Positions 1 to 64,000 of a stretch of DNA of 64,000 bases are shown here, in pieces. Both the position numbers and the translations under genes were made by a program. The DNA is from Variovorax sp. HW608 (lineage in GTDB: Bacteria > Pseudomonadota > Gammaproteobacteria > Burkholderiales > Burkholderiaceae_C): contig NZ_LT607803.1 of assembly GCF_900090195.1 (NCBI RefSeq), forward strand, positions 3,808,229 through 3,872,228, written 5' to 3'. The notes beneath the pieces are model-generated. The model saw only the letters and a list, made by a program, of their open reading frames with translations, did no database searches and was not told where the DNA came from. The first letter of the stretch is position 1; every line of letters begins with the position of its first letter.

Positions 1-396
1 CGTGACGATGCAGAGCGTGAGAAACGCCTGCACCGCCAGCGGCAGGTTGCGCGGCGCGGCCCACGCCGACACCGCGCAGACGACGGCCGGCAGCACGAAG
101 ATGCGCGCGGCCGCCTTGATCGCCGGCGCGATGCGGCCGCGGTGACGCCAGGTGCCGACGAGCTCCATGGCGGCCGCGACGCCCGCGAGGATCAGCAGCA
201 GCCAGACCGTGCCGGGCACCTTGCCGGTCTGGAAGATGGCGAGCGTGAGCGCGCCATAGGCGACGAACTCGCCCTGCGGGATGAAGATGACGCGGGTCAC
301 CGTGAACACGAGCACGATGCCCATGCCGAGCAGCGCGTAGATCGCCCCGTTCGTGAGTCCGTCCAGCGTCAGGATGCTGGCAATTGAGAAGTCCAT
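1..396 (-). CDS. Branched-chain amino acid-type ABC transporter permease (LivH family), 3' end outside window
   Basis: Inner-membrane permease of the LivHM/HAAT class; only the first 132 residues are in the window and the gene runs off the left edge. The N-terminus has the LivH-like pattern [16 protein letters not shown] followed by a short cytoplasmic part and [13 protein letters not shown], and is very hydrophobic. It starts 31 bases after the stop of the LivK-type gene, so it is in the same operon. The insertion of extra residues around positions 60-95 before the next hydrophobic segment is typical of longer LivH proteins of Comamonadaceae. Given the neighbouring CoA ligase and hydratase genes the substrate is more likely an aromatic acid such as a hydroxycinnamate than an amino acid; that is inference from context. 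Confidence 0.85.
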
Positions 397-427
397 GGCG
401 GGGCTCTGCGCGATTCGCTGGCTGCGC

Positions 428-1570
428 TTACTGGGGTTGCTCGACCTTGAACTGGCCGCCCACGACCTTCAGCATCACGCCGGTCTCGTTGGTGTAGCCC
501 CAGTGGTTCTGCGGCGTCCACTCGAGCACGCCGTGCGCGATCGTCGTGCGGCCCATGGTCTCCAGCGCATCGCGCAGCGCGGCGCGGAATTCGGGCGTAC
601 CGGGCTTGGCCTTCTTGAGCGCGATCGGCACCGCCTTTTCGAGGATGGTGAGCGCATCGGCGCTGTGGGCGGCGAACTGGTTGCGCGAGTTGGGGCCGTA
701 GGCCTTCTCGTAGCCGGTGACGAAGGCGACCGCCTGCTTCTTCGACGGATGGGTCTCGGGCAACTGCTCGGCGACCGTGGCGGGGCCGGAGACGACGAAG
801 GTGCCCTCGGCATCCTTGCCGGCGGTGCGCATCAGGTCCTGCGTCGCGGCGGCATGGGTCTGGTAGACCTTGCCCTTGTAGCCGCGCTCCATCACCGCCT
901 TCTGCGGCATGCCGGCGCCGCTGCCCGAGGCCACGATCAGGATCGCATCGGGATTGGCCGAGGTGAGCTTCAGCACCTGGGCGGTGACGCTGGTGTCGGC
1001 GCGGCCGAAGCGCTCGGCGGCGACGATCTTCATGCCGTTCTTCTCGGCCTCGGCGGTCAGCGCCTTGAGCCACAGTTCGCCGTAGGCGTCGGTGTAGCCG
1101 AGGAAGCCGATGGTCTTCACCTTCTGGCTCTTCATGTGCTGCACCACCGCGTAGGCCATCACGTCATTCGATTGCGGCAGGCGGAAGGTCCACTTGTCCT
1201 TGCCCGGCGGCAGGCCGGCCGGCGACGCGGCGAGCTGCACGGTGCCCGATTCGGCAGCCACGTCGGCCATCGGGATCGCGACCGGCGTCGCGGCCGAGCC
1301 GATGATGACGTCGACCTTGTCCTCGGTCACGAGGCGCTGCGCATCCTTGACGCCGGTGGTCGGGTCCGTGGCGTCGTCCAGCACCACGACCTTGAGGTTC
1401 TCGCCGGCGATGGACTTGGGCCACAGCGCGATCTGGTTCTTCATCGGAATGCCGAGGCCCGAGGCCGGGCCGGTGAGCGGCAGCACCACGCCCACGGTGA
1501 GGTCGGCATGCGCGATGCCGAAGAGGCCGAGCGCGAGCGCGGCAGCGAGGGTTGCTTTCTTGAAGTTCAT
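428..1570 (-). CDS. Periplasmic substrate-binding protein of a LivK-type ABC transporter
   Basis: Periplasmic binding protein of 380 residues. A clear Sec signal peptide ([22 protein letters not shown]) precedes a type I periplasmic-binding fold beginning [18 protein letters not shown], the usual opening of LivK/HAAT binding proteins (Peripla_BP_6). The start is fixed by AAGGAGACAG about six bases upstream; the reading frame extends further upstream but without a signal sequence. It lies between an SDR dehydrogenase gene and the permease gene on the same strand with gaps of 35 and 31 bases. Because it is embedded in a putative hydroxycinnamate operon it probably binds an aromatic acid; related LivK-like proteins are known to bind benzoate or coumarate derivatives. 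Ligand identity cannot be read from the sequence. Confidence 0.88.
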
Positions 1571-1605
1571 GTTGACTGTCTCCTTGGGGTCGCTACGAAA
1601 GTGGT

Positions 1606-2370
1606 TCAGCGCGGGGCCATGCGCAGCGCGCCGTCGAGGCGGATGACTTCGCCGTTCAAGTGGCCGTTGGTCACGATGTGGCAGGCCAGTTCGGCGAATT
1701 CCGAAGGCTTGCCAAGGCGCGGCGGGAAGGGGATCGACGCGGCGAGCGACTGCTGCACGGGCTCCGGCAGTTCCTTGAGCAGCGGCGTCGCGAACAGCCC
1801 CGGCGCGATCGTGCACACGCGGATGCCGTGCTGCGCGAGGTCGCGCGCCATCGGCAGCGTCATGCCGACCAGTCCGCCCTTCGAGGCGCTGTAGGCCTGC
1901 TGGCCGACCTGACCGTCGAAGGCCGCGACCGATGCGGTGAACAGCATCACGCCGCGCTCGCCGCCTTCGAGCGGTTCGAGCTTCGCGCAGCGTGCTGCGT
2001 ACAGGCGGCTGATGTTGTAGGCACCGATCAGGTTGACGTTGACCACGCGCACGAAGTCTTCCAGCGGTGCGGCGTTGCCATCCTTGCCCACGATGCGCTT
2101 GGCGCTGCCGATGCCGGCGACATTCATCAGGATGCGCGCGGGGCCGTGCGCGGCCTCGGCCTTGTCGAGCGCCGCGTTGACGCTGTCGGCCTGCGTGATG
2201 TCGCAGACGCAGGAGATGCCGCCGATCTCGGCCGCCACCTTTTCCGCGAGCGCGGCGTTCACGTCCAGTACGGCGACCTTGGCGCCGAGTCGCGCGAGCT
2301 CGCGCGCGGTCGCTTCGCCGAGGCCGGAGGCGCCGCCGGTGACGAGCGCGGCTTGTCCTTGGATGTTCAT
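1606..2370 (-). CDS. SDR-family 3-hydroxyacyl-CoA dehydrogenase (CouN-like)
   Basis: NAD-dependent short-chain dehydrogenase of 254 residues. The TGGASGLG glycine motif is at 11-18, the acidic D36 at the end of the second strand points to NAD rather than NADP, NVAGIG is at 83-88, and the catalytic S147, Y160 and K164 (YSASK) are all present. The overall pattern, ending in VIRLDGALRMAPR, resembles type II 3-hydroxyacyl-CoA dehydrogenase (17-beta-HSD10-like). It starts 23 bases after the CoA synthetase gene. In the proposed pathway it would oxidise 3-hydroxy-3-(4-hydroxyphenyl)propionyl-CoA to the beta-keto thioester, the role of CouN in Rhodococcus. The family assignment is firm; the substrate is inferred from neighbours. 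Confidence 0.88.
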   Translation of the reverse strand: MNIQGQAALVTGGASGLGEATARELARLGAKVAVLDVNAALAEKVAAEIGGISCVCDITQADSVNAALDKAEAAHGPARILMNVAGIGSAKRIVGKDGNAAPLEDFVRVVNVNLIGAYNISRLYAARCAKLEPLEGGERGVMLFTASVAAFDGQVGQQAYSASKGGLVGMTLPMARDLAQHGIRVCTIAPGLFATPLLKELPEPVQQSLAASIPFPPRLGKPSEFAELACHIVTNGHLNGEVIRLDGALRMAPR

Positions 2371-2393
2371 GGCTTGTGTCTCCGTGGGGTCTG

Positions 2394-4280
2394 TTACTGG
2401 GGCTTCAACGTGAAAGGCAGCGTGTCGGCATGCAGGGAATCCACCAGTTCGCCGCGGTGCTTGAGCACGGCGCGCTGGTTGATCGAGCCCTTGTCGGTCA
2501 CTTCGCCCTTGTCGATCGAGGGCGGCTCCGAAACGATATGGGCGCGCGCGATGCGGTTGGCGCTGCCGGTGCTCGACGCGGCGAGCGTGTCGAGCATTTG
2601 CTGCAGCTGCGCCTGCACCGGCGCGCTTTCGACCACGTCCTGCATCGGCGCGTCGGATGCGAGGCCTGCGAGCTGGCGCACCGCCTGCGTCGGGAAGATC
2701 AGCGCGCCGACTTCCTTCAGGTTGAGGCCGGTCAGCACCACGTCCTGCACGTAGGGCGCACCGGCGGCGATGATCCTCGCGCGCAGCGGGCCGACGCTCA
2801 CGAAGGTGCCGGTGGCGAGCTTGAAGTCCTCGGCGATGCGGCCGTCGAAGCGCAGGCCGCGGTGCACGTCGTTCTCGTCGATCCACTTCACCGCGTCGCC
2901 GGTGCAGAGGAAGCCTTCCTCGTCGAAGGCCTCGCGCGTGGCTTCCGGCGAGCGCCAGTAGCCCGGCGTGACGTTGGGCCCGCGGTAGCGCACCTCGACC
3001 TTGCCGTCGACCTCGATGAGCTTGAGCGTCATGCCCGGCGTCGGCACGCCGACATCGCCGGCGCGCACGTCGGGGCTGTTGATGAACATCGCCGAAGGGC
3101 CGGATTCGGTCATGCCGAGGCCGGTCGCCATCACGATGCGCTCGCCGATCTCGGCTTCCTGGATCGAATGGAGCAGGTCCCACACCGGCTGCGCCAGCGC
3201 CGCGCCGGAGTAGAAGAACATGCGCACGCGCGACAGCAGCGTCTTGCGCAGCTGCGCATCGGTGCGCATCGCATTGGCGATGGCCTCGAAGCCGGTCGGC
3301 ACGTTGAAGTACACCGTCGGCGCGATCTCGCGCAGATTGCGCAGGGTCTCGGCCATGCCCGCGGGCGTCGGCTTGCCGTCGTCGATGTAGAGCGTGCCGC
3401 CGTGGTAGATCGTGATGCCGACGTTGTGGTTGCTGCCGAAGGTGTGGTTCCAGGGCAGCCAGTCGACGAGCACCGGCGGCTCGTCGGCGAGCGAGGGCAT
3501 CGACTGCGCGATCTGCACCTGGTTGGCGCACCACATGCGCTGCGTGTTGATCACCGCCTTGGGCATCTTGGTCGAGCCCGAGGTGAAGAGGAACTTGGTG
3601 ATCGTGTCCGGCCCGGTGGCCGCCATGGCCGCATCGACCGCCGGCGTGGCGGGGGTGTCGAGCAGGCTCTGGAACGTGGTGACCGCGCGGCCCGCGAGAT
3701 CGGGCGACGGCGTTTCGCGGTGCAGCACCACTTCCACATCGGCCGGCACGACGGCGGCGATCGCGCGGCCGAAGCGCGCCGCGTCGCTCGCGAACACCAG
3801 CCCCGGCGTCAGCGTGTTGAAGATGTGGCGCAGCTTCTCGTAGTCCTGGCTGACGGTCGAGTAGGCAGGCGATGCCGGGCAATAGGGGATGCCGGCATAG
3901 ATGCAGCCGAGCGCGAGCTGCGCATGCTCGAGGCTGTTCTCGCTCAGGATCATCACCGGCCGCTCGGCGTTGAGGCCGCGGTTGAGCAGCCCCTGGCCGA
4001 TGCGGCGCGCGTCCTGCAGCACCTTCGCGTAGCTGAGGTGCTGCCATTCGCCGGTCGTGCCGTCTGCCAACTGCTGGCGCCGGGCCATGAAGCTGCGGTC
4101 GGGCGCGGTCTCGGCCCAATGCATCAGGCGATCGGTGATGCGCTCGGCATAGCTGCCAAGCGGCTCGGCCGCTTCGAGATAGCGCACGCCGGCGGCGCCT
4201 TCACGCACGTTGACGTGGCGCACGCCGAAAGTGACCGGCCGGTAGCGCGGCGAGATGGTGGGTTGGCGAGTGGCTGACAT
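2394..4280 (-). CDS. fcs: Feruloyl/p-coumaroyl-CoA synthetase
   Basis: Acyl-adenylate-forming ligase of 628 residues that activates a hydroxycinnamate with ATP and CoA in the cytoplasm. The phosphate-binding motif FTSGSTKMPKAV is at 232-243, the A5 motif TGLGMTESGP at 386-395, and the C-terminal TDKGSINQRA supplies the adenylation lysine. The long N-terminal part before the first motif and the NHTFGSNHN stretch are characteristic of bacterial feruloyl-CoA synthases (AMP-dependent, about 620 residues) rather than of short acetyl- or fatty-acyl ligases. The ATG is chosen because the upstream in-frame sequence is antisense-like and overlaps the hydratase gene. It begins 17 bases after the hydratase stop and is followed by the SDR gene, so it is translated from one operon mRNA. 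Confidence 0.9.
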   Translation of the reverse strand: MSATRQPTISPRYRPVTFGVRHVNVREGAAGVRYLEAAEPLGSYAERITDRLMHWAETAPDRSFMARRQQLADGTTGEWQHLSYAKVLQDARRIGQGLLNRGLNAERPVMILSENSLEHAQLALGCIYAGIPYCPASPAYSTVSQDYEKLRHIFNTLTPGLVFASDAARFGRAIAAVVPADVEVVLHRETPSPDLAGRAVTTFQSLLDTPATPAVDAAMAATGPDTITKFLFTSGSTKMPKAVINTQRMWCANQVQIAQSMPSLADEPPVLVDWLPWNHTFGSNHNVGITIYHGGTLYIDDGKPTPAGMAETLRNLREIAPTVYFNVPTGFEAIANAMRTDAQLRKTLLSRVRMFFYSGAALAQPVWDLLHSIQEAEIGERIVMATGLGMTESGPSAMFINSPDVRAGDVGVPTPGMTLKLIEVDGKVEVRYRGPNVTPGYWRSPEATREAFDEEGFLCTGDAVKWIDENDVHRGLRFDGRIAEDFKLATGTFVSVGPLRARIIAAGAPYVQDVVLTGLNLKEVGALIFPTQAVRQLAGLASDAPMQDVVESAPVQAQLQQMLDTLAASSTGSANRIARAHIVSEPPSIDKGEVTDKGSINQRAVLKHRGELVDSLHADTLPFTLKPQ

Positions 4281-4297
4281 GGGGATTCCGGAATGTC

Positions 4298-5071
4298 TCA
4301 GTTCTTCTGCACTTTGTTCGCTTTGCCTTCCAGGAAGGCGCGCACGCGCTCCTTGGCGTCGGGCGCGCTCTGGGCGATGCCGGCCATCAGGGCTTCGGTG
4401 AAGAAGCCGTGGTCGGCCGGCTGCTCGGCGATGCGCGGCAGCGCGTGCATCAGCGCGTAGTTGGTCAGCGGTGCGTTCGTCGCGACGCGCCTGGCGAGTT
4501 CGACGGCCTTGTCGAAAGCGGCGCCCTCGGCAACCAGGTATTGCGCAAAGCCGGCGCGCTCGCCTTCCTCGGCGTTGTAGACGCGGCCGGTGAGCATCAT
4601 GTCGGTCATGCGCGCCGCGCCGATGAGCTTGGGAATGCGGACCGAACCGCCGCCGCCGACGAAGATGCCGCGCGAGCCTTCGGGCAGTGCGTAGAAGGTG
4701 GTGCTGTCGGCGACGCGGATGTGGCAGGCGCTGGCGAGTTCCAGGCCGCCGCCGACCACCGCGCCGTGCAGCGCCGCGATCACCGGCACCGGGCCGTGCT
4801 GCACGAGGTCGAGCGCCGCATGCCACATGCGCGAATGGATGAGGCCCTGGCCGGCGTCGCGCTCCTGCAGCTCGGACAGATCGAGCCCGGCGCAGAAATG
4901 CGGGCCCTCGCCGTCGATGACCGCGGCGCGCACCGAGGACGGCAGGTTTTCGAAGGTGTTGCGCAGCGCCAGGATCAGCGCGTCGGACAGCGCGTTGCGT
5001 TTGCTGGCGCGGGTGAGGCGGACGATGGCGATGTCGTCCTGGAGTTCGAGCTGGAGATCGGTGTGGGTCAT
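4298..5071 (-). CDS. Enoyl-CoA hydratase/crotonase (CouM-like)
   Basis: Crotonase-fold protein of 257 residues, first gene of the minus-strand operon. The oxyanion-hole segment HFCAGLDL (58-65) and HGAVVGGGLELAS (102-114) are present. The two glutamates needed for water addition in true hydratases are conserved with the classical spacing of 20 residues (E111 in GGLELA and E131 in LPEGSRG). That argues for hydration of the cinnamoyl-CoA double bond rather than the retro-aldol lyase activity of vanillin-forming Ech. The start has CGGAA about eight bases upstream. The promoter with its palindromic operator lies immediately upstream, between this gene and the divergent amidohydrolase. Function in hydroxycinnamate breakdown is inferred from the adjacent CoA ligase. 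Confidence 0.88.
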   Translation of the reverse strand: MTHTDLQLELQDDIAIVRLTRASKRNALSDALILALRNTFENLPSSVRAAVIDGEGPHFCAGLDLSELQERDAGQGLIHSRMWHAALDLVQHGPVPVIAALHGAVVGGGLELASACHIRVADSTTFYALPEGSRGIFVGGGGSVRIPKLIGAARMTDMMLTGRVYNAEEGERAGFAQYLVAEGAAFDKAVELARRVATNAPLTNYALMHALPRIAEQPADHGFFTEALMAGIAQSAPDAKERVRAFLEGKANKVQKN

Positions 5072-5094
5072 GATTGCATTCCGGGTTGCGATCG

Positions 5095-5123
5095 ATTATG
5101 GTTATGAAAAATAACCAATTCAA
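5095..5123 (-). promoter_or_regulatory. Sigma-70 promoter of the hydroxycinnamate operon
   Basis: On the minus strand TTGAAT (5123-5118) and CATAAT (5100-5095) are separated by exactly 17 bases, giving a good sigma-70 match that would start transcription near 5088, about 17 bases before the hydratase start. The spacer is almost entirely occupied by the palindrome at 5099-5117, so a bound repressor would block RNA polymerase directly. No mapped start site supports this; it is a sequence match. Confidence 0.6.
5099..5117. promoter_or_regulatory. Palindromic operator between divergent catabolic genes
   Basis: A perfect inverted repeat with 7-base arms and a 5-base centre, TGGTTAT-GAAAA-ATAACCA. 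Size and AT-rich character fit the operators of MarR-family repressors, which control hydroxycinnamate genes in several bacteria (CouR, FerR/FerC, HcaR types). No regulator gene is visible beside it, so the repressor is probably encoded outside the window to the left. Confidence 0.6.
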
Positions 5124-5186
5124 GCCGCACATGGACCCGCGGCATGAGGACTTACCCTAAGCCTAAAACCCGTTGGAGACAACGCC

Positions 5187-6056
5187 ATGGACTACGAGAA
5201 CCTGATCGCCATCGACACCCACACGCACGCCGAAGTGAGCTGCTGGAACCCCTTCGACAACTATGGCGAGGAATACGACCGCGCGGCCGACAAATACTTC
5301 CGTTCGAGCCGCCGCCCGACCATCCAGGAAAGCATCGACTACTACCGCGAACGCAAGATCGGCCTCGTGATGTTCATGGTCGACGCGGAGTCGAACCTCG
5401 GCCGCCGGCGCATCCCGAACGAGGAGATCGCCGAGGCGGCGCAGAAGAACCCGGACATCATGATCGCCTTCGCGAGCATCGATCCCCACAAGGGCAAGAT
5501 GGGCGCGCGCGAGTCGCGGCGGCTCATCGAGGAGCACGGCGTCAAGGGCTTCAAGTTCCACCCGACGGTGCAGGGCTATCACCCCTACGACCGGATGGCC
5601 TGGCCGATCTACGAAGTCATCGCCGAATACGGCCTGCCGGCGGTGTTCCACACCGGCCACAGCGGCATCGGTTCCGGCATGCGCTGCGGCGGCGGGCTGC
5701 GGCTCGAGTACAGCAACCCGATGCACCTCGACGACGTCGCGATCGACTTCCCCGACATGCAGATCGTCATGGCGCACCCGAGCTTCCCGTGGCAGGACGA
5801 GGCGCTCAGCGTGGCGACGCACAAGCCCAACGTGTGGATCGACCTCTCCGGCTGGAGCCCCAAGTACTTTCCGAAGCAGCTCGTGCAGTACGCCAACACG
5901 CTGCTCAAGGACCGCGTGCTCTTCGGCAGCGACTACCCGCTGATCACGCCCGACCGCTGGATGAAGGATTTCGAGGAAGCCGGCTTCAAGCCCGAGGTGA
6001 TGCCCGGCATCCTCAAGGACAACGCAGTGCGCCTGCTGAAGCTCGCCGCCAAGTAG
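5187..6056 (+). CDS. Amidohydrolase-family 4-hydroxyphenyl-beta-ketoacyl-CoA hydrolase (CouO-like)
   Basis: Amidohydrolase_2 (TIM-barrel) protein of 289 residues. The metal ligands and neighbours are visible: DTHTH (10-14), the lysine-bearing FKFHP (122-126), FHTGH (154-158), MAHP (195-198) and the terminal aspartate D249 in FGSDYP. CouO of Rhodococcus jostii, a member of this superfamily that needs its aspartate metal ligand, cleaves the beta-keto thioester from p-coumarate, replacing thiolase and thioesterase. The divergent operon supplies the other three enzymes of that pathway, so I assign the same role: 4-hydroxybenzoate-type product plus acetyl-CoA. GGAGACAACGCC precedes the ATG. An ordinary amidohydrolase acting on another aromatic is the alternative. 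Confidence 0.8.
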   Translation: MDYENLIAIDTHTHAEVSCWNPFDNYGEEYDRAADKYFRSSRRPTIQESIDYYRERKIGLVMFMVDAESNLGRRRIPNEEIAEAAQKNPDIMIAFASIDPHKGKMGARESRRLIEEHGVKGFKFHPTVQGYHPYDRMAWPIYEVIAEYGLPAVFHTGHSGIGSGMRCGGGLRLEYSNPMHLDDVAIDFPDMQIVMAHPSFPWQDEALSVATHKPNVWIDLSGWSPKYFPKQLVQYANTLLKDRVLFGSDYPLITPDRWMKDFEEAGFKPEVMPGILKDNAVRLLKLAAK

Positions 6057-6103
6057 GTTCGTAGCAGTACAGCCGAGACCAGGAACCCCGCGGAACCGGC
6101 TCT

Positions 6104-6172
6104 GCCGGGCCGCCGGGGTTGCCCCCGGAGAGGGGGTGTCCGAGCCACACGCAGTGGGCGAGGCTGGGGGTG
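6104..6172. repeat. Dispersed GC-rich intergenic element, copy 1
   Basis: The gap between the convergent amidohydrolase and kefC genes holds GCCGGGCCGCC, an inverted GCCCCC...GGGGG stem, then CACACGCAGTGGGCGAGGCTGGGGGTGA-like sequence in the same order as the element at 28988-29061. Such palindromic extragenic elements are scattered through Comamonadaceae genomes at gene ends; here it could also act as a two-way transcription stop. Confidence 0.5.
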
Positions 6173-6176
6173 AGCT

Positions 6177-8006
6177 TCAGTTTCGGTCCCAGTCGACATG
6201 GGTCCGCTGCCGCCGCTCTTCGCGCTCGCGCGCCATCTGCTCCTGGAACTGCTGGCGGCCTTCCTTGGCCACCGCGATCAGCTTGGCGCGGTCCTTGTAG
6301 TGCGGATAGGTCTCGTGCATGAGCTGGATGTTGCGCAGGCGAAAGCGCATCGCCGTTTCGCGCGCCTCGTGCGCCGGCCAGCCCAGCCCTTCGAGCACCG
6401 AGCGGCCGCTGCGCAGCGATGACTCGAACATTTCGCGTTCGGCCGTCTCGATCTTGCGGTCGAGGAGCTGGTAGACATGCGCCACGTTGCGCGCCCGCGC
6501 GACGATCTTGGCGTTGGGGAAATGCTCGCGCAGCAGGTCGACGATCTTGAGCGACTGCTCGATGTCGTCCACGGCGACAACCACCACCTTGGCGGTGCCC
6601 GCGCCGGCGGTGCGCAGCAGGTCGAGCCGGGTCGCGTCGCCATAGAAGACGCGCAAACCGAATTCGCGCAGGCTTTCGATGGTGTCCGGATCGTGGTCGA
6701 GCACCGTGATCTTCAGTCCCTGCGCGATCAGCATGCGGCCGATGATCTGTCCGTAGCGGCCGAATCCGCAGATGACCACCTTCGCATCCTGCTGCTCGGA
6801 GATCTCCTCCATGGCGCTCGGCGCCTGGATGCCGTGGCGCGCCAGCACCCACTTGTCGATCGCCACCAGCAGCAGCGGCGAAAGCAGCATCGACAGCGCG
6901 ACCGCGCCGATGAGGAACGAGGCCACGTCGGGCGGCAGCACGTCCGGCCCGGCCGCCTGGAACACCACGAAGGCGAATTCGCCACCCTGCGCGAGCAGCA
7001 GCGTGAACACCGGACGTTCCTGGTAAGCCAGGTGCATCAGCCTGGCGAGTCCATGGATCACGGCGGCCTTCAGCACCATGAAGCCGACGACGACCATCGC
7101 CATCAGCAGCGGATGCGCGAGCAGCACGCCGAAGTCGATGCTCATCCCCACCGCGATGAAGAAGAGGCCGAGCAGCAGGCCCTTGAAAGGCTCGATGTCG
7201 GTCTCGAGTTCGCGCCGGTACTCGCTTTCGGCCAGCAGCACGCCGGCCAGGAAGGCGCCCAGCGCCATCGACAGGCCGATGGACTGCATCAGCGCGGCGA
7301 TGGCGACCACCAGCAGCAGCGAGGCGGCCGTGAAGATCTCCGGCGACTTGCTGCGCGCGATCCAGCGCAGCAGGGGCCGCAGGGCCAGCCGGCCGCCGAT
7401 CACGATGGCGGCGATCACCGCGACGATCTTCAGGCCCTCCACCAGCCGGGCGATGCCGCCGAGGCCCGTGTCGGCATCGTGGCCGGCCGCGAGCAGCGGC
7501 AGCAGCGCGAGGATCGGGATCGCCGCCACGTCCTGGAACAGCAGGATCGAGAAACCCGCCTGCCCGCTTGGCGTCGGCAGCAGGTTGCGCTCGCCGAACA
7601 CCTGCAGCGCGATCGCGGTCGAGGACAGCGCCAGTCCCAGCGCGGCCACGAGCGCGACGCGCCAGCTGGCCCCGGCCAGCCAGCCGGCCAGGAAGAGCAC
7701 CGCGGCGCAGCCCAGCACCTGCGCCGAGCCCCAGCCGAAGATCGGTCCGCGCAGGCTCCACAGGCGCCTGGGCTCCAGCTCGAGGCCGACGAGGAACAGC
7801 ATCAGCACCACGCCGAACTCGGCGAAATGGAGGATGTCCTCGACGTTCGTCACCAGCCCGAGCCCCCACGGACCGATGGCGATGCCGGCCGCGAGGTACC
7901 CGATGATCGAACCCAGCCCGATCGCCTTGGACAGCGGCACGACCAGCACCGCGGCACCGAGGTAGATGAGCGAGTTGAGCAGCCAGCCCGGCAGGTGGTG
8001 TTCCAT
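6177..8006 (-). CDS. kefC: Kef-type glutathione-gated potassium/proton antiporter
   Basis: Inner-membrane antiporter of 609 residues. About twelve to thirteen hydrophobic segments span 8-385 (Na_H_Exchanger domain) and a cytoplasmic RCK/TrkA-N domain follows, with the nucleotide-binding motif CGFGRYGQIIG at 413-423. The Kef hallmark loop LETDIEPFKG (267-276) and GLFFIAVGMSIDFG (280-293) are almost the same as in E. coli KefC, where this loop contacts the regulatory domain. The acidic and arginine-rich tail after 560 resembles the KefB/KefC C-terminal helix. It lies 2 bases after its flavoprotein partner gene, so the two are one operon. Known family role: potassium efflux and cytoplasmic acidification that protect against electrophiles. 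Confidence 0.92.
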   Translation of the reverse strand: MEHHLPGWLLNSLIYLGAAVLVVPLSKAIGLGSIIGYLAAGIAIGPWGLGLVTNVEDILHFAEFGVVLMLFLVGLELEPRRLWSLRGPIFGWGSAQVLGCAAVLFLAGWLAGASWRVALVAALGLALSSTAIALQVFGERNLLPTPSGQAGFSILLFQDVAAIPILALLPLLAAGHDADTGLGGIARLVEGLKIVAVIAAIVIGGRLALRPLLRWIARSKSPEIFTAASLLLVVAIAALMQSIGLSMALGAFLAGVLLAESEYRRELETDIEPFKGLLLGLFFIAVGMSIDFGVLLAHPLLMAMVVVGFMVLKAAVIHGLARLMHLAYQERPVFTLLLAQGGEFAFVVFQAAGPDVLPPDVASFLIGAVALSMLLSPLLLVAIDKWVLARHGIQAPSAMEEISEQQDAKVVICGFGRYGQIIGRMLIAQGLKITVLDHDPDTIESLREFGLRVFYGDATRLDLLRTAGAGTAKVVVVAVDDIEQSLKIVDLLREHFPNAKIVARARNVAHVYQLLDRKIETAEREMFESSLRSGRSVLEGLGWPAHEARETAMRFRLRNIQLMHETYPHYKDRAKLIAVAKEGRQQFQEQMAREREERRQRTHVDWDRN

Positions 8007-8008
8007 CG

Positions 8009-8647
8009 TCAGGTCTCTTCCTGGCCGACAGGCCGGTCGGTTTCAGGCACCACGCAACTCGCACATTCGCCGAGGTCTTCCAGCTCGGGCCAGGTCGGGT
8101 AGGTCTGCAGCCGGTCCCGGAAGACGGCCACGTGTTCGGCCACCGCGGCATCCGACGCGCTGCGCGCGCCATGGAAGATCAGCGGCGGCAGGAAGCGCAT
8201 GCCGCACAGGGCGGCCGTCTGCTCGTACGGCGGCAGGAAGGCGTCGAAGAAGTAGCGGTTGTAGCGCTGCGGGTGGTAGCTCTCTTCCGGCCCGCCGGTG
8301 GTCGCGACGAGCCAGAAGTCCTTGCCTTCGAGCTTGTTGCCGCCCTTGCCGTAGGCCCAGCCGTAGCTGAAGACGTCGTCCAGCCAGAGCTTCTGCAGCG
8401 ACGGCATCGAGTACCACTGGATGGGATGCAGCAGCACCAGCATTTCGGCGCGGGCGAGGCGGGCCTGCTCGGTCTTCACGTCGACCGCGTAATCGGGGTA
8501 GCTGTCGTAGAGGTCGTTCACGTCGACGCCCGGAATGCCGCGTGACGCCTTGAGCAACTGGAGGTTGACGCGCGAATCGCGCCATCGGGGGTGCGCGGCG
8601 ATCACATAGATGCGGGGGGCGCTTTCCGTGCTTGTTGTTGTGGGCAT
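8009..8647 (-). CDS. NAD(P)H oxidoreductase, Kef ancillary subunit (KefF/KefG family)
   Basis: Flavodoxin-like quinone reductase of 212 residues. The fold opens with RIYVIAAHPRWRDSRVN and carries LVLLHPIQWYSMPSLQKLWLDDVFSYGWAYG, the FMN and active-site signature of the NQO1/KefF/KefG family. In enterobacteria KefF and KefG bind and activate KefC and KefB. Here the gene is immediately upstream of kefC with only 2 bases between stop and start, so translational coupling and a physical partnership are likely. The extra C-terminal tail (about residues 185-212, rich in acidic residues and containing CASC) is not part of the core fold and I cannot assign it. A TATGTT hexamer ends 6 bases before the ATG. 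Confidence 0.87.
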   Translation of the reverse strand: MPTTTSTESAPRIYVIAAHPRWRDSRVNLQLLKASRGIPGVDVNDLYDSYPDYAVDVKTEQARLARAEMLVLLHPIQWYSMPSLQKLWLDDVFSYGWAYGKGGNKLEGKDFWLVATTGGPEESYHPQRYNRYFFDAFLPPYEQTAALCGMRFLPPLIFHGARSASDAAVAEHVAVFRDRLQTYPTWPELEDLGECASCVVPETDRPVGQEET

Positions 8648-8714
8648 TCCCGGAACATAGCGCACTCGGCTGGCAGCTACCATGACGCCTGTCTTCAGCC
8701 TCGAGGAGTCACAG

Positions 8715-9335
8715 ATGCCGGTGGTCCTGGTCGCCAATCCCAAGGGTGGGGTCGGAAAATCCACGCTTGCGACGAACATCGCGGGGTACTTCGCCAGCCG
8801 CGGCCATGCGGTGATGCTGGGCGACATCGATCGCCAGCAGTCGTCCCGGCTCTGGCTTGGCCTGCGGCCCCCCGAGGCGCGCGAGATCAGGACCTGGGAG
8901 GCTTCGGAGGACGGCGACGTGGTCCGGCCGCCGCGCGGCACGACGCATGCCGTCATCGACACGCCGGCGGGGCTGCACGGTTCGCGCTTCAAGGAGGTGG
9001 TCGCGCTCGCCGACAAGTTGCTGGTGCCGCTTCAGCCGAGCATCTTCGACATCTACGCGACGCGCGACTTCCTGGACAAGCTGCTTTCGCACCGCCGCGC
9101 CGAGAAGACCCAGATCGCGCTGGTCGGCATGCGGGTGGATGCGCGCACGCTCGCGGCCGACCGGCTGCGCGAATTCGTCGCCGGCCTCGACGTGCCGGTT
9201 CTCGGCGAACTGCGCGACACGCAGCACTATGTGCAGCTCGCGGCGCGTGGGCTGACGCTGTTCGACATCGCGCCCGGCCGGGTCCAGCGCGATCTGGAGC
9301 AATGGGAGCCCATTTGCCGCTGGCTGGACCAGTGA
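8715..9335 (+). CDS. Orphan ParA-family ATPase
   Basis: ParA/MinD-type ATPase of 206 residues. The deviant Walker A KGGVGKST is at 10-17 with the signature lysine K10, HAVIDTPAG serves as Walker B region, and LVPLQPSIFDIYATRDFL follows the family pattern. GAGGAG (8703-8708) fixes the ATG at 8715; twelve extra codons upstream are possible but lack a ribosome site. There is no parB, no centromere-like repeat and no partner gene beside it, so it is not a chromosome or plasmid par locus. Family members of this short kind position other cargo such as chemotaxis, polar or carboxysome proteins; its cargo is unknown here. Confidence 0.8.
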   Translation: MPVVLVANPKGGVGKSTLATNIAGYFASRGHAVMLGDIDRQQSSRLWLGLRPPEAREIRTWEASEDGDVVRPPRGTTHAVIDTPAGLHGSRFKEVVALADKLLVPLQPSIFDIYATRDFLDKLLSHRRAEKTQIALVGMRVDARTLAADRLREFVAGLDVPVLGELRDTQHYVQLAARGLTLFDIAPGRVQRDLEQWEPICRWLDQ

Positions 9336-9405
9336 CTTCGCCGGGTGCTGGTTTTCCCTAGAGGCGCATGTCGCCGCGCGGACAAGAGCCGCGCAGACCC
9401 GCCGC

Positions 9406-9411
9406 TAAAGT
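9406..9411 (+). promoter_or_regulatory. -10-like box directly before the MaoC gene
   Basis: TAAAGT ends 7 bases before the ATG at 9419. A start site 6-8 bases downstream of the box would fall on the start codon itself, so the mRNA would be leaderless. No convincing -35 is seen. Confidence 0.35.
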
Positions 9412-9418
9412 GAACCGC

Positions 9419-9877
9419 ATGCAAAAGACCTTCCAGACCCTTCAGGATCTGGCCGCATGCGTCGGCCAGGAAGTCGCGGTGAGCGAGTGGATCACCGTCA
9501 CGCAGGAACAGGTCAACCTGTTCGCCGAAGCGACCGGCGATCATCAATGGATTCACGTCGATGTCGAAAAGGCCAAGGCCGGGCCCTTCGGCGGACCGAT
9601 CGCGCATGGTTTCCTGACGCTCTCGCTGGTGCCGCGCATCTTCGATTCCTCCATCAGCGTGGTCGAGTCGGGCATGGGCGTGAACTACGGCTTGAACCGC
9701 GTGCGCTTCATGTCGCCGGTGCCGGTCGGCGGGCGGGTGCGCGGTCGCCTGAAGCTGCTGTCGTCGGAGCCGATCGCAAACCACGGGCTCCAGATGACCT
9801 GGGAGGTCACGATCGAACTCGAAGGATCGGCCAAGCCGGCCTGCGTCGCCGAATCGGTGGCGCGGCGCTATCCCTGA
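9419..9877 (+). CDS. MaoC-family (R)-enoyl-CoA hydratase
   Basis: Hot-dog fold dehydratase of 152 residues. The hydratase-2 motif lies in FAEATGDHQWIHVDVEKA followed by GPFGGPIAHGFLTLSL, giving the catalytic aspartate-histidine dyad of (R)-specific enoyl-CoA hydratases. Length equals the usual single-domain size (about 150). It stands alone between parA and the convergent trmL, with only 6 bases before the trmL stop. Substrate chain length is unknown; roles range from polyhydroxyalkanoate precursor supply to acyl-CoA breakdown. The start codon is chosen because the protein begins in register with relatives (MQKTFQTLQDL); there is no ribosome site, only the -10-like box. Confidence 0.86.
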   Translation: MQKTFQTLQDLAACVGQEVAVSEWITVTQEQVNLFAEATGDHQWIHVDVEKAKAGPFGGPIAHGFLTLSLVPRIFDSSISVVESGMGVNYGLNRVRFMSPVPVGGRVRGRLKLLSSEPIANHGLQMTWEVTIELEGSAKPACVAESVARRYP

Positions 9878-9883
9878 CCGTCC

Positions 9884-10345
9884 TTACGCAAATCCGTTCT
9901 GCCGCCAGGCCTCGAACACGGTGACCGCCACCGCGTTCGACAGGTTCAGGCTTCGCTGCCCTTCGCGCATCGGCAGACGCAGGCGCTGGGCCGGCGGGAA
10001 CGAATCGCGCAGTTCGGGCGCCAGTCCGCGGGTCTCGGCGCCGAAGACGAACCAGTCGCCGGGGCGGAAAGCGATGTCGTGGACCGGCCGCGAGCCGCGC
10101 GTGGTGAGCGCGAACATCCGGTCGGCGGGAGGCCGTTCGCTGTCCAGCAATGCCTGCCAGCTCGGATGCCGCAGCACCTTCGCGTACTCGTGATAGTCGA
10201 GGCCCGCGCGACGCAGCAGCTTGTCGTCCATGGAAAAACCGAGCGGTTCGACCAGATGCAGCGTGCAGCCGGTGTTGGCCGCCAGCCGGATGACGTTGCC
10301 GGTGTTGGGCGGAATTTCGGGCTCGACGAGAACGATATGGAACAT
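9884..10345 (-). CDS. trmL: tRNA (cytidine(34)-2'-O)-methyltransferase
   Basis: SPOUT-class RNA methyltransferase of 153 residues that 2'-O-methylates the wobble base of leucine tRNAs. MFHIVLVEPEIPPNTGNVIRLAANTG opens the fold and the trefoil-knot SAM site is visible as VFGAETRGL (about 107-115), LRLPM and SLNLSNAVAVTVFE. Length and motifs match E. coli TrmL (157 residues) closely. GACAAT ends 7 bases before the ATG, with no ribosome site, so the message may be leaderless. It is convergent with the MaoC gene and co-directional with comF only across a short gap on the same strand (comF ends 29 bases upstream). Confidence 0.93.
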   Translation of the reverse strand: MFHIVLVEPEIPPNTGNVIRLAANTGCTLHLVEPLGFSMDDKLLRRAGLDYHEYAKVLRHPSWQALLDSERPPADRMFALTTRGSRPVHDIAFRPGDWFVFGAETRGLAPELRDSFPPAQRLRLPMREGQRSLNLSNAVAVTVFEAWRQNGFA

Positions 10346-10352
10346 GGCGGCG

Positions 10353-10358
10353 ATTGTC
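10353..10358 (-). promoter_or_regulatory. -10-like box directly before trmL
   Basis: GACAAT on the minus strand is followed by seven bases (CGCCGCC) and then the trmL ATG. It lies in the short gap after the comF stop, so trmL may have its own start at or next to its first codon. Confidence 0.35.
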
Positions 10359-10374
10359 CGCGCCGGCGCGGCGA

Positions 10375-11091
10375 TCAGGCCGGCAGGTCGGTTCGTGCCA
10401 GCACGATCGCCGTGATGTGCGAGGCGCCGCCCCGGCGCAGCACCTCGGCGGCAGTGAAGACCGATGCGCCGGTCGTCATGACATCGTCCACCAGCACGAC
10501 ACGCCGGTTGCGCACGGCGGCGGCCCGCAGCGGCTCGAGGGCGAACATGCCGCGCAGGTTGCGCAGCCGTTCCGCGCGTGTCAGCCGGTTCTGGGCGGGG
10601 GCGTCGCGCGTGCGCAGCAGGATCGCGGGGTCGGTGGTGTCCGGTGCGAGCCGCTTGGCCAGCTCGTGCGCCTGATTGAAGCCACGCTCGCGCATCCGGG
10701 CGGAGGTCAGCGGCATCGGCAGCACGATGTCGGCCTGTTCGATCGCTGCTTCGATCCAGGGCGCGCTTCGCAGCAGCGTGGCGAGCGGGGAGGCGAGTCC
10801 GGCGTTGCCGCGAAACTTGAATTCGGCGATGCGCTCCGGCCAGGGCCATGCATATGCGCAGGCGGCGAGGCAGGCGTCGAGCGGCGGCGGGTCCGACACG
10901 CAGGCGCCGCAGCGCGAAACGCCCGCAGGGACGGGCAGCGCACAGCTGATGCACCGCGGCATCGGCGACGCAAAGCGCGCCACGCACGCATCGCAGATCG
11001 GCTGGGCCGGCCAGGCGCGGCAGACGGCACATTGGCTCGGCAGTCCGGCCGCGATCGATGGGAAAGCCCTTTGGGCCCAGCGTCTGAGCAT
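10375..11091 (-). CDS. ComF family phosphoribosyltransferase-like protein
   Basis: ComF/GntX-like protein of 238 residues. An N-terminal double zinc-binding region is visible (CAVC, CDAC, CISC, CGAC pairs within residues 21-64), followed by a type I phosphoribosyltransferase fold with the PRPP loop VVLVDDVMTTGAS near 200. ComF is required for uptake of single-stranded DNA in naturally competent bacteria; many non-competent species also keep it and its reaction is unsettled. It is divergent from the BioC-like gene with only 22 bases between the two start codons, so the promoters must overlap (TATATT on this strand, TATACT on the other). Confidence 0.9.
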   Translation of the reverse strand: MLRRWAQRAFPSIAAGLPSQCAVCRAWPAQPICDACVARFASPMPRCISCALPVPAGVSRCGACVSDPPPLDACLAACAYAWPWPERIAEFKFRGNAGLASPLATLLRSAPWIEAAIEQADIVLPMPLTSARMRERGFNQAHELAKRLAPDTTDPAILLRTRDAPAQNRLTRAERLRNLRGMFALEPLRAAAVRNRRVVLVDDVMTTGASVFTAAEVLRRGGASHITAIVLARTDLPA

Positions 11092-11098
11092 CCCTCAA

Positions 11099-11104
11099 TA
11101 TACT
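11099..11104 (+). promoter_or_regulatory. -10-like box before the BioC-like gene, within a 22-base divergent spacer
   Basis: TATACT ends 9 bases before the ATG at 11114. The same AT stretch read on the other strand gives TATATT five bases before the comF ATG. Both genes would therefore have extremely short or no leaders and share one opened region. Confidence 0.4.
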
Positions 11105-11113
11105 GAGCGGCCC

Positions 11114-12028
11114 ATGCCCCCAGTCCCTCCCCATCGCCCGCCGACCATCGATGCCCCGGCGGCCGCGCGGTGGAACCGGCTCGCGCCGTCTTCGGGATCT
11201 GCGTGGCTGCACGAGGAGATCGGGCGCCGCATGGAGGACCGGCTCCAGTGGATCAAGTCCCGCCCGCGCCATTGGGCCGATTGGTCGCCGCTTCGGGGCG
11301 GACTGGAAACCCACGAGCGGGTGGCGCGCCGCTACCGGGACGCCACCGCCTACGTCATCGAGCCCGAGCCCTCGCTCGTCGTACCGACCGGGAAGTCGCT
11401 GACCGCCCCGTGGTGGACCGCCCGGCGGTGGCAGGGTGGCCAGCCGACGTTCGAGGCCCCGCCGGAAGACGGGGTGGATCTGCTCTGGGCCAACATGGCG
11501 CTGCACATGGCGGCCGATCCTGGGGCGCTGATCGGCCAGTGGCACAAGCGCGTGGCGACCGACGGCTTCCTGATGTTCTCGTGCTTCGGGCCGGACACCC
11601 TTCGGGAATTGCGCGCGCTCCACGAGCGCCTCGGCTGGCCGCCGGCGAGCCACCAGTTCACCGACATGCACGACTGGGGCGACATGCTGGTCGGGGCCGG
11701 CTTCGCCGAGCCGGTGATGGACATGGAGCGCATCGTCCTGACCTGGACCAGCGCGGACGCGGCGCTGGCCGAACTGCGATCGCTGGGCCGGAACCTCCAT
11801 CCGGCGCGCTTTCCGGCGCTGCGCGGCAAGCGCTGGCGGCAGGCGCTCTGTGCGGCACTGCCCGAGCTGGCGCCAGCCGAAGAGGGCGCAGGCAAGATCG
11901 CGCTGACCTTCGAAATCATCTACGGACACGCCTTCAAGCCCGCGCCGCGGGTGGCGCTTTCCGGCGAGAGCGCGGTCTCGCTGCGCGAGATGCGCGAGAT
12001 GCTTCAACGCGGTCGCCCGGGTGCGTGA
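11114..12028 (+). CDS. BioC-like SAM-dependent methyltransferase with a degenerate motif I
   Basis: Protein of 304 residues that resembles malonyl-ACP O-methyltransferase (BioC) relatives in its C-terminal half: LLWANMALHMAADP (about 122-135), FLMFSCFGPDTLRELR (about 153-168) and FTDMHDWGDMLVGAGF are the BioC-type post-motifs. The N-terminal half, where the SAM-binding glycine-rich loop DxGxGxG should be, has no such motif; residues 60-90 read through charged sequence without it. Either the protein has lost SAM binding or it binds in a modified way. No other biotin gene is near. Similar proteins seem to be common in Comamonadaceae, judged from memory only, so this is probably a family trait and not a recent decay. 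Confidence 0.72.
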   Translation: MPPVPPHRPPTIDAPAAARWNRLAPSSGSAWLHEEIGRRMEDRLQWIKSRPRHWADWSPLRGGLETHERVARRYRDATAYVIEPEPSLVVPTGKSLTAPWWTARRWQGGQPTFEAPPEDGVDLLWANMALHMAADPGALIGQWHKRVATDGFLMFSCFGPDTLRELRALHERLGWPPASHQFTDMHDWGDMLVGAGFAEPVMDMERIVLTWTSADAALAELRSLGRNLHPARFPALRGKRWRQALCAALPELAPAEEGAGKIALTFEIIYGHAFKPAPRVALSGESAVSLREMREMLQRGRPGA

Positions 12029-12047
12029 GGCGGCGCTTGTTCACCGC

Positions 12048-12053
12048 TACAAT
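12048..12053 (+). promoter_or_regulatory. -10-like box upstream of the cytochrome oxidase cluster
   Basis: TACAAT lies about 95 bases before the start of the DUF2244 gene. It is the best -10 match in the gap between the methyltransferase and the cox cluster; no strong -35 stands 16-18 bases upstream. Confidence 0.35.
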
Positions 12054-12148
12054 CCGGCGCTGCGTGAACTCCGGGTATTGTCCCGTGACCGAGGCCTGTC
12101 GAACATGGGTTTGACAGCGATCGACGCACCGATTTGCTGAACTCGCCC

Positions 12149-12625
12149 GTGTCGAATTCCGTGTTTCGTTTTGCCACCGTTTCAGGACAGAGCGTTCATT
12201 GGTTTCTGAAACGCAATTGCTCGGTCACGCCGAGCCAGCTCGGCTGGCTGTATGCATCTATCTGCGTAGTTTCCCTAGGCATCGGCGCTTTCTTCTGGCG
12301 GGGCGGCGCGCGCCTTGTCCTACCATTCACCTGGCTCGAACTCACCGCGGTCGGGATCGCATTCATCCTTTACGCGCGCCACGCCACTGACGGCGAAAAG
12401 ATCGCCCTGCAGGGCGGGCGGCTGGTGGTCGAGCTCGAGAGCGGCGGCCACTGCGAACGTACGGAATTCTTGCCGCACCAGGTGCGGGTCGAGCCCCAGG
12501 ACAGCGACCGTTCGCTGATCGAGGTCTCGGGTCAAGGTCGTTCGGTCAGGGTGGGGCGCTATGTGCGCCCGGAGTTGCGCGCGGCGCTGGCGCGCGAAAT
12601 TCGCATGGCATTGCGCAGCGCCTGA
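12149..12625 (+). CDS. DUF2244 membrane protein at the head of the cox cluster
   Basis: Membrane protein of 158 residues. Two hydrophobic segments (about 27-44 and 53-74) flank a short loop, and a soluble C-terminal domain follows with GGRLVVELESGG and VRVGRYVRPELRAALAREIR, the conserved end of DUF2244. Many beta- and alphaproteobacteria carry this gene beside cytochrome oxidase genes, but its function is unknown. The start is uncertain: in-frame TTG at 12134 and GTG at 12149 or 12161 are all possible and none has a good ribosome site; I use GTG 12149. It ends 65 bases before coxB on the same strand, so co-transcription is likely. Confidence 0.75.
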   Translation: MSNSVFRFATVSGQSVHWFLKRNCSVTPSQLGWLYASICVVSLGIGAFFWRGGARLVLPFTWLELTAVGIAFILYARHATDGEKIALQGGRLVVELESGGHCERTEFLPHQVRVEPQDSDRSLIEVSGQGRSVRVGRYVRPELRAALAREIRMALRSA

Positions 12626-12690
12626 GGGGGCGCCGGAATGCATCACCGTGGGGACCGGTGGGTTAACTGGAAAATGAAAAAGTGAACACG

Positions 12691-13869
12691 ATGAAGAGCA
12701 ATTGGCGGAACAAGATTTGGCCAGCGAATCTGCTGCTGGCGGCCAGTGCGGCGTTCAGCGGCGCAGCACACGCAGTCAACGACCTGCCTGGCGGCCCGTC
12801 GGTGCGTCAGTTGAATCTTCCGGTGGGGGTCACCAAGATCGCCCAGGAGCAACACTTCCTCCACACCGTGATGCTGGTGCTTTGCACCATCATCTTCGTG
12901 GCCGTGTTCTCGGTCATGTTCTATTCGATCTGGAAGCACCGCAAGTCGGTCGGCCACAAGGCGGCCAACTTCCATGAGTCGGTGGTGGTCGAAGTCATCT
13001 GGACGGTCGTGCCCTTCATCATCGTGATCCTGATGGCGCTGCCCGCGACCCGGGTCCTGGTGGCGCAGAAGGACACCTCCAATTCCGACCTCACCATCAA
13101 GGTCACCGGCTACCAGTGGAAGTGGGGCTACGACTACCTCAAGGGCGAGGGCGAGGGCCTCTCGTTCATCTCGACGCTCGACGCATCGCACCGCGCGCTG
13201 TCCGATGCGGGCGCCCACGGCGACGTACCCGACAACTTCCTGCTCAAGGTCGACAACCCGCTGGTCGTGCCGGTCAATACCAAGGTCCGCGTCATCGTCA
13301 CCGCCAACGACGTGATCCACGCCTTCGCGGTGCCGCAGTTCGGCGTCAAGCAGGACGCGATCCCCGGGTTCGTGCGCGACACCTGGTTCCGTGTCGAGAA
13401 GGTCGGCGACTACTTCGGCCAGTGCCAGGAACTCTGCGGCAAGGAGCACGCCTTCATGCCGATCCACGTGAAGGTGCTCGCCGCCGCCGACTACACCGCC
13501 TGGGTCGACGGCAAGCGCAAGGAAGCCGCGGCCAAGCAGGACGATCCCAACAAGGTCTGGACGCTGCCGGACATGCTGGCGCGCGGCGAGAAGGTCTACG
13601 CCGCCAACTGCGCCGCCTGCCACCAGGCCAACGGCAAGGGCGCCGGCCCGATCAAGCCGCTGGACGGCTCGCCGACCGTGCTCAACGCGGACCACAAGCT
13701 GCAGCTCCACACGGTGCTCAATGGCCAGAACAACGGCGCCATGCCTTCGTGGAAGGCGCTGAGCGACACCGACATCGCTGCCGTGGTGACCTTCACGAAG
13801 AACGCCTGGTCCAACAAGACCGGCCAGCTGGTGCAACCGGCCGAAGTGCTGGCGGAGCGCGGCAAGTAA
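12691..13869 (+). CDS. coxB: Cytochrome c oxidase subunit II with fused cytochrome c domain
   Basis: Subunit II of 392 residues. A signal sequence (about 1-28) is followed by two transmembrane helices (about 58-80 and 100-120), then the periplasmic cupredoxin domain with the full CuA set: H210, C245, E247, C249, H253 and M256. After a linker, residues 293-380 form a class I cytochrome c with heme motif CAACH (307-311) and axial M351 in GAMPSW. Such c-fused subunits define caa3-type oxidases. The ATG at 12691 is used; GTG at 12682 in the same frame would add three residues and has a GGA about ten bases upstream. ctaD follows after 41 bases. Confidence 0.95.
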   Translation: MKSNWRNKIWPANLLLAASAAFSGAAHAVNDLPGGPSVRQLNLPVGVTKIAQEQHFLHTVMLVLCTIIFVAVFSVMFYSIWKHRKSVGHKAANFHESVVVEVIWTVVPFIIVILMALPATRVLVAQKDTSNSDLTIKVTGYQWKWGYDYLKGEGEGLSFISTLDASHRALSDAGAHGDVPDNFLLKVDNPLVVPVNTKVRVIVTANDVIHAFAVPQFGVKQDAIPGFVRDTWFRVEKVGDYFGQCQELCGKEHAFMPIHVKVLAAADYTAWVDGKRKEAAAKQDDPNKVWTLPDMLARGEKVYAANCAACHQANGKGAGPIKPLDGSPTVLNADHKLQLHTVLNGQNNGAMPSWKALSDTDIAAVVTFTKNAWSNKTGQLVQPAEVLAERGK

Positions 13870-13910
13870 GCCGCCCGCCCCGTGACGAAGAGTTTGCAAG
13901 GAATACCAAG

Positions 13911-15548
13911 ATGAGCGCAGTCCTCGATCCCCACGGTCAAGCACACGGCCACGGCGACCATGCCCACGACGACCATCACCACGCGCCGACCGGCTGGCGC
14001 CGCTGGGTGTTCGCGACCAACCACAAGGACATCGGCACGCTGTACCTGCTGTTCTCGTTCACCATGCTGATGGTGGGCGGCGTGCTGGCGCTCCTGATCC
14101 GCGCCGAGCTGTTCCAGCCCGGCCTGCAACTGGTCAACCCCGAGCTGTTCAACCAGTTCACCACGATGCATGGCCTGATCATGGTGTTCGGCGCGATCAT
14201 GCCGGCCTTCGTCGGCTTCGCGAACTGGATGATCCCGATGCAGATCGGCGCCTCGGACATGGCGTTCGCGCGCATGAACAACTTCAGCTTCTGGCTGCTG
14301 ATCCCCGCGGCGATCATGCTCGTGGGCTCGTTCTTCATGCCCGGCGGCGCACCGGCCGCGGGCTGGACGCTGTATGCGCCTCTCACCTTGCAGATGGGCC
14401 CCTCGATGGACGCCGGCATTTTCGCGATGCACATCATGGGCGCTTCGTCGATCATGGGCTCGATCAACATCATCGTGACCATCCTCAACATGCGCGCCCC
14501 CGGCATGACGCTAATGAAGATGCCGATGTTCTGCTGGACCTGGCTCATCACCGCCTACCTGCTGATCGCGGTGATGCCGGTGCTCGCCGGCGCAATCACG
14601 ATGACGCTGACCGACCGCCACTTCGGCACCAGCTTCTTCAACCCCGCCGGCGGCGGCGACCCGGTGATGTACCAGCACATCTTCTGGTTCTTCGGCCACC
14701 CCGAGGTCTACATCATGATCCTGCCGGCGTTCGGCATCGTCAGCCAGATCGTCCCGGCCTTCGCGCGCAAGAAGCTCTTCGGCTATGCGTCGATGGTGTA
14801 TGCCACTTCGTCGATCGCGATCCTGTCGTTCATCGTCTGGGCGCACCACATGTTCACGACCGGCATGCCGCTCACCGGCCAGCTGTTCTTCATGTACGCG
14901 ACCATGCTGATCGCGGTGCCGACCGCGGTGAAGATCTTCAACTGGATCGCGACCATGTGGCAGGGCTCGATGACCTTCGAGACGCCGATGCTGTTCGCGG
15001 TCGGCTTCATCTTCGTGTTCACGATGGGCGGCTTCACCGGCCTGATCCTCGCAGTGGCGCCGATCGACACGCAGCTGCAGGACACCTACTACGTCGTCGC
15101 CCACTTCCACTATGTGCTCGTGGCCGGCTCGCTCTATGCGATGTTCGCCGGCTTCTACTACTGGTCGCCGAAGTGGACCGGCGTGATGTACAACGAAGCG
15201 CGCGGCAAGGTCCACTTCTGGTGGTCGCTGATCTCGTTCAACGTCACCTTCTTCCCGATGCACTTCCTGGGTCTGGCCGGCATGCCCCGTCGCTATGCCG
15301 ACTACCCGATGCAGTTCGCCGACTTCAATGCAGTCGCATCGGTCGGCGCGTTCGCCTTCGGTCTGGCGCAGGTCTACTTCTTCTTCTTCATCGTGCTGCC
15401 GACGATGCTCGGCAAGGGCGAGAAGGCGACCCAGAAGCCGTGGGAGGCTGCCGAGGGCCTGGAGTGGGAAGTGCCTTCGCCGGCACCGTTCCACACCTTC
15501 GAGACCCCGCCCAAGCTCGATGCCACCGCCACCAAGGTGATCGGCTGA
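13911..15548 (+). CDS. ctaD: Cytochrome c oxidase subunit I
   Basis: Catalytic heme-copper subunit of 545 residues with about twelve transmembrane helices. The low-spin heme histidine is in FTTMHGLIMVFG, the CuB histidine-tyrosine pair in WFFGHPEVYIMILPAFG, the other CuB ligands in WAHHMF, and the heme a3 ligand region in VVAHFHYVLVAGS. The glutamate of GHPEVY marks a type A1 oxidase with D and K proton channels. AAGGA sits eight bases before the ATG. The first 26 residues are unusual in holding eight histidines mixed with glycine and aspartate, a likely metal-binding tail. It is preceded by coxB and followed after 13 bases by a tiny assembly gene. Confidence 0.97.
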   Translation: MSAVLDPHGQAHGHGDHAHDDHHHAPTGWRRWVFATNHKDIGTLYLLFSFTMLMVGGVLALLIRAELFQPGLQLVNPELFNQFTTMHGLIMVFGAIMPAFVGFANWMIPMQIGASDMAFARMNNFSFWLLIPAAIMLVGSFFMPGGAPAAGWTLYAPLTLQMGPSMDAGIFAMHIMGASSIMGSINIIVTILNMRAPGMTLMKMPMFCWTWLITAYLLIAVMPVLAGAITMTLTDRHFGTSFFNPAGGGDPVMYQHIFWFFGHPEVYIMILPAFGIVSQIVPAFARKKLFGYASMVYATSSIAILSFIVWAHHMFTTGMPLTGQLFFMYATMLIAVPTAVKIFNWIATMWQGSMTFETPMLFAVGFIFVFTMGGFTGLILAVAPIDTQLQDTYYVVAHFHYVLVAGSLYAMFAGFYYWSPKWTGVMYNEARGKVHFWWSLISFNVTFFPMHFLGLAGMPRRYADYPMQFADFNAVASVGAFAFGLAQVYFFFFIVLPTMLGKGEKATQKPWEAAEGLEWEVPSPAPFHTFETPPKLDATATKVIG

Positions 15549-15561
15549 GTCAAGGCGCGTG

Positions 15562-15672
15562 ATGACACCCGAGCAAAAGAAGAGCAACCGCCGCCTGGGG
15601 CTGATACTGGCCTCCATCGCGCTGATGTTCTTCATCGGCTTCATCGTCCGCATGGTCTGGGTTGGGCATTAA
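15562..15672 (+). CDS. Cytochrome oxidase small assembly protein, 36 residues
   Basis: A 36-codon gene beginning MTPEQKKSNRRLGLI, with a lysine- and arginine-rich head and one transmembrane helix (about 13-33: ILASIALMFFIGFIVRMVW). It occupies the space between ctaD (13 bases upstream) and ctaG (11 bases downstream), leaving no other use for that stretch. Betaproteobacterial cox clusters regularly hold such a single-helix gene at this place, annotated as a small assembly protein. Its role is presumed to be help in building subunit I or CuB delivery; nothing in the sequence shows a metal site. GTG at 15559 is an alternative start one codon earlier. Confidence 0.8.
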   Translation: MTPEQKKSNRRLGLILASIALMFFIGFIVRMVWVGH

Positions 15673-15683
15673 GGGGCACCGCC

Positions 15684-16313
15684 ATGGGCATCGGCCAGCG
15701 TATCCGCCGGGAAAACGTCCGCATGGTCAGCAAGCTGGCCGTCGTCGCGGCCGGCATGTTCGGCTTCGGCTATGCGCTGGTTCCGATGTACCGGGCCATC
15801 TGCGAGATGACCGGCATCAACATCCTCGCGCTGTCCGAACTCGAGGTGCCGGGCGGCGCTTCCGGCGGCAAGGACGTGCGCGTGCCCGCGAATACGCAGG
15901 TCGACACGAGCCGCACCATCACCGTCGAGTTCGATGCGAATGCCCATGGCCTCTGGGACTTCAAGCCCGCGCAAAGCTCGATAGAGGTGCATCCCGGCGA
16001 GCTGCACACGGTCATGTACGAATTCCAGAACGTGCAGAACCGCCGCATGGCCGCGCAGGCGATCCCGAGCTACGCGCCGCAGCAGGCGGCCCCGTACTTC
16101 AACAAGCTGCAATGCTTCTGCTTCAACCAGTACACGCTGGATCCGGGCGAGAAGAAGGAGTGGCCTGTCGCGTTCGTGATCGATCCCAAGATTTCGAAAG
16201 ACGTGAAGACGATCACGCTGTCCTACACCTTCTTCGAGGTGGGCGGCAAGACGCCCCCGGCGCCGGTGGCGGCCAACGTTGCGACGCCGCCTTCGACGGA
16301 GCCGCGCTCATGA
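15684..16313 (+). CDS. ctaG: Cytochrome c oxidase copper chaperone CtaG/Cox11
   Basis: Membrane-anchored copper chaperone of 209 residues that delivers copper to the CuB site of subunit I. One transmembrane helix (about 17-38) is followed by a periplasmic immunoglobulin-like domain. The copper-binding pair is in LQCFCFNQ (about 138-145), preceded by the conserved PYFNKLQ and followed by YTLDPGEKKEWPV. The C-terminal APVAANVATPPSTEPRS is low in complexity. Length is normal for the family (about 190-210). The stop codon overlaps the start of the next gene (ATGA), so both are translationally coupled. Confidence 0.96.
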   Translation: MGIGQRIRRENVRMVSKLAVVAAGMFGFGYALVPMYRAICEMTGINILALSELEVPGGASGGKDVRVPANTQVDTSRTITVEFDANAHGLWDFKPAQSSIEVHPGELHTVMYEFQNVQNRRMAAQAIPSYAPQQAAPYFNKLQCFCFNQYTLDPGEKKEWPVAFVIDPKISKDVKTITLSYTFFEVGGKTPPAPVAANVATPPSTEPRS

Positions 16314-16522
16314 CGGCGTCGCCCGAAACGCCGCCCAAGGGATCGCTGTGGCGCACGGTGCGTGCGGTCGGCTGGTCGTTCTTCGGCGTGCGCAAGGGCA
16401 GCGGATTCCAGGACGACCTCACCAAGCTCAACCCGCTTCACATCATCGCGGTCGGCCTCGTGGCCGTGGTGCTTTTTGTCGGCGCGCTGATCCTGCTCGT
16501 CCGCTGGGTCGCCACCTCGTGA
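16310..16522 (+). CDS. DUF2970 small membrane protein
   Basis: Protein of 70 residues with a basic head (KGSLWRTVRAVGWSFFGVRKGSGFQDDL) and one transmembrane helix near the C-terminus (about 46-67). The pattern fits DUF2970, a family of unknown function found in betaproteobacterial cox clusters just before subunit III. The start overlaps the ctaG stop by four bases (ATGA). Position and strict co-orientation suggest an accessory or assembly role in the oxidase, but no direct function is known to me. Confidence 0.85.
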   Translation: MTASPETPPKGSLWRTVRAVGWSFFGVRKGSGFQDDLTKLNPLHIIAVGLVAVVLFVGALILLVRWVATS

Positions 16523-16574
16523 AGATCAACCCCACAAGAAACTGAACCGAGAGAGAAGAAAGCCAGGACCTGAT

Positions 16575-17456
16575 ATGAGTTCAACGACGAACGGCACCAC
16601 GCCCTACTACTTCGTGCCCGCGCCCTCTGCCTACCCGGTGATGGCCGCGACCGGCCTGCTCTTCGTGATTTTCGGGGCGGCCCAGTGGATCAACGGCCAC
16701 CAGTGGGGCGCCTGGTCGCTGCTGCTCGGCATGATCGTCTGGCTCGGCACGCTGTTCGTGTGGTTCCGGACCGCCATCGGCGAAAGCGAAAGCGGCAAGT
16801 ACGGCTACAAGGTCGACCTGTCGTACCGCTGGAGCATGAGCTGGTTCATCTTCTCGGAGGTGATGTTCTTCGGCGCCTTCTTCACCGCGCTGTGGTGGGC
16901 CCGCACGCATGCGCTGCCGTCGCTCGGCAGCCTGGACAACGCCATCCTGTGGCCTGACTTCAAGGCCGTTTGGCCGACCGTCGCCGCCGGCGTGACCGGG
17001 TCGCCCGCCGACACCGTCGAGCCGTTCCAGACCGTGGGTCCGTTCTGGCTGCCGACCATCAACACCGCGCTGCTGCTGAGCTCCGGCGTGACGCTCACGA
17101 TCGCGCACCACGCGCTGCGTGCCGGCCATCGTGCGCAGACGGTGCGCTTCATGTGGCTGACGGTGCTGCTGGGCCTGGCGTTCCTCTGCGTGCAGGGCTA
17201 CGAGTACCACCACCTGTACACCGAGCTGAACCTCAAGCTCAGTTCCGGCACCTACGGCTCGACGTTCTTCATGCTGACCGGCTTCCACGGCCTGCACGTG
17301 TTCATCGGCATGCTGATGCTCTTCTTCATCACCCTGCGCATTCGTGCGGGTCACTTCACGCCCGAGCGTCATTTCGGCTTCGAGGGGGCAGCCTGGTACT
17401 GGCACTTCGTCGACGTCGTGTGGCTCGGCCTTTACATCACGGTCTACTGGCTTTGA
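16575..17456 (+). CDS. ctaE: Cytochrome c oxidase subunit III
   Basis: Integral membrane subunit of 293 residues, close to the usual length. It begins SSTTNGTTPYYFVPAPSAYPV and contains WFIFSEVMFFGAFFTALWW, QGYEYHH, GSTFFMLTGFHGLHVFIG and a C-terminal WYWHFVDVVWLGLYITVYW, all standard subunit III features. Seven hydrophobic segments can be counted. Subunit III stabilises proton uptake through the D channel. It is the last oxidase structural gene of the run; a rho-independent terminator begins 19 bases after the stop. Confidence 0.96.
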   Translation: MSSTTNGTTPYYFVPAPSAYPVMAATGLLFVIFGAAQWINGHQWGAWSLLLGMIVWLGTLFVWFRTAIGESESGKYGYKVDLSYRWSMSWFIFSEVMFFGAFFTALWWARTHALPSLGSLDNAILWPDFKAVWPTVAAGVTGSPADTVEPFQTVGPFWLPTINTALLLSSGVTLTIAHHALRAGHRAQTVRFMWLTVLLGLAFLCVQGYEYHHLYTELNLKLSSGTYGSTFFMLTGFHGLHVFIGMLMLFFITLRIRAGHFTPERHFGFEGAAWYWHFVDVVWLGLYITVYWL

Positions 17457-17475
17457 GCAGCATCGACGGCACAAT

Positions 17476-17501
17476 AAAAAAGCGCCGCAAGGCGCTTTTT
17501 T
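17476..17501. terminator. Two-way terminator between ctaE and the DUF2909 gene
   Basis: Hairpin AGCGCC-GCAA-GGCGCT (17481-17496) has an A-run on its left and a T-run on its right, so it can stop transcription from ctaE on the plus strand and from the convergent small gene on the minus strand. Confidence 0.85.
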
Positions 17502-17527
17502 CATGGTTCTCAGGCAACGAGAGCGAT

Positions 17528-17749
17528 CTACTTGCCCACCGGCAAACCCCCTGGCTGGATGTATCCGAGTTTCCAGGCCACCAGGATGCACAGGAACAAA
17601 ACCACCGACAGCCCGATCCGAACCGTCAGCGCGCGCGCCATGCCGCCGCTTTTGGCCCGGCCGTTGCGCCCGTCCCTCAGCATGAAGAACAGCGCGAACC
17701 CGAGGCTCGCCAGGATGCCCGCGAAGGCGAGGGCGACAAAGTACTTCAT
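17528..17749 (-). CDS. Twin-transmembrane protein (DUF2909 family)
   Basis: Protein of 73 residues with two transmembrane helices (about 4-24 and 42-62) joined by a basic loop (RDGRNGRAKSGG). This matches the DUF2909 twin-helix family found beside cytochrome oxidase assembly genes in betaproteobacteria; function unknown. It is read against the rest of the cluster, diverging from SURF1 across 36 bases. GATAAT ends 7 bases before the ATG with no ribosome site, so it is another candidate leaderless gene. The shared terminator stands 26 bases beyond its stop. Confidence 0.82.
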   Translation of the reverse strand: MKYFVALAFAGILASLGFALFFMLRDGRNGRAKSGGMARALTVRIGLSVVLFLCILVAWKLGYIQPGGLPVGK

Positions 17750-17756
17750 GAATCAC

Positions 17757-17762
17757 ATTATC
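17757..17762 (-). promoter_or_regulatory. -10-like box directly before the DUF2909 gene
   Basis: GATAAT on the minus strand is followed by GTGATTC and the ATG, a distance that would place the transcription start on or next to the start codon. Confidence 0.4.
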
Positions 17763-17785
17763 GGCCGCAGAGACGGCCTCACGGT

Positions 17786-18583
17786 TTGAACACAGATATC
17801 CCTGTCGCCGCATCCCCCGCACGCCGCTCATACTTCTGGGTGGTCACGCTGGTGGCTGTCATCGCCCTCGCGGGCACCGTCTCGCTCGGGCGCTGGCAGC
17901 TCTCGCGCGCTGCGCAGAAGGAGGCCATCCAGGCGGAGATCGATGCGCAGAAAAGTCTGCCTCCGCTCGAGCAGGCCGAGTTCATGGCGCTGGACGACGC
18001 TTCGTCGTCGGCTCTGCACCGACCGGTTCGCCTGCGCGGGCTGTGGCTCGCGCCGCACACCGTCTATCTCGACAACCGGCAGATGCATGGCATCCCCGGT
18101 TTCTACGTGCTGACGCCGTTCGCCATCGAAGGCTCCAATCAGACCGTGATGGTGCAAAGGGGGTGGATCCAGCGCAATTTCACCGACAGGACCCAGCTCC
18201 AGCCTGTCGTGACGCCGTCTGGCCTGGTCGAGGTGACGGCCAGTATCGCGCCGCCGCCGGCGCGTCTGCTGGAACTGGGCAAATCCGAGCCGGGCGCACC
18301 AATGCCGGATGGCGCGGGGTCTTCCCCCATCCGGCAGAATCTCGAGCTTGAAGCGTTTCGGACCGAGACCGGTCTGCCCCTGCGGACCGATATCTCCCTG
18401 CAGCAGACCGGCGAGGCTTCCGAGGGGCTGCAGCGGGACTGGCCGGCTCCCGCGCTGGGTGTCGAAAAGCACTACGGCTATGCATTCCAGTGGTTCGGGT
18501 TGTCGGCCCTCGTCCTCATTCTCTATGTCTGGTTCCAATTCATCGCCCCCTACCGCCGCTCACGCCTTGCCCGCCGTGGCTGA
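17786..18583 (+). CDS. SURF1-family cytochrome oxidase assembly protein
   Basis: SURF1 protein of 265 residues, which in bacteria binds heme a and inserts it into subunit I. The typical layout is present: an N-terminal helix (about 17-37) ending in SLGRWQLSRAAQKE, a long periplasmic part with RGLWLAPHTVYLDNRQMHGIPGF and VMVQRGWIQRN, and a C-terminal helix (FQWFGLSALVLILYVWFQF). The only plausible start is the TTG at 17786, because the first in-frame ATG lies beyond the first helix. The last 8 bases overlap the next gene. It opens the second half of the oxidase cluster, devoted to cofactor insertion. Confidence 0.88.
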   Translation: MNTDIPVAASPARRSYFWVVTLVAVIALAGTVSLGRWQLSRAAQKEAIQAEIDAQKSLPPLEQAEFMALDDASSSALHRPVRLRGLWLAPHTVYLDNRQMHGIPGFYVLTPFAIEGSNQTVMVQRGWIQRNFTDRTQLQPVVTPSGLVEVTASIAPPPARLLELGKSEPGAPMPDGAGSSPIRQNLELEAFRTETGLPLRTDISLQQTGEASEGLQRDWPAPALGVEKHYGYAFQWFGLSALVLILYVWFQFIAPYRRSRLARRG

Positions 18584-19250
18584 CGAGCCGCTCGGGCTGA
18601 CGGTCCATTCGATGCCGTCGCCGCGCCAGGCGCTCGACGCTGCGGCGACGCGGCGGACGGTGACGGGGCGGTGGAAGATGATCCTGGTGCTGCTGTGTTG
18701 CGCGGCGCCGGTTATCGCCTCCTACTTCACCTACTACGTGATCCGGCCGGAGGGCCGGAGCGTCTACGGCGAGCTGATCGATCCGCAGCGCCCGATGCCG
18801 AACATCCAGGCCACCTCGGCCGACGGTGCGACGATCCCGCTCCAGGCGCTGCAAGGGCAGTGGCTGCTGATCGCGGTGGCCGACGCCGCCTGCGATTCGG
18901 TCTGCGAGCAGCAGCTCTACCTGCAGCGCCAGCTGCGCGAAAGCCTCGGGCGTGAGAAGGACCGTCTCGATCGCGTCTGGATCGTCAGCGACGCGGCGCC
19001 GCTTCCGAAGCGCCTCGAAAACGGCCTGCGCGGTGCGACAGTCGTCCGCGTGCCGGAGGCCCAGCTGGCGCAATGGCTGGCGCCCGCCGCCGGCCATGCG
19101 CTGCCGGATCACCTCTACCTGGTCGATCCGATGGGCCACTGGATGATGCGTTTCCCGCCGCGCATGGATACCGCCGGTGCGAGCCGCGCCAAGCGCGACC
19201 TCGACCGGCTGATGCGCGCCTCCGCGTCGTGGGACGAGCCGGGGCGCTGA
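18576..19250 (+). CDS. Membrane-anchored Sco-like protein between SURF1 and ctaA
   Basis: Protein of 224 residues with one helix (about 35-57) and a periplasmic thioredoxin-like domain. WLLIAVADAACDSVCEQQLYLQRQLRE carries a CX3C pair (C106, C110), and PDHLYLVDPMG supplies a histidine (H179) in the same place as the [13 protein letters not shown] histidine of true Sco proteins. So a full Sco-type copper site may exist although overall similarity to the sco gene 2 kb downstream is low. Relatives in this position are usually left as hypothetical membrane proteins. GTG 18576 overlaps the SURF1 stop; ATG 18612 is the alternative. Confidence 0.72.
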   Translation: MADEPLGLTVHSMPSPRQALDAAATRRTVTGRWKMILVLLCCAAPVIASYFTYYVIRPEGRSVYGELIDPQRPMPNIQATSADGATIPLQALQGQWLLIAVADAACDSVCEQQLYLQRQLRESLGREKDRLDRVWIVSDAAPLPKRLENGLRGATVVRVPEAQLAQWLAPAAGHALPDHLYLVDPMGHWMMRFPPRMDTAGASRAKRDLDRLMRASASWDEPGR

Positions 19251-19257
19251 TCTGGCC

Positions 19258-20439
19258 ATGGAAACCACCTCGCTCTATGACCTCACCCCGATCGCCTGGC
19301 TGCTGGCGGTCGGCGTGCTGCTCGCGCTCGGCCCCCTCGTCTGGGTCTGGCGGCGCAATGCCGGCTCCGGGCCGGCCCGTCGGCTGCATGCGCTGACGGT
19401 GCTCACGCTGTTCCTGACCTTCGACCTCACCCTCTTCGGCGCCTTCACCCGCCTCACGGATTCCGGCCTCGGCTGCCCCGACTGGCCCGGCTGCTACGGC
19501 AATGCAAGCCCGGTCGGTGCGCGGCACGAGATCGCGATGGCGCAGGCCGCGCAGCCGACCGGCCCGGTCACCCACGGCAAGGCCTGGGTGGAAATGGTCC
19601 ATCGCTACCTGGCGACCGGCGTCGGCGCGCTCATCCTCGCGCTGGCCGTCGCCACCTGGCTTGCGCGGCGGCGACAGCGTGCGGAACACACCGGCGCGAG
19701 GCCGCTCAGCGCCTGGTGGCCCGCGGCGACGCTGGCGTGGGTCTGCCTGCAGGGGGCCTTCGGTGCGCTGACCGTGACATGGAAACTGTTCCCCGCCATC
19801 GTCACCCTTCATCTTCTGGGCGCCATGGTGCTGCTGGCGCTGCTGTGCATCCAGGCCGTGCGCTACCAGCAGGATGCGATGGGGCGCCTGCCGACGCCGG
19901 TGCCTTCGGCATTGCGCAACCTGCTGATCGCTACCACCTTGCTGCTGGTGCTGCAGGTCGCGCTCGGCGGCTGGGTCAGCACGAACTACGCCGTCCTCGC
20001 CTGCACGCAGTTCCCGACCTGCCAGGACAGTTGGTGGCCGCCGATGAACTTCGCGCAGGGATTCCAGATCTGGCGCCACCTCGGGGAAACGGCGGACGGC
20101 GCCCCCATCGACTTTGCTGCCTTGACCGCGATTCACTATGTCCACCGCCTGATGGCCTATCTCGTCTTCGTCGCCATTGCGCTGCTGGTGCGTTCCCTTC
20201 TTCGCGTGCGGCCGCTGCGACCGCAGGCTCGCTGGCTGGCCGGGCTCGCGCTGCTTCAGCTTGCGACCGGCCTCGGCAATGTGCTGCTCGGCTGGCCGCT
20301 CGCTGCCGCCGTGCTGCACACCGGCGGCGCCGCGGCGCTCGCGGTGGTCCTGACCTGGACCTTGTGCGAGAGCCGGCGCGAGCGCGCAACGGTGGCGGCG
20401 ACGGCCGCCGGCCGGCGCGAAGGGATGGAGGCGGCATGA
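19258..20439 (+). CDS. ctaA: Heme A synthase
   Basis: Cox15/CtaA family membrane enzyme of 393 residues that oxidises the heme O methyl group to the formyl group of heme A. Eight hydrophobic segments are visible. [22 protein letters not shown] carries the first heme region and cysteine pair, [13 protein letters not shown] a heme histidine, [21 protein letters not shown] the second cysteine pair, and [14 protein letters not shown] and [11 protein letters not shown] the remaining histidines. Cysteine pairs in both halves resemble the class with disulfide loops. Its stop overlaps the start of ctaB (ATGA), as expected for two consecutive steps of heme A synthesis. Confidence 0.95.
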
Positions 20440-21341
20440 GCGCACCGGCTTCCATCCACCGCTCGCACACCGCCAGCGTGATGCGCCAGTTCTACGCGCT
20501 GACCAAGCCGCGCGTGGTCCAGTTGATCGTGTTCTGCGCGCTGATCGGCATGGTGCTCGCCGTGCCGGGCGTTCCCGGCTGGGCCGAGCTGCAGCAAGCC
20601 GTCCTGGCCTGCCTCGGCATCTGGCTGGTCGCCGGCGCGGCGGCGGCGTTCAACTGCCTCGTCGAAAAGGGCATCGACGCCAAGATGAAGCGCACCGCAT
20701 GGCGCCCGACCGCGCGCGGCGAGCTGAGCGACCGCCAGACGCTGCTCTTCTCGATGGTGCTGTGCGCCCTGGGCTCCGCGATCCTCTGGTTCGCCGTGAA
20801 CCCGCTCACGATGTGGCTGACCTTCGCGACCTTCGTCGGCTACGCCGTGATCTACACCGTGATCCTGAAGCCGCTGACGCCGCAGAACATCGTGATCGGC
20901 GGCGCATCCGGCGCAATGCCGCCGGTGCTCGGATGGGCCGCCATGACCGGCGAGGTCAGCCCCGAGGCGCTGATCCTGTTCCTGATCATCTTCCTCTGGA
21001 CGCCGCCGCACTTCTGGGCGCTGGCGCTCTACCGGGTCGAGGACTATCGCAAGGCCGGCCTGCCGATGCTGCCGGTGACGCACGGCAACGAGTTCACGCG
21101 GCTGCACGTGCTGCTCTACACCCTGATCCTCTTCGCGGCATGCCTCTTGCCCTTCATCTACGGAATGAGCGGCTGGCTCTACCTCGTGGTGGCCTTCGGC
21201 GTGAGCATCGGCTTCACCGGCTATGCGTTCGCGCTGTGGCGCAACTACTCGGATGCGCTGGCGCGCAAGACCTTCCGCTTTTCACTGATCCACCTGAGCG
21301 TGCTGTTCGCCGCGCTGCTCGTCGACCACTATCTCCGATGA
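20436..21341 (+). CDS. ctaB: Protoheme IX farnesyltransferase (heme O synthase)
   Basis: UbiA-superfamily membrane prenyltransferase of 301 residues making heme O from heme B and farnesyl diphosphate. The first aspartate-rich motif is in [20 protein letters not shown] and the second region in [37 protein letters not shown] marks the first helix. About nine helices are present. Starts inside the ctaA stop and its own stop overlaps the sco start (ATGA at both ends), so ctaA-ctaB-sco is tightly coupled. Confidence 0.95.
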
Positions 21342-21967
21342 CTTCTTCATCCATCAACAAGCGGCAGGCCCTCGGCCGGATCGCCATGGCGGCAGCTTCG
21401 GTCGCGGCCGCCTGCGCGGGCGTCAACCTCGTGGGCTGCTCCGAATCCAAGCCGAGCTTCAACGCGGTCGACATCACCGGCGCGGATTACGCGAAGGACT
21501 TCTCCCTCGCCGACGCGAACGGCCGCGTGCGGACCATGGCGGACTTCAAGGGCAAGGTGGTCGTGCTGTTCTTCGGCTACGCCCAGTGCCCGGACGTCTG
21601 TCCGACCACCATGACCGAGATGGCGCAGGTCAAGCAAGAGCTCGGAAGCGACGGCGACAAGCTGCAGGTGCTGTTCGTCACGGTCGATCCCGAGCGCGAC
21701 ACGCCGGAGGTCATGAAGGCCTACATGGGCGCGTTCGATCCCTCGTTCGTCGCGCTGATCCCGACGGCCGAGCAGTTGCCGCCGCTCGCCAAGGACTTCA
21801 AGGTCTACTACAAGAAGGTCGACGGCAAGACGCCGACCAGCTATTCGATGGACCATTCCGCCGCCAGCTTCATCTACGACCCGCAGGGCCGCCTGAGGCT
21901 GTACGCACGCTACGGCGCCGGCATTCCGCCGATGGTGGCCGACATCAAGGCGCTGCTGAAGTCCTGA
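21338..21967 (+). CDS. Sco-family copper chaperone (CuA assembly), lipoprotein
   Basis: SCO1/SenC protein of 209 residues. An Arg-rich head and hydrophobic stretch end in the lipobox LVGC (C34), so it is probably membrane-anchored by lipid. The thioredoxin fold has the copper site C84 and C88 ([12 protein letters not shown]) and H173 (YSMDHSAAS). Known role: copper delivery or thiol reduction for the CuA centre of subunit II. It is the last gene of the cluster; the hairpin right after it faces rpoH and has no T-run on this strand, so termination here relies on another mechanism. Confidence 0.94.
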
Positions 21968-21994
21968 AAAAGAAAAGCCCGGCGAGAGCCGGGC
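21966..21994 (-). terminator. Rho-independent terminator of rpoH
   Basis: Read on the minus strand, GCCCGGC-TCTC-GCCGGGC (21994-21977) is followed by TTTTCTTTTT, a strong terminator located about 20 bases after the rpoH stop. On the plus strand no T-run follows. Confidence 0.88.
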
Positions 21995-22013
21995 CTGTGG
22001 CGGCAAAGGCGCC

Positions 22014-22952
22014 TTACGCGTATTCGGCGAGGGCCTTCTTCATCTTCTTCATGGCCGCCACCTCGATCTGGCGGATGCGTTCGGCGCTCACGCCGTAGAC
22101 CTCGGCCAGGTCATGCAGCGTCATGCCGCCCGAGCCGTCGTCGTTCACCTTGAGCCAGCGTTCTTCGACGATGCGGCGGCTGCGGTCGTCGAGCGCCTCG
22201 AGCGCCGTCGTGATGCCGTCGGTCGACAGCCGGTCGCGCTGGCGCGACTCCAGCAGGGCCGTCGGCTCCTGGCTCGCATCCGCCAGGTAGGCGATCGGGC
22301 CGAAGCCTTCTTCGCCGTCGTCGGATGGGCTCGGGTCGAGCACCACGTCGCCGCCGGAAAGCCGGGTTTCCATCTCGAGCACTTCTTCCGGCTTCACGTT
22401 CAGGCGGGTCGCCATCTGCGTGACCTCGTCGGCGCTCAGGGTGTCGCGGTAGGTCTCGCCATCGATGGCGGCGCCGGCCTTGAAGCCCTGCTTCATCGAA
22501 CGCAGGTTGAAGAACAGCTTGCGCTGGGCCTTGGTCGTCGCGACCTTGACCATGCGCCAATTCTTCAGGATGTACTCGTGGATCTCGGCCTTGATCCAGT
22601 GCATGGCGTAGCTCACGAGCCGCACGCCCTGATCGGGATCGAAGCGCTTCACGGCCTTCATCAGGCCGACATTGCCTTCCTGGATCAGGTCGCCGTGCGG
22701 CAGGCCGTAACCCAGGTACTGGCGCGAAATGGAGACGACCAGGCGCAGGTGCGACAGGATCAGCGCACCGGCGGCTTCGAGATCGTTGTGGTCGCGCAGT
22801 TTGCGCGCGTAGCCCTGCTCTTCCTCGAGCGTCAGCAAGGGCAACCGGTTGGTTGCCGAGATATAGGCGTCCAGGTTACCCAGCGGAGGGACCATCGACC
22901 ACGGATTGGCGACGGCCAGCTGGTTGGCAGAGGCTCCAGACAGTGTTGTCAT
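22014..22952 (-). CDS. rpoH: RNA polymerase heat-shock sigma factor (sigma-32)
   Basis: Sigma-70 family factor of 312 residues. Region 2 is seen as LILSHLRLVVSISRQYLGYGLPHGDLIQEGNVGLMKAVKRFDPDQGVRLVSYAMHWIKAEIHEYI, the RpoH box as the segment around TTKAQRKLFFNLRSMK (QRKLFFNLR is the RpoH signature), and region 4 as DLAEVYGVSAERIRQIEVAAMKKMKK. The ATG at 22952 has AAGGAG eight bases upstream; an ATG at 22979 in frame would add nine residues but begins directly at the edge of the CIRCE element. A perfect CIRCE and a sigma-E-like promoter lie just upstream, giving heat-stress and envelope-stress inputs. Confidence 0.96.
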   Translation of the reverse strand: MTTLSGASANQLAVANPWSMVPPLGNLDAYISATNRLPLLTLEEEQGYARKLRDHNDLEAAGALILSHLRLVVSISRQYLGYGLPHGDLIQEGNVGLMKAVKRFDPDQGVRLVSYAMHWIKAEIHEYILKNWRMVKVATTKAQRKLFFNLRSMKQGFKAGAAIDGETYRDTLSADEVTQMATRLNVKPEEVLEMETRLSGGDVVLDPSPSDDGEEGFGPIAYLADASQEPTALLESRQRDRLSTDGITTALEALDDRSRRIVEERWLKVNDDGSGGMTLHDLAEVYGVSAERIRQIEVAAMKKMKKALAEYA

Positions 22953-22980
22953 TCGGGGAACTCCTTTGTTCTTGGCCATG

Positions 22981-23007
22981 TTAGCACTCGATTAGAGGGA
23001 GTGCTAA
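22981..23007. promoter_or_regulatory. CIRCE element (HrcA operator) at rpoH
   Basis: TTAGCACTC-N9-GAGTGCTAA, an exact match to the full CIRCE consensus including the 9-base spacer, 28 bases upstream of the rpoH start. HrcA, whose gene is at 61132-62136 in this window, is the known ligand. CIRCE control of rpoH has been predicted in betaproteobacteria; E. coli lacks HrcA altogether. Confidence 0.95.
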
Positions 23008-23019
23008 GACAAGGGTTCC
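22991..23019 (-). promoter_or_regulatory. Putative sigma-E-type promoter of rpoH overlapping CIRCE
   Basis: On the minus strand GGAACCC (23019-23013), a 16-base spacer and TCTAAT (22996-22991) resemble the extracytoplasmic sigma consensus GGAACTT-N16-TCTGA. In E. coli one rpoH promoter is sigma-E dependent. The start would fall near 22984, inside CIRCE. No good sigma-70 pair is seen. Match quality is moderate. Confidence 0.45.
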
Positions 23020-23088
23020 CACGCCGCCTCTATGGTGGCGATAGCTTGACAGCGCCGACTTCGGCGCCCCGACTCAGCGTCTGGAGTA

Positions 23089-23553
23089 TCACCAGCGAAT
23101 ACCAAGGCGCTGAAAAATCCTGGAAAGTACAAAAAGTGGTCCAACCCAGAGGTACTCGATGTCCTCGAAGAAGGAGGGCTTCTTGCCCTCGATCTTGTGG
23201 CCCACGAACTGGAAAATCCATGCCACCACGAAGATGGCGGCGGAAACTGGCAAAACAAGGCTTCCCATTGCGTGCACCACGGCCAGAAGCACCACGGTGC
23301 CGACGAGCATGGTGACCAGGAAAACCGGGGCGTGGAGCCTCGCGTAATAGACCAGGCTGGCAGCCACGAACGCATAGGCGACCCAGGGATGCAAGGCGAA
23401 CAGCAGCCCGACGATGCTCAGCATGATCGCCGGGATCGCCACCATGTGGATGGCCTCGTGGACCGGGTTCCGGTGGCTCTCCTCATAGTGGGCGAGCAGG
23501 CGGTCGACCTTCCGGTCGGCGCCGGTGAGCGGGGCGGCAGTGGTGGTGTCCAT
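23089..23553 (-). CDS. DUF962/Mpo1-family membrane protein
   Basis: Protein of 154 residues with four hydrophobic segments and the family pattern DRLLAHYEESHRNPVHEAIHMVAIPAIMLSIVGLLF at the start and WIFQFVGHKIEGKKPSFFEDIEYLWVGPLFVLSRI near the end. The YGL010w/Mpo1 relatives in yeast are iron-dependent dioxygenases that shorten 2-hydroxy fatty acids; the histidines of HYxxxHxNxxxH and GHxxEG(xxP) are the likely metal ligands and are all present here. Whether the bacterial protein has that activity is unknown. AAGGAAACAGC precedes the ATG. It lies between rpoH and ftsY on the same strand with its own gap of 80 bases after ftsY. Confidence 0.85.
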   Translation of the reverse strand: MDTTTAAPLTGADRKVDRLLAHYEESHRNPVHEAIHMVAIPAIMLSIVGLLFALHPWVAYAFVAASLVYYARLHAPVFLVTMLVGTVVLLAVVHAMGSLVLPVSAAIFVVAWIFQFVGHKIEGKKPSFFEDIEYLWVGPLFVLSRIFQRLGIRW

Positions 23554-23633
23554 GCTGTTTCCTTGTTCTGGTGCCGCGGTCATGATGCCAGACCGGTCCA
23601 GGCGCCTCCAAGGGGATGAACCCGACCGTCTAT

Positions 23634-24875
<1,242 letters not shown>

Positions 24876-24886
24876 TGGCGGGTTTT

Positions 24887-24892
24887 TACAAT
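24887..24892 (+). promoter_or_regulatory. -10-like box before the first M16 peptidase gene
   Basis: TACAAT in the 29-base ftsY/M16 divergent gap ends 12 bases before the ATG at 24905, predicting a leader of about six bases. Confidence 0.4.
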
Positions 24893-24904
24893 CCGAGCCA
24901 TTCT

Positions 24905-26365
24905 ATGAAACACCCCTCGCCACGCCGCGCTGCGCTGGGTGCGGTGCTGGCCTTGGTGCTCTCGGCACCCTGGGCGTTGCCCGCCTTCGCGCAATCCTCC
25001 CCCTCGAAATCCGCCGCCGCGTCGCCGTCCAACGGCACGCCGGCCGCCGAGAAATTCACCCTCGCCAACGGCATGACCCTGATCGTGCAGCCCGACCGGC
25101 GCGCACCGACCGCGGTCCAGATGCTCTGGGTCCGGGTCGGTTCGATGGACGAAGTGGACGGCACCTCGGGCGTCGCGCACGCGGTCGAACACATGATGTT
25201 CAAGGGCAGCAAGGCGCTCAAGGCCGGCGAATTCTCGCGCCGTGTCGCCGCGCTCGGCGGCCGCGAGAACGCCTTCACCACGCGCGACTACACCGGCTAT
25301 TACCAGCAGATCCCGGTCGACAAGCTGGAGCAGGTCATGAAGCTCGAATCCGACCGCTTCGCCAGCAACCGGTGGCCGGACGACGAGTTCAAGCGCGAGA
25401 TCGAGGTCGTCAAGGAAGAGCGCCGCATGCGCACCGACGACCAGCCGCGCGCCCTGCTCGGCGAGCAGCAGAACGCCGCGGTGTTCACCGCCTCGCCCTA
25501 CCACCGCCCGGTGGTCGGCTGGATGAGCGATCTCGATGCGATGACTCCGGACGATGTCCGCGCCTTCATCGAGCGCTGGTACACGCCGGCCAACGCCGCG
25601 ATCGTGGTGGTGGGCGACGTCGACGTGGCGCAGGTCCGCGCGATGGCCGAGAAGTACTACGGCTCGATCCCCGCACGCGCCGTGCCGACCCGCAAGCCGC
25701 GCACCGAACCCGCGCAGCGCGGCATCCGCCGCGTCGAATACAAGGCACCGGCCGAGCAGGCCTATGTCTCGCTTGCCTTCCGCGTGCCGCAGATCGATAC
25801 GGCCGACGACAACTTCAAGGGCGACATCGATCCCTACGCGCTCGTGGTGCTGGCCGCGGTGCTCGACGGCTATCCGGGGGCGCGGCTCGATCGCGCCCTG
25901 ACGCAGGGGCCGGATCGCGTCGCGGATTCGGCGGGCGCCTACTCGGGCTTCGTCGGTCGCGGGCCGCAATTGTTCGTGCTCGAAGGCGTGCCCGCCGCCG
26001 GCAAGACGGCCGAAGCGGTCGAAGCCGCCCTGCGCGCCGAGGTCGCGAAGATCGCGCGCGAAGGCGTCGGCGAGGCCGAACTCGCGCGCGTCAAGACCCA
26101 GTGGGTGGCGAGCGAGACCTACAAGCTCGACTCGGTGATGGCTCAGGCGCGCGAGCTCGGCAGCAACTGGGTGCAGGGGCTTGCGCTCGATGCGAGCGCG
26201 CGCATCATCGAGCGGCTCCAGAGCGTCACCGCGGAGCAGGTGAAGGCCGCAGCCGCCAGGTACTTCGGCGATGACCAGCTCACGGTCGCGACATTGCGCC
26301 CGCTGCCCCCCGAAGCGAACCGCCGTCCGCGCGGATTCGCCGCGCCCTCGGGCGAAATGCGTTGA
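24905..26365 (+). CDS. M16 zinc metallopeptidase, catalytic member of a pair
   Basis: Pitrilysin-family peptidase of 486 residues with a signal peptide ending ALPAFAQ (about residue 30). The inverted zinc motif HAVEH is at 92-96 and the third ligand E172 stands 76 residues later in KEERRMR, as expected. It is a B-type (half-size) M16 enzyme that works as a dimer of two chains in the periplasm. The next gene starts within its stop codon region and encodes the zinc-less partner, so the two form a heterodimer like the mitochondrial processing peptidase subunits and similar bacterial pairs. Divergent from ftsY. The start at 24905 is selected over an upstream in-frame start because the signal peptide begins there. 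Confidence 0.92.
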   Translation: MKHPSPRRAALGAVLALVLSAPWALPAFAQSSPSKSAAASPSNGTPAAEKFTLANGMTLIVQPDRRAPTAVQMLWVRVGSMDEVDGTSGVAHAVEHMMFKGSKALKAGEFSRRVAALGGRENAFTTRDYTGYYQQIPVDKLEQVMKLESDRFASNRWPDDEFKREIEVVKEERRMRTDDQPRALLGEQQNAAVFTASPYHRPVVGWMSDLDAMTPDDVRAFIERWYTPANAAIVVVGDVDVAQVRAMAEKYYGSIPARAVPTRKPRTEPAQRGIRRVEYKAPAEQAYVSLAFRVPQIDTADDNFKGDIDPYALVVLAAVLDGYPGARLDRALTQGPDRVADSAGAYSGFVGRGPQLFVLEGVPAAGKTAEAVEAALRAEVAKIAREGVGEAELARVKTQWVASETYKLDSVMAQARELGSNWVQGLALDASARIIERLQSVTAEQVKAAAARYFGDDQLTVATLRPLPPEANRRPRGFAAPSGEMR

Positions 26366-26382
26366 TGGAAGGCCAAAGACCC

Positions 26383-27729
26383 ATGTTCAAGTTCCCGACA
26401 AGCGGCCTTCGCGCCTTCTTCCTTGGCGGCGCATTGCTGATCGGCGCGAGCGCCCAGGCCGCCATCCCGATCCAGCACTGGACCCTGCCGAACGGCGCCA
26501 GGATCTACCTCGCCGCCACCAACGCCTTGCCGATCGTCGATGTGCAGGCCGATTTCGACGCCGGTTCGCGGCGCGATCCCGCGGTCCAGGCCGGCCTCGC
26601 CAGCGCGAGCGCCACGATGGTCGAGAAGGGCATCCGCGCGAGCGGCAGCGATCCGGCGATGGACGAGAACGCGCTCGGCGAAGCCTGGGCCGATCTCGGC
26701 GCCAACTTCGACGTCAGCGCCGGTGGCGAGCGCACCAGCTTCACGCTGCGCACGCTGGCCCGGCCGGCGCTGCTCGACAAGGCCGTGCGGCTCGCCGCGC
26801 GCCAGATCGGCGAGCCGGCATTTCCGGAGGATGTCTGGAAGCGGGAGCGCGAAGTGCTCAACGCGGCGATCAGGGAAGCCAACACCAAGCCCGCCACCGT
26901 CACCGAACGCGCCTTCGCGCAGGCGGTCTACGGCGCGCATCCCTACGGCGTCGAGACGACCGAGGCGACGCTCGCGCAGATCGACGTGGCGACGATGCGC
27001 AAGCGCTACGAGCAACTCATGCTGCCCTGCCGCGCCAGGATCAGCATCGTCGGCGCCGTGACCCGTGCGCAGGCGGAAGACATCGCGAAGACGCTGCTGT
27101 CGCGCCTGCCGTCCTCGGCGTCCTGCCCCGAGCTGCCCGCGGTGCCCGAAGTCGAGCCGCTCGCGGCAGCGAAGGAGCAACGCATTCCCTTCGATTCGGC
27201 GCAGGCGCATGTGCTCATCGGCCAGCCGGGCTACCGTCGGTCCGACCCGGATCACTTCGCGCTGAACCTCGGCAACTACGTGCTCGGCGGCGGCGGCTTC
27301 GTTGCGCGGCTCACGGAGCAGGTGCGCGAGAAGCGCGGTCTGACCTACAGCATCTACAGCGGCTTCTCGCCGGGCCTGCAGGCGGGCGCGTTCCGCATCG
27401 GGTTCCAGACACGGCCGGACCAGACCGAGGAAGCGGTCAAGGTCTCGCGCGAAGTGCTGGCGAAGTTCGTCGCCGAAGGGCCGACCGAAGCCGAGCTCAA
27501 GGCCGCGAAGGACAACCTCATCGGCGGCTTCCCGCTGCTGCTGGACAGCAATCGCAAGCTGCTCGGCAACGTCGCGAACATCGCCTGGTACGACCTGCCG
27601 CTCGACTACCTGGAAACCTGGACCGCCCGCATGAACGCGGTCACGGTGGCCGACGTCAAGGCGGCGTTCGCGCGCAAGCTGCAGCCGGATCGCATGGTGA
27701 CGGTGATCGTCGGGGCGAAGCAGCCCTGA
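26383..27729 (+). CDS. M16 peptidase-like protein, non-catalytic partner
   Basis: Protein of 448 residues with a signal peptide (about 1-26, cleaved after SAQA). It has both M16 half-domains, but where the zinc motif should be it reads AGLASASATMVEKG, with no histidine or glutamate ligand. The C-terminal domain keeps the arginine and tyrosine of EKRGLTYSIYS, which in paired M16 enzymes complete the active site of the other chain. Hence it should be inactive alone and needed by the preceding gene's product. ATG 26383 is preferred because GGAAGG precedes it by ten bases and the signal peptide starts there; ATG 26365 overlaps the upstream stop. Confidence 0.88.
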   Translation: MFKFPTSGLRAFFLGGALLIGASAQAAIPIQHWTLPNGARIYLAATNALPIVDVQADFDAGSRRDPAVQAGLASASATMVEKGIRASGSDPAMDENALGEAWADLGANFDVSAGGERTSFTLRTLARPALLDKAVRLAARQIGEPAFPEDVWKREREVLNAAIREANTKPATVTERAFAQAVYGAHPYGVETTEATLAQIDVATMRKRYEQLMLPCRARISIVGAVTRAQAEDIAKTLLSRLPSSASCPELPAVPEVEPLAAAKEQRIPFDSAQAHVLIGQPGYRRSDPDHFALNLGNYVLGGGGFVARLTEQVREKRGLTYSIYSGFSPGLQAGAFRIGFQTRPDQTEEAVKVSREVLAKFVAEGPTEAELKAAKDNLIGGFPLLLDSNRKLLGNVANIAWYDLPLDYLETWTARMNAVTVADVKAAFARKLQPDRMVTVIVGAKQP

Positions 27730-27737
27730 GGGCTCGG

Positions 27738-27754
27738 AGGCGCGATTCGCGCCT
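27738..27754. repeat. Short perfect palindrome after the M16 pair
   Basis: AGGCGCGA-T-TCGCGCCT follows the stop of the second M16 gene by 8 bases. It can fold as a GC-rich hairpin but has no T-run on either side, so it is not a standard terminator. Confidence 0.4.
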
Positions 27755-27776
27755 TCGATGCCGTTAAGCTTTGGGC

Positions 27777-28430
27777 GTGAAGCCAGCGCCCCGAAAATCC
27801 GTCCCCGCCCGATCGCCTTCCCCTGCGGCCTCGTCCAAGGCGCCGCATTTCGTCCGCATCATCGGCGGCCAATGGAAGCGAACCCGTCTCGCGGTCGCCG
27901 ACAAGGCCGGCCTGCGTCCCACGCCCGACCGGGTTCGCGAGACCCTCTTCAACTGGCTGGCCAGCCTCGCGGGCGCCGGCGGCGGCGAGCTGCCTGGATG
28001 GCGCTGTGTCGATGCCTTTGCCGGCACCGGCGCGCTCGGCCTGGAAGCCGCGTCGCGCGGCGCCGGGTCGGTGCTGCTGTGCGAGCAGGACCCTGCGCTG
28101 GCCCTGCAATTGCAGGCGCTCAAGACCAAGCTCTCGGCCGAAGCGGTGCGCGTCGAGCGCGGCAACGGCGTCACTGCGCTCGAGCGCACACCCGCCGGCA
28201 GCCTTCATGCGGTCTTCCTCGATCCGCCGTTCGACAACGAGGCCCTCTACGCGCCCGCATTGAGCGCCGCTGCACGCGCGCTGCGCCCGGACGGCGTGAT
28301 CTACCTCGAAGCCGCACGGCAGTGGGACGAGCAGGCCTTGTCCTCGCTGGGCCTCGTCGTGTACCGGCACTTCAGGGCCGGCGCGGTGCACGCGCACCTT
28401 CTTCAGCGTGACGCGGACGCGGCTGCATAA
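27777..28430 (+). CDS. rsmD: 16S rRNA (guanine(966)-N(2))-methyltransferase
   Basis: Class I methyltransferase of 217 residues that methylates G966 of 16S rRNA. It has [14 protein letters not shown] and [16 protein letters not shown] at the start, SAM motif [19 protein letters not shown], and the catalytic motif IV DPPF. The N-terminal 20 residues are low complexity and probably disordered. GTG 27777 is used; TTG 27771 is also possible. Gene order M16-M16-rsmD-coaD beside ftsY is common in Burkholderiales. Confidence 0.93.
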
Positions 28431-28476
28431 TCCGCCGAAACACAGGGCCGCGAGCGGCTGCATGAGAGGAGCAACC

Positions 28477-28980
28477 ATGACCAGCAAGGTGATCGCGGTA
28501 TACCCCGGCACATTCGATCCGATGACGCTCGGCCACGAAGACGTGGTGCGGCGCGCGACCCAGCTTTTTTCCAAGGTCATCGTCGCCGTCGCCGCAGGCC
28601 ATCACAAGAAGGCGCTCTTCACGCTGCAGGAGCGCATCGACATGGCCCGCAACGCAGTATCCGCATACAGCGACCAGGTGACCGTCGAGAGCTTTTCGGG
28701 GCTCTTGCGCGACTTCGTCGTCGCGCGCGGCGGCAAGGCGATGGTGCGGGGGCTGCGCGCCGTGACCGACTTCGACTACGAGTTCCAGCTCGCCGGCATG
28801 AACCGTTCGCTGATGCCGGAAGTGGAGACGGTGTTCCTCACGCCGAGCGACAAGTACCAGTTCATTTCCAGCACCTTCGTGCGCGAGATCGCGATGCTCG
28901 GCGGCGAGGTCGACAAGTTCGTCTCGCCGAAAGTGCAGGAAGCCCTGCTCGCCAAGGTACGCAACCTCGGGCGCGAATGA
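28477..28980 (+). CDS. coaD: Phosphopantetheine adenylyltransferase
   Basis: Enzyme of 167 residues for the penultimate step of coenzyme A synthesis. [21 protein letters not shown] contains the nucleotidyltransferase TxGH motif, and the [10 protein letters not shown] motif near 130 matches the second phosphate-binding site (ISSTxxR). Length equals the family norm (about 160). GAGAGGAG lies upstream of the ATG. It starts 46 bases after rsmD, the usual partner. Confidence 0.95.
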
Positions 28981-28987
28981 GCGCCGC

Positions 28988-29061
28988 GCCGGGCCGCCCC
29001 AAGCAAGCTCAGGCCCCCTCGGGGGGCAGCGAGGACACGGCAGTGCCGAGCGTGGGGGCTG
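28988..29061. repeat. Dispersed GC-rich intergenic element, copy 2
   Basis: The gap between coaD and pxpB holds GGGCCGCCCC, the stem GGCCCCCTCGGGGGGC, CAGCGAGGACACGGCAGTG and GAGCGTGGGGGCTGA. The order of blocks equals that at 6104-6172, with small changes in the stem. It leaves pxpB without an obvious promoter of its own, so the element may mark the boundary between the coaD and pxp units. Confidence 0.55.
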
Positions 29062-29062
29062 A

Positions 29063-29734
29063 ATGAGCGCCGCGAGCGCCGCGGCGTTGCCTCGCCTGCA
29101 CCCCCTGGGCGAGGCGGCGTTGGTGTGCGAACTGCCGCCGCCGGCGACGCTCGCGCAGCAACGGCAGATCTGGGCCCTGGCGGCCGAAGCCATGCAATGG
29201 CGCGGCGTGCGCGAGGTGCTGCCCGGCATGAACAACCTGAGCCTGCTCTTCGACCCCGACGAGATCGATGGCGTCGAGCTCGAGATGCAGGTGCTGTCGG
29301 CGTGGCCGCAGCTCGCGGCGGCGACGATCGAGGGACGGCGCATCGAGATCCCCGTGATCTATGGCGGCGAGTGGGGGCCCGATCTGGCCGACGTGGCGGC
29401 GCACACCGGCCTCGCGCCAGCGGAGGTCGTCCGGCGGCACAGCGAGGGCGACTACATCGTCTACCTGCTGGGCTTCCTGCCGGGCTTCGCCTTCATGGGC
29501 GGGCTCGCGACGGAACTCGCCACGCCGCGCCGCGCCGCGCCCCGCGTCGCGGTGCCCGCGGGTTCGGTGGGCATCGGCGGCGAGCAGACGGGGGTCTATC
29601 CGATCGTCTCGCCGGGCGGGTGGAACCTGATCGGTCGGACTTCGGTGCCTCTGTTCGAACCGCTGGCCGACGCGCCCACGCTGCTGCGCCCCGGCGACCG
29701 TGTTCGCTTCGTCGCCGAAAGGGTGGAACTCTGA
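29063..29734 (+). CDS. pxpB: 5-oxoprolinase subunit B
   Basis: KipI/Ahs1-type carboxyltransferase subunit of 223 residues (allophanate hydrolase subunit 1 domain). RLHPLGEAALVCEL starts the fold, and the domain core is seen as IPVIYGGEWGPDLADVAAHTGL, YIVYLLGFLPGFAFMGGL and VGIGGEQTGVYPIVSPGGWNLIGRT. PxpABC converts 5-oxoproline to glutamate with ATP. The gene starts just after the repeat element and its stop overlaps the start of pxpC. Confidence 0.92.
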   Translation: MSAASAAALPRLHPLGEAALVCELPPPATLAQQRQIWALAAEAMQWRGVREVLPGMNNLSLLFDPDEIDGVELEMQVLSAWPQLAAATIEGRRIEIPVIYGGEWGPDLADVAAHTGLAPAEVVRRHSEGDYIVYLLGFLPGFAFMGGLATELATPRRAAPRVAVPAGSVGIGGEQTGVYPIVSPGGWNLIGRTSVPLFEPLADAPTLLRPGDRVRFVAERVEL

Positions 29735-30774
29735 TGATGACGGCCGCGTTCACGGTCTTGCGCCCGGGCATGCTGGCTTCGGTGCAGGACCTGGGCCGGC
29801 ACGGCCATCGGCAACTCGGCATCTGTCCCGGTGGCGCGCTCGACACGCTGGCGCTGGTGCTGGCGAACCGCCTGGTCGGCAATCCCGACGGCGCGGCGGG
29901 GATGGAGATCACCATGGGCGGCTGCGAACTGCGCTTCGATGCGCCGACGCGCATCGCATGGGCCGGCGACGATTTCGATGCCCGGCTCGACGGCCGGCCC
30001 GTGTGGCCGGGCTGGAGCCTGCCGGTGCGCGCAGGGCAGATCCTCAAGTTCGGACGCGCCAACCGGTCCGCCAGGAAGGCAGGCATTCGAACCTGGCTGG
30101 CGGTTGCCGGCGGCGTCGACGTTCCGGTGATCCTCGGTTCGCGCAGCACCGACCTGAAAGCCGGCTTCGGCGGCCACGAGGGCCGGGCGCTGAAGGCCGG
30201 CGACACGCTGGTCTGCGGTGCATCCTCCCTCACTGCCGCGCAACTGGGGGCGCGTCCGTTCGGCGGGCGCCTGCCGGCGTGGCAGGCCGATCCGGCCGAT
30301 GGCGTGATCGAGCTTCGCATTCTTCCGGGCCCCGAGTTCGAGCTCTTCACCGTCGCGTCGCGCGAACAACTCTGGCGCGATGCATGGCGCATCACGCCGC
30401 AGAGCAACCGCATGGGAAGCCGGCTCGAAGGCCCCGAACTCAAGCGCAAGCGCAGCGGCGACATGCTCTCGTCAGGCGTGATTCCAGGGACGATCCAGGT
30501 GCCGCCCTCGGGGCAGCCGATCATTCTCATGGGCGACGCGCAAACCACCGGCGGGTACCCGCGCATCGGCGTGGTGATCCGCGCCGACCTCTGGGTACTG
30601 GCGCAGGCGCCGCTCGATGGCCGCCTGCGTTTCCGGGTGGTCGATGCCGCCGAGGCGCTCGCGGCATGGGACGCGCAGAAGCGCTATCTCGCGCACCTCG
30701 CGCAAGGCCTGGTGTCGATGGGGTGGCTTGCGCCGGCGCAGAATTCCACCCATGGAGAAACGCATGCGGATTGA
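29734..30774 (+). CDS. pxpC: 5-oxoprolinase subunit C (biotin-dependent carboxyltransferase family)
   Basis: KipA/Ahs2-type subunit of 346 residues. [32 protein letters not shown] opens the domain, with [20 protein letters not shown] and a C-terminal [41 protein letters not shown] motif (here beginning [10 protein letters not shown]) that defines the family. Starts on the pxpB stop (TGATG) and overlaps pxpA by 11 bases, so all three subunits are made together. Confidence 0.93.
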
Positions 30775-31504
30775 TCTCAATGCCGACCTGGGCGAAGGCT
30801 GCGACAACGACGAGGCGCTGCTCGGGCTGGTGAGTTCGGCCAACATCGCCTGCGGCTGGCACGCGGGTGACGCGAGCACCATGCGGCAGTGCGTGCGCTG
30901 GGCTATCGATAAAGGCGTGGCGATCGGCGCGCACCCGAGTTTCCCGGACCGCGAGAACTTCGGCCGCAGCACGATGAACCTGCCGCCCGAGGAGATCGTC
31001 GCCGGCATGCTCTACCAGATCGGCGCGCTCGCGGCGATCGTGAAGGCCGAAGGCGGAACCCTCGCGCATGTGAAGCCGCACGGCGCGCTCTACAACCAGG
31101 CAGTCAAGGACCCGGTGCTGGCCGATGCGATCTGCGAGGCGGTGCGGCGTTTCGATCCCAGGCTGCGCTTCTTCGGCCTCGCCGGCAGCGGCATGATCGC
31201 GGCGGCCGAGCGCGCGGGCCTCACCCCGGTCGAGGAGGTGTTCGCCGATCGCGGCTACCAGCCCGACGGCAGCCTGGTGCCGCGCAGCCAGCCCGGTGCG
31301 CTGATCGAGGAAGAAGAAAGGTCGCTCGCGCAGACGCTCTCGCTGGTGCGCGACCACAAGGTCACTGCGATCGACGGCAGCGTGGTGCCGGTCAATGCGC
31401 AGACGGTGTGCCTGCACGGCGACGGCGCGCATGCGCTGGCGTTCGCGCGCCGCATCCGCGAACGGCTCGCGGCCGAAGGGATCACCGTCGCGGCGACAGC
31501 CTGA
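30764..31504 (+). CDS. pxpA: 5-oxoprolinase subunit A (LamB/YcsF family)
   Basis: YcsF-family subunit of 246 residues. [48 protein letters not shown] and [10 protein letters not shown] are the standard conserved blocks carrying the acidic and histidine residues of the active site. The ATG at 30764 has GGAG six bases upstream, inside the end of pxpC; an ATG four codons earlier is less likely. With pxpB and pxpC it opens 5-oxoproline to glutamate. pcp follows after 18 bases. Confidence 0.94.
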
Positions 31505-31522
31505 AGCGGTCCGGCGCGCATC

Positions 31523-32176
31523 GTGAAGAACAACATCCTCCTGACCGGTTTCGAGCCCTTCGACAAGGACGCGATCAATCCGTCCTGGGAGGCGGTGCGC
31601 GCGCTCGATGGCTGGCGCATCGAAGGCGCCACCGTGCACGCGCGCCGCATCTCGTGCGTGTTCGGCGCGGCCTTGCGCGAACTCGATGCGGCCGTCGACG
31701 AGCTTCGGCCGCAACTCGTGATCGCCGTCGGCCAGGCCGGCGGCCGCAGCGAGATCACGCCCGAGCGCGTGGCGATCAACATCGACGACGGCCGCATCTG
31801 CGACAACGCCGGTTGCCAGCCGATCGACGAGCCGGTGGTCGCCGGGGCGCCGGTGGGGTACTTCTCGAGCCTGCCGATCAAGGCGATCGTGCGCGACCTG
31901 CGCGCGGCAGGCATTCCGGCGGCGGTGTCCAACTCGGCGGGCACCTTCGTGTGCAACCACCTGTTCTTCGGGCTCATGCACCGCATCGCGACCCGGCCCG
32001 TGCCCGGCATGCGCGGCGGGTTCATCCACATTCCCTATCTGCCTGAGCAGGCGGCGCGGTTTCCGGGGATGCCGAGCATGTCGCTCGAGTCCGTGATCGC
32101 CGCATTGCGCATCGCCGTCGGCACGTCACTGGCCGTACGCGAGGACGTGCGCGAGATCGGCGGCCAACTGCACTAG
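31523..32176 (+). CDS. pcp: Pyroglutamyl-peptidase I
   Basis: Cysteine peptidase (C15) of 217 residues that removes N-terminal pyroglutamate from peptides. The catalytic triad is complete: E81 in [12 protein letters not shown]144 in [11 protein letters not shown] and H169 in GFIHIPYLP. It starts with GTG. Its place right after pxpBCA is meaningful: Pcp releases 5-oxoproline and PxpABC turns it into glutamate. Its TAG stop shares the palindrome CTAG with the TAG stop of the convergent hydrolase gene, so the two reading frames overlap by four bases. Confidence 0.94.
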
Positions 32177-32886
32177 CAAGCGCTCTCGGCAACGCGCATC
32201 AGCCACGGGCCGAGCGTGGCATTGACGAAGGCCGGCTTTTCCATCGTCAGCATGTGGCCGCACTCGGCGACCCAGACGAGTTCCGCGTGGGGCATCAGCG
32301 ATGCGATTTCCTGCGAGCACTCGGGCGGCGTGAGCCGGTCGCCGTCGCCGCAGAGCACGAGCGTCGGGCAGCGCAGGCGCGAGAGGTGCGGCCGCGCGTC
32401 GGGCCGCTCCATCAGCGCGCGGTTCTGGCGGATCAGTTGCGCCGCGCCCGCATCGAGGATCAGGTCGACGTAGCGCCGGATGAGTGCAGCGTCGCGCGCC
32501 TGCACCGGATGGAACGCGAAGCCCGCGTTGAACTCGATCACGTCGCGCGCCTCGCCGCGCTCGAACAGCTCGATCGCCGATTCGCGCAGCTCGTACATCT
32601 CGGGCGTCTCGGGGCGTGCGTTGGTGCCGAGCAGGGCCAGTCCCGCGATCCGCCCGGGCGCCTGGCGGGCCGCTTCCATCGCGATCATGCCGCCCATCGA
32701 TGCGCCGCAGAGGATCAGCGGTCCGGGATGCTCGGCGAGCAGCGCGGTCGCCATCGCCTCGATGCGGCCGTGCCGCATGTGCACGTCGGTGACGCGAACA
32801 TCGAGCGTCGGCGGCAGGGCGGGGATCTGCGCTTCCCAGAGGCGCTCGTCGCAGGCGAGGCCGGGCAACAGGACAAGACGTGGCAT
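32173..32886 (-). CDS. Alpha/beta-fold hydrolase
   Basis: Hydrolase of 237 residues. The nucleophile elbow is CGASMGG with S63, the acid is probably the aspartate of [11 protein letters not shown], and the histidine lies in [11 protein letters not shown]. The cap region between 115 and 165 is short and helical. Such proteins act on small esters, lactones or thioesters; no substrate can be named. It is divergent from the phosphatase gene (66 bases between starts) and convergent with pcp, overlapping it by four bases. Confidence 0.85.
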
Positions 32887-32938
32887 GCGTGAATTCTCCG
32901 CGATTGCGTGCGGACACCGCGACGTCACCCGGTGCGCG

Positions 32939-32944
32939 GACAAT
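32939..32944 (+). promoter_or_regulatory. -10-like box directly before the histidine phosphatase gene
   Basis: GACAAT ends 8 bases before the ATG at 32953, so a transcript would start at or within two bases of the start codon. No -35 is evident. Confidence 0.35.
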
Positions 32945-32952
32945 AGGCCCCA

Positions 32953-33621
32953 ATGCCCACTGAACTTATCCTGATCCGCCACGGCGAAACCGACTGGAAC
33001 CGCGAACTCCGATTTCAGGGCCACATCGATGTGCCCCTCAACGACACGGGCCACGAGCAGGCGCGCAGGCTGGGCCTGCGGCTGGCGCGCGAGGCTGTGC
33101 AATATCTCGTCAGCAGCGACCTGATGCGCGCGCAGCAGACCGCCACTCCGGCGGCGGCGCAGCTCGAGCTCGCGATCGCCACCTCGGTCACGCTGCGCGA
33201 GCAGAACTTCGGCGTCGTCGAAGGCATGCGCGCCGAGGAGATCCAGAGCCTGCATCCGCGCGCATGGGAAGACTGGCTGCAGTTCCGCGAAGACCATGCG
33301 ATGCCCGAAGGCGAGTCCGCACGGCAGTTCCACGCGCGGATCATGGATGCGCTCGGCAGCATCGCCACCGCGCACCCGGGCCAGACCGTGCTGGTGGTGA
33401 CGCATGGCGGGGTGCTCGACATGGTCTGGCGCACCGCCCGCGGTCTGGGGCTGAATGGCCCGCGCCAGAGCCAGATCCCCAATGCCGGCTTCAACCGCAT
33501 CCGCTTGGGCGATGCCGCCGCGCCCGATCGCATCGAGATCGTCGATTGGGCCGATACGCGGCACCTCGAGGGCCTGCCGGTGCAGCCGACCTACGACCAG
33601 CGCCGGCACCTCGAGAAGTAG
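32953..33621 (+). CDS. Histidine phosphatase family protein (GpmB/CobC-like)
   Basis: Branch-2-free, cofactor-independent histidine phosphatase fold of 222 residues. LILIRHGETDWN places the phospho-accepting H10 next to R9, and VLVVTHGGVLDMVWR gives the second active-site histidine. REQNFGVVEGMRAEEI is typical of GpmB/PhoE-like phosphatases rather than glycolytic mutases. The real substrate is unknown; alpha-ribazole-5-phosphate is one possibility but no cobalamin gene is near. It stands between the divergent hydrolase and the LacI regulator gene with 51 bases to the latter. Confidence 0.88.
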   Translation: MPTELILIRHGETDWNRELRFQGHIDVPLNDTGHEQARRLGLRLAREAVQYLVSSDLMRAQQTATPAAAQLELAIATSVTLREQNFGVVEGMRAEEIQSLHPRAWEDWLQFREDHAMPEGESARQFHARIMDALGSIATAHPGQTVLVVTHGGVLDMVWRTARGLGLNGPRQSQIPNAGFNRIRLGDAAAPDRIEIVDWADTRHLEGLPVQPTYDQRRHLEK

Positions 33622-33639
33622 CCGTGTCGGCCAGCGCGC

Positions 33640-33651
33640 GGTAGCGCTATC
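33640..33651. promoter_or_regulatory. LacI-type operator upstream of its own regulator gene
   Basis: GGTAGCGCTATC, built on the palindrome TAGCGCTA with the central CG typical of LacI-family sites. It lies 9 bases upstream of the TAGAAT box of the regulator gene, in the place of a promoter spacer, which predicts autorepression. The same 12-mer occurs twice before tctC. Confidence 0.7.
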
Positions 33652-33659
33652 AGCGCGCC

Positions 33660-33665
33660 TAGAAT
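33660..33665 (+). promoter_or_regulatory. -10-like box directly before the LacI regulator gene
   Basis: TAGAAT ends 7 bases before the ATG at 33673; together with the upstream operator it suggests a leaderless, self-controlled message. Confidence 0.45.
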
Positions 33666-33672
33666 CGCAGGC

Positions 33673-34707
33673 ATGAGCAAAGATGGCGCCGCCCCCGCCC
33701 GACGTTCCCGCCGCGGCAGCGGCGCGGTCACCCTGCACGATGTCGCGAAGCTCGCCGGCGTGGCGCCGATCACGGCGTCGCGCGCGCTGAGCTCGCCTTC
33801 GCAGGTGTCGGCCGAGGTGCTCAGGAAGGTCACCGAGGCGGTCAGCCGCACCGGCTACGTGCGCAACGTGCTCGCCGGCGGACTGGCGTCGACGCGCAGC
33901 CGGCTCGTCGCGGCGGTGGTGCCCTCGATCGCCGGGCCGGTGTTCCTGCAGACGGTGCAGTCGCTGACCGAGGCGCTGGCGGAACGGGGCTACCAGTTGA
34001 TGCTGGGCCAGAGCGGCTATGTGGATTCGCGCGAGGACGCGCTGCTCGAAGCCATCATCGGCCGCCGGCCCGACGGCATCGTGCTCACCGGGATCATGCA
34101 TTCGCCCGAGGGGCGCAAGCGGCTGCTGGCCGCGGGCATCCCGGTGGTCGAGACCTGGGATTTGACGCCGACCCCGCTGGACATGCTGGTGGGCTTCTCC
34201 CACGTGGAAGTGGGCCGCAAGGTGGCTGAATTCCTGCACGGAAAAGGGCGCCGCCATCTCGCGGTCGTCGCAGGCGACGACGAGCGCTCGCGCCGGCGCC
34301 ACGGCGCCTTCAGCGAGGCGGCACGCGCGGCGGGGCTGCCCGAGGTGCCGATCAAGCGCGTGCCGGCGCCCACCACGCTCAAGAGCGGTCGCGCCGCGCT
34401 GTCCGAACTGCTGAAGGAGCATCCGACCATCGATGCGGTGTTCTGCAGCTCCGACCTGCTGGCGCTCGGCGTGATGATCGAGGCGCAGGCGCGCGGCATC
34501 GCCGTGCCCGGCCAGCTCTCGGTCGTCGGCTTCGGCGACCTCGAATTCGCGGCCGACCTCGAGCCCGCGCTGACCACGGTCCGCATCGACGGCGCCGCCA
34601 TCGGCCGCCAGGCCGCGCAGTTCATCGTCGAGCGCGCGGAAGGGCGGCAGGTCGGCGAGCGCGTGGTCGACATCGGCTTCTCGATCGCCGAGCGCGAAAG
34701 CGCCTGA
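33673..34707 (+). CDS. LacI-family repressor of the glucarate operon
   Basis: Regulator of 344 residues. The LacI helix-turn-helix VTLHDVAKLAGVAPITASRALSSPSQVS is at about 19-46, with the hinge helix near RNVLAGGLASTRS, then a periplasmic-binding-like effector domain (VAAVVPSIAGPVFLQTVQSL onward) ending in VVDIGFSIAERESA. The sequence is of the GntR/gluconate subfamily type. Three copies of its presumed 12-base operator flank the gene: one before itself and two before tctC. The effector is probably glucarate or a breakdown product, inferred from the genes downstream. Confidence 0.92.
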   Translation: MSKDGAAPARRSRRGSGAVTLHDVAKLAGVAPITASRALSSPSQVSAEVLRKVTEAVSRTGYVRNVLAGGLASTRSRLVAAVVPSIAGPVFLQTVQSLTEALAERGYQLMLGQSGYVDSREDALLEAIIGRRPDGIVLTGIMHSPEGRKRLLAAGIPVVETWDLTPTPLDMLVGFSHVEVGRKVAEFLHGKGRRHLAVVAGDDERSRRRHGAFSEAARAAGLPEVPIKRVPAPTTLKSGRAALSELLKEHPTIDAVFCSSDLLALGVMIEAQARGIAVPGQLSVVGFGDLEFAADLEPALTTVRIDGAAIGRQAAQFIVERAEGRQVGERVVDIGFSIAERESA

Positions 34708-34734
34708 TCCGCGTAAACCCTAGGTCCGAACCGG

Positions 34735-34762
34735 TTGCCGAATCGCACGGTAGCGCTATCAT
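34735..34762 (+). promoter_or_regulatory. Promoter of the tctC-gudD-garL-garR operon
   Basis: TTGCCG (34735-34740) and TATCAT (34757-34762) are 16 bases apart and precede tctC by about 45 bases. The first operator (34749-34760) covers the spacer and -10; the second lies just downstream of the expected start near 34769. Confidence 0.5.
34749..34760. promoter_or_regulatory. LacI-type operator 1 of the glucarate operon
   Basis: GGTAGCGCTATC, the same 12-mer as before the regulator gene, overlapping the -10 of the tctC promoter. Confidence 0.72.
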
Positions 34763-34774
34763 TCGCATACCGAA

Positions 34775-34786
34775 GATAGCGCTACC
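34775..34786. promoter_or_regulatory. LacI-type operator 2 of the glucarate operon
   Basis: GATAGCGCTACC, the exact reverse complement of operator 1, with centres 26 bases apart. The two 12-mers therefore form one large inverted repeat with a 14-base middle, well placed to bind a repressor tetramer or two dimers. Confidence 0.72.
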
Positions 34787-34807
34787 ATCGCAAGAGAGAC
34801 ATCCACC

Positions 34808-35776
34808 ATGACCACAAGGAAACTGTTTGCTGCGTGTGCCATCGCCCTCGCGGCCGCCACCGGGGCCCAGGCCCAGGACTGGCCGCAGAAGACGGTGAAC
34901 GTCATCGTTCCCTTCCCGGCCGGCGGTTCGACCGACATGGTCGCCCGCGCCATCGCTCCCAAGCTCGGCGAGAAGCTGGGCCAGACCTTCCTCGTTGACA
35001 ACAAGGCCGGCGCGACCGGCACCATCGGCGCGATGCAGGTCAAGCGCTCGCCGCCGGACGGCTACACCTTCCTCGTCACCTCGCTGGGCCCGCTGGTGAT
35101 CGCGCCGCATCTCATCAAGGGCCTGCAGTACGACGCGCTGAAGGACTTCGATCTGATCACCGTCGCGGTGCAGGCGCCGAACGTGCTGGTGGTCCCGGCG
35201 AGCTCGCCGCACAAATCGGTCGCTGACGTCATCGCGAACCTGAAGGCGAATCCCGGCAAGATGAGCTTCGCGTCGTCCGGCAATGGATCGAGCGACCATC
35301 TCACGGCCGAGCTCTTCTGGCAGCAGACCGGGACGCACGGCCTGCACGTGCCGTACAAGGGGGGCGCGCCCGCCATCACCGATCTTCTGGGCGGCCAGGT
35401 CGATGCGTCGTTCCAGAACGTCAACGCGGTGGTTCAGTACATCAAGGGCGGCAAGCTCAAGGCGCTCGCGGTCACCGGCGACAAGCGCTCGCCGGTCCTG
35501 CCGGACGTGCCGACCATCGCCGAGGCGGGCGTGAAGAACGTCGACGTCTACTCGTGGCAAGCCATCGTCGCGCCAAAGGGCTTGCCCACGGCGGTCCGCG
35601 ACAAGGCCCATAGTGCGATGGTCGCGGCCCTCAACGATCCGGCGGTGAAGAGCCAGTTCACAGCGATCGGCCTCGAAGTCGTCGGCAATACGCCGGCGCA
35701 GTTCGCTGCCTTCCAGCAACAGGAATACGCCCGCTGGAAGAAAGTCATCGAGACCGGCAAGATCACCGCAGATTGA
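34808..35776 (+). CDS. Bug-family tripartite tricarboxylate transporter binding protein
   Basis: Periplasmic solute receptor of 322 residues with a signal peptide [23 protein letters not shown]. The TctC/Bug fold begins [30 protein letters not shown] and shows the family signature [19 protein letters not shown] segment (here [16 protein letters not shown]). No tctA or tctB membrane gene lies beside it, as is usual for the many orphan Bug proteins of Burkholderiales. First gene of the operon with a LacI-type operator pair; the ligand is probably glucarate or galactarate. AAGAGAGA precedes the ATG. Confidence 0.92.
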
Positions 35777-35789
35777 GAGAGCACCCGTC

Positions 35790-37121
35790 ATGTCCAACTC
35801 CACACCCAGGATCACCGAACTTCGCGTGATCCCCGTCGCCGGCCGCGACAGCATGCTGCTGAACCTCAGCGGCGCCCACGGCCCCTTCTTCACCCGCAAC
35901 CTGCTGATCCTCACGGACAGCGCCGGCCGCACCGGCGTGGGCGAGGTGCCCGGCGGCGAGAAGATCCGCCAGACGCTCGAGGACGCGCGCGACCTCGTCG
36001 TGGGGCAGGCCCTCGGTGGCTACCAAGGCGTCCTGCAACGCGTGCAGAAGAAGTTCGCCGACCGCGATGCCGGCGGGCGCGGGCTGCAGACCTTCGACCT
36101 GCGCACCACCATCCACGCGGTGACCGCGATCGAATCGGCGATGCTCGACCTGTTCGGCCAGTATCTGGACGTGCCGGTGGCGGCGCTGCTCGGCGAAGGC
36201 CAGCAGCGCGATGCGGTCGAGATGCTGGGCTACCTCTTCTTCGTCGGCGATCGCGACCAATCCGATCTGCCCTACGCACGCGAGCCCGAGGCCGACAACG
36301 CCTGGTTCCGCCTGCGCCACGAGAAGGCGATGACGCCCGAAGCCATCGTGCGCCTGGCCGAAGCGGCGCGCGAGCGCTACGGCTTCAACGACTTCAAGCT
36401 CAAGGGCGGCGTGCTGCGCGGCGACGAGGAGGTCGACGCCATCGTCGCGCTGCACGAGCGCTTCCCCGAGGCGCGCGTCACGCTCGACCCGAACGGCGGC
36501 TGGCTGCTCAGGGATGCGATCCGGCTCGGCCACCGGATGCGCGGCGTGGTCGCCTATGCCGAGGACCCCTGCGGCGCCGAGGAGGGCTTCTCCGGCCGCG
36601 AGGTGATGGCGGAGTTCCGCCGCGCCACCGGCCTGCCGACGGCGACCAACATGATCGCCACCGACTGGCGGCAGATGGCGCACGCGCTCTCGCTGCAGTC
36701 GGTGGACATCCCATTGGCCGACCCGCACTTCTGGACCATGGCCGGCTCGGTGCGCGTCGCGCAGACCTGCCGCGACTGGGGGCTCACCTGGGGCTCGCAC
36801 TCCAACAACCACTTCGACGTGTCGCTCGCGATGTTCACCCACGTCGGCGCCGCCGCGCCGGGTCGGGTGACGGCGATCGACACCCACTGGATCTGGCAGG
36901 ACGGCCAGCGCCTCACGAAGGAGCCGCTCCGCATCGCGGGCGGCATGGTGCAGGTGCCGAAGAAGCCCGGCCTCGGCATCGAGCTCGACATGGCCGAAGT
37001 CGAGAAGGCGCATCAGCTCTACAAGCAGCACGGCCTCGGTTCGCGCGATGATGCGGTGGCGATGCAGTGCCTGATCCCCGGCTGGAAGTTCGACCCCAAG
37101 CGGCCCGCCTTCGATCGCTGA
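35790..37121 (+). CDS. gudD: Glucarate dehydratase
   Basis: Enolase-superfamily enzyme of 443 residues converting D-glucarate to 5-keto-4-deoxy-D-glucarate. The catalytic KxK pair is K203 and K205 in FNDFKLKGG, metal ligands are D233 (LDPNGGW), E258 (AEDPCG) and N287 (ATNMIAT), and the second base is H337 in GSHSNNHFD. These positions are within a few residues of those in E. coli GudD. It follows tctC by 13 bases and precedes the aldolase by 37 bases, so substrate uptake and the first step are in one operon. Confidence 0.96.
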
Positions 37122-37158
37122 GCCCGCCGGGCGCTCCCCGACACGACAAGGAGACACC

Positions 37159-37947
37159 ATGAGAGAAAACCGCCTGCGGACGCTCTGGAAATCTGGAGGT
37201 GCCGCGGTCAATGGCTGGCTCGCGATCCCAAACGGCTTCTCGGCCGAGACCATGGCTCACCAGGGCTGGGATTCGCTCACCATCGACCTGCAGCACGGCG
37301 TCGTCGACTACCAATCGATGATCCCCATGCTGCAGGCCATCTCGACCACCGACACGGTGCCGGTGGTGCGCGTGCCGTGGCTCGACCCGGCCGCGCTCAT
37401 GAAGGCGCTCGACGCCGGCGCCTACGGCGTCATCTGCCCGATGATCAATACGGCCGACGAAGCCGCGCGGCTCGTGGCCTACACGCACTACGCGCCGCGC
37501 GGCACGCGCAGCTTCGGCCCGGTGCGCGCCTTGCTCTACGGCGGCGCCGACTACCCGCAGCACGCGAACGACACCATCGTCACCTTCGCGATGATCGAGA
37601 CGGCGCAGGCGCTCGAGAACCTCGACGCGATCATGTCGGTGGAGGGCCTCGACGCCGTGTACATCGGGCCGTCGGACCTTTCGCTCGCACTGGGCTGCAG
37701 GCCGGTCTTCGACGACGTCGATCCGCCCGTCCAGCAGGCCATCGACCACATCCTCGAACGCGCCAAGGCGCACGGACTCGTGGCCGGCATCCACAACGGA
37801 ACGCCCGAAGGCGCGCTCGCACGCATCGCCAAGGGCTTCCAGTTCGTCACCGTGAGTTCGGATGCGCGCCTCATGGCCGCGGGCTCGCAGCAGGTGCTCG
37901 CGAAGATGCGCGCCGCGCAGCCGGCCGCGGGCTCGACTTCTTACTGA
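37159..37947 (+). CDS. HpcH/HpaI-family aldolase, probably 5-keto-4-deoxy-D-glucarate aldolase
   Basis: Class II pyruvate aldolase of 262 residues. NGWLAIPNGFSAETMAHQGWDSLTIDLQHGVVDYQ, VRVPWLDPAALMKALDAGAYGVICPMINTADEA and MIETAQALENLDAIMSVEGLDAVYIGPSDLS carry the metal-binding glutamate and aspartate and the pyruvate-binding arginine of the family. Because it stands between glucarate dehydratase and tartronate semialdehyde reductase it most likely has the GarL role, splitting 5-keto-4-deoxyglucarate to pyruvate and tartronate semialdehyde. AAGGAG precedes the ATG. Confidence 0.88.
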   Translation: MRENRLRTLWKSGGAAVNGWLAIPNGFSAETMAHQGWDSLTIDLQHGVVDYQSMIPMLQAISTTDTVPVVRVPWLDPAALMKALDAGAYGVICPMINTADEAARLVAYTHYAPRGTRSFGPVRALLYGGADYPQHANDTIVTFAMIETAQALENLDAIMSVEGLDAVYIGPSDLSLALGCRPVFDDVDPPVQQAIDHILERAKAHGLVAGIHNGTPEGALARIAKGFQFVTVSSDARLMAAGSQQVLAKMRAAQPAAGSTSY

Positions 37948-37960
37948 AAGGACATTGATC

Positions 37961-38839
37961 ATGAAGATCGGATTCATCGGACTCGGCATCATGGGCGCGC
38001 CGATGGCGCAGAACCTCCTGCAGGCCGGCCACGAGATGTTCGTGCGCACGCGCAGCAAGGTGCCCGAGGCGCTCAAGGCAGCGACCGCCTGCGCGACCAA
38101 CGCCGACGTGGCGCGCGCGGCGGATGTAGTGATCCTGATGCTGCCCGACACGCCCGACGTCGAGCAGGTCCTGTTCGGCGAAGACGGCGTCGCCTCGGGC
38201 CTCTCGAAGGGCAAGACGGTGATCGACATGAGCTCGATCTCGCCCATCGACACCAAGCGCTTCGCGAAGAAGATCAACGAACTCGGCTGCGACTACCTCG
38301 ACGCGCCGGTCTCCGGCGGCGAAGTCGGCGCCAAGGCCGCGAGCCTCACGATCATGGTCGGCGGCGACGAAGCGGTGTTCGAGCGCGCCCGGCCGCTGTT
38401 CGAGAAGATGGGCAAGAACATCACGCTCGTCGGCGGCAACGGCGACGGCCAGACCACCAAGGTGGCGAACCAGATCATCGTGGCGCTCAATATCGCGGCG
38501 GTGGGCGAAGCATTGCTCTTCGCGAGCAAGGCCGGCGCCGATCCCGCCAAGGTGCGTCAGGCGCTGATGGGCGGCTTCGCGGCCAGCCGCATCCTCGAGG
38601 TGCACGGCGAACGCATGATCAAGCGCACCTTCAATCCGGGCTTCCGCATCGGCCTGCACCAGAAGGACCTGAACCTTGCGCTGGCCGGCGCGAAGGCGAT
38701 GTCGGTCGCATTGCCGCAGACCGCGTCGGCCGCCCAGCTGATGCAGTCCTGCGCCACCCATGGGTGGGACCAGCTCGACCACTCGGCGCTGGTGAAGGCG
38801 CTCGAGCTGATGGCTCAGCACGAAGTGGCGAAGGGCTGA
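37961..38839 (+). CDS. garR: Tartronate semialdehyde reductase (2-hydroxy-3-oxopropionate reductase)
   Basis: Beta-hydroxyacid dehydrogenase of 292 residues. The nucleotide motif IGFIGLGIMGAPMAQNLL is at 3-20, the substrate motif DAPVSGGEVGAKAASLTIMVGG at 114-135, and the catalytic lysine K167 is in GDGQTTKVANQ. It reduces tartronate semialdehyde to D-glycerate. It completes the glucarate route of this operon; glycerate kinase, the next enzyme, is not in the window. GAAAGGA precedes the ATG. The next gene is convergent with two bases between stop codons. Confidence 0.93.
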   Translation: MKIGFIGLGIMGAPMAQNLLQAGHEMFVRTRSKVPEALKAATACATNADVARAADVVILMLPDTPDVEQVLFGEDGVASGLSKGKTVIDMSSISPIDTKRFAKKINELGCDYLDAPVSGGEVGAKAASLTIMVGGDEAVFERARPLFEKMGKNITLVGGNGDGQTTKVANQIIVALNIAAVGEALLFASKAGADPAKVRQALMGGFAASRILEVHGERMIKRTFNPGFRIGLHQKDLNLALAGAKAMSVALPQTASAAQLMQSCATHGWDQLDHSALVKALELMAQHEVAKG

Positions 38840-38841
38840 GC

Positions 38842-40182
38842 TCAGGCGGGCAGGCCGAGGCGGGCATACACCGCCGATGCCTGCCGCAAGAGGCGCAGCG
38901 ATTCGGGCTGGCGGTTGAGCTGCTGCTGCAGGATGCCCTGCGCGCCGGCGAGCGAACTGCCGGTGCCTTTGCGCACGAGCGCGTCGAGGTAGACCTGCTC
39001 GAACAGATCGCGCTGCGCGTGGCTGCCGCCGATCTCGACGAGCCGCGGCAAGGCCTGCCCCAGTTCCTCGATCGCAGTTCCCCATTCCCCGCGCGCATGC
39101 GCGAGCAGTCCGCGTGCGGCCGGCACGCAGACGTGCTGCCATGCATCGCGCGTCGAAAGCGGCGCATGCGGCGCGAAGCCTTCGATGTGCGCGAGCAGCG
39201 TATCGGCTTCCGGGCGACCGGCACGTGCGAGGCCGTAGAGGTACTGCAGGTCGAGAAAGGGCAGCACGTGGTCATCGAGCCGGCGCGCGAGATAGTTGCC
39301 GACGTCCTGCCAGCGCTCGCCCACGTCGATGCCGGCCAGTTCGAAGCGCGCGAGCAGCGACACCGCGCCGATCTGGTCCTGCGAATAGTCCTTGACCACG
39401 CCCCACACCTGCCGGTCGTAGACCGAGAGCGCTTCGGCATCGCGGCCCAGGTCGATCAGGAACAGCGCGACGTGCCACCAGTTGTGCGTGACCATGAAGG
39501 AGTTGAGCCCGACCCAGGTGTCGCTCACGCGGCGCATGAAGTCCAGGCCTTCCGCGAGCCGCCCTTCGGTGAGCATCACGTGGCCCAGCGCATGGTGTGC
39601 CCAGGGCTCCTTGCGCTCCATCGCGATCGCGCGGCGCGCACTGGCTTCGGCGTCGCGCATCCGGTGGCACTGCTCGTGGCCGAAGGCGGCCATGCCATGC
39701 AGATAGGGCACGTCGCCGGCGTGCGGCAGCGCCGTCAATGCCAGGCGCAGCATGCCCGGGCAGTCGCCGACATTGAAGCAGTGGTACTGCCCGAGCTTCA
39801 GTGAGGCGAGGTCGCGCGGATGCTCCTTCGCCTGCTCCTCGTGCAGCGCGATGGCGCGCGTGATGTCGCCCTCGGCCCAGGCGGCGACGGCTGCGATGTA
39901 GCGCTGCTCGCGCGAGGTCGCGCGGGCCGACGCCGCCTCTGCGCGCTCGATGAAGGGGCGCGCGTTCGCGACCGCATCGCCCGACTCCGCGAACAGGTGC
40001 AGCGTGGCGCAATACGCCTGCACGATCGGGCTCGGGTCGTGCGCGGCGGCCAGTACGTCCACCGCGCGCGCCTCGCACGAGATGAAGCCTTCGACGAAGT
40101 CATTGACGGCGCGCAGGCTCGCCGGGTCGTCGAGGCTGAGCGGGTTGCCGAGGCTGTCGCAAAGGCGGGGCGCAGAACTCAA
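38842..40182 (-). CDS. TTC38-like tetratricopeptide repeat protein
   Basis: Soluble helical protein of 446 residues. Helical pairs run throughout, with HPRDLASLKLGQYHCFNVGD, VPYLHGMAAFGHEQCHRMRDAEASARRAIAMERKEPWAHHALGHVMLTEGRLAEGLDFMRR and HNWWHVALFLIDLGRDAEALSVYD fitting the TTC38 family of TPR-like proteins. Function is unknown in bacteria. TTG is the likely start, since AGGAG lies five bases before it and no ATG is well placed. It sits downstream of the amidase on the same strand after a 74-base gap, so it may be the last gene of the ABC transporter and amidase unit. Confidence 0.82.
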   Translation of the reverse strand: MSSAPRLCDSLGNPLSLDDPASLRAVNDFVEGFISCEARAVDVLAAAHDPSPIVQAYCATLHLFAESGDAVANARPFIERAEAASARATSREQRYIAAVAAWAEGDITRAIALHEEQAKEHPRDLASLKLGQYHCFNVGDCPGMLRLALTALPHAGDVPYLHGMAAFGHEQCHRMRDAEASARRAIAMERKEPWAHHALGHVMLTEGRLAEGLDFMRRVSDTWVGLNSFMVTHNWWHVALFLIDLGRDAEALSVYDRQVWGVVKDYSQDQIGAVSLLARFELAGIDVGERWQDVGNYLARRLDDHVLPFLDLQYLYGLARAGRPEADTLLAHIEGFAPHAPLSTRDAWQHVCVPAARGLLAHARGEWGTAIEELGQALPRLVEIGGSHAQRDLFEQVYLDALVRKGTGSSLAGAQGILQQQLNRQPESLRLLRQASAVYARLGLPA

Positions 40183-40256
40183 GGTGGCTCCTGGCGTGGA
40201 TCGCAGAAACGTCCATGTTGCCACGCGGCTGCGCGCGCGTGGCGCGCGCTGCGCCC

Positions 40257-41663
40257 TCAGGCCACGGGCGGTTGCGGCCAGGGCCGCTGCGGCCCGCGGA
40301 TGAGCTCGAAGGCGCGCGACACCTTGAGCACGCCGAGGTCGTCGAAGCGCTGGCCGGCAATCTGCAAGCCGATCGGCAGACCGTCCTTCGCGTAGCCGCA
40401 GTTGATCGACGCGGCCGGCTGCTCCGACATGTTGAACGGCACGGTGAAGCCGATGTGCTCCAGCGGCCGCAACGGGTCGTTGGTCGGCGAGGGCGCTTCG
40501 GCGGCGGCCGGCATGTTCGGCGCCGTGGGCGAGATCACGAAGTCGTACTTCGCGCAGGCCGCAACCGCTGCGACGCGCGTCGCGTGGAACTGGCTGAAGG
40601 CGCGGAAGACGTATTCGCCGCTGAATCCTTCTGCGCTGTCGGCCCAGGCACGGATGTAGGGCAGGACCTTTTCGCGCTGCTCGGGCCGCAGCGCCTTCAT
40701 GTCCACCAGCGATCGCATGCGCCAGAAGTGGTCCATGCCGTCGAGCATGGCCTGCGACATGAAGGGCCGCATCGGCTCGACGATGGCGCCGGCGCGCTCG
40801 AAGAGCCGTGCGGCGTGTTCGACGGCCTGGCGGATCTCGGGGTCGACGGCCAGGCCGCAGCCGGCATCGAGCAAGAGACCGATGCGAAGGCCGCGCAGGT
40901 GGTCGACGGCGGCATCGAAAGCGTCCCAGTCGATCTCCTGGGCAGGCAGGCTCATGCTGTCGCGCGCATCGGGCTGCGCGAGCGTGCGCATCATCAGCGC
41001 GGCATCGGCCACGCCGCGCGTCATCGGCCCGGCGGCTCGGCCCATGTAGGGCGGATCGATCGGGATGCGGCCCAGGCTGGGCTTGAGCGTGAAGATGCCG
41101 CACCAGCCCGCCGGCAGGCGCAGCGAGCCGCCGATGTCGGTGCCGATGTGCAGCGGACCGTAACCCGCCGCGGCAGCCGCGCCGGCGCCCGCACTGGAAC
41201 CGCCGGGCGTCCTCGACAGATCCCACGGATTGCGCGCCAGCGTGTGGAAGCTCGACAAGCCGGAAGACAGCATGCCGTAGTCCGGCATGGTGGTCTTGCT
41301 GAAGATGACCGCGCCGGCTTCCTTCAGGCGCGCGGCCGGTGGCGCATCGGCGGCAGCCGGTTGCAGCGTCACGGCGGCCGTGCCCGCAGGCATCGGATCG
41401 CCGCGCGTCGCGATGTTCTCCTTGATGGTGGTGGGCACGCCGTCGAGCGGGCCGCGGGCCTCGCCGCGCCGCCAGCGCGCTTCGGAGGCGCGCGCCTGTT
41501 CGAGCGCCGACTCGGGCCGCAGCAGCCAGGTGGCCTGCAGGTGCGGCTCCCAGCGCGCGACGTGGTCGAGCACCGCCTGCGTCACCTCGACCGGCGACAG
41601 GCTTCCTTCGCGATACGCGGCGGCGAGTTCCCGTGCGCCCAGTTCGTTCAGCGGACCGCTCAC
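40257..41663 (-). CDS. Amidase (amidase signature family)
   Basis: Amidase of 468 residues. The Ser-cisSer-Lys triad is complete: K81 in PTTIKENIA, S156 in TPGGSSAGAG and S180 in GTDIGGSLRLPA. The start is GTG and overlaps the stop of the binding-protein gene (GTGA), so the two are translated together. The joint operon with a peptide-type ABC transporter suggests that the imported compound carries an amide bond which this enzyme cleaves in the cytoplasm. No signal peptide. The substrate cannot be read from sequence; this superfamily includes GatA, but the lack of gatB and gatC neighbours and overall pattern exclude it. Confidence 0.9.
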   Translation of the reverse strand: MSGPLNELGARELAAAYREGSLSPVEVTQAVLDHVARWEPHLQATWLLRPESALEQARASEARWRRGEARGPLDGVPTTIKENIATRGDPMPAGTAAVTLQPAAADAPPAARLKEAGAVIFSKTTMPDYGMLSSGLSSFHTLARNPWDLSRTPGGSSAGAGAAAAAGYGPLHIGTDIGGSLRLPAGWCGIFTLKPSLGRIPIDPPYMGRAAGPMTRGVADAALMMRTLAQPDARDSMSLPAQEIDWDAFDAAVDHLRGLRIGLLLDAGCGLAVDPEIRQAVEHAARLFERAGAIVEPMRPFMSQAMLDGMDHFWRMRSLVDMKALRPEQREKVLPYIRAWADSAEGFSGEYVFRAFSQFHATRVAAVAACAKYDFVISPTAPNMPAAAEAPSPTNDPLRPLEHIGFTVPFNMSEQPAASINCGYAKDGLPIGLQIAGQRFDDLGVLKVSRAFELIRGPQRPWPQPPVA

Positions 41664-43147
41664 CACGACAGCGCCGACAGGTCGTTGACGAAGATCGGCA
41701 TGTCCTTCCACAGCCCCTTCACGCCCTTCTTGGCAACCGTGGGCCACTGCGGCTGGAACAGGAAGACGTTGGCCGCGTCGGTGGCCAGGATGCGCTGCGC
41801 ATCGCCGAGCAGCTTGTTGCGCTCGGCCGTGTTCCCGGTCGTCTTGATCTTGTCGTACACCGCGGTGAAGTCCTTCGACTGGTACTGCCAGTAGTACTCC
41901 GCCTTGGCGTAGTTGCCGAGGTCGAAGGGCTCGACGTGCGAGACGATGCTGAGGTCGTAGTCCTTGTTGCCGTAGGTGCCGCTGAGCCACTGCGCCCATT
42001 CGACGTTCTGGATCTTCACGTTGATGCCGATCTTGGCCAGTTGCGCGGCGATCACCTCGCCGCCCTGGCGGGCGTAGGGCGGCGGCGGCAGCGTCATCGT
42101 GAGTTCGAGCGGCGTCTTCACGCCGGCCTCGGCCAGCAGCTGCTTGGCCTTCTCGGGGTTGAAGGGGTTCACGCCGGTGGTGTCGACATAGCCCGGTGCG
42201 CCCGGCACGTAGTGGCTGCCGATCGGCACACCGAAGCCGTCGACCGCGCCTTCGATCACGGCCTTGCGATCGATGGCTGCGGAGATCGCGCGGCGCACGC
42301 GCACGTCGTCGAGCGGCTTGCGCTTGTTGTTGATCGACAGGATGGTCTTCGCGCGCGAACCGCTCAGGATCACCTGGAACTGCGGGTTGGCCTTGAACTG
42401 CGGCACGACACGGGTCGCGATGCGAGGGAAGGCATCGACGTCGCCGGCCAGCATCGCCGCGGCCTGCGCGGCCGGGTCGGAGATGAAGCGGAAGGTGACC
42501 TTGTTGAGCTTGATCGCGCCAGGGTTGCGGAAGCCGTCCCACTTGCTCACCACCACCGAGCTGCCCTTGTTCCAGGTGTCGAGCTTGTAGGGGCCCGTGC
42601 CCACGGGCTTGGTGGCGTTGGCGTCCGAGCTCTTGGGTTCGACGATCACCGCAGTGGCCTGGCCCAGCAGGAAGGGCAGGTCGGGGTCGATCTCCTTGTT
42701 GATGAGCACCACCGTGTAGTCATCGACCACCTGCGTGCTCAGGTTGGCGAAGGTGCGCTTGTCCTTGTTGGTGCTCTTCTCGCTGCCCGCGCGGTCGAAG
42801 GAGAACTTCACCGTCTGCGCGTTGAAGGGTTCGCCGTTCTGGTACTTGACGCCGCGGCGCAGCTTGAAGGTGTAGGTGCGCAGGTCCGGCGAGACTTCCC
42901 AGCTCTCGGCCAAGAGGGGCGTGACGCTGCCGTCCGAATTGATCTTGGTCAGCGTCTCGAGGATGTTGTAGTGGACGATCTCGGCGATCGCGGAGGCCGC
43001 ACCGGCCGTCGGGTCGAGCCCCGGCGGTTCGAGCGCCATGCCGATCACCATCGCGTCCTTGCGGCCTTGCGCCAGCGCCATCTGCGGCAGCGCGAGCGGC
43101 ACGGTGGCGAGTGCGGCGGTGGTCAGGAGGGTGCGGCGTTTCAACAT
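41660..43147 (-). CDS. ABC transporter substrate-binding protein, family 5 (DppA/OppA-like)
   Basis: Periplasmic binding protein of 495 residues with signal peptide MLKRRTLLTTAALATVPLALPQMALAQ, the twin-arginine-like KRR motif being weak. The SBP_bac_5 pattern is visible in GLDPTAGAASAIAEIVHYNILETLTKINSDGSVTPLLAESWEVSPD and YTFKLRRGVKYQNGEPF. It binds peptides, nickel or other amide compounds in its family. It lies 85 bases after the second ATPase gene, a larger gap than elsewhere in this operon, and overlaps the amidase gene by four bases. Confidence 0.92.
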   Translation of the reverse strand: MLKRRTLLTTAALATVPLALPQMALAQGRKDAMVIGMALEPPGLDPTAGAASAIAEIVHYNILETLTKINSDGSVTPLLAESWEVSPDLRTYTFKLRRGVKYQNGEPFNAQTVKFSFDRAGSEKSTNKDKRTFANLSTQVVDDYTVVLINKEIDPDLPFLLGQATAVIVEPKSSDANATKPVGTGPYKLDTWNKGSSVVVSKWDGFRNPGAIKLNKVTFRFISDPAAQAAAMLAGDVDAFPRIATRVVPQFKANPQFQVILSGSRAKTILSINNKRKPLDDVRVRRAISAAIDRKAVIEGAVDGFGVPIGSHYVPGAPGYVDTTGVNPFNPEKAKQLLAEAGVKTPLELTMTLPPPPYARQGGEVIAAQLAKIGINVKIQNVEWAQWLSGTYGNKDYDLSIVSHVEPFDLGNYAKAEYYWQYQSKDFTAVYDKIKTTGNTAERNKLLGDAQRILATDAANVFLFQPQWPTVAKKGVKGLWKDMPIFVNDLSALSW

Positions 43148-43232
43148 GGTGTCTGGGCTCCAGAGAAAGCTGTGGTGTCAAGAAACAAACGTTACATCAT
43201 GGCGGGCCGCAACCGGCTCGGCAAGTATTTGC

Positions 43233-44044
43233 TCATGCCGCGGCGACCGGTTCCGCGCGCGGCACCGCGGCCAGCAGGGCCTGCGTGTAGGGATGCGCCG
43301 CATGCGCGAAGAGATGCTGCGGCTCGCCGCGTTCGACGACGAGGCCGCGGTGCAGCACGCAGACTTCGTCGCACAGGTGGTTCACCACCGCGAGGTCGTG
43401 GCTGATGAGGAGGTAGCTGACGCCGTACTGCTGCTGCAGGTCCTGCATCAGGTTGAGCACCTGCGCCTGCACCGAGACGTCGAGCGCGCTCACCGGCTCG
43501 TCGGCGACGATGAGCTTCGGCCGCGTGATGAGCGCGCGCGCGATCGCGATGCGCTGCCGCTGCCCGCCGGAGAACTCGTGCGGGTACTTGTGCAGGTCGG
43601 CGAGGCGCAGGCCGACGGCGGCCAGCGATTCGCCTGCGAGTTCGCGCTGCTGCGCACGCGTGGTTTCGCCGAGCGCTTCCAGCGGTTCGGCGACGATGCG
43701 CTCGACCGTCTGGCGCGGATCGAGTGAACCGTAAGGGTCCTGGAAGACCATCTGGAAATTGCGGCGCGCCTTGCGCAGTGCGTCCCTCTGCAAGGCATGC
43801 AGGTCTTCGCCGAGCAGCTTGACGCTGCCCGAGGTCGGCTTGTCGAGCGCCATCACGAGCCGCGCGATGGTCGATTTGCCGGAGCCCGATTCACCGACGA
43901 TCCCGAGGCTGCGGCCGGGGCGGACGCTGAAGCTCACGCCATTGAGCGCCTTGACCATCGGCGGCGTACCGAAGAGGCGCTCGCGCGGCAGCGCGTAGTG
44001 GCGCACGAGCTGCGTGACTTCGAGCAGGGGGGGCGGCGCGTTCG

Positions 44045-44048
<4 letters not shown>
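43233..44048 (-). CDS. Oligopeptide/dipeptide-type ABC transporter ATPase (DppF/OppF-like)
   Basis: ATPase of 271 residues. Walker A GESGSGKST, Q-loop VFQDPYGSLDPR, signature [15 protein letters not shown], Walker B LIVADEPVSALD and H-loop ISHDLAVV are all intact. The QDPYGSLDPR segment is characteristic of the F-type subunit of Dpp/Opp systems. It starts inside the stop of the D-type ATPase gene (ATGA). Together the two ATPases power the permease pair. Confidence 0.93.
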
Positions 44049-45034
<986 letters not shown>

Positions 45035-45041
45035 GTCGGGC

Positions 45042-45923
45042 TCAGCGGGCGCGTGCGAGTCGTGGGTCGAGCAGGTCGCGCAGGCCGTCGCCCAGAAGGT
45101 TCAGGCCCAGCACGGCGAGAGCGATCGCCACGCCGGGAAAGACCGCGAGCAGCGGCGCCTGGAACATCATGGTCTGGGCTTCGCTCAGCATGCGGCCCCA
45201 CGAAGGCTGCGGTGGCTGTGTGCCGAGGCCGAGGTAGGAGAGGGCGGCTTCGGCGAGGATCGCGATCGCGAAGCGGATGGTGATCTGCACGATCAGCACC
45301 GCCGAGATGTTGGGCAGCACGTGCTGCATCGTGATAGCGAACGAGCCCTTGCCGCAGGCGCGCGCCGCCGCGATGTACTCGCGCGACCAGATCGCGTTGG
45401 CCGATGCCCGCGTGATGCGTGCGAAGGTCGGGATGTTGTAGATGCCGATCGCGATGATCGCGTTGACGATGCCCGCGCCGAAGACGGCGGTCATCATGAT
45501 GGCCGACAGGATCGCGGGGAAGGCCATGGAGAAATCGGCGAAGCGCATGATTGCTTCCTCGACCCATCCGCGCCGCGCCGCCGCGAGCAGGCCGAGTGCC
45601 GTGCCGACGGTCAGGCCGATGCCGACCGCGATCACGCCGACGAGGATCGATGCGCGCGCCCCGACGAGCAGCAGCGACGCGACATCGCGGCCGAAGGTGT
45701 CCGTGCCGAGCCAGTGCGTGGCGCCGGGCTTCTGGAGCTTGCTCGCGATGTCCATCTCGTAGGGCGACCAGGGCGTCCACACCAGGGACACCGCGGCGGC
45801 CAGCAGCAGGAGCAGCGTGAGCACGGCGCCGACCACGAAGCTGCGATGGTGCATCGCGCGGCGCCAGAAGCCGGGGACCTGGAGGGCGGCGCCGCTGGGC
45901 ACCGCAACAGGGACTGCGCTCAT
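45042..45923 (-). CDS. ABC transporter permease, DppC type
   Basis: Inner-membrane permease of 293 residues with about six helices. HWLGTDTFGRDVASLLLVGARASILVGVIAV is the classical opening of DppC-type proteins, and REYIAAARACGKGSFAITMQHVLPN is the EAA loop that contacts the ATPases. Overlaps the stop of the DppB-type gene by four bases (ATGA). Confidence 0.93.
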   Translation of the reverse strand: MSAVPVAVPSGAALQVPGFWRRAMHHRSFVVGAVLTLLLLLAAAVSLVWTPWSPYEMDIASKLQKPGATHWLGTDTFGRDVASLLLVGARASILVGVIAVGIGLTVGTALGLLAAARRGWVEEAIMRFADFSMAFPAILSAIMMTAVFGAGIVNAIIAIGIYNIPTFARITRASANAIWSREYIAAARACGKGSFAITMQHVLPNISAVLIVQITIRFAIAILAEAALSYLGLGTQPPQPSWGRMLSEAQTMMFQAPLLAVFPGVAIALAVLGLNLLGDGLRDLLDPRLARAR

Positions 45924-46870
45924 ATGTCGTGGGCCTTGATGCGGGGGTCGATCACGGCATAGAGCACGTCGACGACGAAATTGACGATCACCACCATCGC
46001 CGCCAGCAGCATCACGCAGTTGCGCACCACGATCAGGTCGCGGTTGCTGATGGCCTGGAAGATCAGGCGGCCGAGCCCCGGGAGGTAGAACACGTTCTCG
46101 ACCACGATCGTCCCGGCGAGCAACTCGGAGAACTGCATGCCCATCACCGTGATGACCGGGATCAGCGCATTGCGCAGCACATGGCGCCAGAGCACGGCGC
46201 GCTGCGACACGCCCTTGGCCCGCGCGGTGCGCACGAAATCCTCGCGCATCACCTCGAGTACCGCCGAGCGCGTGATGCGGGCCAGGATCGCGGCCTGGAC
46301 CACGGCGAGCGACAACGCGGGCAGCAGCAGCGACTTCAGCCCGGCGAGGATGCCTTCGTCCCAGCCCTCGAAGCCGCCGGCGGAGAACCACTGCAGCTGC
46401 ACCGAGAAGACCAGGATCAGCAGGATCGCGAACCAGAAATTGGGGATCGCGATGCCCACCTGGGTGAGGCCCATGAGGCCGACGTCGCCGAGCTTGTTGT
46501 GACGCGCCGCGGCCGTCACGCCGACCAGCAGCGCGAGCACCGTGGTGAAGGTCATCGCCAGGAGCGCGAGCGGGATGGTCAGCGCGAGCCGTTCGAGGAT
46601 GAGGTCGATGACCGGCGAGCTGTAGGCGTAGCTGTCGCCGAGATTGCCGGTGAGGAGGCCGCCGATCCAGTGCCAGTAGCGGTTCCAGGCGGGCTGGTCG
46701 AGGCCGAGCTTGGCTGCGAGTGCCGCCACCGCATCGGGTGAGGCATCCGGACCCATCAGGATCTGAGCCGCGTTGCCCGGAAGGATCTCGAGCACGAGGA
46801 AAACGATGATGGAAGCGCCGATCAGTGTTGCGATCAGCGTCACGAAGCGCTTGAACAGGAACAAACTCAT
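45920..46870 (-). CDS. ABC transporter permease, DppB type
   Basis: Permease of 316 residues and first gene of this operon. MSLFLFKRFVTLIATLIGASIIVFLVLEILPGN is the typical DppB start, and REDFVRTARAKGVSQRAVLWRHVLRNALIPVITVMG is the EAA loop. The ATG at 46870 is chosen over an in-frame start eleven codons upstream because relatives begin MxxFLxKRF. No clear ribosome site or promoter is seen in the 134-base divergent gap to the ferredoxin gene. Confidence 0.92.
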   Translation of the reverse strand: MSLFLFKRFVTLIATLIGASIIVFLVLEILPGNAAQILMGPDASPDAVAALAAKLGLDQPAWNRYWHWIGGLLTGNLGDSYAYSSPVIDLILERLALTIPLALLAMTFTTVLALLVGVTAAARHNKLGDVGLMGLTQVGIAIPNFWFAILLILVFSVQLQWFSAGGFEGWDEGILAGLKSLLLPALSLAVVQAAILARITRSAVLEVMREDFVRTARAKGVSQRAVLWRHVLRNALIPVITVMGMQFSELLAGTIVVENVFYLPGLGRLIFQAISNRDLIVVRNCVMLLAAMVVIVNFVVDVLYAVIDPRIKAHDI

Positions 46871-46968
46871 AAGGCGGGGCGCAGCATAACCGCAGTTACG
46901 CAACGACCGTGCCCGTGATTGCCTGGGGCGGCGGCGCTTGCACGCGCTGTGGGGGCATCCGGCGCTGA

Positions 46969-47298
<330 letters not shown>

Positions 47299-47304
47299 AG
47301 CCGG

Positions 47305-47754
47305 CTAGTCGCCGGAATTCTTCTTTTCCGCCTTCTTCGATTTCTTCTTTTTCGGCACCGCGTCCTGGCCGGTCTGCATGCTGGCGTAGAGCACTTCCTT
47401 CTTGCCCTTGCGCGGCGCCGAATCCCTGCCCGGGGTCATGTTTCGCGGGGCGTTGTCGATCACGGCCGGCCGGTTGCCTGCACCCGCTGCCTCGAGTCGC
47501 CGGCGATCGCCCTCCATGCGATGGGCTGCCGTGTGGGCATCGCGGATGGTGTCGTCGGCGTCGCGTTTCTGGCGGGCGTCGCGGGTGTCGTCGACGTCGA
47601 TCAGCCGGCCGCCCTTGCAGGGCTGATCGGTGTAGGTATTGCCGCAGCGCCAGATGCCGCCGCCCTCGGCCGCGACGGCGCTCCAGGGGCTGTACGTCGC
47701 CATGAGCAGCGCGGCACAGCGTCCGGCGATGGTTGTGGTGTGTGACAGCTTCAT
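47305..47754 (-). CDS. DUF4124-like secreted protein with lysine-rich tail
   Basis: Protein of 149 residues. A signal peptide of about 29 residues (ending SAVAA) precedes a small domain GIWRCGNTYTDQPCKGGRLIDVDD that fits DUF4124, with a likely disulfide between two cysteines. The rest (50-149) is charged and low in complexity and ends in a block of lysines with KKKKSKKAEKKN. Function unknown; the family is common in betaproteobacterial periplasms. It is 30 bases downstream of pth on the same strand, so may be read from the pth transcript. Confidence 0.8.
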   Translation of the reverse strand: MKLSHTTTIAGRCAALLMATYSPWSAVAAEGGGIWRCGNTYTDQPCKGGRLIDVDDTRDARQKRDADDTIRDAHTAAHRMEGDRRRLEAAGAGNRPAVIDNAPRNMTPGRDSAPRKGKKEVLYASMQTGQDAVPKKKKSKKAEKKNSGD

Positions 47755-47784
47755 TCTTGTTTCTCCCTTCCGTCTCTTCTTCCG

Positions 47785-48417
47785 CTAGCCCGCGGCGGGT
47801 TCGGCCCCGCCGTCGGGCTCTCGCCTCGGCGGTTTGGGGCGAGGCGGCTTGCTCGTGTGGATGAGCAAGGTCGCCTTGTCCATCTCGCCGGCCACGAGGG
47901 CCGGGAATGCATGGAGCGTGCGGACGATCGCGTCGTCGATGGCCTCCCTCTGTTCCTTCAGCGGCTTCTTCAGCACCCAGCTCACCACCTCGGACTTCAC
48001 GCCCGGATGGCCGATGCCGAGCCGAAGGCGCCAGTAGTCCCCGGTGCCGAGCTGCGCATGGATGTCGCGCAGGCCGTTGTGGCCGGCATGGCTGCCGCCC
48101 AGCTTCAGCTTGGCCTGGCCCGGCACCACGTCGAGCTCGTCGTGCACCACGAGGATCTCCTTCGGCTCGATCTTGAAGAAGCGGGCCAGCGCGGCGACCG
48201 ACTTGCCCGAGACATTCATGAAGGTCTGCGGCTCCAGCAGCCAGAGCGGCTTGCCGTTCACCTGCGTGCGCGCCACCAGGCCGTGATACGAGCGCTCCGG
48301 CGTGAGCGTGAGCTTCAGGTCGCGCGCGAGCGCGTCGATCCACCAGAAGCCGGCGTTGTGCCGGGTGGCTTCGTATTCCGGACCGGGATTTCCGAGGCCG
48401 ACGAACAACTTGATCAT
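47785..48417 (-). CDS. pth: Peptidyl-tRNA hydrolase
   Basis: Enzyme of 210 residues that frees tRNAs from stalled peptides. [30 protein letters not shown] has the catalytic histidine and asparagine in [20 protein letters not shown] the second asparagine, and [11 protein letters not shown] the aspartate. The C-terminal 25 residues are proline- and arginine-rich and go beyond the core. A terminator separates it from rplY upstream, and CATAAT ends 6 bases before its ATG, so it seems to have its own, leaderless, transcript. Confidence 0.95.
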
Positions 48418-48423
48418 GCGTGG

Positions 48424-48429
48424 ATTATG
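48424..48429 (-). promoter_or_regulatory. -10-like box directly before pth
   Basis: CATAAT on the minus strand is followed by CCACGC and the ATG. It lies right after the rplY terminator, supporting an independent pth promoter. Confidence 0.4.
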
Positions 48430-48448
48430 TTGGCTCTGCGTTTGCCCA

Positions 48449-48478
48449 AAACAAAATGGCCCGCACGGGGCGGGCCAT
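48449..48478 (-). terminator. Rho-independent terminator of rplY
   Basis: Read on the minus strand, ATGGCCCGC-CCCGT-GCGGGCCAT is followed by TTTGTTTT. It stands 23 bases after the rplY stop and before pth. Confidence 0.82.
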
Positions 48479-48501
48479 CGCAAACGCAGGGGATGCGCGA
48501 A

Positions 48502-49155
48502 TTACTTCTTCTTGGCGGGAGCCTTGGCTTCCGTCTTGGCTGCGGCCGGAGCGGCTTCGGCTGCTGCGGCGCCTTCAGCGGGCGCTTCTTCCGCAACCAG
48601 CGGCGACACAGCGGACACCACGACCGGGTTGCCCTTGCCGTGGGCCACGAACTTGAGGCCCTTCGGCAGCTTGATGTCCTTGACCGTGACGGTCGCGTTC
48701 TTGGTCAGGCCTGAAAGATCGATCTCGATGAACTCGGGCAGGTCGGCCGGCAGGCAGCTGACTTCGATTTCGGTCATCACGTGGTTCACGAGGTTGTGAT
48801 CGAGCTTGACGGCCGTGGACTCTTCCTCGCCCTTGAAGTGCAGCGGCACCTTGACGGTCATGCGGGTGCGGGCGTCGACACGCTGGAAGTCGACGTGCTG
48901 CACGAGCGGACGGAAGGGGTGGTACTGCACGTCACGCAGCAGGACCTTCGAGACCTGGCCGCCGAGTTCCATCTCGAGGATGGACGAGTGGAAGGCTTCC
49001 TTCTTGAGGGCATGCCACAGCGCGTTGTGATCGAGTTCGATCAGTTGGGGCTGGCCTTCACCACCGTAGACGATGCCGGGCGTCTTGCCCGAGATGCGCA
49101 GACGGCGGCTCGCACCCGTACCCTGCTTGGCGCGCTCAAAAGCGACGAATTTCAT
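48502..49155 (-). CDS. rplY: 50S ribosomal protein L25/general stress protein Ctc
   Basis: L25 of 217 residues, the long form with both the 5S rRNA-binding domain (about 1-95, beginning [31 protein letters not shown]) and the C-terminal TL5/Ctc domain (about 96-185). The tail from about 187 is alanine-, glutamate- and lysine-rich and probably disordered. E. coli has only the short form. It lies between prs and pth in the conserved block; a terminator on each side makes it a single-gene unit, with GGAGTTGAGTT before the ATG. Confidence 0.95.
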
Positions 49156-49202
49156 AACTCAACTCCTGTGGAAGTCGACCGCGACCAGTGCGACTCCGGT
49201 TT

Positions 49203-49226
49203 AAAAAAGGCTTCCCGAAGGAAGCC
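49203..49226 (-). terminator. Rho-independent terminator of prs
   Basis: On the minus strand GGCTTCC-TTCG-GGAAGCC is followed by six T. The stable TTCG tetraloop and the location 24 bases after the prs stop make this a firm call. Confidence 0.92.
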
Positions 49227-49249
49227 CGGCTTTTGCTCGGATCAGGATC

Positions 49250-50224
49250 TCAGAAGAGGTTTTCCTGGTCGGAGAACAAACTCATGACCGACTCGCCCTT
49301 GGCGATGCGCTGGATCGTCTCGGCGATCAGCGGTGCCACGGACAGTTGGCGAATCTTGGCGCAACCCGTCGCACCGGCGGAGAGCGGGATCGTGTTGGTC
49401 ACGACCACTTCGTCGAGCGCGCTGCCCTTGGCGATGCGCTCGATGGCCGGACCCGAGAAGATCGGGTGCGTGCAGTAGGCGTACACCTTCTTGGCGCCGC
49501 GTTCCTTCAGTACTTCGGCCGCTTTGACCAGCGTGCCGGCCGTGTCGATCATGTCGTCCATGATCACGCAGTTGCGGCCGTCGATCTCGCCGATGACATG
49601 CATGACTTCGCTCACGTTGGCGCGCGGACGGCGCTTGTCGATGATCGCGAGGTCGCAATTGAGCTGCTTGGCCAGCGCGCGGGCGCGAACCACGCCGCCG
49701 ACGTCGGGCGAGACCACGATCAGGTCTTCGTAGTTCTTCTGGCGCAGATCGCCCAGAAGGACCGGGGACGCGTAGATGTTGTCGACCGGGATGTCGAAGA
49801 AGCCCTGGATCTGGTCGGCGTGCAGGTCCATGGTCAGCACGCGCGCCACGCCCACGGTTTCGAGCAGGTTGGCGACCACCTTGGCCGAGATCGGCACGCG
49901 GCTCGAACGCGGACGGCGGTCCTGGCGGGCGTAGCCGAAATAGGGGATCACGGCACTGATGCGCTCGGCCGATGCGCGCTTGAGCGCGTCGACCATGATG
50001 AGCAGTTCCATCAGGTTTTCGTTGGTCGGCGCGCAGGTCGACTGGACGACGAACACGTCGCGCGCCCGGACGTTCTGGTTGATCTCGACGGTGACTTCGC
50101 CATCGGAGAAGCGACCGACACGTGCGGCGCCCAGCGAAGTACCGAGGTGCTGAGAAATCTCAGCGGCAAGCCCTGGATTGGCATTGCCGGTGAAAACCAT
50201 GAAATCAGGGTTATGAGCCTGCAT
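49250..50224 (-). CDS. prs: Ribose-phosphate pyrophosphokinase (PRPP synthetase)
   Basis: Class I PRPP synthetase of 324 residues. [23 protein letters not shown] opens the fold; [16 protein letters not shown] is the ATP-binding flexible loop, [17 protein letters not shown] the catalytic region, [15 protein letters not shown] the regulatory and ribose part, and [18 protein letters not shown] the PRPP loop. The ATG at 50224 gives a start matching relatives; an ATG seven codons upstream is possible. Gene order ispE-tRNA(Gln)-prs-rplY-pth is kept across Burkholderiales. Confidence 0.95.
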
Positions 50225-50302
50225 GAGCGTCCCGGCTAAGTGCATCCGGCAATGCGAAATGGCCCTTTGGAGGAGCCGCCAACAATCTTGTGAATGAAGA
50301 TT

Positions 50303-50379
50303 TGGCAGGGGAGAAAGGATTCGAACCTTTGCATGCTGGAATCAAAATCCAGTGCCTTAACCAGCTTGGCGACTCCCCT
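50303..50379 (-). tRNA. tRNA-Gln (anticodon TTG)
   Basis: A complete cloverleaf of 77 bases with encoded CCA. The 7-pair acceptor stem AGGGGAG/CTCCCCT is perfect, the T-loop is TTCGAAT, and the anticodon loop TTTTGAT inside CTGGA/TCCAG gives TTG for Gln. It is placed between ispE and prs, the usual position, and is probably processed from a common transcript. Confidence 0.96.
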
Positions 50380-50421
50380 ACACAGGTCAGTGGCCAATGC
50401 CACTCACCGATATATGTCGCA

Positions 50422-51306
50422 TCAGACCGCAGAGCGCTCTGAATTCTGGACCGCCCACCCCACCAGAGGATGAACAGCCAGATTGCTGCACTTGCGAACC
50501 TGCCACCCCTTTGGGGCCTCGGCCAATTCTGCATCATGCCGCATTGCCGCGAACACTGAACTTCCAGAGCCGGTCATGCGCGCCTCCAACCCTTGAGACC
50601 CGAGCCAATCGATGGCTTGGGCGACCGCGGGACAGAGCCTCTCTGCGACCGGCTGCAGGTCGTTATGACCGAAGTCAAAGCGAAAACTGTCTGCTCTCGC
50701 TTCACTGTATGCAGCAAAGCCAGAGAGTATAGCAGCAGGAGTCGCGCGTTGGAGGTCCGGCGCTGAAAAAATATCTCGCGTGTCGATGCCCCGGTCCGGC
50801 TTGACCACGGCGAAGCGCCCCGGCGGCAGCGAGACCGGTGTGATTTCCTCGCCGATTCCCTCGACCCACGCGTTGTGTCCGCGCAGGAAGAACGGCACGT
50901 CCGCGCCCAGGCCGAGCCCGATCTGCTCGAGTCTTGCGAGCGGCAGATCGAGGCCCCAGAGACGGTTCAGCGCCAGCAGGCAGGTCGCGGCGTCGGAAGA
51001 TCCGCCCCCCATTCCGGCCTGTGCCGGGACCTCCTTGGCAACGCCGATGTGTACGCCCTGCGTGATCCCGGTGAGGCCTTGCAACGCCCGCGCGGCGCGC
51101 ACGACGAGATCGTCCGCGGGCAGCGGCGTGGTCAGGTCCTCGCGCGTGATCCGGCCGTCGTCCCGGCGTTCGAAATGCAGCGTATCGCTCCAGTCGATCA
51201 GCATGAATACCGACTGCAGCAGGTGGTAGCCGTCCGCACGTCGGCCGGTGATGTGCAGGAAGAGGTTCAGCTTGGCCGGTGCGGGGAGGTCGTAGATGGC
51301 CTTCAT
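50422..51306 (-). CDS. ispE: 4-diphosphocytidyl-2-C-methyl-D-erythritol kinase
   Basis: GHMP kinase of 294 residues for the fourth step of the MEP isoprenoid pathway. LPAPAKLNLFLHITGRRADGYHLLQSVF is the IspE start, the ATP-binding glycine loop is PAQAGMGGGSSDAATCL, and the third motif is ARMTGSGSSVFAAM. Starts inside the lolB stop (ATGA). Known gene order lolB-ispE-prs is kept. Confidence 0.95.
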   Translation of the reverse strand: MKAIYDLPAPAKLNLFLHITGRRADGYHLLQSVFMLIDWSDTLHFERRDDGRITREDLTTPLPADDLVVRAARALQGLTGITQGVHIGVAKEVPAQAGMGGGSSDAATCLLALNRLWGLDLPLARLEQIGLGLGADVPFFLRGHNAWVEGIGEEITPVSLPPGRFAVVKPDRGIDTRDIFSAPDLQRATPAAILSGFAAYSEARADSFRFDFGHNDLQPVAERLCPAVAQAIDWLGSQGLEARMTGSGSSVFAAMRHDAELAEAPKGWQVRKCSNLAVHPLVGWAVQNSERSAV

Positions 51307-51800
51307 GCGGGCTCGAACACGATGCGAAGGTCGGCGCGCGGCCCGGGCGATTCGCGCGTTGCCTGCAGCTTGCCGGCGCCGATCTGGGACAGGTCCGGCC
51401 GCCAGCCGGGCACGCGGTCTTCGCGGCCCGCGAGCCAGCCGAAGAGGGCTGCGACCGGGATCGCCGCGCCGGTGGCGGCCTCGATCAGCGCGTCGACCGA
51501 GTCGTAGCGCCGCGTTTCGGTGCCGTTCCTGAGCAAGGCCTCGCCCGGCGCCCAGTGAAGCTGTGCGAGCGTGTTGCCGATCGGGCTCGTGAGCGTGAGC
51601 TCGCCGGCCTGCGGTGCACCGCGCAGCTCGAACAGCGCCGAGAAGGTCTGGGCCGGCTGGCTGTCGATCCGCAGCGAGAGCCGTCCGCTCCATGCTTCGA
51701 TCTCACCCGGTCCGGCTTGCTTCGACGTGCCCGGCGTGGCGCAGCCGGCGACCGCGAGCGCCGCGGCGCAAGCCGACAGCAGCAGGGCTCGCCGGTTCAA
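51303..51800 (-). CDS. lolB: Outer-membrane lipoprotein LolB
   Basis: Lipoprotein of 165 residues, receptor of the Lol pathway that places lipoproteins in the outer membrane. A short signal peptide [19 protein letters not shown] ends in the lipobox AVAGC. The body has WSGRLSLRIDSQPAQTFSALFELRG and LTLTSPIGNTLAQLHWAPGEALL, the typical LolB strands, and a C-terminal LFGWLAGR motif that is well conserved. It is on the short side of the family. TTG start overlaps the stop of the TPR gene (TTGA). Confidence 0.9.
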   Translation of the reverse strand: MNRRALLLSACAAALAVAGCATPGTSKQAGPGEIEAWSGRLSLRIDSQPAQTFSALFELRGAPQAGELTLTSPIGNTLAQLHWAPGEALLRNGTETRRYDSVDALIEAATGAAIPVAALFGWLAGREDRVPGWRPDLSQIGAGKLQATRESPGPRADLRIVFEPA

Positions 51801-53623
51801 AGCTTCACGCGCAGGCGCTTGAGCGTTTCCTGCAGCGTCTCGTTGTCGGCATCGGCGAGGTTGGCTTCCTTCCAGATGCTGAGCGCCCGGTCGCGCTGGC
51901 CCGCGGTCCACAGGACTTCGCCGAGATGCGCGCCGATCTCGGGGTCGGGCCGGCGCTTGTAGGCGTCCTCGAGGATCTTCACGGCCTCGGTCGTGTTGCC
52001 GAGACGGAACTCGACCCAGCCGAGGCTGTCGGCGATGAAGGGATCGTCCGGCGCGAGCTGGACTGCCTTCTGGATCAGCGTCCTCGCCTCTTCGAGGCGC
52101 ACCTTGCGATCCGCGAACGAATAGCCGAGCGCGTTGTAGGCGTTCTGGTTGTCGGGCTTGAGCTCGATCAGCCGGCGCAGCAGGCGCTCCATGTCGTCGA
52201 GATGGTTCAGCTTCTCGGCGACCATGGCCTGGTCGTAGATGAGATCGGTGTCGCTCGGTGTGGCGGCGCTCGCCTGGCCCAGCATGTCGTAGGCGGCCTG
52301 GTACTGCTTGGCGTCGCGCAGCAGCTGGACCTCGGCGAGGAACTTCTCACGCTTCTCGTCGGGCGTGCGCTCGGGCAGGCTGCGCACGAGCTCCCGAGCC
52401 TGGGCCAGCTTGCCCTGACGGGCCAGCAGCGTGGCCCGGCGGACCTGCGCAGCGAGCAGGTCGTCGGAGTTGTCGATGCGCGCCAGCCAGCTGTCGGCAG
52501 CCGCGAAATCCTTGCGCCGTTCGGACAACTGGGCCATCAGCAGATAGGCCTGGCTCAGGCCTCGTTCCTTGGCATCCTGGTCGCGCTGCATTTCGGCGAG
52601 CGACATGTACTTGCGCAGGGAAGCCTCTGCCGCTGCGTCCTGGCGTGCCTGCGCCTGCAGGCTGCCAAGCAGCAGCCAGGGCTCCGGCAATTCGGGCTTG
52701 GCTGCCGTGAGTTTCGAAAGCTCCGCGGTCGCATCGGCGTAGCGGCGGCCTTCGACCAGCACGCGCGCATAGGCGATGCGCATCTCGGGTTGTGCCTTCG
52801 GGCCCTCGAGATAGCGCTTGACGATCGGTTCCGCCTGCGGCTGCGAGGGCTCCATCAGCTCCAGTGCGAGCAGCGCCGGGCCTTCCGAAGACGGGTCCAT
52901 CGCCTGGCCCTTGATCGCCGCTTCGAGTGCGCCAGCGGGGTCGCCGGCCGCAAGCTTGAGCCGGCCCACGGTCCCCCACGCCGCACCGCCGGTGGCGGGG
53001 TTCTTGAGCTCGTCGGCGAGCGCCTGTTCGACGACCGAAGCGGCAAGCTTCTTGTCGGTCGCGCGGCTGTAGTTGCGCGCGATCACCGCCATCAGGAAGG
53101 GGCGCTCGACCTGCGGAGTGGCCGCGATTTCCGCGCGAAGCGGCTCGACCGTTTCGCCGATGCGGTTCAAAGCGATCAGGATCTGGAGCTCGAAGCGCCG
53201 CGCATCGCGCGAATTCGGAATGGTCTCCTTCCACGCCCGGGCCGCGGTGAGCGCCGCATCGCCGGAGCGCGCCTGCAGTGCGATCTCGACCGCGCGCTGG
53301 AACAGCTTGTCGTCGCGCGAACGCCGTGCCGCATCGAGGATCAGGCCGTAGCCGCCGCCAGGGTCGCCGCCGCGGGCGTTGAGTTCGCCCATCAGCACTT
53401 CGTAGAAGAGATCGGCGGTCATCGCGGAAGGCTCCACCACCGGCTTGTCGGGGGCAGGCGCGGTCGCTTCCGGGGTGGCCGCAGGTTCGGCGGGCTCGAT
53501 GATCGGTGCGGGGCTGGTGGGGGCGGCGGGTGCCGGGGGCTCTGTCTGGGCCTGCACGGCAAGTGCGACCAGAGCCGTGATTGCGGCCGCCGCGAGGCGG
53601 GATCGGCGGAGCGAAAGATTCAT
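51797..53623 (-). CDS. Secreted TPR-repeat protein upstream of lolB
   Basis: Protein of 608 residues. A signal peptide (about 1-25, cleaved near VQAQ) is followed by a proline- and alanine-rich linker (26-65) and then at least eight tetratricopeptide-like helical repeats, including [44 protein letters not shown] near the end. The family is regularly found just upstream of lolB in betaproteobacteria and is presumed to be periplasmic or outer-membrane associated; no activity is known. TATTAT ends 6 bases before the ATG, so the mRNA could be leaderless. Divergent from mutM. Confidence 0.87.
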
Positions 53624-53629
53624 CGAATC

Positions 53630-53635
53630 ATAATA
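53630..53635 (-). promoter_or_regulatory. -10-like box directly before the TPR-lolB-ispE unit
   Basis: TATTAT on the minus strand is followed by GATTCG and the ATG, the closest match to consensus among the near-start boxes of the window. Confidence 0.45.
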
Positions 53636-53703
53636 ATCCACGCTTCTTAAACGAGAGCCAGCCACGCCGGATGCGGCGTGATTCGCGTCAGGCTTTCCCC
53701 GTC

Positions 53704-54519
53704 ATGCCCGAACTACCCGAAGTCGAAGTCACCCGCCGCGGTTTTGCCGATCGCATTGCCGGCGCCCGCATCGAGGCGGTTCGCGTCGGCAAGCCCCTCA
53801 GGTGGGCGCTTTCGGTCGATCCGGGGCTGCTCGTCGGACGCACGGTCAAGGGCGTGCGCCGGCGCGGGAAATACCTGCTGGTCGATCTCGACGTGGGGCT
53901 TCTGCTGCTGCACCTCGGCATGTCCGGCAGCCTTCGCTTCGATGCGTCGCTGCCGGCCGCCGGCGCGCATGACCACTTCGATCTGGTGACCAGCCGCGGC
54001 ACGCTCCGCCTCAACGATCCGCGCCGCTTCGGCGCCGTGGTCTACGTGGAGGACGAAGCATCGCCGCTCGCCGGCAAGCTCCTGGGCGGGCTCGGCATGG
54101 AGCCGCTCGGCGACAGCTTCGATTTCGACGCCTTCCACGCGGGCTTGCGCAGGCGGCGGGCACCCGTGAAGCAGGTGCTGCTCGCCGGCGACGTGGTGGT
54201 GGGCGTCGGCAACATCTATGCGTCCGAAGCGCTTTTCCTGGCCGGCATCCGGCCCACGCTGGCCGCTTCGCGCATCAGCAGGCCGCGGGCGCTTCGCCTG
54301 CATGCGGCCATCCGGGACATCCTCGCGCGCGCCGTCGAGCGCGGCGGCAGCACGCTGCGCGACTTTTCCAATGTCGATGGCCAGAGCGGCTACTTCCAGC
54401 TCGAAGCCACGGTCTACGGCCGCGCCGGCGAGCCCTGCAGGGTTTGCGCAACGCCGATCCGCCAGTTGCGGCAGGGGCAGCGCTCGACGTATTTCTGTCC
54501 GACGTGTCAAAAGTCATGA
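53704..54519 (+). CDS. mutM: Formamidopyrimidine-DNA glycosylase
   Basis: Base-excision enzyme of 271 residues for 8-oxoguanine. PELPEVEV at the very start supplies the catalytic P2 and E3; [10 protein letters not shown] holds the beta-hairpin lysine; NIYASEALF and the C-terminal zinc finger CRVC-x16-CPTC (CPTC at 266-269) complete the fold. The zinc finger arginine is in [10 protein letters not shown]. It is followed by a dynamin-like gene and mutY, its partner in protection against oxidised guanine. Confidence 0.96.
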
Positions 54520-54582
54520 GACCATTCGTCGGTAGTGGCTTCTGGAGTGGTTTGCGCAGGCCTGCCCGGTGCTACCATCTTT

Positions 54583-54599
54583 TGTAAATTGTTTTTACA
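54583..54599. promoter_or_regulatory. Palindrome over the start region of the dynamin-like gene
   Basis: TGTAAA-TTGTT-TTTACA, a perfect 6-5-6 inverted repeat in a strongly AT-rich island of this GC-rich sequence, ending 9 bases before the TTG start at 54609. It overlaps the only -10-like box (TACATT, 54596-54601), so a bound protein would block transcription. The binding protein is unknown. Confidence 0.5.
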
Positions 54600-54608
54600 T
54601 TTACGCCG

Positions 54609-56570
54609 TTGACCGCTTCCTTCACTCAGCAGTTCGACCAGCACGGCGCCTGGCGGCGTAATTTCGCGCACCGCCTGAAGTGGCTGACGCGCTGGCTCAA
54701 CGAGAACGAGCTGCTGAACCAGAGCGTTGCCGAACGGTTGCGCGACGTCGAGACGCAACTGCGCACCAGCAAGGTCATGGTCGCATTCGTCGCGGAGTTC
54801 TCGCGCGGCAAATCCGAGCTGATCAACGCGATCTTCTTTGCCGGTTATGGCCGCCGGATCATGCCGGCGAGCGCAGGGCGCACCACGATGTGCCCGACCG
54901 AACTGGGCTACGACCCGGCCCACCCGCCGAGCCTGCGGCTGCTGCCGATCGAGACGCGGCTCGAGCCGCACTCGCTGGTCCACTGGCGCGACGAGCCGGC
55001 GCGCTGGGCCCACATCGACATCGACGTCGACAACGCCGAACTGCTGTCGCAGGCCATGAGCAAGGTCGCCGAGGTCCGCTGGGTCCCGGTGGACGAGGCG
55101 AAGGCGCTGGGCTTCTGGAGCGACGACGTACCCGACGACAACCCGGTGCCGGATTCCGACGGCCGCGTCGAAATCCCGCGCTGGCGGCATGCGGTGCTGA
55201 ACATGCCGCATCCGCTGCTGGAGCAGGGCCTGGTGATTCTCGACACGCCGGGCCTCAACGCGATCGGCGCGGAGCCGGAGCTCACCGTGAGCCTGATTCC
55301 GCAGGCGCATGCCGTGGTCTTCATCCTCGGCGCCGACACGGGCGTGACGCGATCCGATCTCGCGATCTGGCGCGAGCACCTGGTCACCGAGGGGGACGCC
55401 GGCGAAACGCGCATCGTGGTCCTGAACAAGATCGACACGATGTGGGACATCCTGAGCACTCCGGCCCAGGTCGATGCGCAGATCCAGCGCCAGCGCAAGG
55501 GCGCCGCCGATGTGCTGGGCGTTCCCTTGACGCAGGTGCTTCCGGTCTCCGCGCAGAAGGGATTGCAGGCCAAGATCCGCCGCGACGTGCCGCTGCTGCA
55601 GGCCAGCCGTCTTCCCGCGCTCGAGGCCATCCTCGGCGAGGGCTTGCTCGGCAAGCGCGAAACGATGCTGCGGCTGGCCGTGGATGCCAGCATCGGCGCC
55701 CTGCGGACCGAGGCCACCCGTATCCTGAACGTGCGCCAGCGCGACCTGTCGGAGCAGGCGCTCGAGCTGCAGGGGCTGCGCGGCAAGAACAGCTCCGTCA
55801 TCCGCCACATGCGCTCGCGCATCGAGCAGGAGCAGTCGGAATTCGAAGGCAGCAATACGCGCATCCTCGCGTTGCGCTCGGTGCAGGGCAAGCTGCTGCG
55901 CGAGGTCTATGCGGTGCTCGGCAGCACGGCGCTGAAGGCGGACATGGGCCATCTGGCGACCGCGCTGAAGCGGCGCGGCATCAAGTTCAACGTGCGCAAG
56001 GTCTACGGCGAAACCTTCGATGCGTTGCGCAATAACCTGCGCGAGGTCCAGGCGACCACTGCTGAGATCCAGTCGATGCTGCACGCGACCTTCCGGCAGC
56101 TCAATGCGGAGCACGGCTTCACGTTGCAGGCGCCGCCCGAGCCGGACCTGACGGACTTCGAGCAGCAGCTCACGCAGATCGAGCAGAGCCATGTGCACTA
56201 CCTCGGCGTCGGCAACATGCTCAAGCTCGCGCAGCCCGATTTCTGCGACAAGCTGGTTCGCGCGCTCGCGAGCCGGCTGCGTGTGGTCAACGAAGCGGCG
56301 ATGACCGAAGTCGAGCGCTGGAGCAAAGGCGCAGGCGCGCAGCTCGACGCGCAGCTCAAGGAGCGGCGCCGCACCTTCACCAAGCGCATCGAAGCGGTCG
56401 AGCGCATCCAGGGCGCGGCAGGCAATCTCGACGAGCGATTGGCCGAGCTCGCCGCACAGGAGCGCGATCTCGCCGACCTGCACCACCGGCTGGAGGAGCT
56501 CACCGCGGTGCTCTTGAACCACGAGGCGCCGAACGCCGCTTCCTACCGTAGCGAACTCAGTGCCGCCTGA
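54609..56570 (+). CDS. Bacterial dynamin-like GTPase between mutM and mutY
   Basis: Large GTPase of 653 residues. G1 is AEFSRGKSE (62-70), the G2 threonines T92 and T93 follow in AGRTTMCP, G3 is DTPG (212-215) and G4 LNKID (272-276). The region from about 340 to 650 is almost entirely helical with heptad-like patterns, as in dynamin stalks, and no transmembrane segment is evident. Starts with TTG. Its mutY neighbour overlaps it by 11 bases, so both are co-translated. Bacterial dynamins remodel or protect membranes; the link to DNA repair genes is unexplained. Confidence in the family is high, in function low. Confidence 0.88.
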   Translation: MTASFTQQFDQHGAWRRNFAHRLKWLTRWLNENELLNQSVAERLRDVETQLRTSKVMVAFVAEFSRGKSELINAIFFAGYGRRIMPASAGRTTMCPTELGYDPAHPPSLRLLPIETRLEPHSLVHWRDEPARWAHIDIDVDNAELLSQAMSKVAEVRWVPVDEAKALGFWSDDVPDDNPVPDSDGRVEIPRWRHAVLNMPHPLLEQGLVILDTPGLNAIGAEPELTVSLIPQAHAVVFILGADTGVTRSDLAIWREHLVTEGDAGETRIVVLNKIDTMWDILSTPAQVDAQIQRQRKGAADVLGVPLTQVLPVSAQKGLQAKIRRDVPLLQASRLPALEAILGEGLLGKRETMLRLAVDASIGALRTEATRILNVRQRDLSEQALELQGLRGKNSSVIRHMRSRIEQEQSEFEGSNTRILALRSVQGKLLREVYAVLGSTALKADMGHLATALKRRGIKFNVRKVYGETFDALRNNLREVQATTAEIQSMLHATFRQLNAEHGFTLQAPPEPDLTDFEQQLTQIEQSHVHYLGVGNMLKLAQPDFCDKLVRALASRLRVVNEAAMTEVERWSKGAGAQLDAQLKERRRTFTKRIEAVERIQGAAGNLDERLAELAAQERDLADLHHRLEELTAVLLNHEAPNAASYRSELSAA

Positions 56571-57633
56571 CGACCTGCGGTCGGCAGCGCATCGCATCGC
56601 GCCGACCTTTGCCGACAATGTGGTTGCGTGGCAGCGAAGCCACGGACGTAGCGAACTGCCGTGGCAGAACACGCGGGACCCCTACCGCGTCTGGCTGTCC
56701 GAGGTGATGCTCCAGCAGACCCAGGTGTCGACCGTGCTGGGTTACTTCGCGCGATTCCTCGATCGCTTTCCGACGGTGCAGGCGCTTGCCGCCGGGACCG
56801 AGGACGAGGTGTTCGCACTCTGGAGCGGGCTCGGCTACTACAGTCGCGCGCGCAACATGCATCGCTGCGCGCAAGAGGTGGTATCGCGCTTTCGCGGCGA
56901 ATTCCCGCGCAAGGCGGCCGAGCTGCAGACCTTGCCCGGTATCGGCCGATCGACGGCCGCGGCGATCGCGGCCTTCTGCTTCGGCGAGCGCGTGGCGATT
57001 CTCGACGGCAACGTGAAGCGCGTGCTCTCGCGCGTGCTCGGCTTCGATGGCGATCTCGCGTCCGCGGCGCAGGAGCGCGCCCTCTGGAACGAGGCAACCG
57101 AACTCCTGCCACCAGCCTCCGAGGCTCGCGCGATCGGCCGCTACACGCAGGGTCTGATGGACCTGGGCGCCACGGTCTGCCTGCCGCGCAAGCCGAGCTG
57201 CATCATCTGCCCGGCTGCCGATGCGTGCGCGGCGCGGAAAGAGGGCGCACCCGAGAAGTACCCGGTCAAGACCCGCAAGCTGCGCCGGACCTCGCAGTCG
57301 CTGTGGATGCTGAATGCCCGCGATCCAAAGGGGCGCGTGTGGCTCGAAAAGCGCCCGGCGCGCGGCATCTGGGCCGGCCTCTATTGCCTTCCCGTCTTTG
57401 AAAGTCGCTCGGCGCTGTTGGATGAACTGGCGGCCGCGGATCGCCAGTCCGCGCGCGACGAAGCGGGCTTCGTGCATGTGCTGACCCACAAGGATCTTCA
57501 CCTGCATCCAATATCGGTCGTGTGCAGCGAGCCGCAGGCCGGCCTGTCGGGCGGCGGCTGGTTCGACGATCGCGAGTGGCCGGCGCTCGGGATGCCGGCG
57601 CCTGTTCGCAAGCTGCTGACCGGCGGCGGCTGA
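56560..57633 (+). CDS. mutY: A/G-specific adenine glycosylase
   Basis: Enzyme of 357 residues that removes adenine opposite 8-oxoguanine. The catalytic glutamate is in SEVMLQQTQV, the helix-hairpin-helix is LPGIGRSTAAAIAAF and the catalytic aspartate region is LDGNVKRVLSR. The four cysteines of the [4Fe-4S] cluster have the standard C-x6-C-x2-C-x5-C spacing (CLPRKPSCIICPAADAC). The C-terminal MutT-like domain from about 240 recognises 8-oxoguanine. Starts with GTG within the end of the dynamin gene. Convergent with rapZ. Confidence 0.95.
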   Translation: MPPDDLRSAAHRIAPTFADNVVAWQRSHGRSELPWQNTRDPYRVWLSEVMLQQTQVSTVLGYFARFLDRFPTVQALAAGTEDEVFALWSGLGYYSRARNMHRCAQEVVSRFRGEFPRKAAELQTLPGIGRSTAAAIAAFCFGERVAILDGNVKRVLSRVLGFDGDLASAAQERALWNEATELLPPASEARAIGRYTQGLMDLGATVCLPRKPSCIICPAADACAARKEGAPEKYPVKTRKLRRTSQSLWMLNARDPKGRVWLEKRPARGIWAGLYCLPVFESRSALLDELAAADRQSARDEAGFVHVLTHKDLHLHPISVVCSEPQAGLSGGGWFDDREWPALGMPAPVRKLLTGGG

Positions 57634-57650
57634 TTCGGGCGATCGGGCGC

Positions 57651-58526
57651 TCAGACCCCGTCGAGTTCGCGGTGCCGCTTGAGGGCGCCCCACTTCGTTG
57701 CGAAGGCGCGTGCGAGCTGTTCCACGAGGAAGACCGAGCGATGCTGGCCACCGGTGCAGCCGATCGCGACGGTGACATAGCTGCGATGGTCCTTGGCGAG
57801 CGCATCGAGCCAGCGTTCGAGGAACTGCTCGATGTCGCCGTACATGCGCGCGACGTCGTCGTGTTCGCGAAGCCAGTCGATCACCGGCTGGTCGCGACCG
57901 GTCAAGGGCCGCAGCGCGGACACGTAGTGCGGATTCGGCAGCATGCGGACGTCGAAGACGAAGTCCGCATCGAGCGGCACGCCGCGCTTGAACGCGAAGG
58001 ATTCGAACACCAGCGTGAGCGTGCTCTGCGGCGCCGCCACCAGCGTCTTGATGTAGCTCTGCAACTGGGCGGGCCGGATGATGCTGGTGTCGATCACGTC
58101 GGCGCCATCGCGCAGGTCCGCGAGCAGCTCGCGTTCGAGCTCGATGGCCTGTGTCAGTGCGCGCTGCTGGTCCGGCACGTCGGTGCGGCCTTCCTGGCGC
58201 GACAGCGGGTGCCGCCGCCGGGTTTCGGAAAAGCGGCGCAGCAGCGCATCGGTGGTCGAGTCGAGGAACAGCGAGCGCAGCGACACGCCCTCTTGACGCA
58301 GGCCCTCCAGTTGTTGCGGCACGAGCGGCAGCGACACGCCGCTTCGCACATCCATCGCGATGGCCACGCGCGCAGTGTGCTGCTGCCGCTGCAACGCGAC
58401 GAAGGGCGTGAGCAGTTCGGGGGGCAGGTTGTCGACGCAGTAGTAGCCCGCGTCCTCGAGCGCATGAAGCGCCACGGACTTGCCGGAACCGGACATCCCG
58501 GTGATCAGGACGAGGTCGAGGCTCAC
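57651..58526 (-). CDS. rapZ: RNase adapter protein RapZ
   Basis: P-loop protein of 291 residues. Walker A is [33 protein letters not shown], followed by the RapZ motifs [34 protein letters not shown] and [22 protein letters not shown]. In E. coli RapZ guides RNase E to the small RNA GlmZ and senses glucosamine-6-phosphate; in betaproteobacteria its target is uncertain. Starts with GTG inside the recN stop (GTGA). Gene order rapZ-recN-nadK on one strand forms one unit. Confidence 0.94.
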
Positions 58527-60205
58527 GATGAAGTCTCCGCCGTCTTCGCACCCAGCATCTCGCGTGCATGCGCCAGCGAAGTCTGCGAGACGCGCTCGCC
58601 GCCGAGCATGCGCGCGATTTCCTGCGTGCGGCCCTCGATGTCGAGGATCGTGACGCTGCTTTCGGTGCGAGTGCCTTCCGGGCCCTTGGCGCTGGTCTGG
58701 CGCTTGGCGACCACGAGGTGGTGATCCGCACATGCGGCCACCTGCGGCAGGTGCGTGACCGCGAGCACCTGGCGGTCGCGGCCGAGCTGCTTCATGAGGC
58801 GGCCCACGGTCTCGGCGACCGCGCCACCGACGCCGGCATCGACCTCGTCGAAGATCAGCGTCTGCGCGGCGCCGAGCTCGCTGGTCGTCACCGCGATCGC
58901 GAGCGCGATGCGCGACAATTCGCCGCCGGATGCGACCTTGCCGATCGAACGCGGCGTGCTGCCGGCATGCCCGCTGACGAGGAACGCGATGTCTTCGAGG
59001 CCGGAGCGTGCCGGCTGGGCGAGCGCTTGAAGGGCGACTTCGAAACGCCCGCCTTTCATGCCGAGTTCCTGCATGGCTTGCGTGACCGCCTGCGCGAGCT
59101 TGGGCGCGGCTTGCTTGCGGGCCTTGCCGAGCGCCTTCGCTTCCTTCATGTAGGCCTGTTCCGCGGCCCGCTCCGCCCGCTCCAGCGCGTCGAGGTCGCT
59201 CTGCGCATCCAGTGCCTGCAGTTCGGACTGCCAGCCGGCCAGCAGGGCGGGGAGTTCCTCGGGCTGGCGCCGATAGCGGCGCGCCAGCGACATCCACAGG
59301 CCCATCCGCTCGTCGAGCTCGGCGAGCTTTTCGGGGTCGGTGTCGGCCTGCCTCAGATAGCCGTGCAGCGAATGTGCGGCGTCGGAAGCCTGCGCGACGC
59401 TCGAGGCGAGGACTTCGCCGAGGGCCTTGAATTCCGGCTCGATGTGCTCGCAGTTCTGCAGCAGCGCGACCGCCCGGCTCAATGCCGCCAGCGCACCGTT
59501 GTCGTCGTCTTCGAGCGCGTTGCAGGCACCCTCGGCCGCATCGATCAGTGCCTGCGCGTTCGAGATTCGCGCGTGGGCGGCCGAGAGTTCTTCCCACTCG
59601 TCGGCGCCCGGCGCGAGCTTCATCACTTCGGAGACTTGCCACTGGAGGCGCTCGCGCTCGCGCTGCAGCGTGTCCTGCGCCGAGCGTGCGCTTTCGAGTG
59701 CGGCGATGGCCCGCCGCCACTCGTGCCAGGCGGCGTCGAGCGCGTCGGTGCTTGCGCCGGCATAGGCGTCCAGCAGGCCGCGCACCGCATCCGGACGGGT
59801 GAGGCTTTGCCACGCATGCTGGCCGTGGATGTCGAGCAGGTGGTCGCCGAGCTCACGCAGCTGCGCTGCGGTGGCCGGGCTGCCGTTGATCCAGCCGCGG
59901 CTGCGTCCCTGGAGATCGACGGTCCGTCGCAGCAGCAATCCTTCGCCCGGCTCGAAACCGCCTTCGTCGAGCCAGCCGTTCAGCGCCGGGTCGGCATCGA
60001 ACTCGGCGCTCACGTCGAGCCGTTCGGCGCCTTCGCGGATGGCGCCTGCATCGGCGCGATTGCCGAGTGCCAGCTGGAGCGCATCGATGAGGATGGACTT
60101 GCCGGCGCCTGTTTCGCCGGTCAGGACGGTGAAGCCGGGGGACAGGTCGAGCTCCAATGCGCGCACGATCACGAAATCGCGCAGGACGATGCGCCGCAAT
60201 GCCAT
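58523..60205 (-). CDS. recN: DNA repair protein RecN
   Basis: SMC-like ATPase of 560 residues. Walker A is [25 protein letters not shown] near the N-terminus; two long helical arms (about 150-360) follow; the C-terminal part has the signature [16 protein letters not shown] and Walker [17 protein letters not shown]. RecN acts early in double-strand break repair. It begins one base after the nadK stop and overlaps rapZ by four bases. No LexA site is visible upstream in this operon. Confidence 0.95.
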
Positions 60206-60206
60206 C

Positions 60207-61103
60207 TCAGGAACCTCCTTCGTTCCAATGCAGTTTCTTGCGCAGGGTGTCGAAATAGCTCCAGCCGCGCGGGTGGAGGAAGCGGACGCGGTAGTCGGAA
60301 CGGCGCACCACCACGCGATCGCCGATGGCCAGCGAGGCGAGCGATTGCATGTCGAAGTTCGCGCTGGCGTCGCGACCGCCGACGAGTTCGATCGAGACTT
60401 CCTCGGCGTCCGGCAATACGAGTGGGCGGTTGGAGAGCGTGTGCGGCGCGATCGGCACCAGCACCCACCCCGGAACGGCCGGATGCAGCAGCGGTCCGCC
60501 GGCCGAGAGCGCGTACGCGGTGGAGCCGGTCGACGACGCGATGATCATCCCGTCGGCGCGCTGGTTCGCCACGAAATGGCGGCCCACCGTGACACGCAGC
60601 TCCACCATGCCCGAGGTGCCGCCGCGATTGACCACCACGTCGTTCATCGCGAGCGCGTCGAAGACCGACACCTCGTTGCGGATCACCTGCGCGTGCATGA
60701 GGTGGCGGTGGTCTTCCTCGTACTCGCCCGCGAGCATCGGGACCAGCGTCGCCTGATAGTCGTCGAGCGCGATGTCGGTGATGAAGCCGAGCCGGCCTCG
60801 GTTGATGCCGATGAGCGGAACACCGTAAGGCGCCAGTTGCCGCCCGATGCCGAGCATCGTGCCGTCGCCGCCGACGACCAGGCCCAGATCGCACTCCTCG
60901 CCGATCTCCTCGACCGTCAGCGCCTTGTAGCGACCGACCGGGACCCCGTCGGCCTCGGACTCTTCGACGAAAACGGTGCAGCCCTGCGCCTCGAGAAAAG
61001 CGGCGATGCCTTCCATGACGACATCGGGCGCACCGCCCTGCGCCCGCCCACCCGAAGCCTGGTATTTCCCTATGAGTGCGACGTGACGAAAGCGAGAGCT
61101 CAT
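60207..61103 (-). CDS. nadK: NAD kinase
   Basis: ATP-dependent NAD kinase of 298 residues, making NADP. The GGDGTMLG motif (about 75-82), [33 protein letters not shown] and [21 protein letters not shown] are all conserved. The ATG at 61103 is used; a TTG two codons upstream is improbable. First gene of the nadK-recN-rapZ unit, divergent from hrcA with 28 bases between the start codons. TGTAAT ends 6 bases before the start codon. Confidence 0.95.
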
Positions 61104-61109
61104 GAACAA

Positions 61110-61125
61110 ATTACAACATTAAAAT
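61110..61125. promoter_or_regulatory. Back-to-back -10-like boxes for nadK and hrcA
   Basis: In the 28-base gap, TGTAAT on the minus strand (61115-61110) ends 6 bases before the nadK ATG and TAAAAT on the plus strand (61120-61125) ends 6 bases before the hrcA ATG. Each transcript would start at its start codon and each -35 region would lie within the other gene. Confidence 0.4.
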
Positions 61126-61131
61126 TGGCCG

Positions 61132-62136
61132 ATGCTGGACGATCGCGCCAAGTTGCTGCTAAAGACACTCGTCGAGCGCTATATCGCCGAAGGCCAGCCC
61201 GTCGGATCGCGCACGCTGTCCCGGGCCTCCGGTCTGGATCTCTCGCCGGCGACGATCCGGAACGTGATGTCCGACCTCGAAGGCCTGGGCCTCATCGCCA
61301 GTCCTCACACCTCGGCGGGTCGCGTTCCTACCGCCAGAGGTTATCGCCTCTTCGTTGACACCATGTTGACTGCGCAGCGCGAGCAGTTCGCCGCGCCCAG
61401 TCTTGCGCCGGACCAGCCCCAGAAGGTGATCGCCAACGCCGCGAACCTGCTGTCCAGCCTTTCGCAGTTCGTGGGTGTGGTGATGGCGCCACGGCGTCCT
61501 TCGGTCTTTCGCCAGATCGAATTCCTGCGCCTTTCGGAACGCCGGCTGCTCGTCATCATCGTCTCGCCCGACGGAGACGTTCAGAACAGGGTGATCTTTC
61601 CGGAAGCCGACTACTCGCAGTCGCAGCTGGTCGAGGCTTCCAACTACATCAATGCGAACTATGCGGGCCTGTCGATCGAGCAGGTGCGCGATCGCCTCCA
61701 GTCCGAAATGGAGCAACTGCGCGGCGAGATCGCCGCGCTGATGCAGGCGGCCGTCAAGGTGAGTTCCGAAGTCCTCACCCAGGCGCAGGAAGAAGTGGTC
61801 ATCGCGGGCGAGCGCAATCTTCTGTCGGTGAGCGACTTCTCCAGCGACATGGGCCACTTGCGCAGGGCTTTCGACCTCTTCGAGCAGAAGGCGCAGCTGA
61901 TGCGGCTGCTCGATGTCTCGAGCCAGGCCGACGGCGTGCGCATCTTCATCGGCGGCGAAAGCCAGATCGTTCCTTTCGACGATCTCTCCATCGTGAGCGC
62001 GAACTACGAAGTCGATGGGCAAGTGGTCGGAACGCTCGGCGTCATCGGGCCGACGCGCATGCCGTACGACCGCATGATCCAGATCGTGGACATCACGTCG
62101 AAGCTCGTCACCAACGCGCTGAGTCATCGCAAGTGA
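61132..62136 (+). CDS. hrcA: Heat-inducible transcription repressor HrcA
   Basis: Repressor of 334 residues that binds CIRCE. The winged-helix domain starts [82 protein letters not shown], here fully conserved across about 2-80, and the GAF-like and dimerisation parts follow, ending [32 protein letters not shown]. GroEL keeps HrcA active in the known system. A perfect CIRCE lies before rpoH in this same window; none is seen before hrcA itself, so it is not obviously self-regulated. Confidence 0.97.
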
Positions 62137-62177
62137 AGGAGCGCGAACGCGCCGGGCCACTAGAATCCCGGACGCGT

Positions 62178-62254
<77 letters not shown>

Positions 62255-62336
62255 CTGAATCCGAGACGCAGCAGGCGTTGCCTGCAGGCGAGATTCAACA
62301 AAATTAAAAGCTGTTGGCGAGTGGCTCCAAAATGGA

Positions 62337-62345
62337 TGCTATAAT
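62337..62345 (+). promoter_or_regulatory. Extended -10 promoter of tRNA-Arg
   Basis: TGC-TATAAT is a consensus -10 with the TGn extension, ending 10 bases before the tRNA 5' end. No -35 is found at 16-18 bases, which an extended -10 can tolerate. Confidence 0.65.
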
Positions 62346-62355
62346 CGCAAGCTGT

Positions 62356-62432
62356 GCGGCTGTAGCTCAGTTGGATAGAGTACTTGGCTACGAACCAAGG
62401 GGTCGTGGGTTCGAATCCTGCCAGCCGCACCA
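62356..62432 (+). tRNA. tRNA-Arg (anticodon ACG)
   Basis: A 77-base cloverleaf with encoded CCA. Acceptor stem GCGGCTG/CAGCCGC is perfect, T-loop TTCGAAT, and anticodon loop CTACGAA within CTTGG/CCAAG gives ACG, whose first base becomes inosine. A strong terminator starts 7 bases after the end. Confidence 0.96.
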
Positions 62433-62438
62433 CTTCAT

Positions 62439-62471
62439 AAAGGGTTGGTCCATTGCGGACCAACCCTTTTT
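62439..62471 (+). terminator. Rho-independent terminator after tRNA-Arg
   Basis: A 13-pair stem AAAGGGTTGGTCC/GGACCAACCCTTT with loop ATTGC is followed by a run of T. The A-run on the left would also let it stop minus-strand transcripts coming from the small membrane gene. Confidence 0.92.
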
Positions 62472-62518
62472 CTTTGGTGCGTTCGCGTCGCGCATGGGCC
62501 CGTGTCGAGCGGCCTTTC

Positions 62519-62686
62519 TCAGAGGCGCGTCACGATGCCCAAGCTGATGATGCCGAGGAATCCCAGGATCCCCACCATCATGAGGACCGGCCCCCAGCGT
62601 CGTTGTCGCGCAGCGAATCCGGCAGTCATCACGGCGGCAAAGGCGACTGCGATCGCGGAAGTGGCTGCTAGCGTGAGTTCGGGCAT
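62519..62686 (-). CDS. Small hypothetical membrane protein, 55 residues
   Basis: A short reading frame MPELTLAATSAIAVAFAAVMTAGF, a basic loop ARQRRWG and a second hydrophobic run PVLMMVGILGFLGIISLGIV. Two helices with an arginine-rich connector and strong codon third-position GC bias support a real gene; length excludes any family call from sight. TAGCAT ends 6 bases before the ATG, matching the near-start box pattern of other genes here. The tRNA-Arg terminator beyond its stop could serve it on this strand. Confidence 0.6.
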   Translation of the reverse strand: MPELTLAATSAIAVAFAAVMTAGFAARQRRWGPVLMMVGILGFLGIISLGIVTRL

Positions 62687-62706
62687 GCGCAGATGCTAGC
62701 CAAAAC

Positions 62707-62729
62707 GAAAAAGCCCGCCGGAGCGGGCT
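62707..62729 (-). terminator. Terminator facing the small membrane gene
   Basis: On the minus strand AGCCCGC-TCCG-GCGGGCT is followed by TTTTTCG. It ends transcription arriving from the right before the small membrane gene, although no minus-strand gene is recognised there up to the RelA/SpoT end. Confidence 0.8.
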
Positions 62730-63307
62730 AAGGACCTTGGAGTCCAGAGGAGAGCCTTCATTGTGAACCACTTCTTTGGGGACCGCCAAGGGAACTACGT
62801 CACATGCTGCAACAAGGTGCTGCCGTTGACACTACCGCTTTCAGGGCTGTGCGTGCCAGCCGGCCGTTCAGGGGCAATAATCCCCAGGCGGCAACGCCAG
62901 GGCCGCGCCGGACGGAACCGGCGTTCATCCATCCGACCCCCCGTCGGATGCATCCATCTTCTGGCGCTCATGCATGGGGACAACCACGATGAGTTCATTG
63001 CAGATATTCTTGCCCGCCTCGGAGCCCGCGCGCAGCGAGGCGCTTGCCAAGCTAAAGCGAACCCACCACGTGCCACGCCACATCGTCAAGGCCCCCGCGC
63101 GAGGCGAGCAAGGCCGGCGTGCGGCCGTTACGGCCGGCGCGCCGCAGGCAGAGCAATCGATTCCCGATCCGGATCTGACGGCGCCCGACCAGCAATCGGG
63201 TTGAGGCGGACGAGGGCGACCCGGGACCGAACGGTCGCATCCTCGGATCGGTGTCTTTGCCATGTGATACAACATTCGCCCGACCTTGCGGGTTGAGAGT
63301 TGTAGAA
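62730..63307. other. 578-base stretch without a convincing gene
   Basis: Frames on both strands are open here as everywhere in GC-rich DNA, but none has a recognisable domain. TTGACA at 62826-62831 lacks a -10 at the right distance. GGGG-CAATAAT-CCCC (about 62872-62886) is a short inverted repeat. The best coding candidate is the frame at 62989-63204. The minus-strand terminator at its left edge implies that a transcript runs leftward out of this region, possibly a non-coding RNA or readthrough. Confidence 0.5.
62989..63204 (+). CDS. Uncertain hypothetical protein, 71 residues
   Basis: MSSLQIFLPASEPARSEALA onward, a polar and basic sequence without membrane segments or known motifs. GGGGA stands eight bases before the ATG, and third-position GC is moderate. 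A longer form from ATG 62974 is possible. Codon use is weaker than in the neighbouring greB, so it may be a chance frame. Confidence 0.3.
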   Translation: MSSLQIFLPASEPARSEALAKLKRTHHVPRHIVKAPARGEQGRRAAVTAGAPQAEQSIPDPDLTAPDQQSG

Positions 63308-63880
63308 ATGAGCAAGGCTTTCACGAAGGAAAACGACGCCGACGACGATGATGGCGACGGCGGTGGACTGCCGCCGCTGCCTGCCGGCGGCAAGAACTAC
63401 ATCACACCCACCGGGTACGCGCGCCTGCGATCCGAACTTCTGGATCTGATGGACGCCGAGCGGCCCAAGGTGGTCGAAGCCGTTCACTGGGCCGCCAAGA
63501 ACGGAGATCGCTCCGAGAACGGCGACTATCTCTACGGCAAGAAGCGGCTGCGCGAGATCGATCGGCGAATTCGCTTCCTCACCAAGCGCCTCGAGATCGC
63601 CGAGGTCACCGATCCGTCGGTGCATCACGGCAGCGACCAGGTATTTTTCGGCTCGACAGTCCGCTATGCCGACGAGAGTGGCGAGGAGCGCGAGGTCACG
63701 ATTCTCGGTATCGACGAGGCGAACAGCGCGCACTCGCAGGTGAGCTGGATATCCCCGATCGCGCGGGCGCTGCTCAAGGCCCGGGAGGGCGACGTCGTCA
63801 AGCTCGCCACACCGGGGGGCGTGCACGACATCGAGGTGTTGGCGGTCAGCTATCCCGTGCCTTCTTCCAGGCCCGACTGA
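63308..63880 (+). CDS. greB: Transcription elongation factor GreB
   Basis: Gre factor of 190 residues that rescues backtracked RNA polymerase. After an acidic low-complexity insert (residues 7-19, mostly D and G) the coiled-coil domain begins NYITPTGYARLRSELLDLMDAERPKVVEAVHWAAKNGDRSENGDYLYGKKRLREIDRRIRFL, with the tip residues in GDRSENGDY. The C-terminal domain ends VSWISPIARALLKAREGDVVKLATPGG. LREIDRRIRFLTKRLE and PSVHHGSDQVFFGSTV are GreB-type rather than GreA-type. It is convergent with the RelA/SpoT gene. Confidence 0.94.
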   Translation: MSKAFTKENDADDDDGDGGGLPPLPAGGKNYITPTGYARLRSELLDLMDAERPKVVEAVHWAAKNGDRSENGDYLYGKKRLREIDRRIRFLTKRLEIAEVTDPSVHHGSDQVFFGSTVRYADESGEEREVTILGIDEANSAHSQVSWISPIARALLKAREGDVVKLATPGGVHDIEVLAVSYPVPSSRPD

Positions 63881-63892
63881 CGGCCGGCAATC

Positions 63893-64000
63893 TCAGGGGA
63901 CCGGAATCATCCGCGCGGCGGCGAGCACCGATGAGGTGCGGCGCACGGCCCGCAACACGGCTTCGAGGTGCGTGCGATCGCGCACCGCGATCACGAAGCG
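63893..64000 (-). CDS. RelA/SpoT family (p)ppGpp synthetase/hydrolase, C-terminal end only
   Basis: Only the last 35 codons and the stop are inside the window. RFVIAVRDRTHLEAVLRAVRRTSSVLAAARMIPVP fits the end of the ACT domain that closes Rel/SpoT proteins, where xVxDRxHLxxVLRxxRR is typical. The convergent greB neighbour agrees with the usual greB-spoT-rpoZ-gmk order of Burkholderiales. Its stop is 12 bases from the greB stop. Confidence 0.8.
   Translation of the reverse strand, partial: RFVIAVRDRTHLEAVLRAVRRTSSVLAAARMIPVP

Follow-up and report, generated by a model that had tools for sequence, protein, structure and literature searches.

A predicted CouR-type divergon for beta-oxidative deacetylation of hydroxycinnamates in Variovorax sp. 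HW608

The locus at the left end of a 64,000-nucleotide stretch of Variovorax sp. HW608 DNA (the window) raises the question of whether its enzymes shorten the hydroxycinnamate side chain through a beta-ketoacyl-CoA and a terminal hydrolase or through an aldehyde. A first-pass annotation had favored the former route, seeing in window positions 1-6056 a CoA ligase, a hydratase, an SDR and an amidohydrolase, split over two divergent units, together with a LivK/LivH-type importer. Profile searches and PDB matches recovered every one of these types in place. The plus strand carries a CouO-type amidohydrolase, a predicted 4-hydroxyphenyl-beta-ketoacyl-CoA hydrolase of 289 aa (5187..6056; PF04909, 177.1 bits). 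Across a 115-bp divergent promoter, which holds a predicted CouR-type operator of the form GTTAT-N5-ATAAC (5101..5115), the minus strand carries: 1) a CouA-type crotonase hydratase of 257 aa (4298..5071; NF006013, 420.6 bits, cut-off 232); 2) a feruloyl-CoA synthetase-like, CouB-like CoA ligase of 628 aa (2394..4280; NF009232, 717 bits, below the cut-off of 777); 3) an SDR of the type II 3-hydroxyacyl-CoA dehydrogenase kind (1606..2370; 254 aa) and 4) a CouP-type, Liv-type periplasmic binding protein (428..1570; 380 aa), both assigned by PDB matches; and 5) the N-terminal part of a LivH permease, cut by the window edge (1..396). Left of the window the unit runs about 7.2 kb further (positions 4997-12625 of locus L009, where the window position equals the L009 position minus 12229) and encodes the remainder of LivH, a fused LivM-LivG protein, LivF, a member of the tannase/feruloyl esterase family (PF07519, 428.5 bits), an acyl-CoA dehydrogenase and a regulator of the MarR family, making it about twice as long as first annotated. 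Judged by its sequence, the unit is most likely a compact gene set with a single DNA switch.

To survey its conservation we fetched 80 loci with the amidohydrolase as query and counted the 46 named ones with full flanks, excluding 34 shorter ones. The hydratase is present in 41 of these, the ligase in 42 and the SDR in 33, and the divergent order of hydratase and amidohydrolase is retained in 38, which argues that the grouping is not due to chance. That the hydratase occurs in 41 loci but a recognizable SDR in just 33 nevertheless counts against beta-oxidation. An acyl-CoA dehydrogenase is found in 21 of the 46, and the binding protein in 16, as well as in 7 of the 20 loci retrieved from congeners (2 of the 20 end early at contig ends); the importer is the variable part of the unit. 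The amidohydrolase is codirectional with ligase, hydratase, SDR and acyl-CoA dehydrogenase in a Rhodocyclaceae locus (L226) and shares one cluster with the same four in a Rhizobium locus (L058). In a third locus (L201), a flavoprotein resembling PobA (PF01494; assigned to PobA by inspection) is encoded close to the ligase, hydratase and amidohydrolase. Rarity of the betaproteobacterial version, which the first-pass annotation had called less well described, found no support: this gene layout is frequent in the Comamonadaceae records that were retrieved, and a Rhizobium plasmid already has a product bearing the hydrolase name. A MaoC gene near the Variovorax cluster (window 9419-9877) shares 44-54% identity with the MaoC proteins encoded at four actinobacterial loci; as a candidate pathway hydratase it was dropped, being present in just 6 of the 46 loci.

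The amidohydrolase is 52.9% identical to R. jostii P0269, named 4-hydroxyphenyl-beta-ketoacyl-CoA hydrolase at NCBI, and clusters with Rhodococcus proteins of that name. In the tree, 38 of the 45 other rows, including P0269, join it on a branch with support of 100/99, and six of the seven Amidohydro_2 paralogs from its own genome fall outside this branch; the seventh (L002, branch length 6.31) falls inside, with an unreliable placement. H12, H14, H155, H197 and D249, to which we ascribe metal-site roles, are invariant among 31 sequences. An AlphaFold model (pLDDT 86.1) displays the amidohydrolase fold, and its structural neighbors are mostly hydroxybenzoate decarboxylases, with 14-25% identity among the matches listed. 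We rejected the possibility that the protein is itself a decarboxylase because of this low identity and because its sequence groups with the named hydrolases. Those structural neighbors count against beta-oxidation, as does a 74% identical relative on a P. putida plasmid, which adjoins biotin carboxylase and HAD genes as in hydroxyacetophenone clusters. Given that Rhodococcus HpeF is reported to be 95% identical to CouO (PMC9618137), the Variovorax enzyme might likewise serve hydroxyacetophenone catabolism as a mere neighbor of the hydroxycinnamate operon, but it shares the divergent promoter with the hydratase operon and no carboxylase genes were found adjoining it, leaving this role highly improbable.

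The hydratase carries both E111 and E131, as had been noticed at first pass. Its best PDB match is 3HIN (317 bits), which we take to be an R. palustris entry, followed by 4IZB (234 bits), presumably DmdD, and both retain the two glutamates. 3HIN is 98% identical to the cou-locus hydratase from one Rhodopseudomonas genome and was accordingly taken as CouA; the Variovorax hydratase itself shares 61% identity with its counterpart in the Rhodopseudomonas cou locus. Since R. palustris CouA is described as a hydratase/aldolase yielding p-hydroxybenzaldehyde and vanillin (PMC7997838), the two glutamates fail as proof of a true hydratase. That this nearest described relative is said to give an aldehyde counts against beta-oxidation. 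It raises a retro-aldol alternative, in which the CouA-type hydratase would itself produce 4-hydroxybenzaldehyde or vanillin plus acetyl-CoA, an aldehyde dehydrogenase encoded elsewhere would finish the task, and the SDR and amidohydrolase would handle side substrates. The kinship with CouA is joined in its favor by a Paraburkholderia plasmid locus (L061), where a ligase, an aldehyde dehydrogenase and a hydratase-lyase of the canonical type (507.9 bits) adjoin a 69% identical amidohydrolase, and where an SDR was not found; the amidohydrolase alone is hence no proof of beta-oxidation. However, in the survey seeded with the amidohydrolase the 33 loci noted above have the SDR together with hydratase and ligase, one promoter is common to the hydratase operon and the amidohydrolase, and none of the ten scanned proteins of the unit is an aldehyde dehydrogenase. 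Moreover, the hydratase-lyase family NF006588 (cut-off 276) is not reached anywhere in the genome, the best score being 152.8 bits and that of the window hydratase 72.7 bits. We therefore give the retro-aldol alternative little credence.

The remaining components are in keeping with beta-oxidation. The best PDB matches of the SDR are mostly named 3-hydroxyacyl-CoA dehydrogenase, with 253 bits at the top dropping to 120 for FabG types, and the ligase is 53% identical to that of the Rhodopseudomonas cou locus L092. The MarR protein has as its best PDB match 6C28 (68.6 bits), which is named CouR and which we assume to be an R. palustris entry. PobA is found above its family cut-off elsewhere in the genome. 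The binding protein best matches 3TX6 and 4JB0 (350 bits), the latter being CouP with bound ferulate (PMC3610893), its closest characterized relative. A variant of the beta-oxidation reading, compatible with it, holds that other phenylpropanoids (dihydroferulate, phloretate, unsubstituted (hydro)cinnamate) are the main substrates and hydroxycinnamates secondary ones. The acyl-CoA dehydrogenase in the unit and in 21 named loci would fit this, as would the beta-oxidation of 3-(4-hydroxyphenyl)propanoate, with an ABC-type importer, described for Aromatoleum (PMC9765128). Yet CouP reportedly has nanomolar Kd values for p-coumarate, caffeate and ferulate (PMC3610893), the unit includes a tannase/feruloyl-esterase family gene, and its regulator resembles CouR, whose known ligand is p-coumaroyl-CoA (PMC4737184), so that we regard such a substrate preference as unlikely.

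Across the 7.73 Mb genome the GTTAT-N5-ATAAC palindrome is matched exactly just once, in the divergent promoter, and the pattern written backwards has none; the chance expectation in the window is 0.03 with one mismatch allowed. A palindrome precedes the amidohydrolase gene in all 28 amidohydrolase-bearing genomes searched, lying 52-73 bp from the gene in 27 of them and 141 bp from it in the other. As the pattern was originally derived from amidohydrolase promoters of this sort, the test lies in its genomic rarity and not in its fit. The same palindrome as in Variovorax occurs upstream of tarP and of couA in the Rhodopseudomonas locus L092. In Rhodopseudomonas, close variants precede both couA and an unlinked amidohydrolase gene, which in three single-contig genomes lies about 2.5-2.6 Mb away from couAB, suggesting that this amidohydrolase belongs to the CouR regulon there; the Phattarasukol 2012 RNA-seq regulon of R. 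palustris may already include it. We tentatively extend this to the possibility, which we rate at somewhat below even, that the CouO-type hydrolase is an overlooked CouR-regulon member in Rhodopseudomonas and Bradyrhizobium-like bacteria, that R. palustris p-coumarate breakdown would proceed wholly or partly via the beta-ketoacyl-CoA and this hydrolase, and that the Variovorax divergon would represent this regulon in a linked arrangement. The R. palustris route is described as non-beta-oxidative, through 4-hydroxybenzaldehyde (PMC7997838 for the aldehyde product of CouA). The palindrome comparison thus bears on the standing question of whether the p-coumarate side chain is removed there via an aldehyde or a beta-ketoacyl-CoA: the DNA switch shared with Rhodopseudomonas and its relatives suggests that the terminal enzyme, too, may be common to this well-studied purple bacterium.

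Taken together, the unit is very probably a CouR-type divergon for hydroxycinnamates and probably their dihydro forms. Its predicted role in beta-oxidative deacetylation, which the first-pass annotation had proposed together with a CouO-type hydrolase and dedicated uptake, is well supported: by the clustering of the amidohydrolase with named hydrolases and its co-location with the other enzymes in L226 and L058; by an SDR of the 3-hydroxyacyl-CoA dehydrogenase kind, a CouP-type binding protein and a CouR-like MarR protein; and by the single genomic palindrome on the shared promoter, NF006588 scores below cut-off and PobA above its own. From the observed gene content, family membership, conserved synteny and unique palindrome we infer the individual reactions, the substrates, and the binding and ligand of the repressor, as follows. 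The tannase-family protein would release acids from esters, and the CouP-type ABC importer would bring plant acids such as p-coumarate and ferulate into the cell, where the ligase would convert them to CoA thioesters and the acyl-CoA dehydrogenase could channel saturated phenylpropanoyl-CoAs into the pathway. The CouA-type hydratase would then yield the beta-hydroxyacyl-CoA, the SDR would turn this into the beta-ketoacyl-CoA, and the CouO-type metal hydrolase would split the latter into 4-hydroxybenzoate or vanillate and acetyl-CoA, with PobA taking over from 4-hydroxybenzoate. The MarR protein is predicted to repress both arms via the single palindrome until p-hydroxycinnamoyl-CoA is present. 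Variovorax, a soil bacterium, would thereby gain an apparently self-contained pathway comprising esterase, importer, ligase, hydratase, dehydrogenase, hydrolase, regulator and one palindrome, useful for lignin or ferulate conversion without toxic aldehydes. Pathways of this kind are already known; what is new is the genome-unique palindrome and its variants at the Rhodopseudomonas amidohydrolase gene. A literature search over titles and abstract starts found no publication on a hydroxycinnamate cluster in Variovorax, which is no proof of absence.

Among known systems, the Fcs/Ech(HCHL)/Vdh vanillin route shares a CoA ligase and a crotonase fold with the Variovorax unit but differs in its hydratase-lyase, of the NF006588 family. 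The cou genes of R. jostii RHA1 (CouLMNO, CouR), described as carrying out beta-oxidative deacetylation (PMC4737184), are alike in reaction logic, in leaving the final step to a member of this same amidohydrolase group and in control, predicted for Variovorax, by a MarR protein through an inverted repeat whose arms lie 5 bp apart, although the repeat sequence differs; ABC import, the feruloyl-esterase-family gene and the acyl-CoA dehydrogenase are additions in Variovorax. The earlier claim that all four R. jostii enzymes are present fits the predicted reaction types and the hydrolase group but finds no support as a statement of homology: in three actinobacterial clusters (L056, L059 and L060, none of them RHA1 itself) only the hydrolase matches the Variovorax set, the ligases being 22-28% identical, the hydratase a MaoC protein and the SDRs about 30% identical in the two clusters read (that of L060 is misframed), so that by sequence these three enzymes are not orthologous to those of the clusters compared. 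The importer, ligase, hydratase and regulator instead resemble R. palustris Cou proteins, and the couAB-couPSTU-couR system shares, at the sequence level, a CouP-type binding protein, LivHMGF genes, ligase, hydratase, MarR and palindrome. It is described as yielding an aldehyde (PMC7997838); neither SDR nor amidohydrolase, both present in Variovorax, was found at the Rhodopseudomonas loci L092 and L093, and at L092 a 4HBT thioesterase is encoded along with an importer that gene order and inspection mark as a TRAP type. On the Rhizobium sp. Q54 plasmid LR606150, a product named 4-hydroxyphenyl-beta-ketoacyl-CoA hydrolase lies beside ligase, hydratase, SDR, acyl-CoA dehydrogenase and MarR genes, with identities to Variovorax of 60% for the amidohydrolase, 48% for the ligase, 53% for the hydratase, 55-56% for the SDR, 39% for the acyl-CoA dehydrogenase and 34% for MarR; it differs in gene order and in a TRAP importer in place of the ABC type, and the palindrome was not found in this locus. 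The hydroxycinnamate genes of A. fabrum fall in the same comparison group (review PMC10458429). Finally, Aromatoleum aromaticum is alike by description, combining betaproteobacterial phenylpropanoid beta-oxidation with ABC-type import (PMC9765128).

The unit lies on a contig of 7,733,565 bases, of which the window covers bases 3,808,229-3,872,228. Its minus strand encodes a crotonase-type hydratase (4298-5071), a CoA ligase (2394-4280), an SDR protein (1606-2370), a Liv-type binding protein (428-1570) and the start of LivH (1-396), while an Amidohydro_2 protein is encoded on the plus strand (5187-6056); the start codons of the ligase, SDR and binding protein were placed by reading translations. 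The minus-strand unit extends left of the window into the adjoining stretch L009, beyond the reach of the first-pass annotation. There LivH is completed and followed by a fused LivM-LivG gene and LivF, then by genes for a tannase/feruloyl esterase (PF07519, 428.5 bits), an acyl-CoA dehydrogenase and a MarR regulator. The LivM permease and LivG ATPase form a single reading frame (L009 9775-11598), and the esterase displays the motif LIAAC near its N-terminus, which is lipobox-like as judged by eye. Inspection of the flanks revealed a transposase-like gene past the left end of the unit (L009 3096-4868) and, directly after the amidohydrolase and convergent with it, a potassium/proton antiporter-like gene (6177-8006, minus) that forms a Kef-type pair with a quinone reductase-like gene (about 8009-8600, minus). 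A MaoC-family gene (9419-9877, plus) lies 3.4 kb past the amidohydrolase; its product shows 44-54% identity to MaoC proteins in four actinobacterial loci, and the gene was recovered in 8 of the 80 named loci fetched with the amidohydrolase as query, nearly all of them from Variovorax.

The first-pass annotation had likened the amidohydrolase to CouO, and this relationship is supported: it shows 52.9% identity to the R. jostii protein P0269, the comparator used here in place of RHA1 CouO under its own accession (WP_011597356.1). In a tree of 46 rows it forms one group with 38 other rows, among them P0269 and similar proteins (support 100/99), and six of the seven included own-genome paralogs fall outside; the seventh (L002) is inside on a branch of 6.31 and its placement is unreliable. 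P0269 is publicly named 4-hydroxyphenyl-beta-ketoacyl-CoA hydrolase, as are relatives from Rhizobacter (87% identical) and Rhizobium (60%) and many Rhodococcus proteins. H12, H14, H155, H197 and D249 are invariant across 31 sequences, a pattern we take to be consistent with the metal site of the amidohydrolase superfamily. The structure model (pLDDT 86.1) supports the superfamily and gives no finer call: its nearest structure is the uncharacterised BB4693, followed mostly by hydroxybenzoate decarboxylases, at 14-25% identity among the 50 matches listed, and such neighbours of a predicted model would indicate the superfamily only. The top matches among named genomes are Variovorax records (98% for a Variovorax MAG). 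Among 24 congeners searched, 22 have the gene; in a sample of 299 genomes from the phylum it turns up in 23 (E <= 1e-30), a count that includes the own genome and one match at only 32% identity.

Of the best solved relatives of the SDR protein, most carry the name of a type II or short-chain 3-hydroxyacyl-CoA dehydrogenase (253 bits), with FabG-type proteins down at 120, and the activity predicted from these relatives is the one required by beta-oxidation. The ligase matches NF009232 with 717 bits, against a cut-off of 777. The hydratase is a member of NF006013, and its best solved relatives, 3HIN (317 bits) and 4IZB (234 bits), both possess the two glutamates that had been read as the sign of a true hydratase. 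That reading does not hold: the hydratase of the Rhodopseudomonas genome G498 matches 3HIN at 98% identity, so that 3HIN is taken as CouA, and PMC7997838, citing other work, describes CouA as a hydratase/aldolase yielding p-hydroxybenzaldehyde and vanillin. The G498 locus (TRAP-like genes, hydratase, ligase, 4HBT thioesterase, CouP-like binding protein, LivFMGH genes and MarR gene) matches in content the R. palustris RPA1782-1794 cluster of PMC3610893. Hence, the glutamates leave hydration and retro-aldol cleavage undecided, and it is the companion genes, for the SDR and the predicted hydrolase, that speak for beta-oxidation. A profile search of the own genome found no protein reaching the hydratase-lyase family cut-off of 276 (best 152.8). 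PobA, at 675 bits, scores above its family cut-off; a second PobA-like gene (G000:C1:6178459-6179627) comes out as two segments that overlap (family positions 1-248 and 244-390) and is possibly frameshifted.

The retro-aldol alternative is exemplified by a hybrid cluster on a plasmid of Paraburkholderia sp. PREW-6R (L061 6983-14071), where a CouO-type amidohydrolase (69%) neighbors a MarR gene, a canonical hydratase-lyase (NF006588, 507.9 bits) and an aldehyde dehydrogenase, along with a feruloyl-CoA synthetase-like ligase (56%) and a CouP-like binding protein (51%); the SDR was not found in this cluster. By its gene content the hydrolase there goes with the retro-aldol route, and therefore its presence alone is not diagnostic. 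Taken as a whole, the unit is a genuine and conserved hydroxycinnamate divergon of the CouR type, and most likely a beta-oxidative one.

Among solved structures the MarR regulator is closest to 6C28, named CouR (68.6 bits), presumably an R. palustris entry. Hydratase and amidohydrolase diverge from a 115-bp promoter that contains GTTATGAAAAATAAC (5101-5115). The pattern GTTAT-N5-ATAAC, derived from these same divergent promoters, occurs once in the whole genome, and its backwards control does not occur in it. With wider patterns the palindrome was found ahead of the amidohydrolase in all 28 amidohydrolase-bearing genomes of this set (20 Variovorax including our own, two other family members, four Rhodopseudomonas and two Bradyrhizobium-like), the gap measuring 141 bp in a single genome and 52-73 bp in the other 27. 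In several congeners this copy is accompanied by others, and the backwards control gives 0 to 6 matches per genome and strand. As for the two congeners without the amidohydrolase gene, no palindrome was found genome-wide in G299, and G316 has two immediately ahead of the hydratase and one elsewhere. In the Rhodopseudomonas locus L092, copies of the GTTAT-N5-ATAAC palindrome stand ahead of the TRAP genes and of couA, with a one-mismatch copy by the MarR gene. The RHA1 CouR operator, according to PMC4737184, is a different inverted repeat with likewise a 5-bp spacer.

In Rhodopseudomonas and Bradyrhizobium-like genomes the amidohydrolase (56-59% identical) is distant from couAB; its direct neighbour in L095, and by Pfam in L140, is a HAD gene, which in L097 is about 4 kb away. 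The palindrome (<=2 mismatches to GTTAT-N5-ATAAC) lies upstream of this unlinked gene in 8/8 Rhodopseudomonas and 4/4 Bradyrhizobium-like genomes checked (L132-L139, L026, L027, L030 and L031), starting 65-81 bp before its aligned start in these 12; it was not found upstream of the amidohydrolase in Afipia-like G289, Rhizobium Q54, G262, G155 or the Paraburkholderia gene. The pattern was widened after this check to RTTAT-N5-ATAAY and searched genome-wide. This recovered exactly three sites in each of G454 and G438, one ahead of the amidohydrolase and two in the cou locus (ahead of the TRAP genes and of couA in G454, and likewise by position in G438), as well as four sites in G498, four in G485, eight in G217 and seven in G035, each set including the amidohydrolase site; backwards controls gave 0 to 2 matches. 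With so few sites in 5 Mb, a chance palindrome placed just ahead of this gene appears very unlikely. Since the palindrome precedes the unlinked gene and is rare genome-wide, it suggests that the hydrolase is part of the CouR regulon in these genomes. Against this stand the published aldehyde assignment for CouA (PMC7997838) and the SDR, which was not found in the Rhodopseudomonas cou loci L092 and L093. Its homologues there (61-62%) are located outside the cou loci, and no RTTAT-N5-ATAAY site was found near them. The Bradyrhizobium-like cou loci L094 and L096 encode, between ligase and binding protein (L094 6364-7558; L096 12266-13457), an SDR (65-67%) on the ligase side followed by a 4HBT-type thioesterase (by Pfam for L094). 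The link to R. palustris via this predicted regulon is the part of the result most worth experimental follow-up.

Gene order was compared in the 46 of 80 named loci with full flanks, the 34 shorter ones being excluded; the amidohydrolase, as query, is present in all by construction. Its neighborhood includes the hydratase in 41, the ligase in 42, the SDR in 33, the MarR gene in 28, the acyl-CoA dehydrogenase in 21, the binding protein in 16 and the tannase in 12 of the 46. The divergent order is retained in 38/46, and the layout is common among the Comamonadaceae records fetched; the first-pass annotation had held a betaproteobacterial version with its own ABC uptake to be less well described than the actinobacterial one. 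A Rhodocyclaceae locus (L226) is entirely co-directional, running Liv genes, binding protein, ligase, hydratase, amidohydrolase, SDR and acyl-CoA dehydrogenase. The importer is exchangeable, as a TctC-type receptor replaces the ABC genes in two congener loci (L118, by Pfam, and L123). L201 and L206 have a PobA-like flavoprotein near the set (by appearance, and by Pfam for L201), and no recognisable SDR was found in either. The initial description of a CouLMNO-like set is apt for the hydrolase, which, on the sequence comparisons, is the piece common to the Variovorax set and the actinobacterial pathway; it probably does not extend to the rest, judging by the three actinobacterial plasmid clusters compared (L056, L059 and L060), in which the amidohydrolase is related but the ligase and the SDR (two read) are of other kinds and the hydratase is a MaoC protein. 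The Variovorax set therefore corresponds in predicted function to the actinobacterial pathway while being assembled from R. palustris-like and Rhizobium-like parts: the kind of pathway is already known, and the gene combination together with the predicted single-palindrome regulon is a variant of it.
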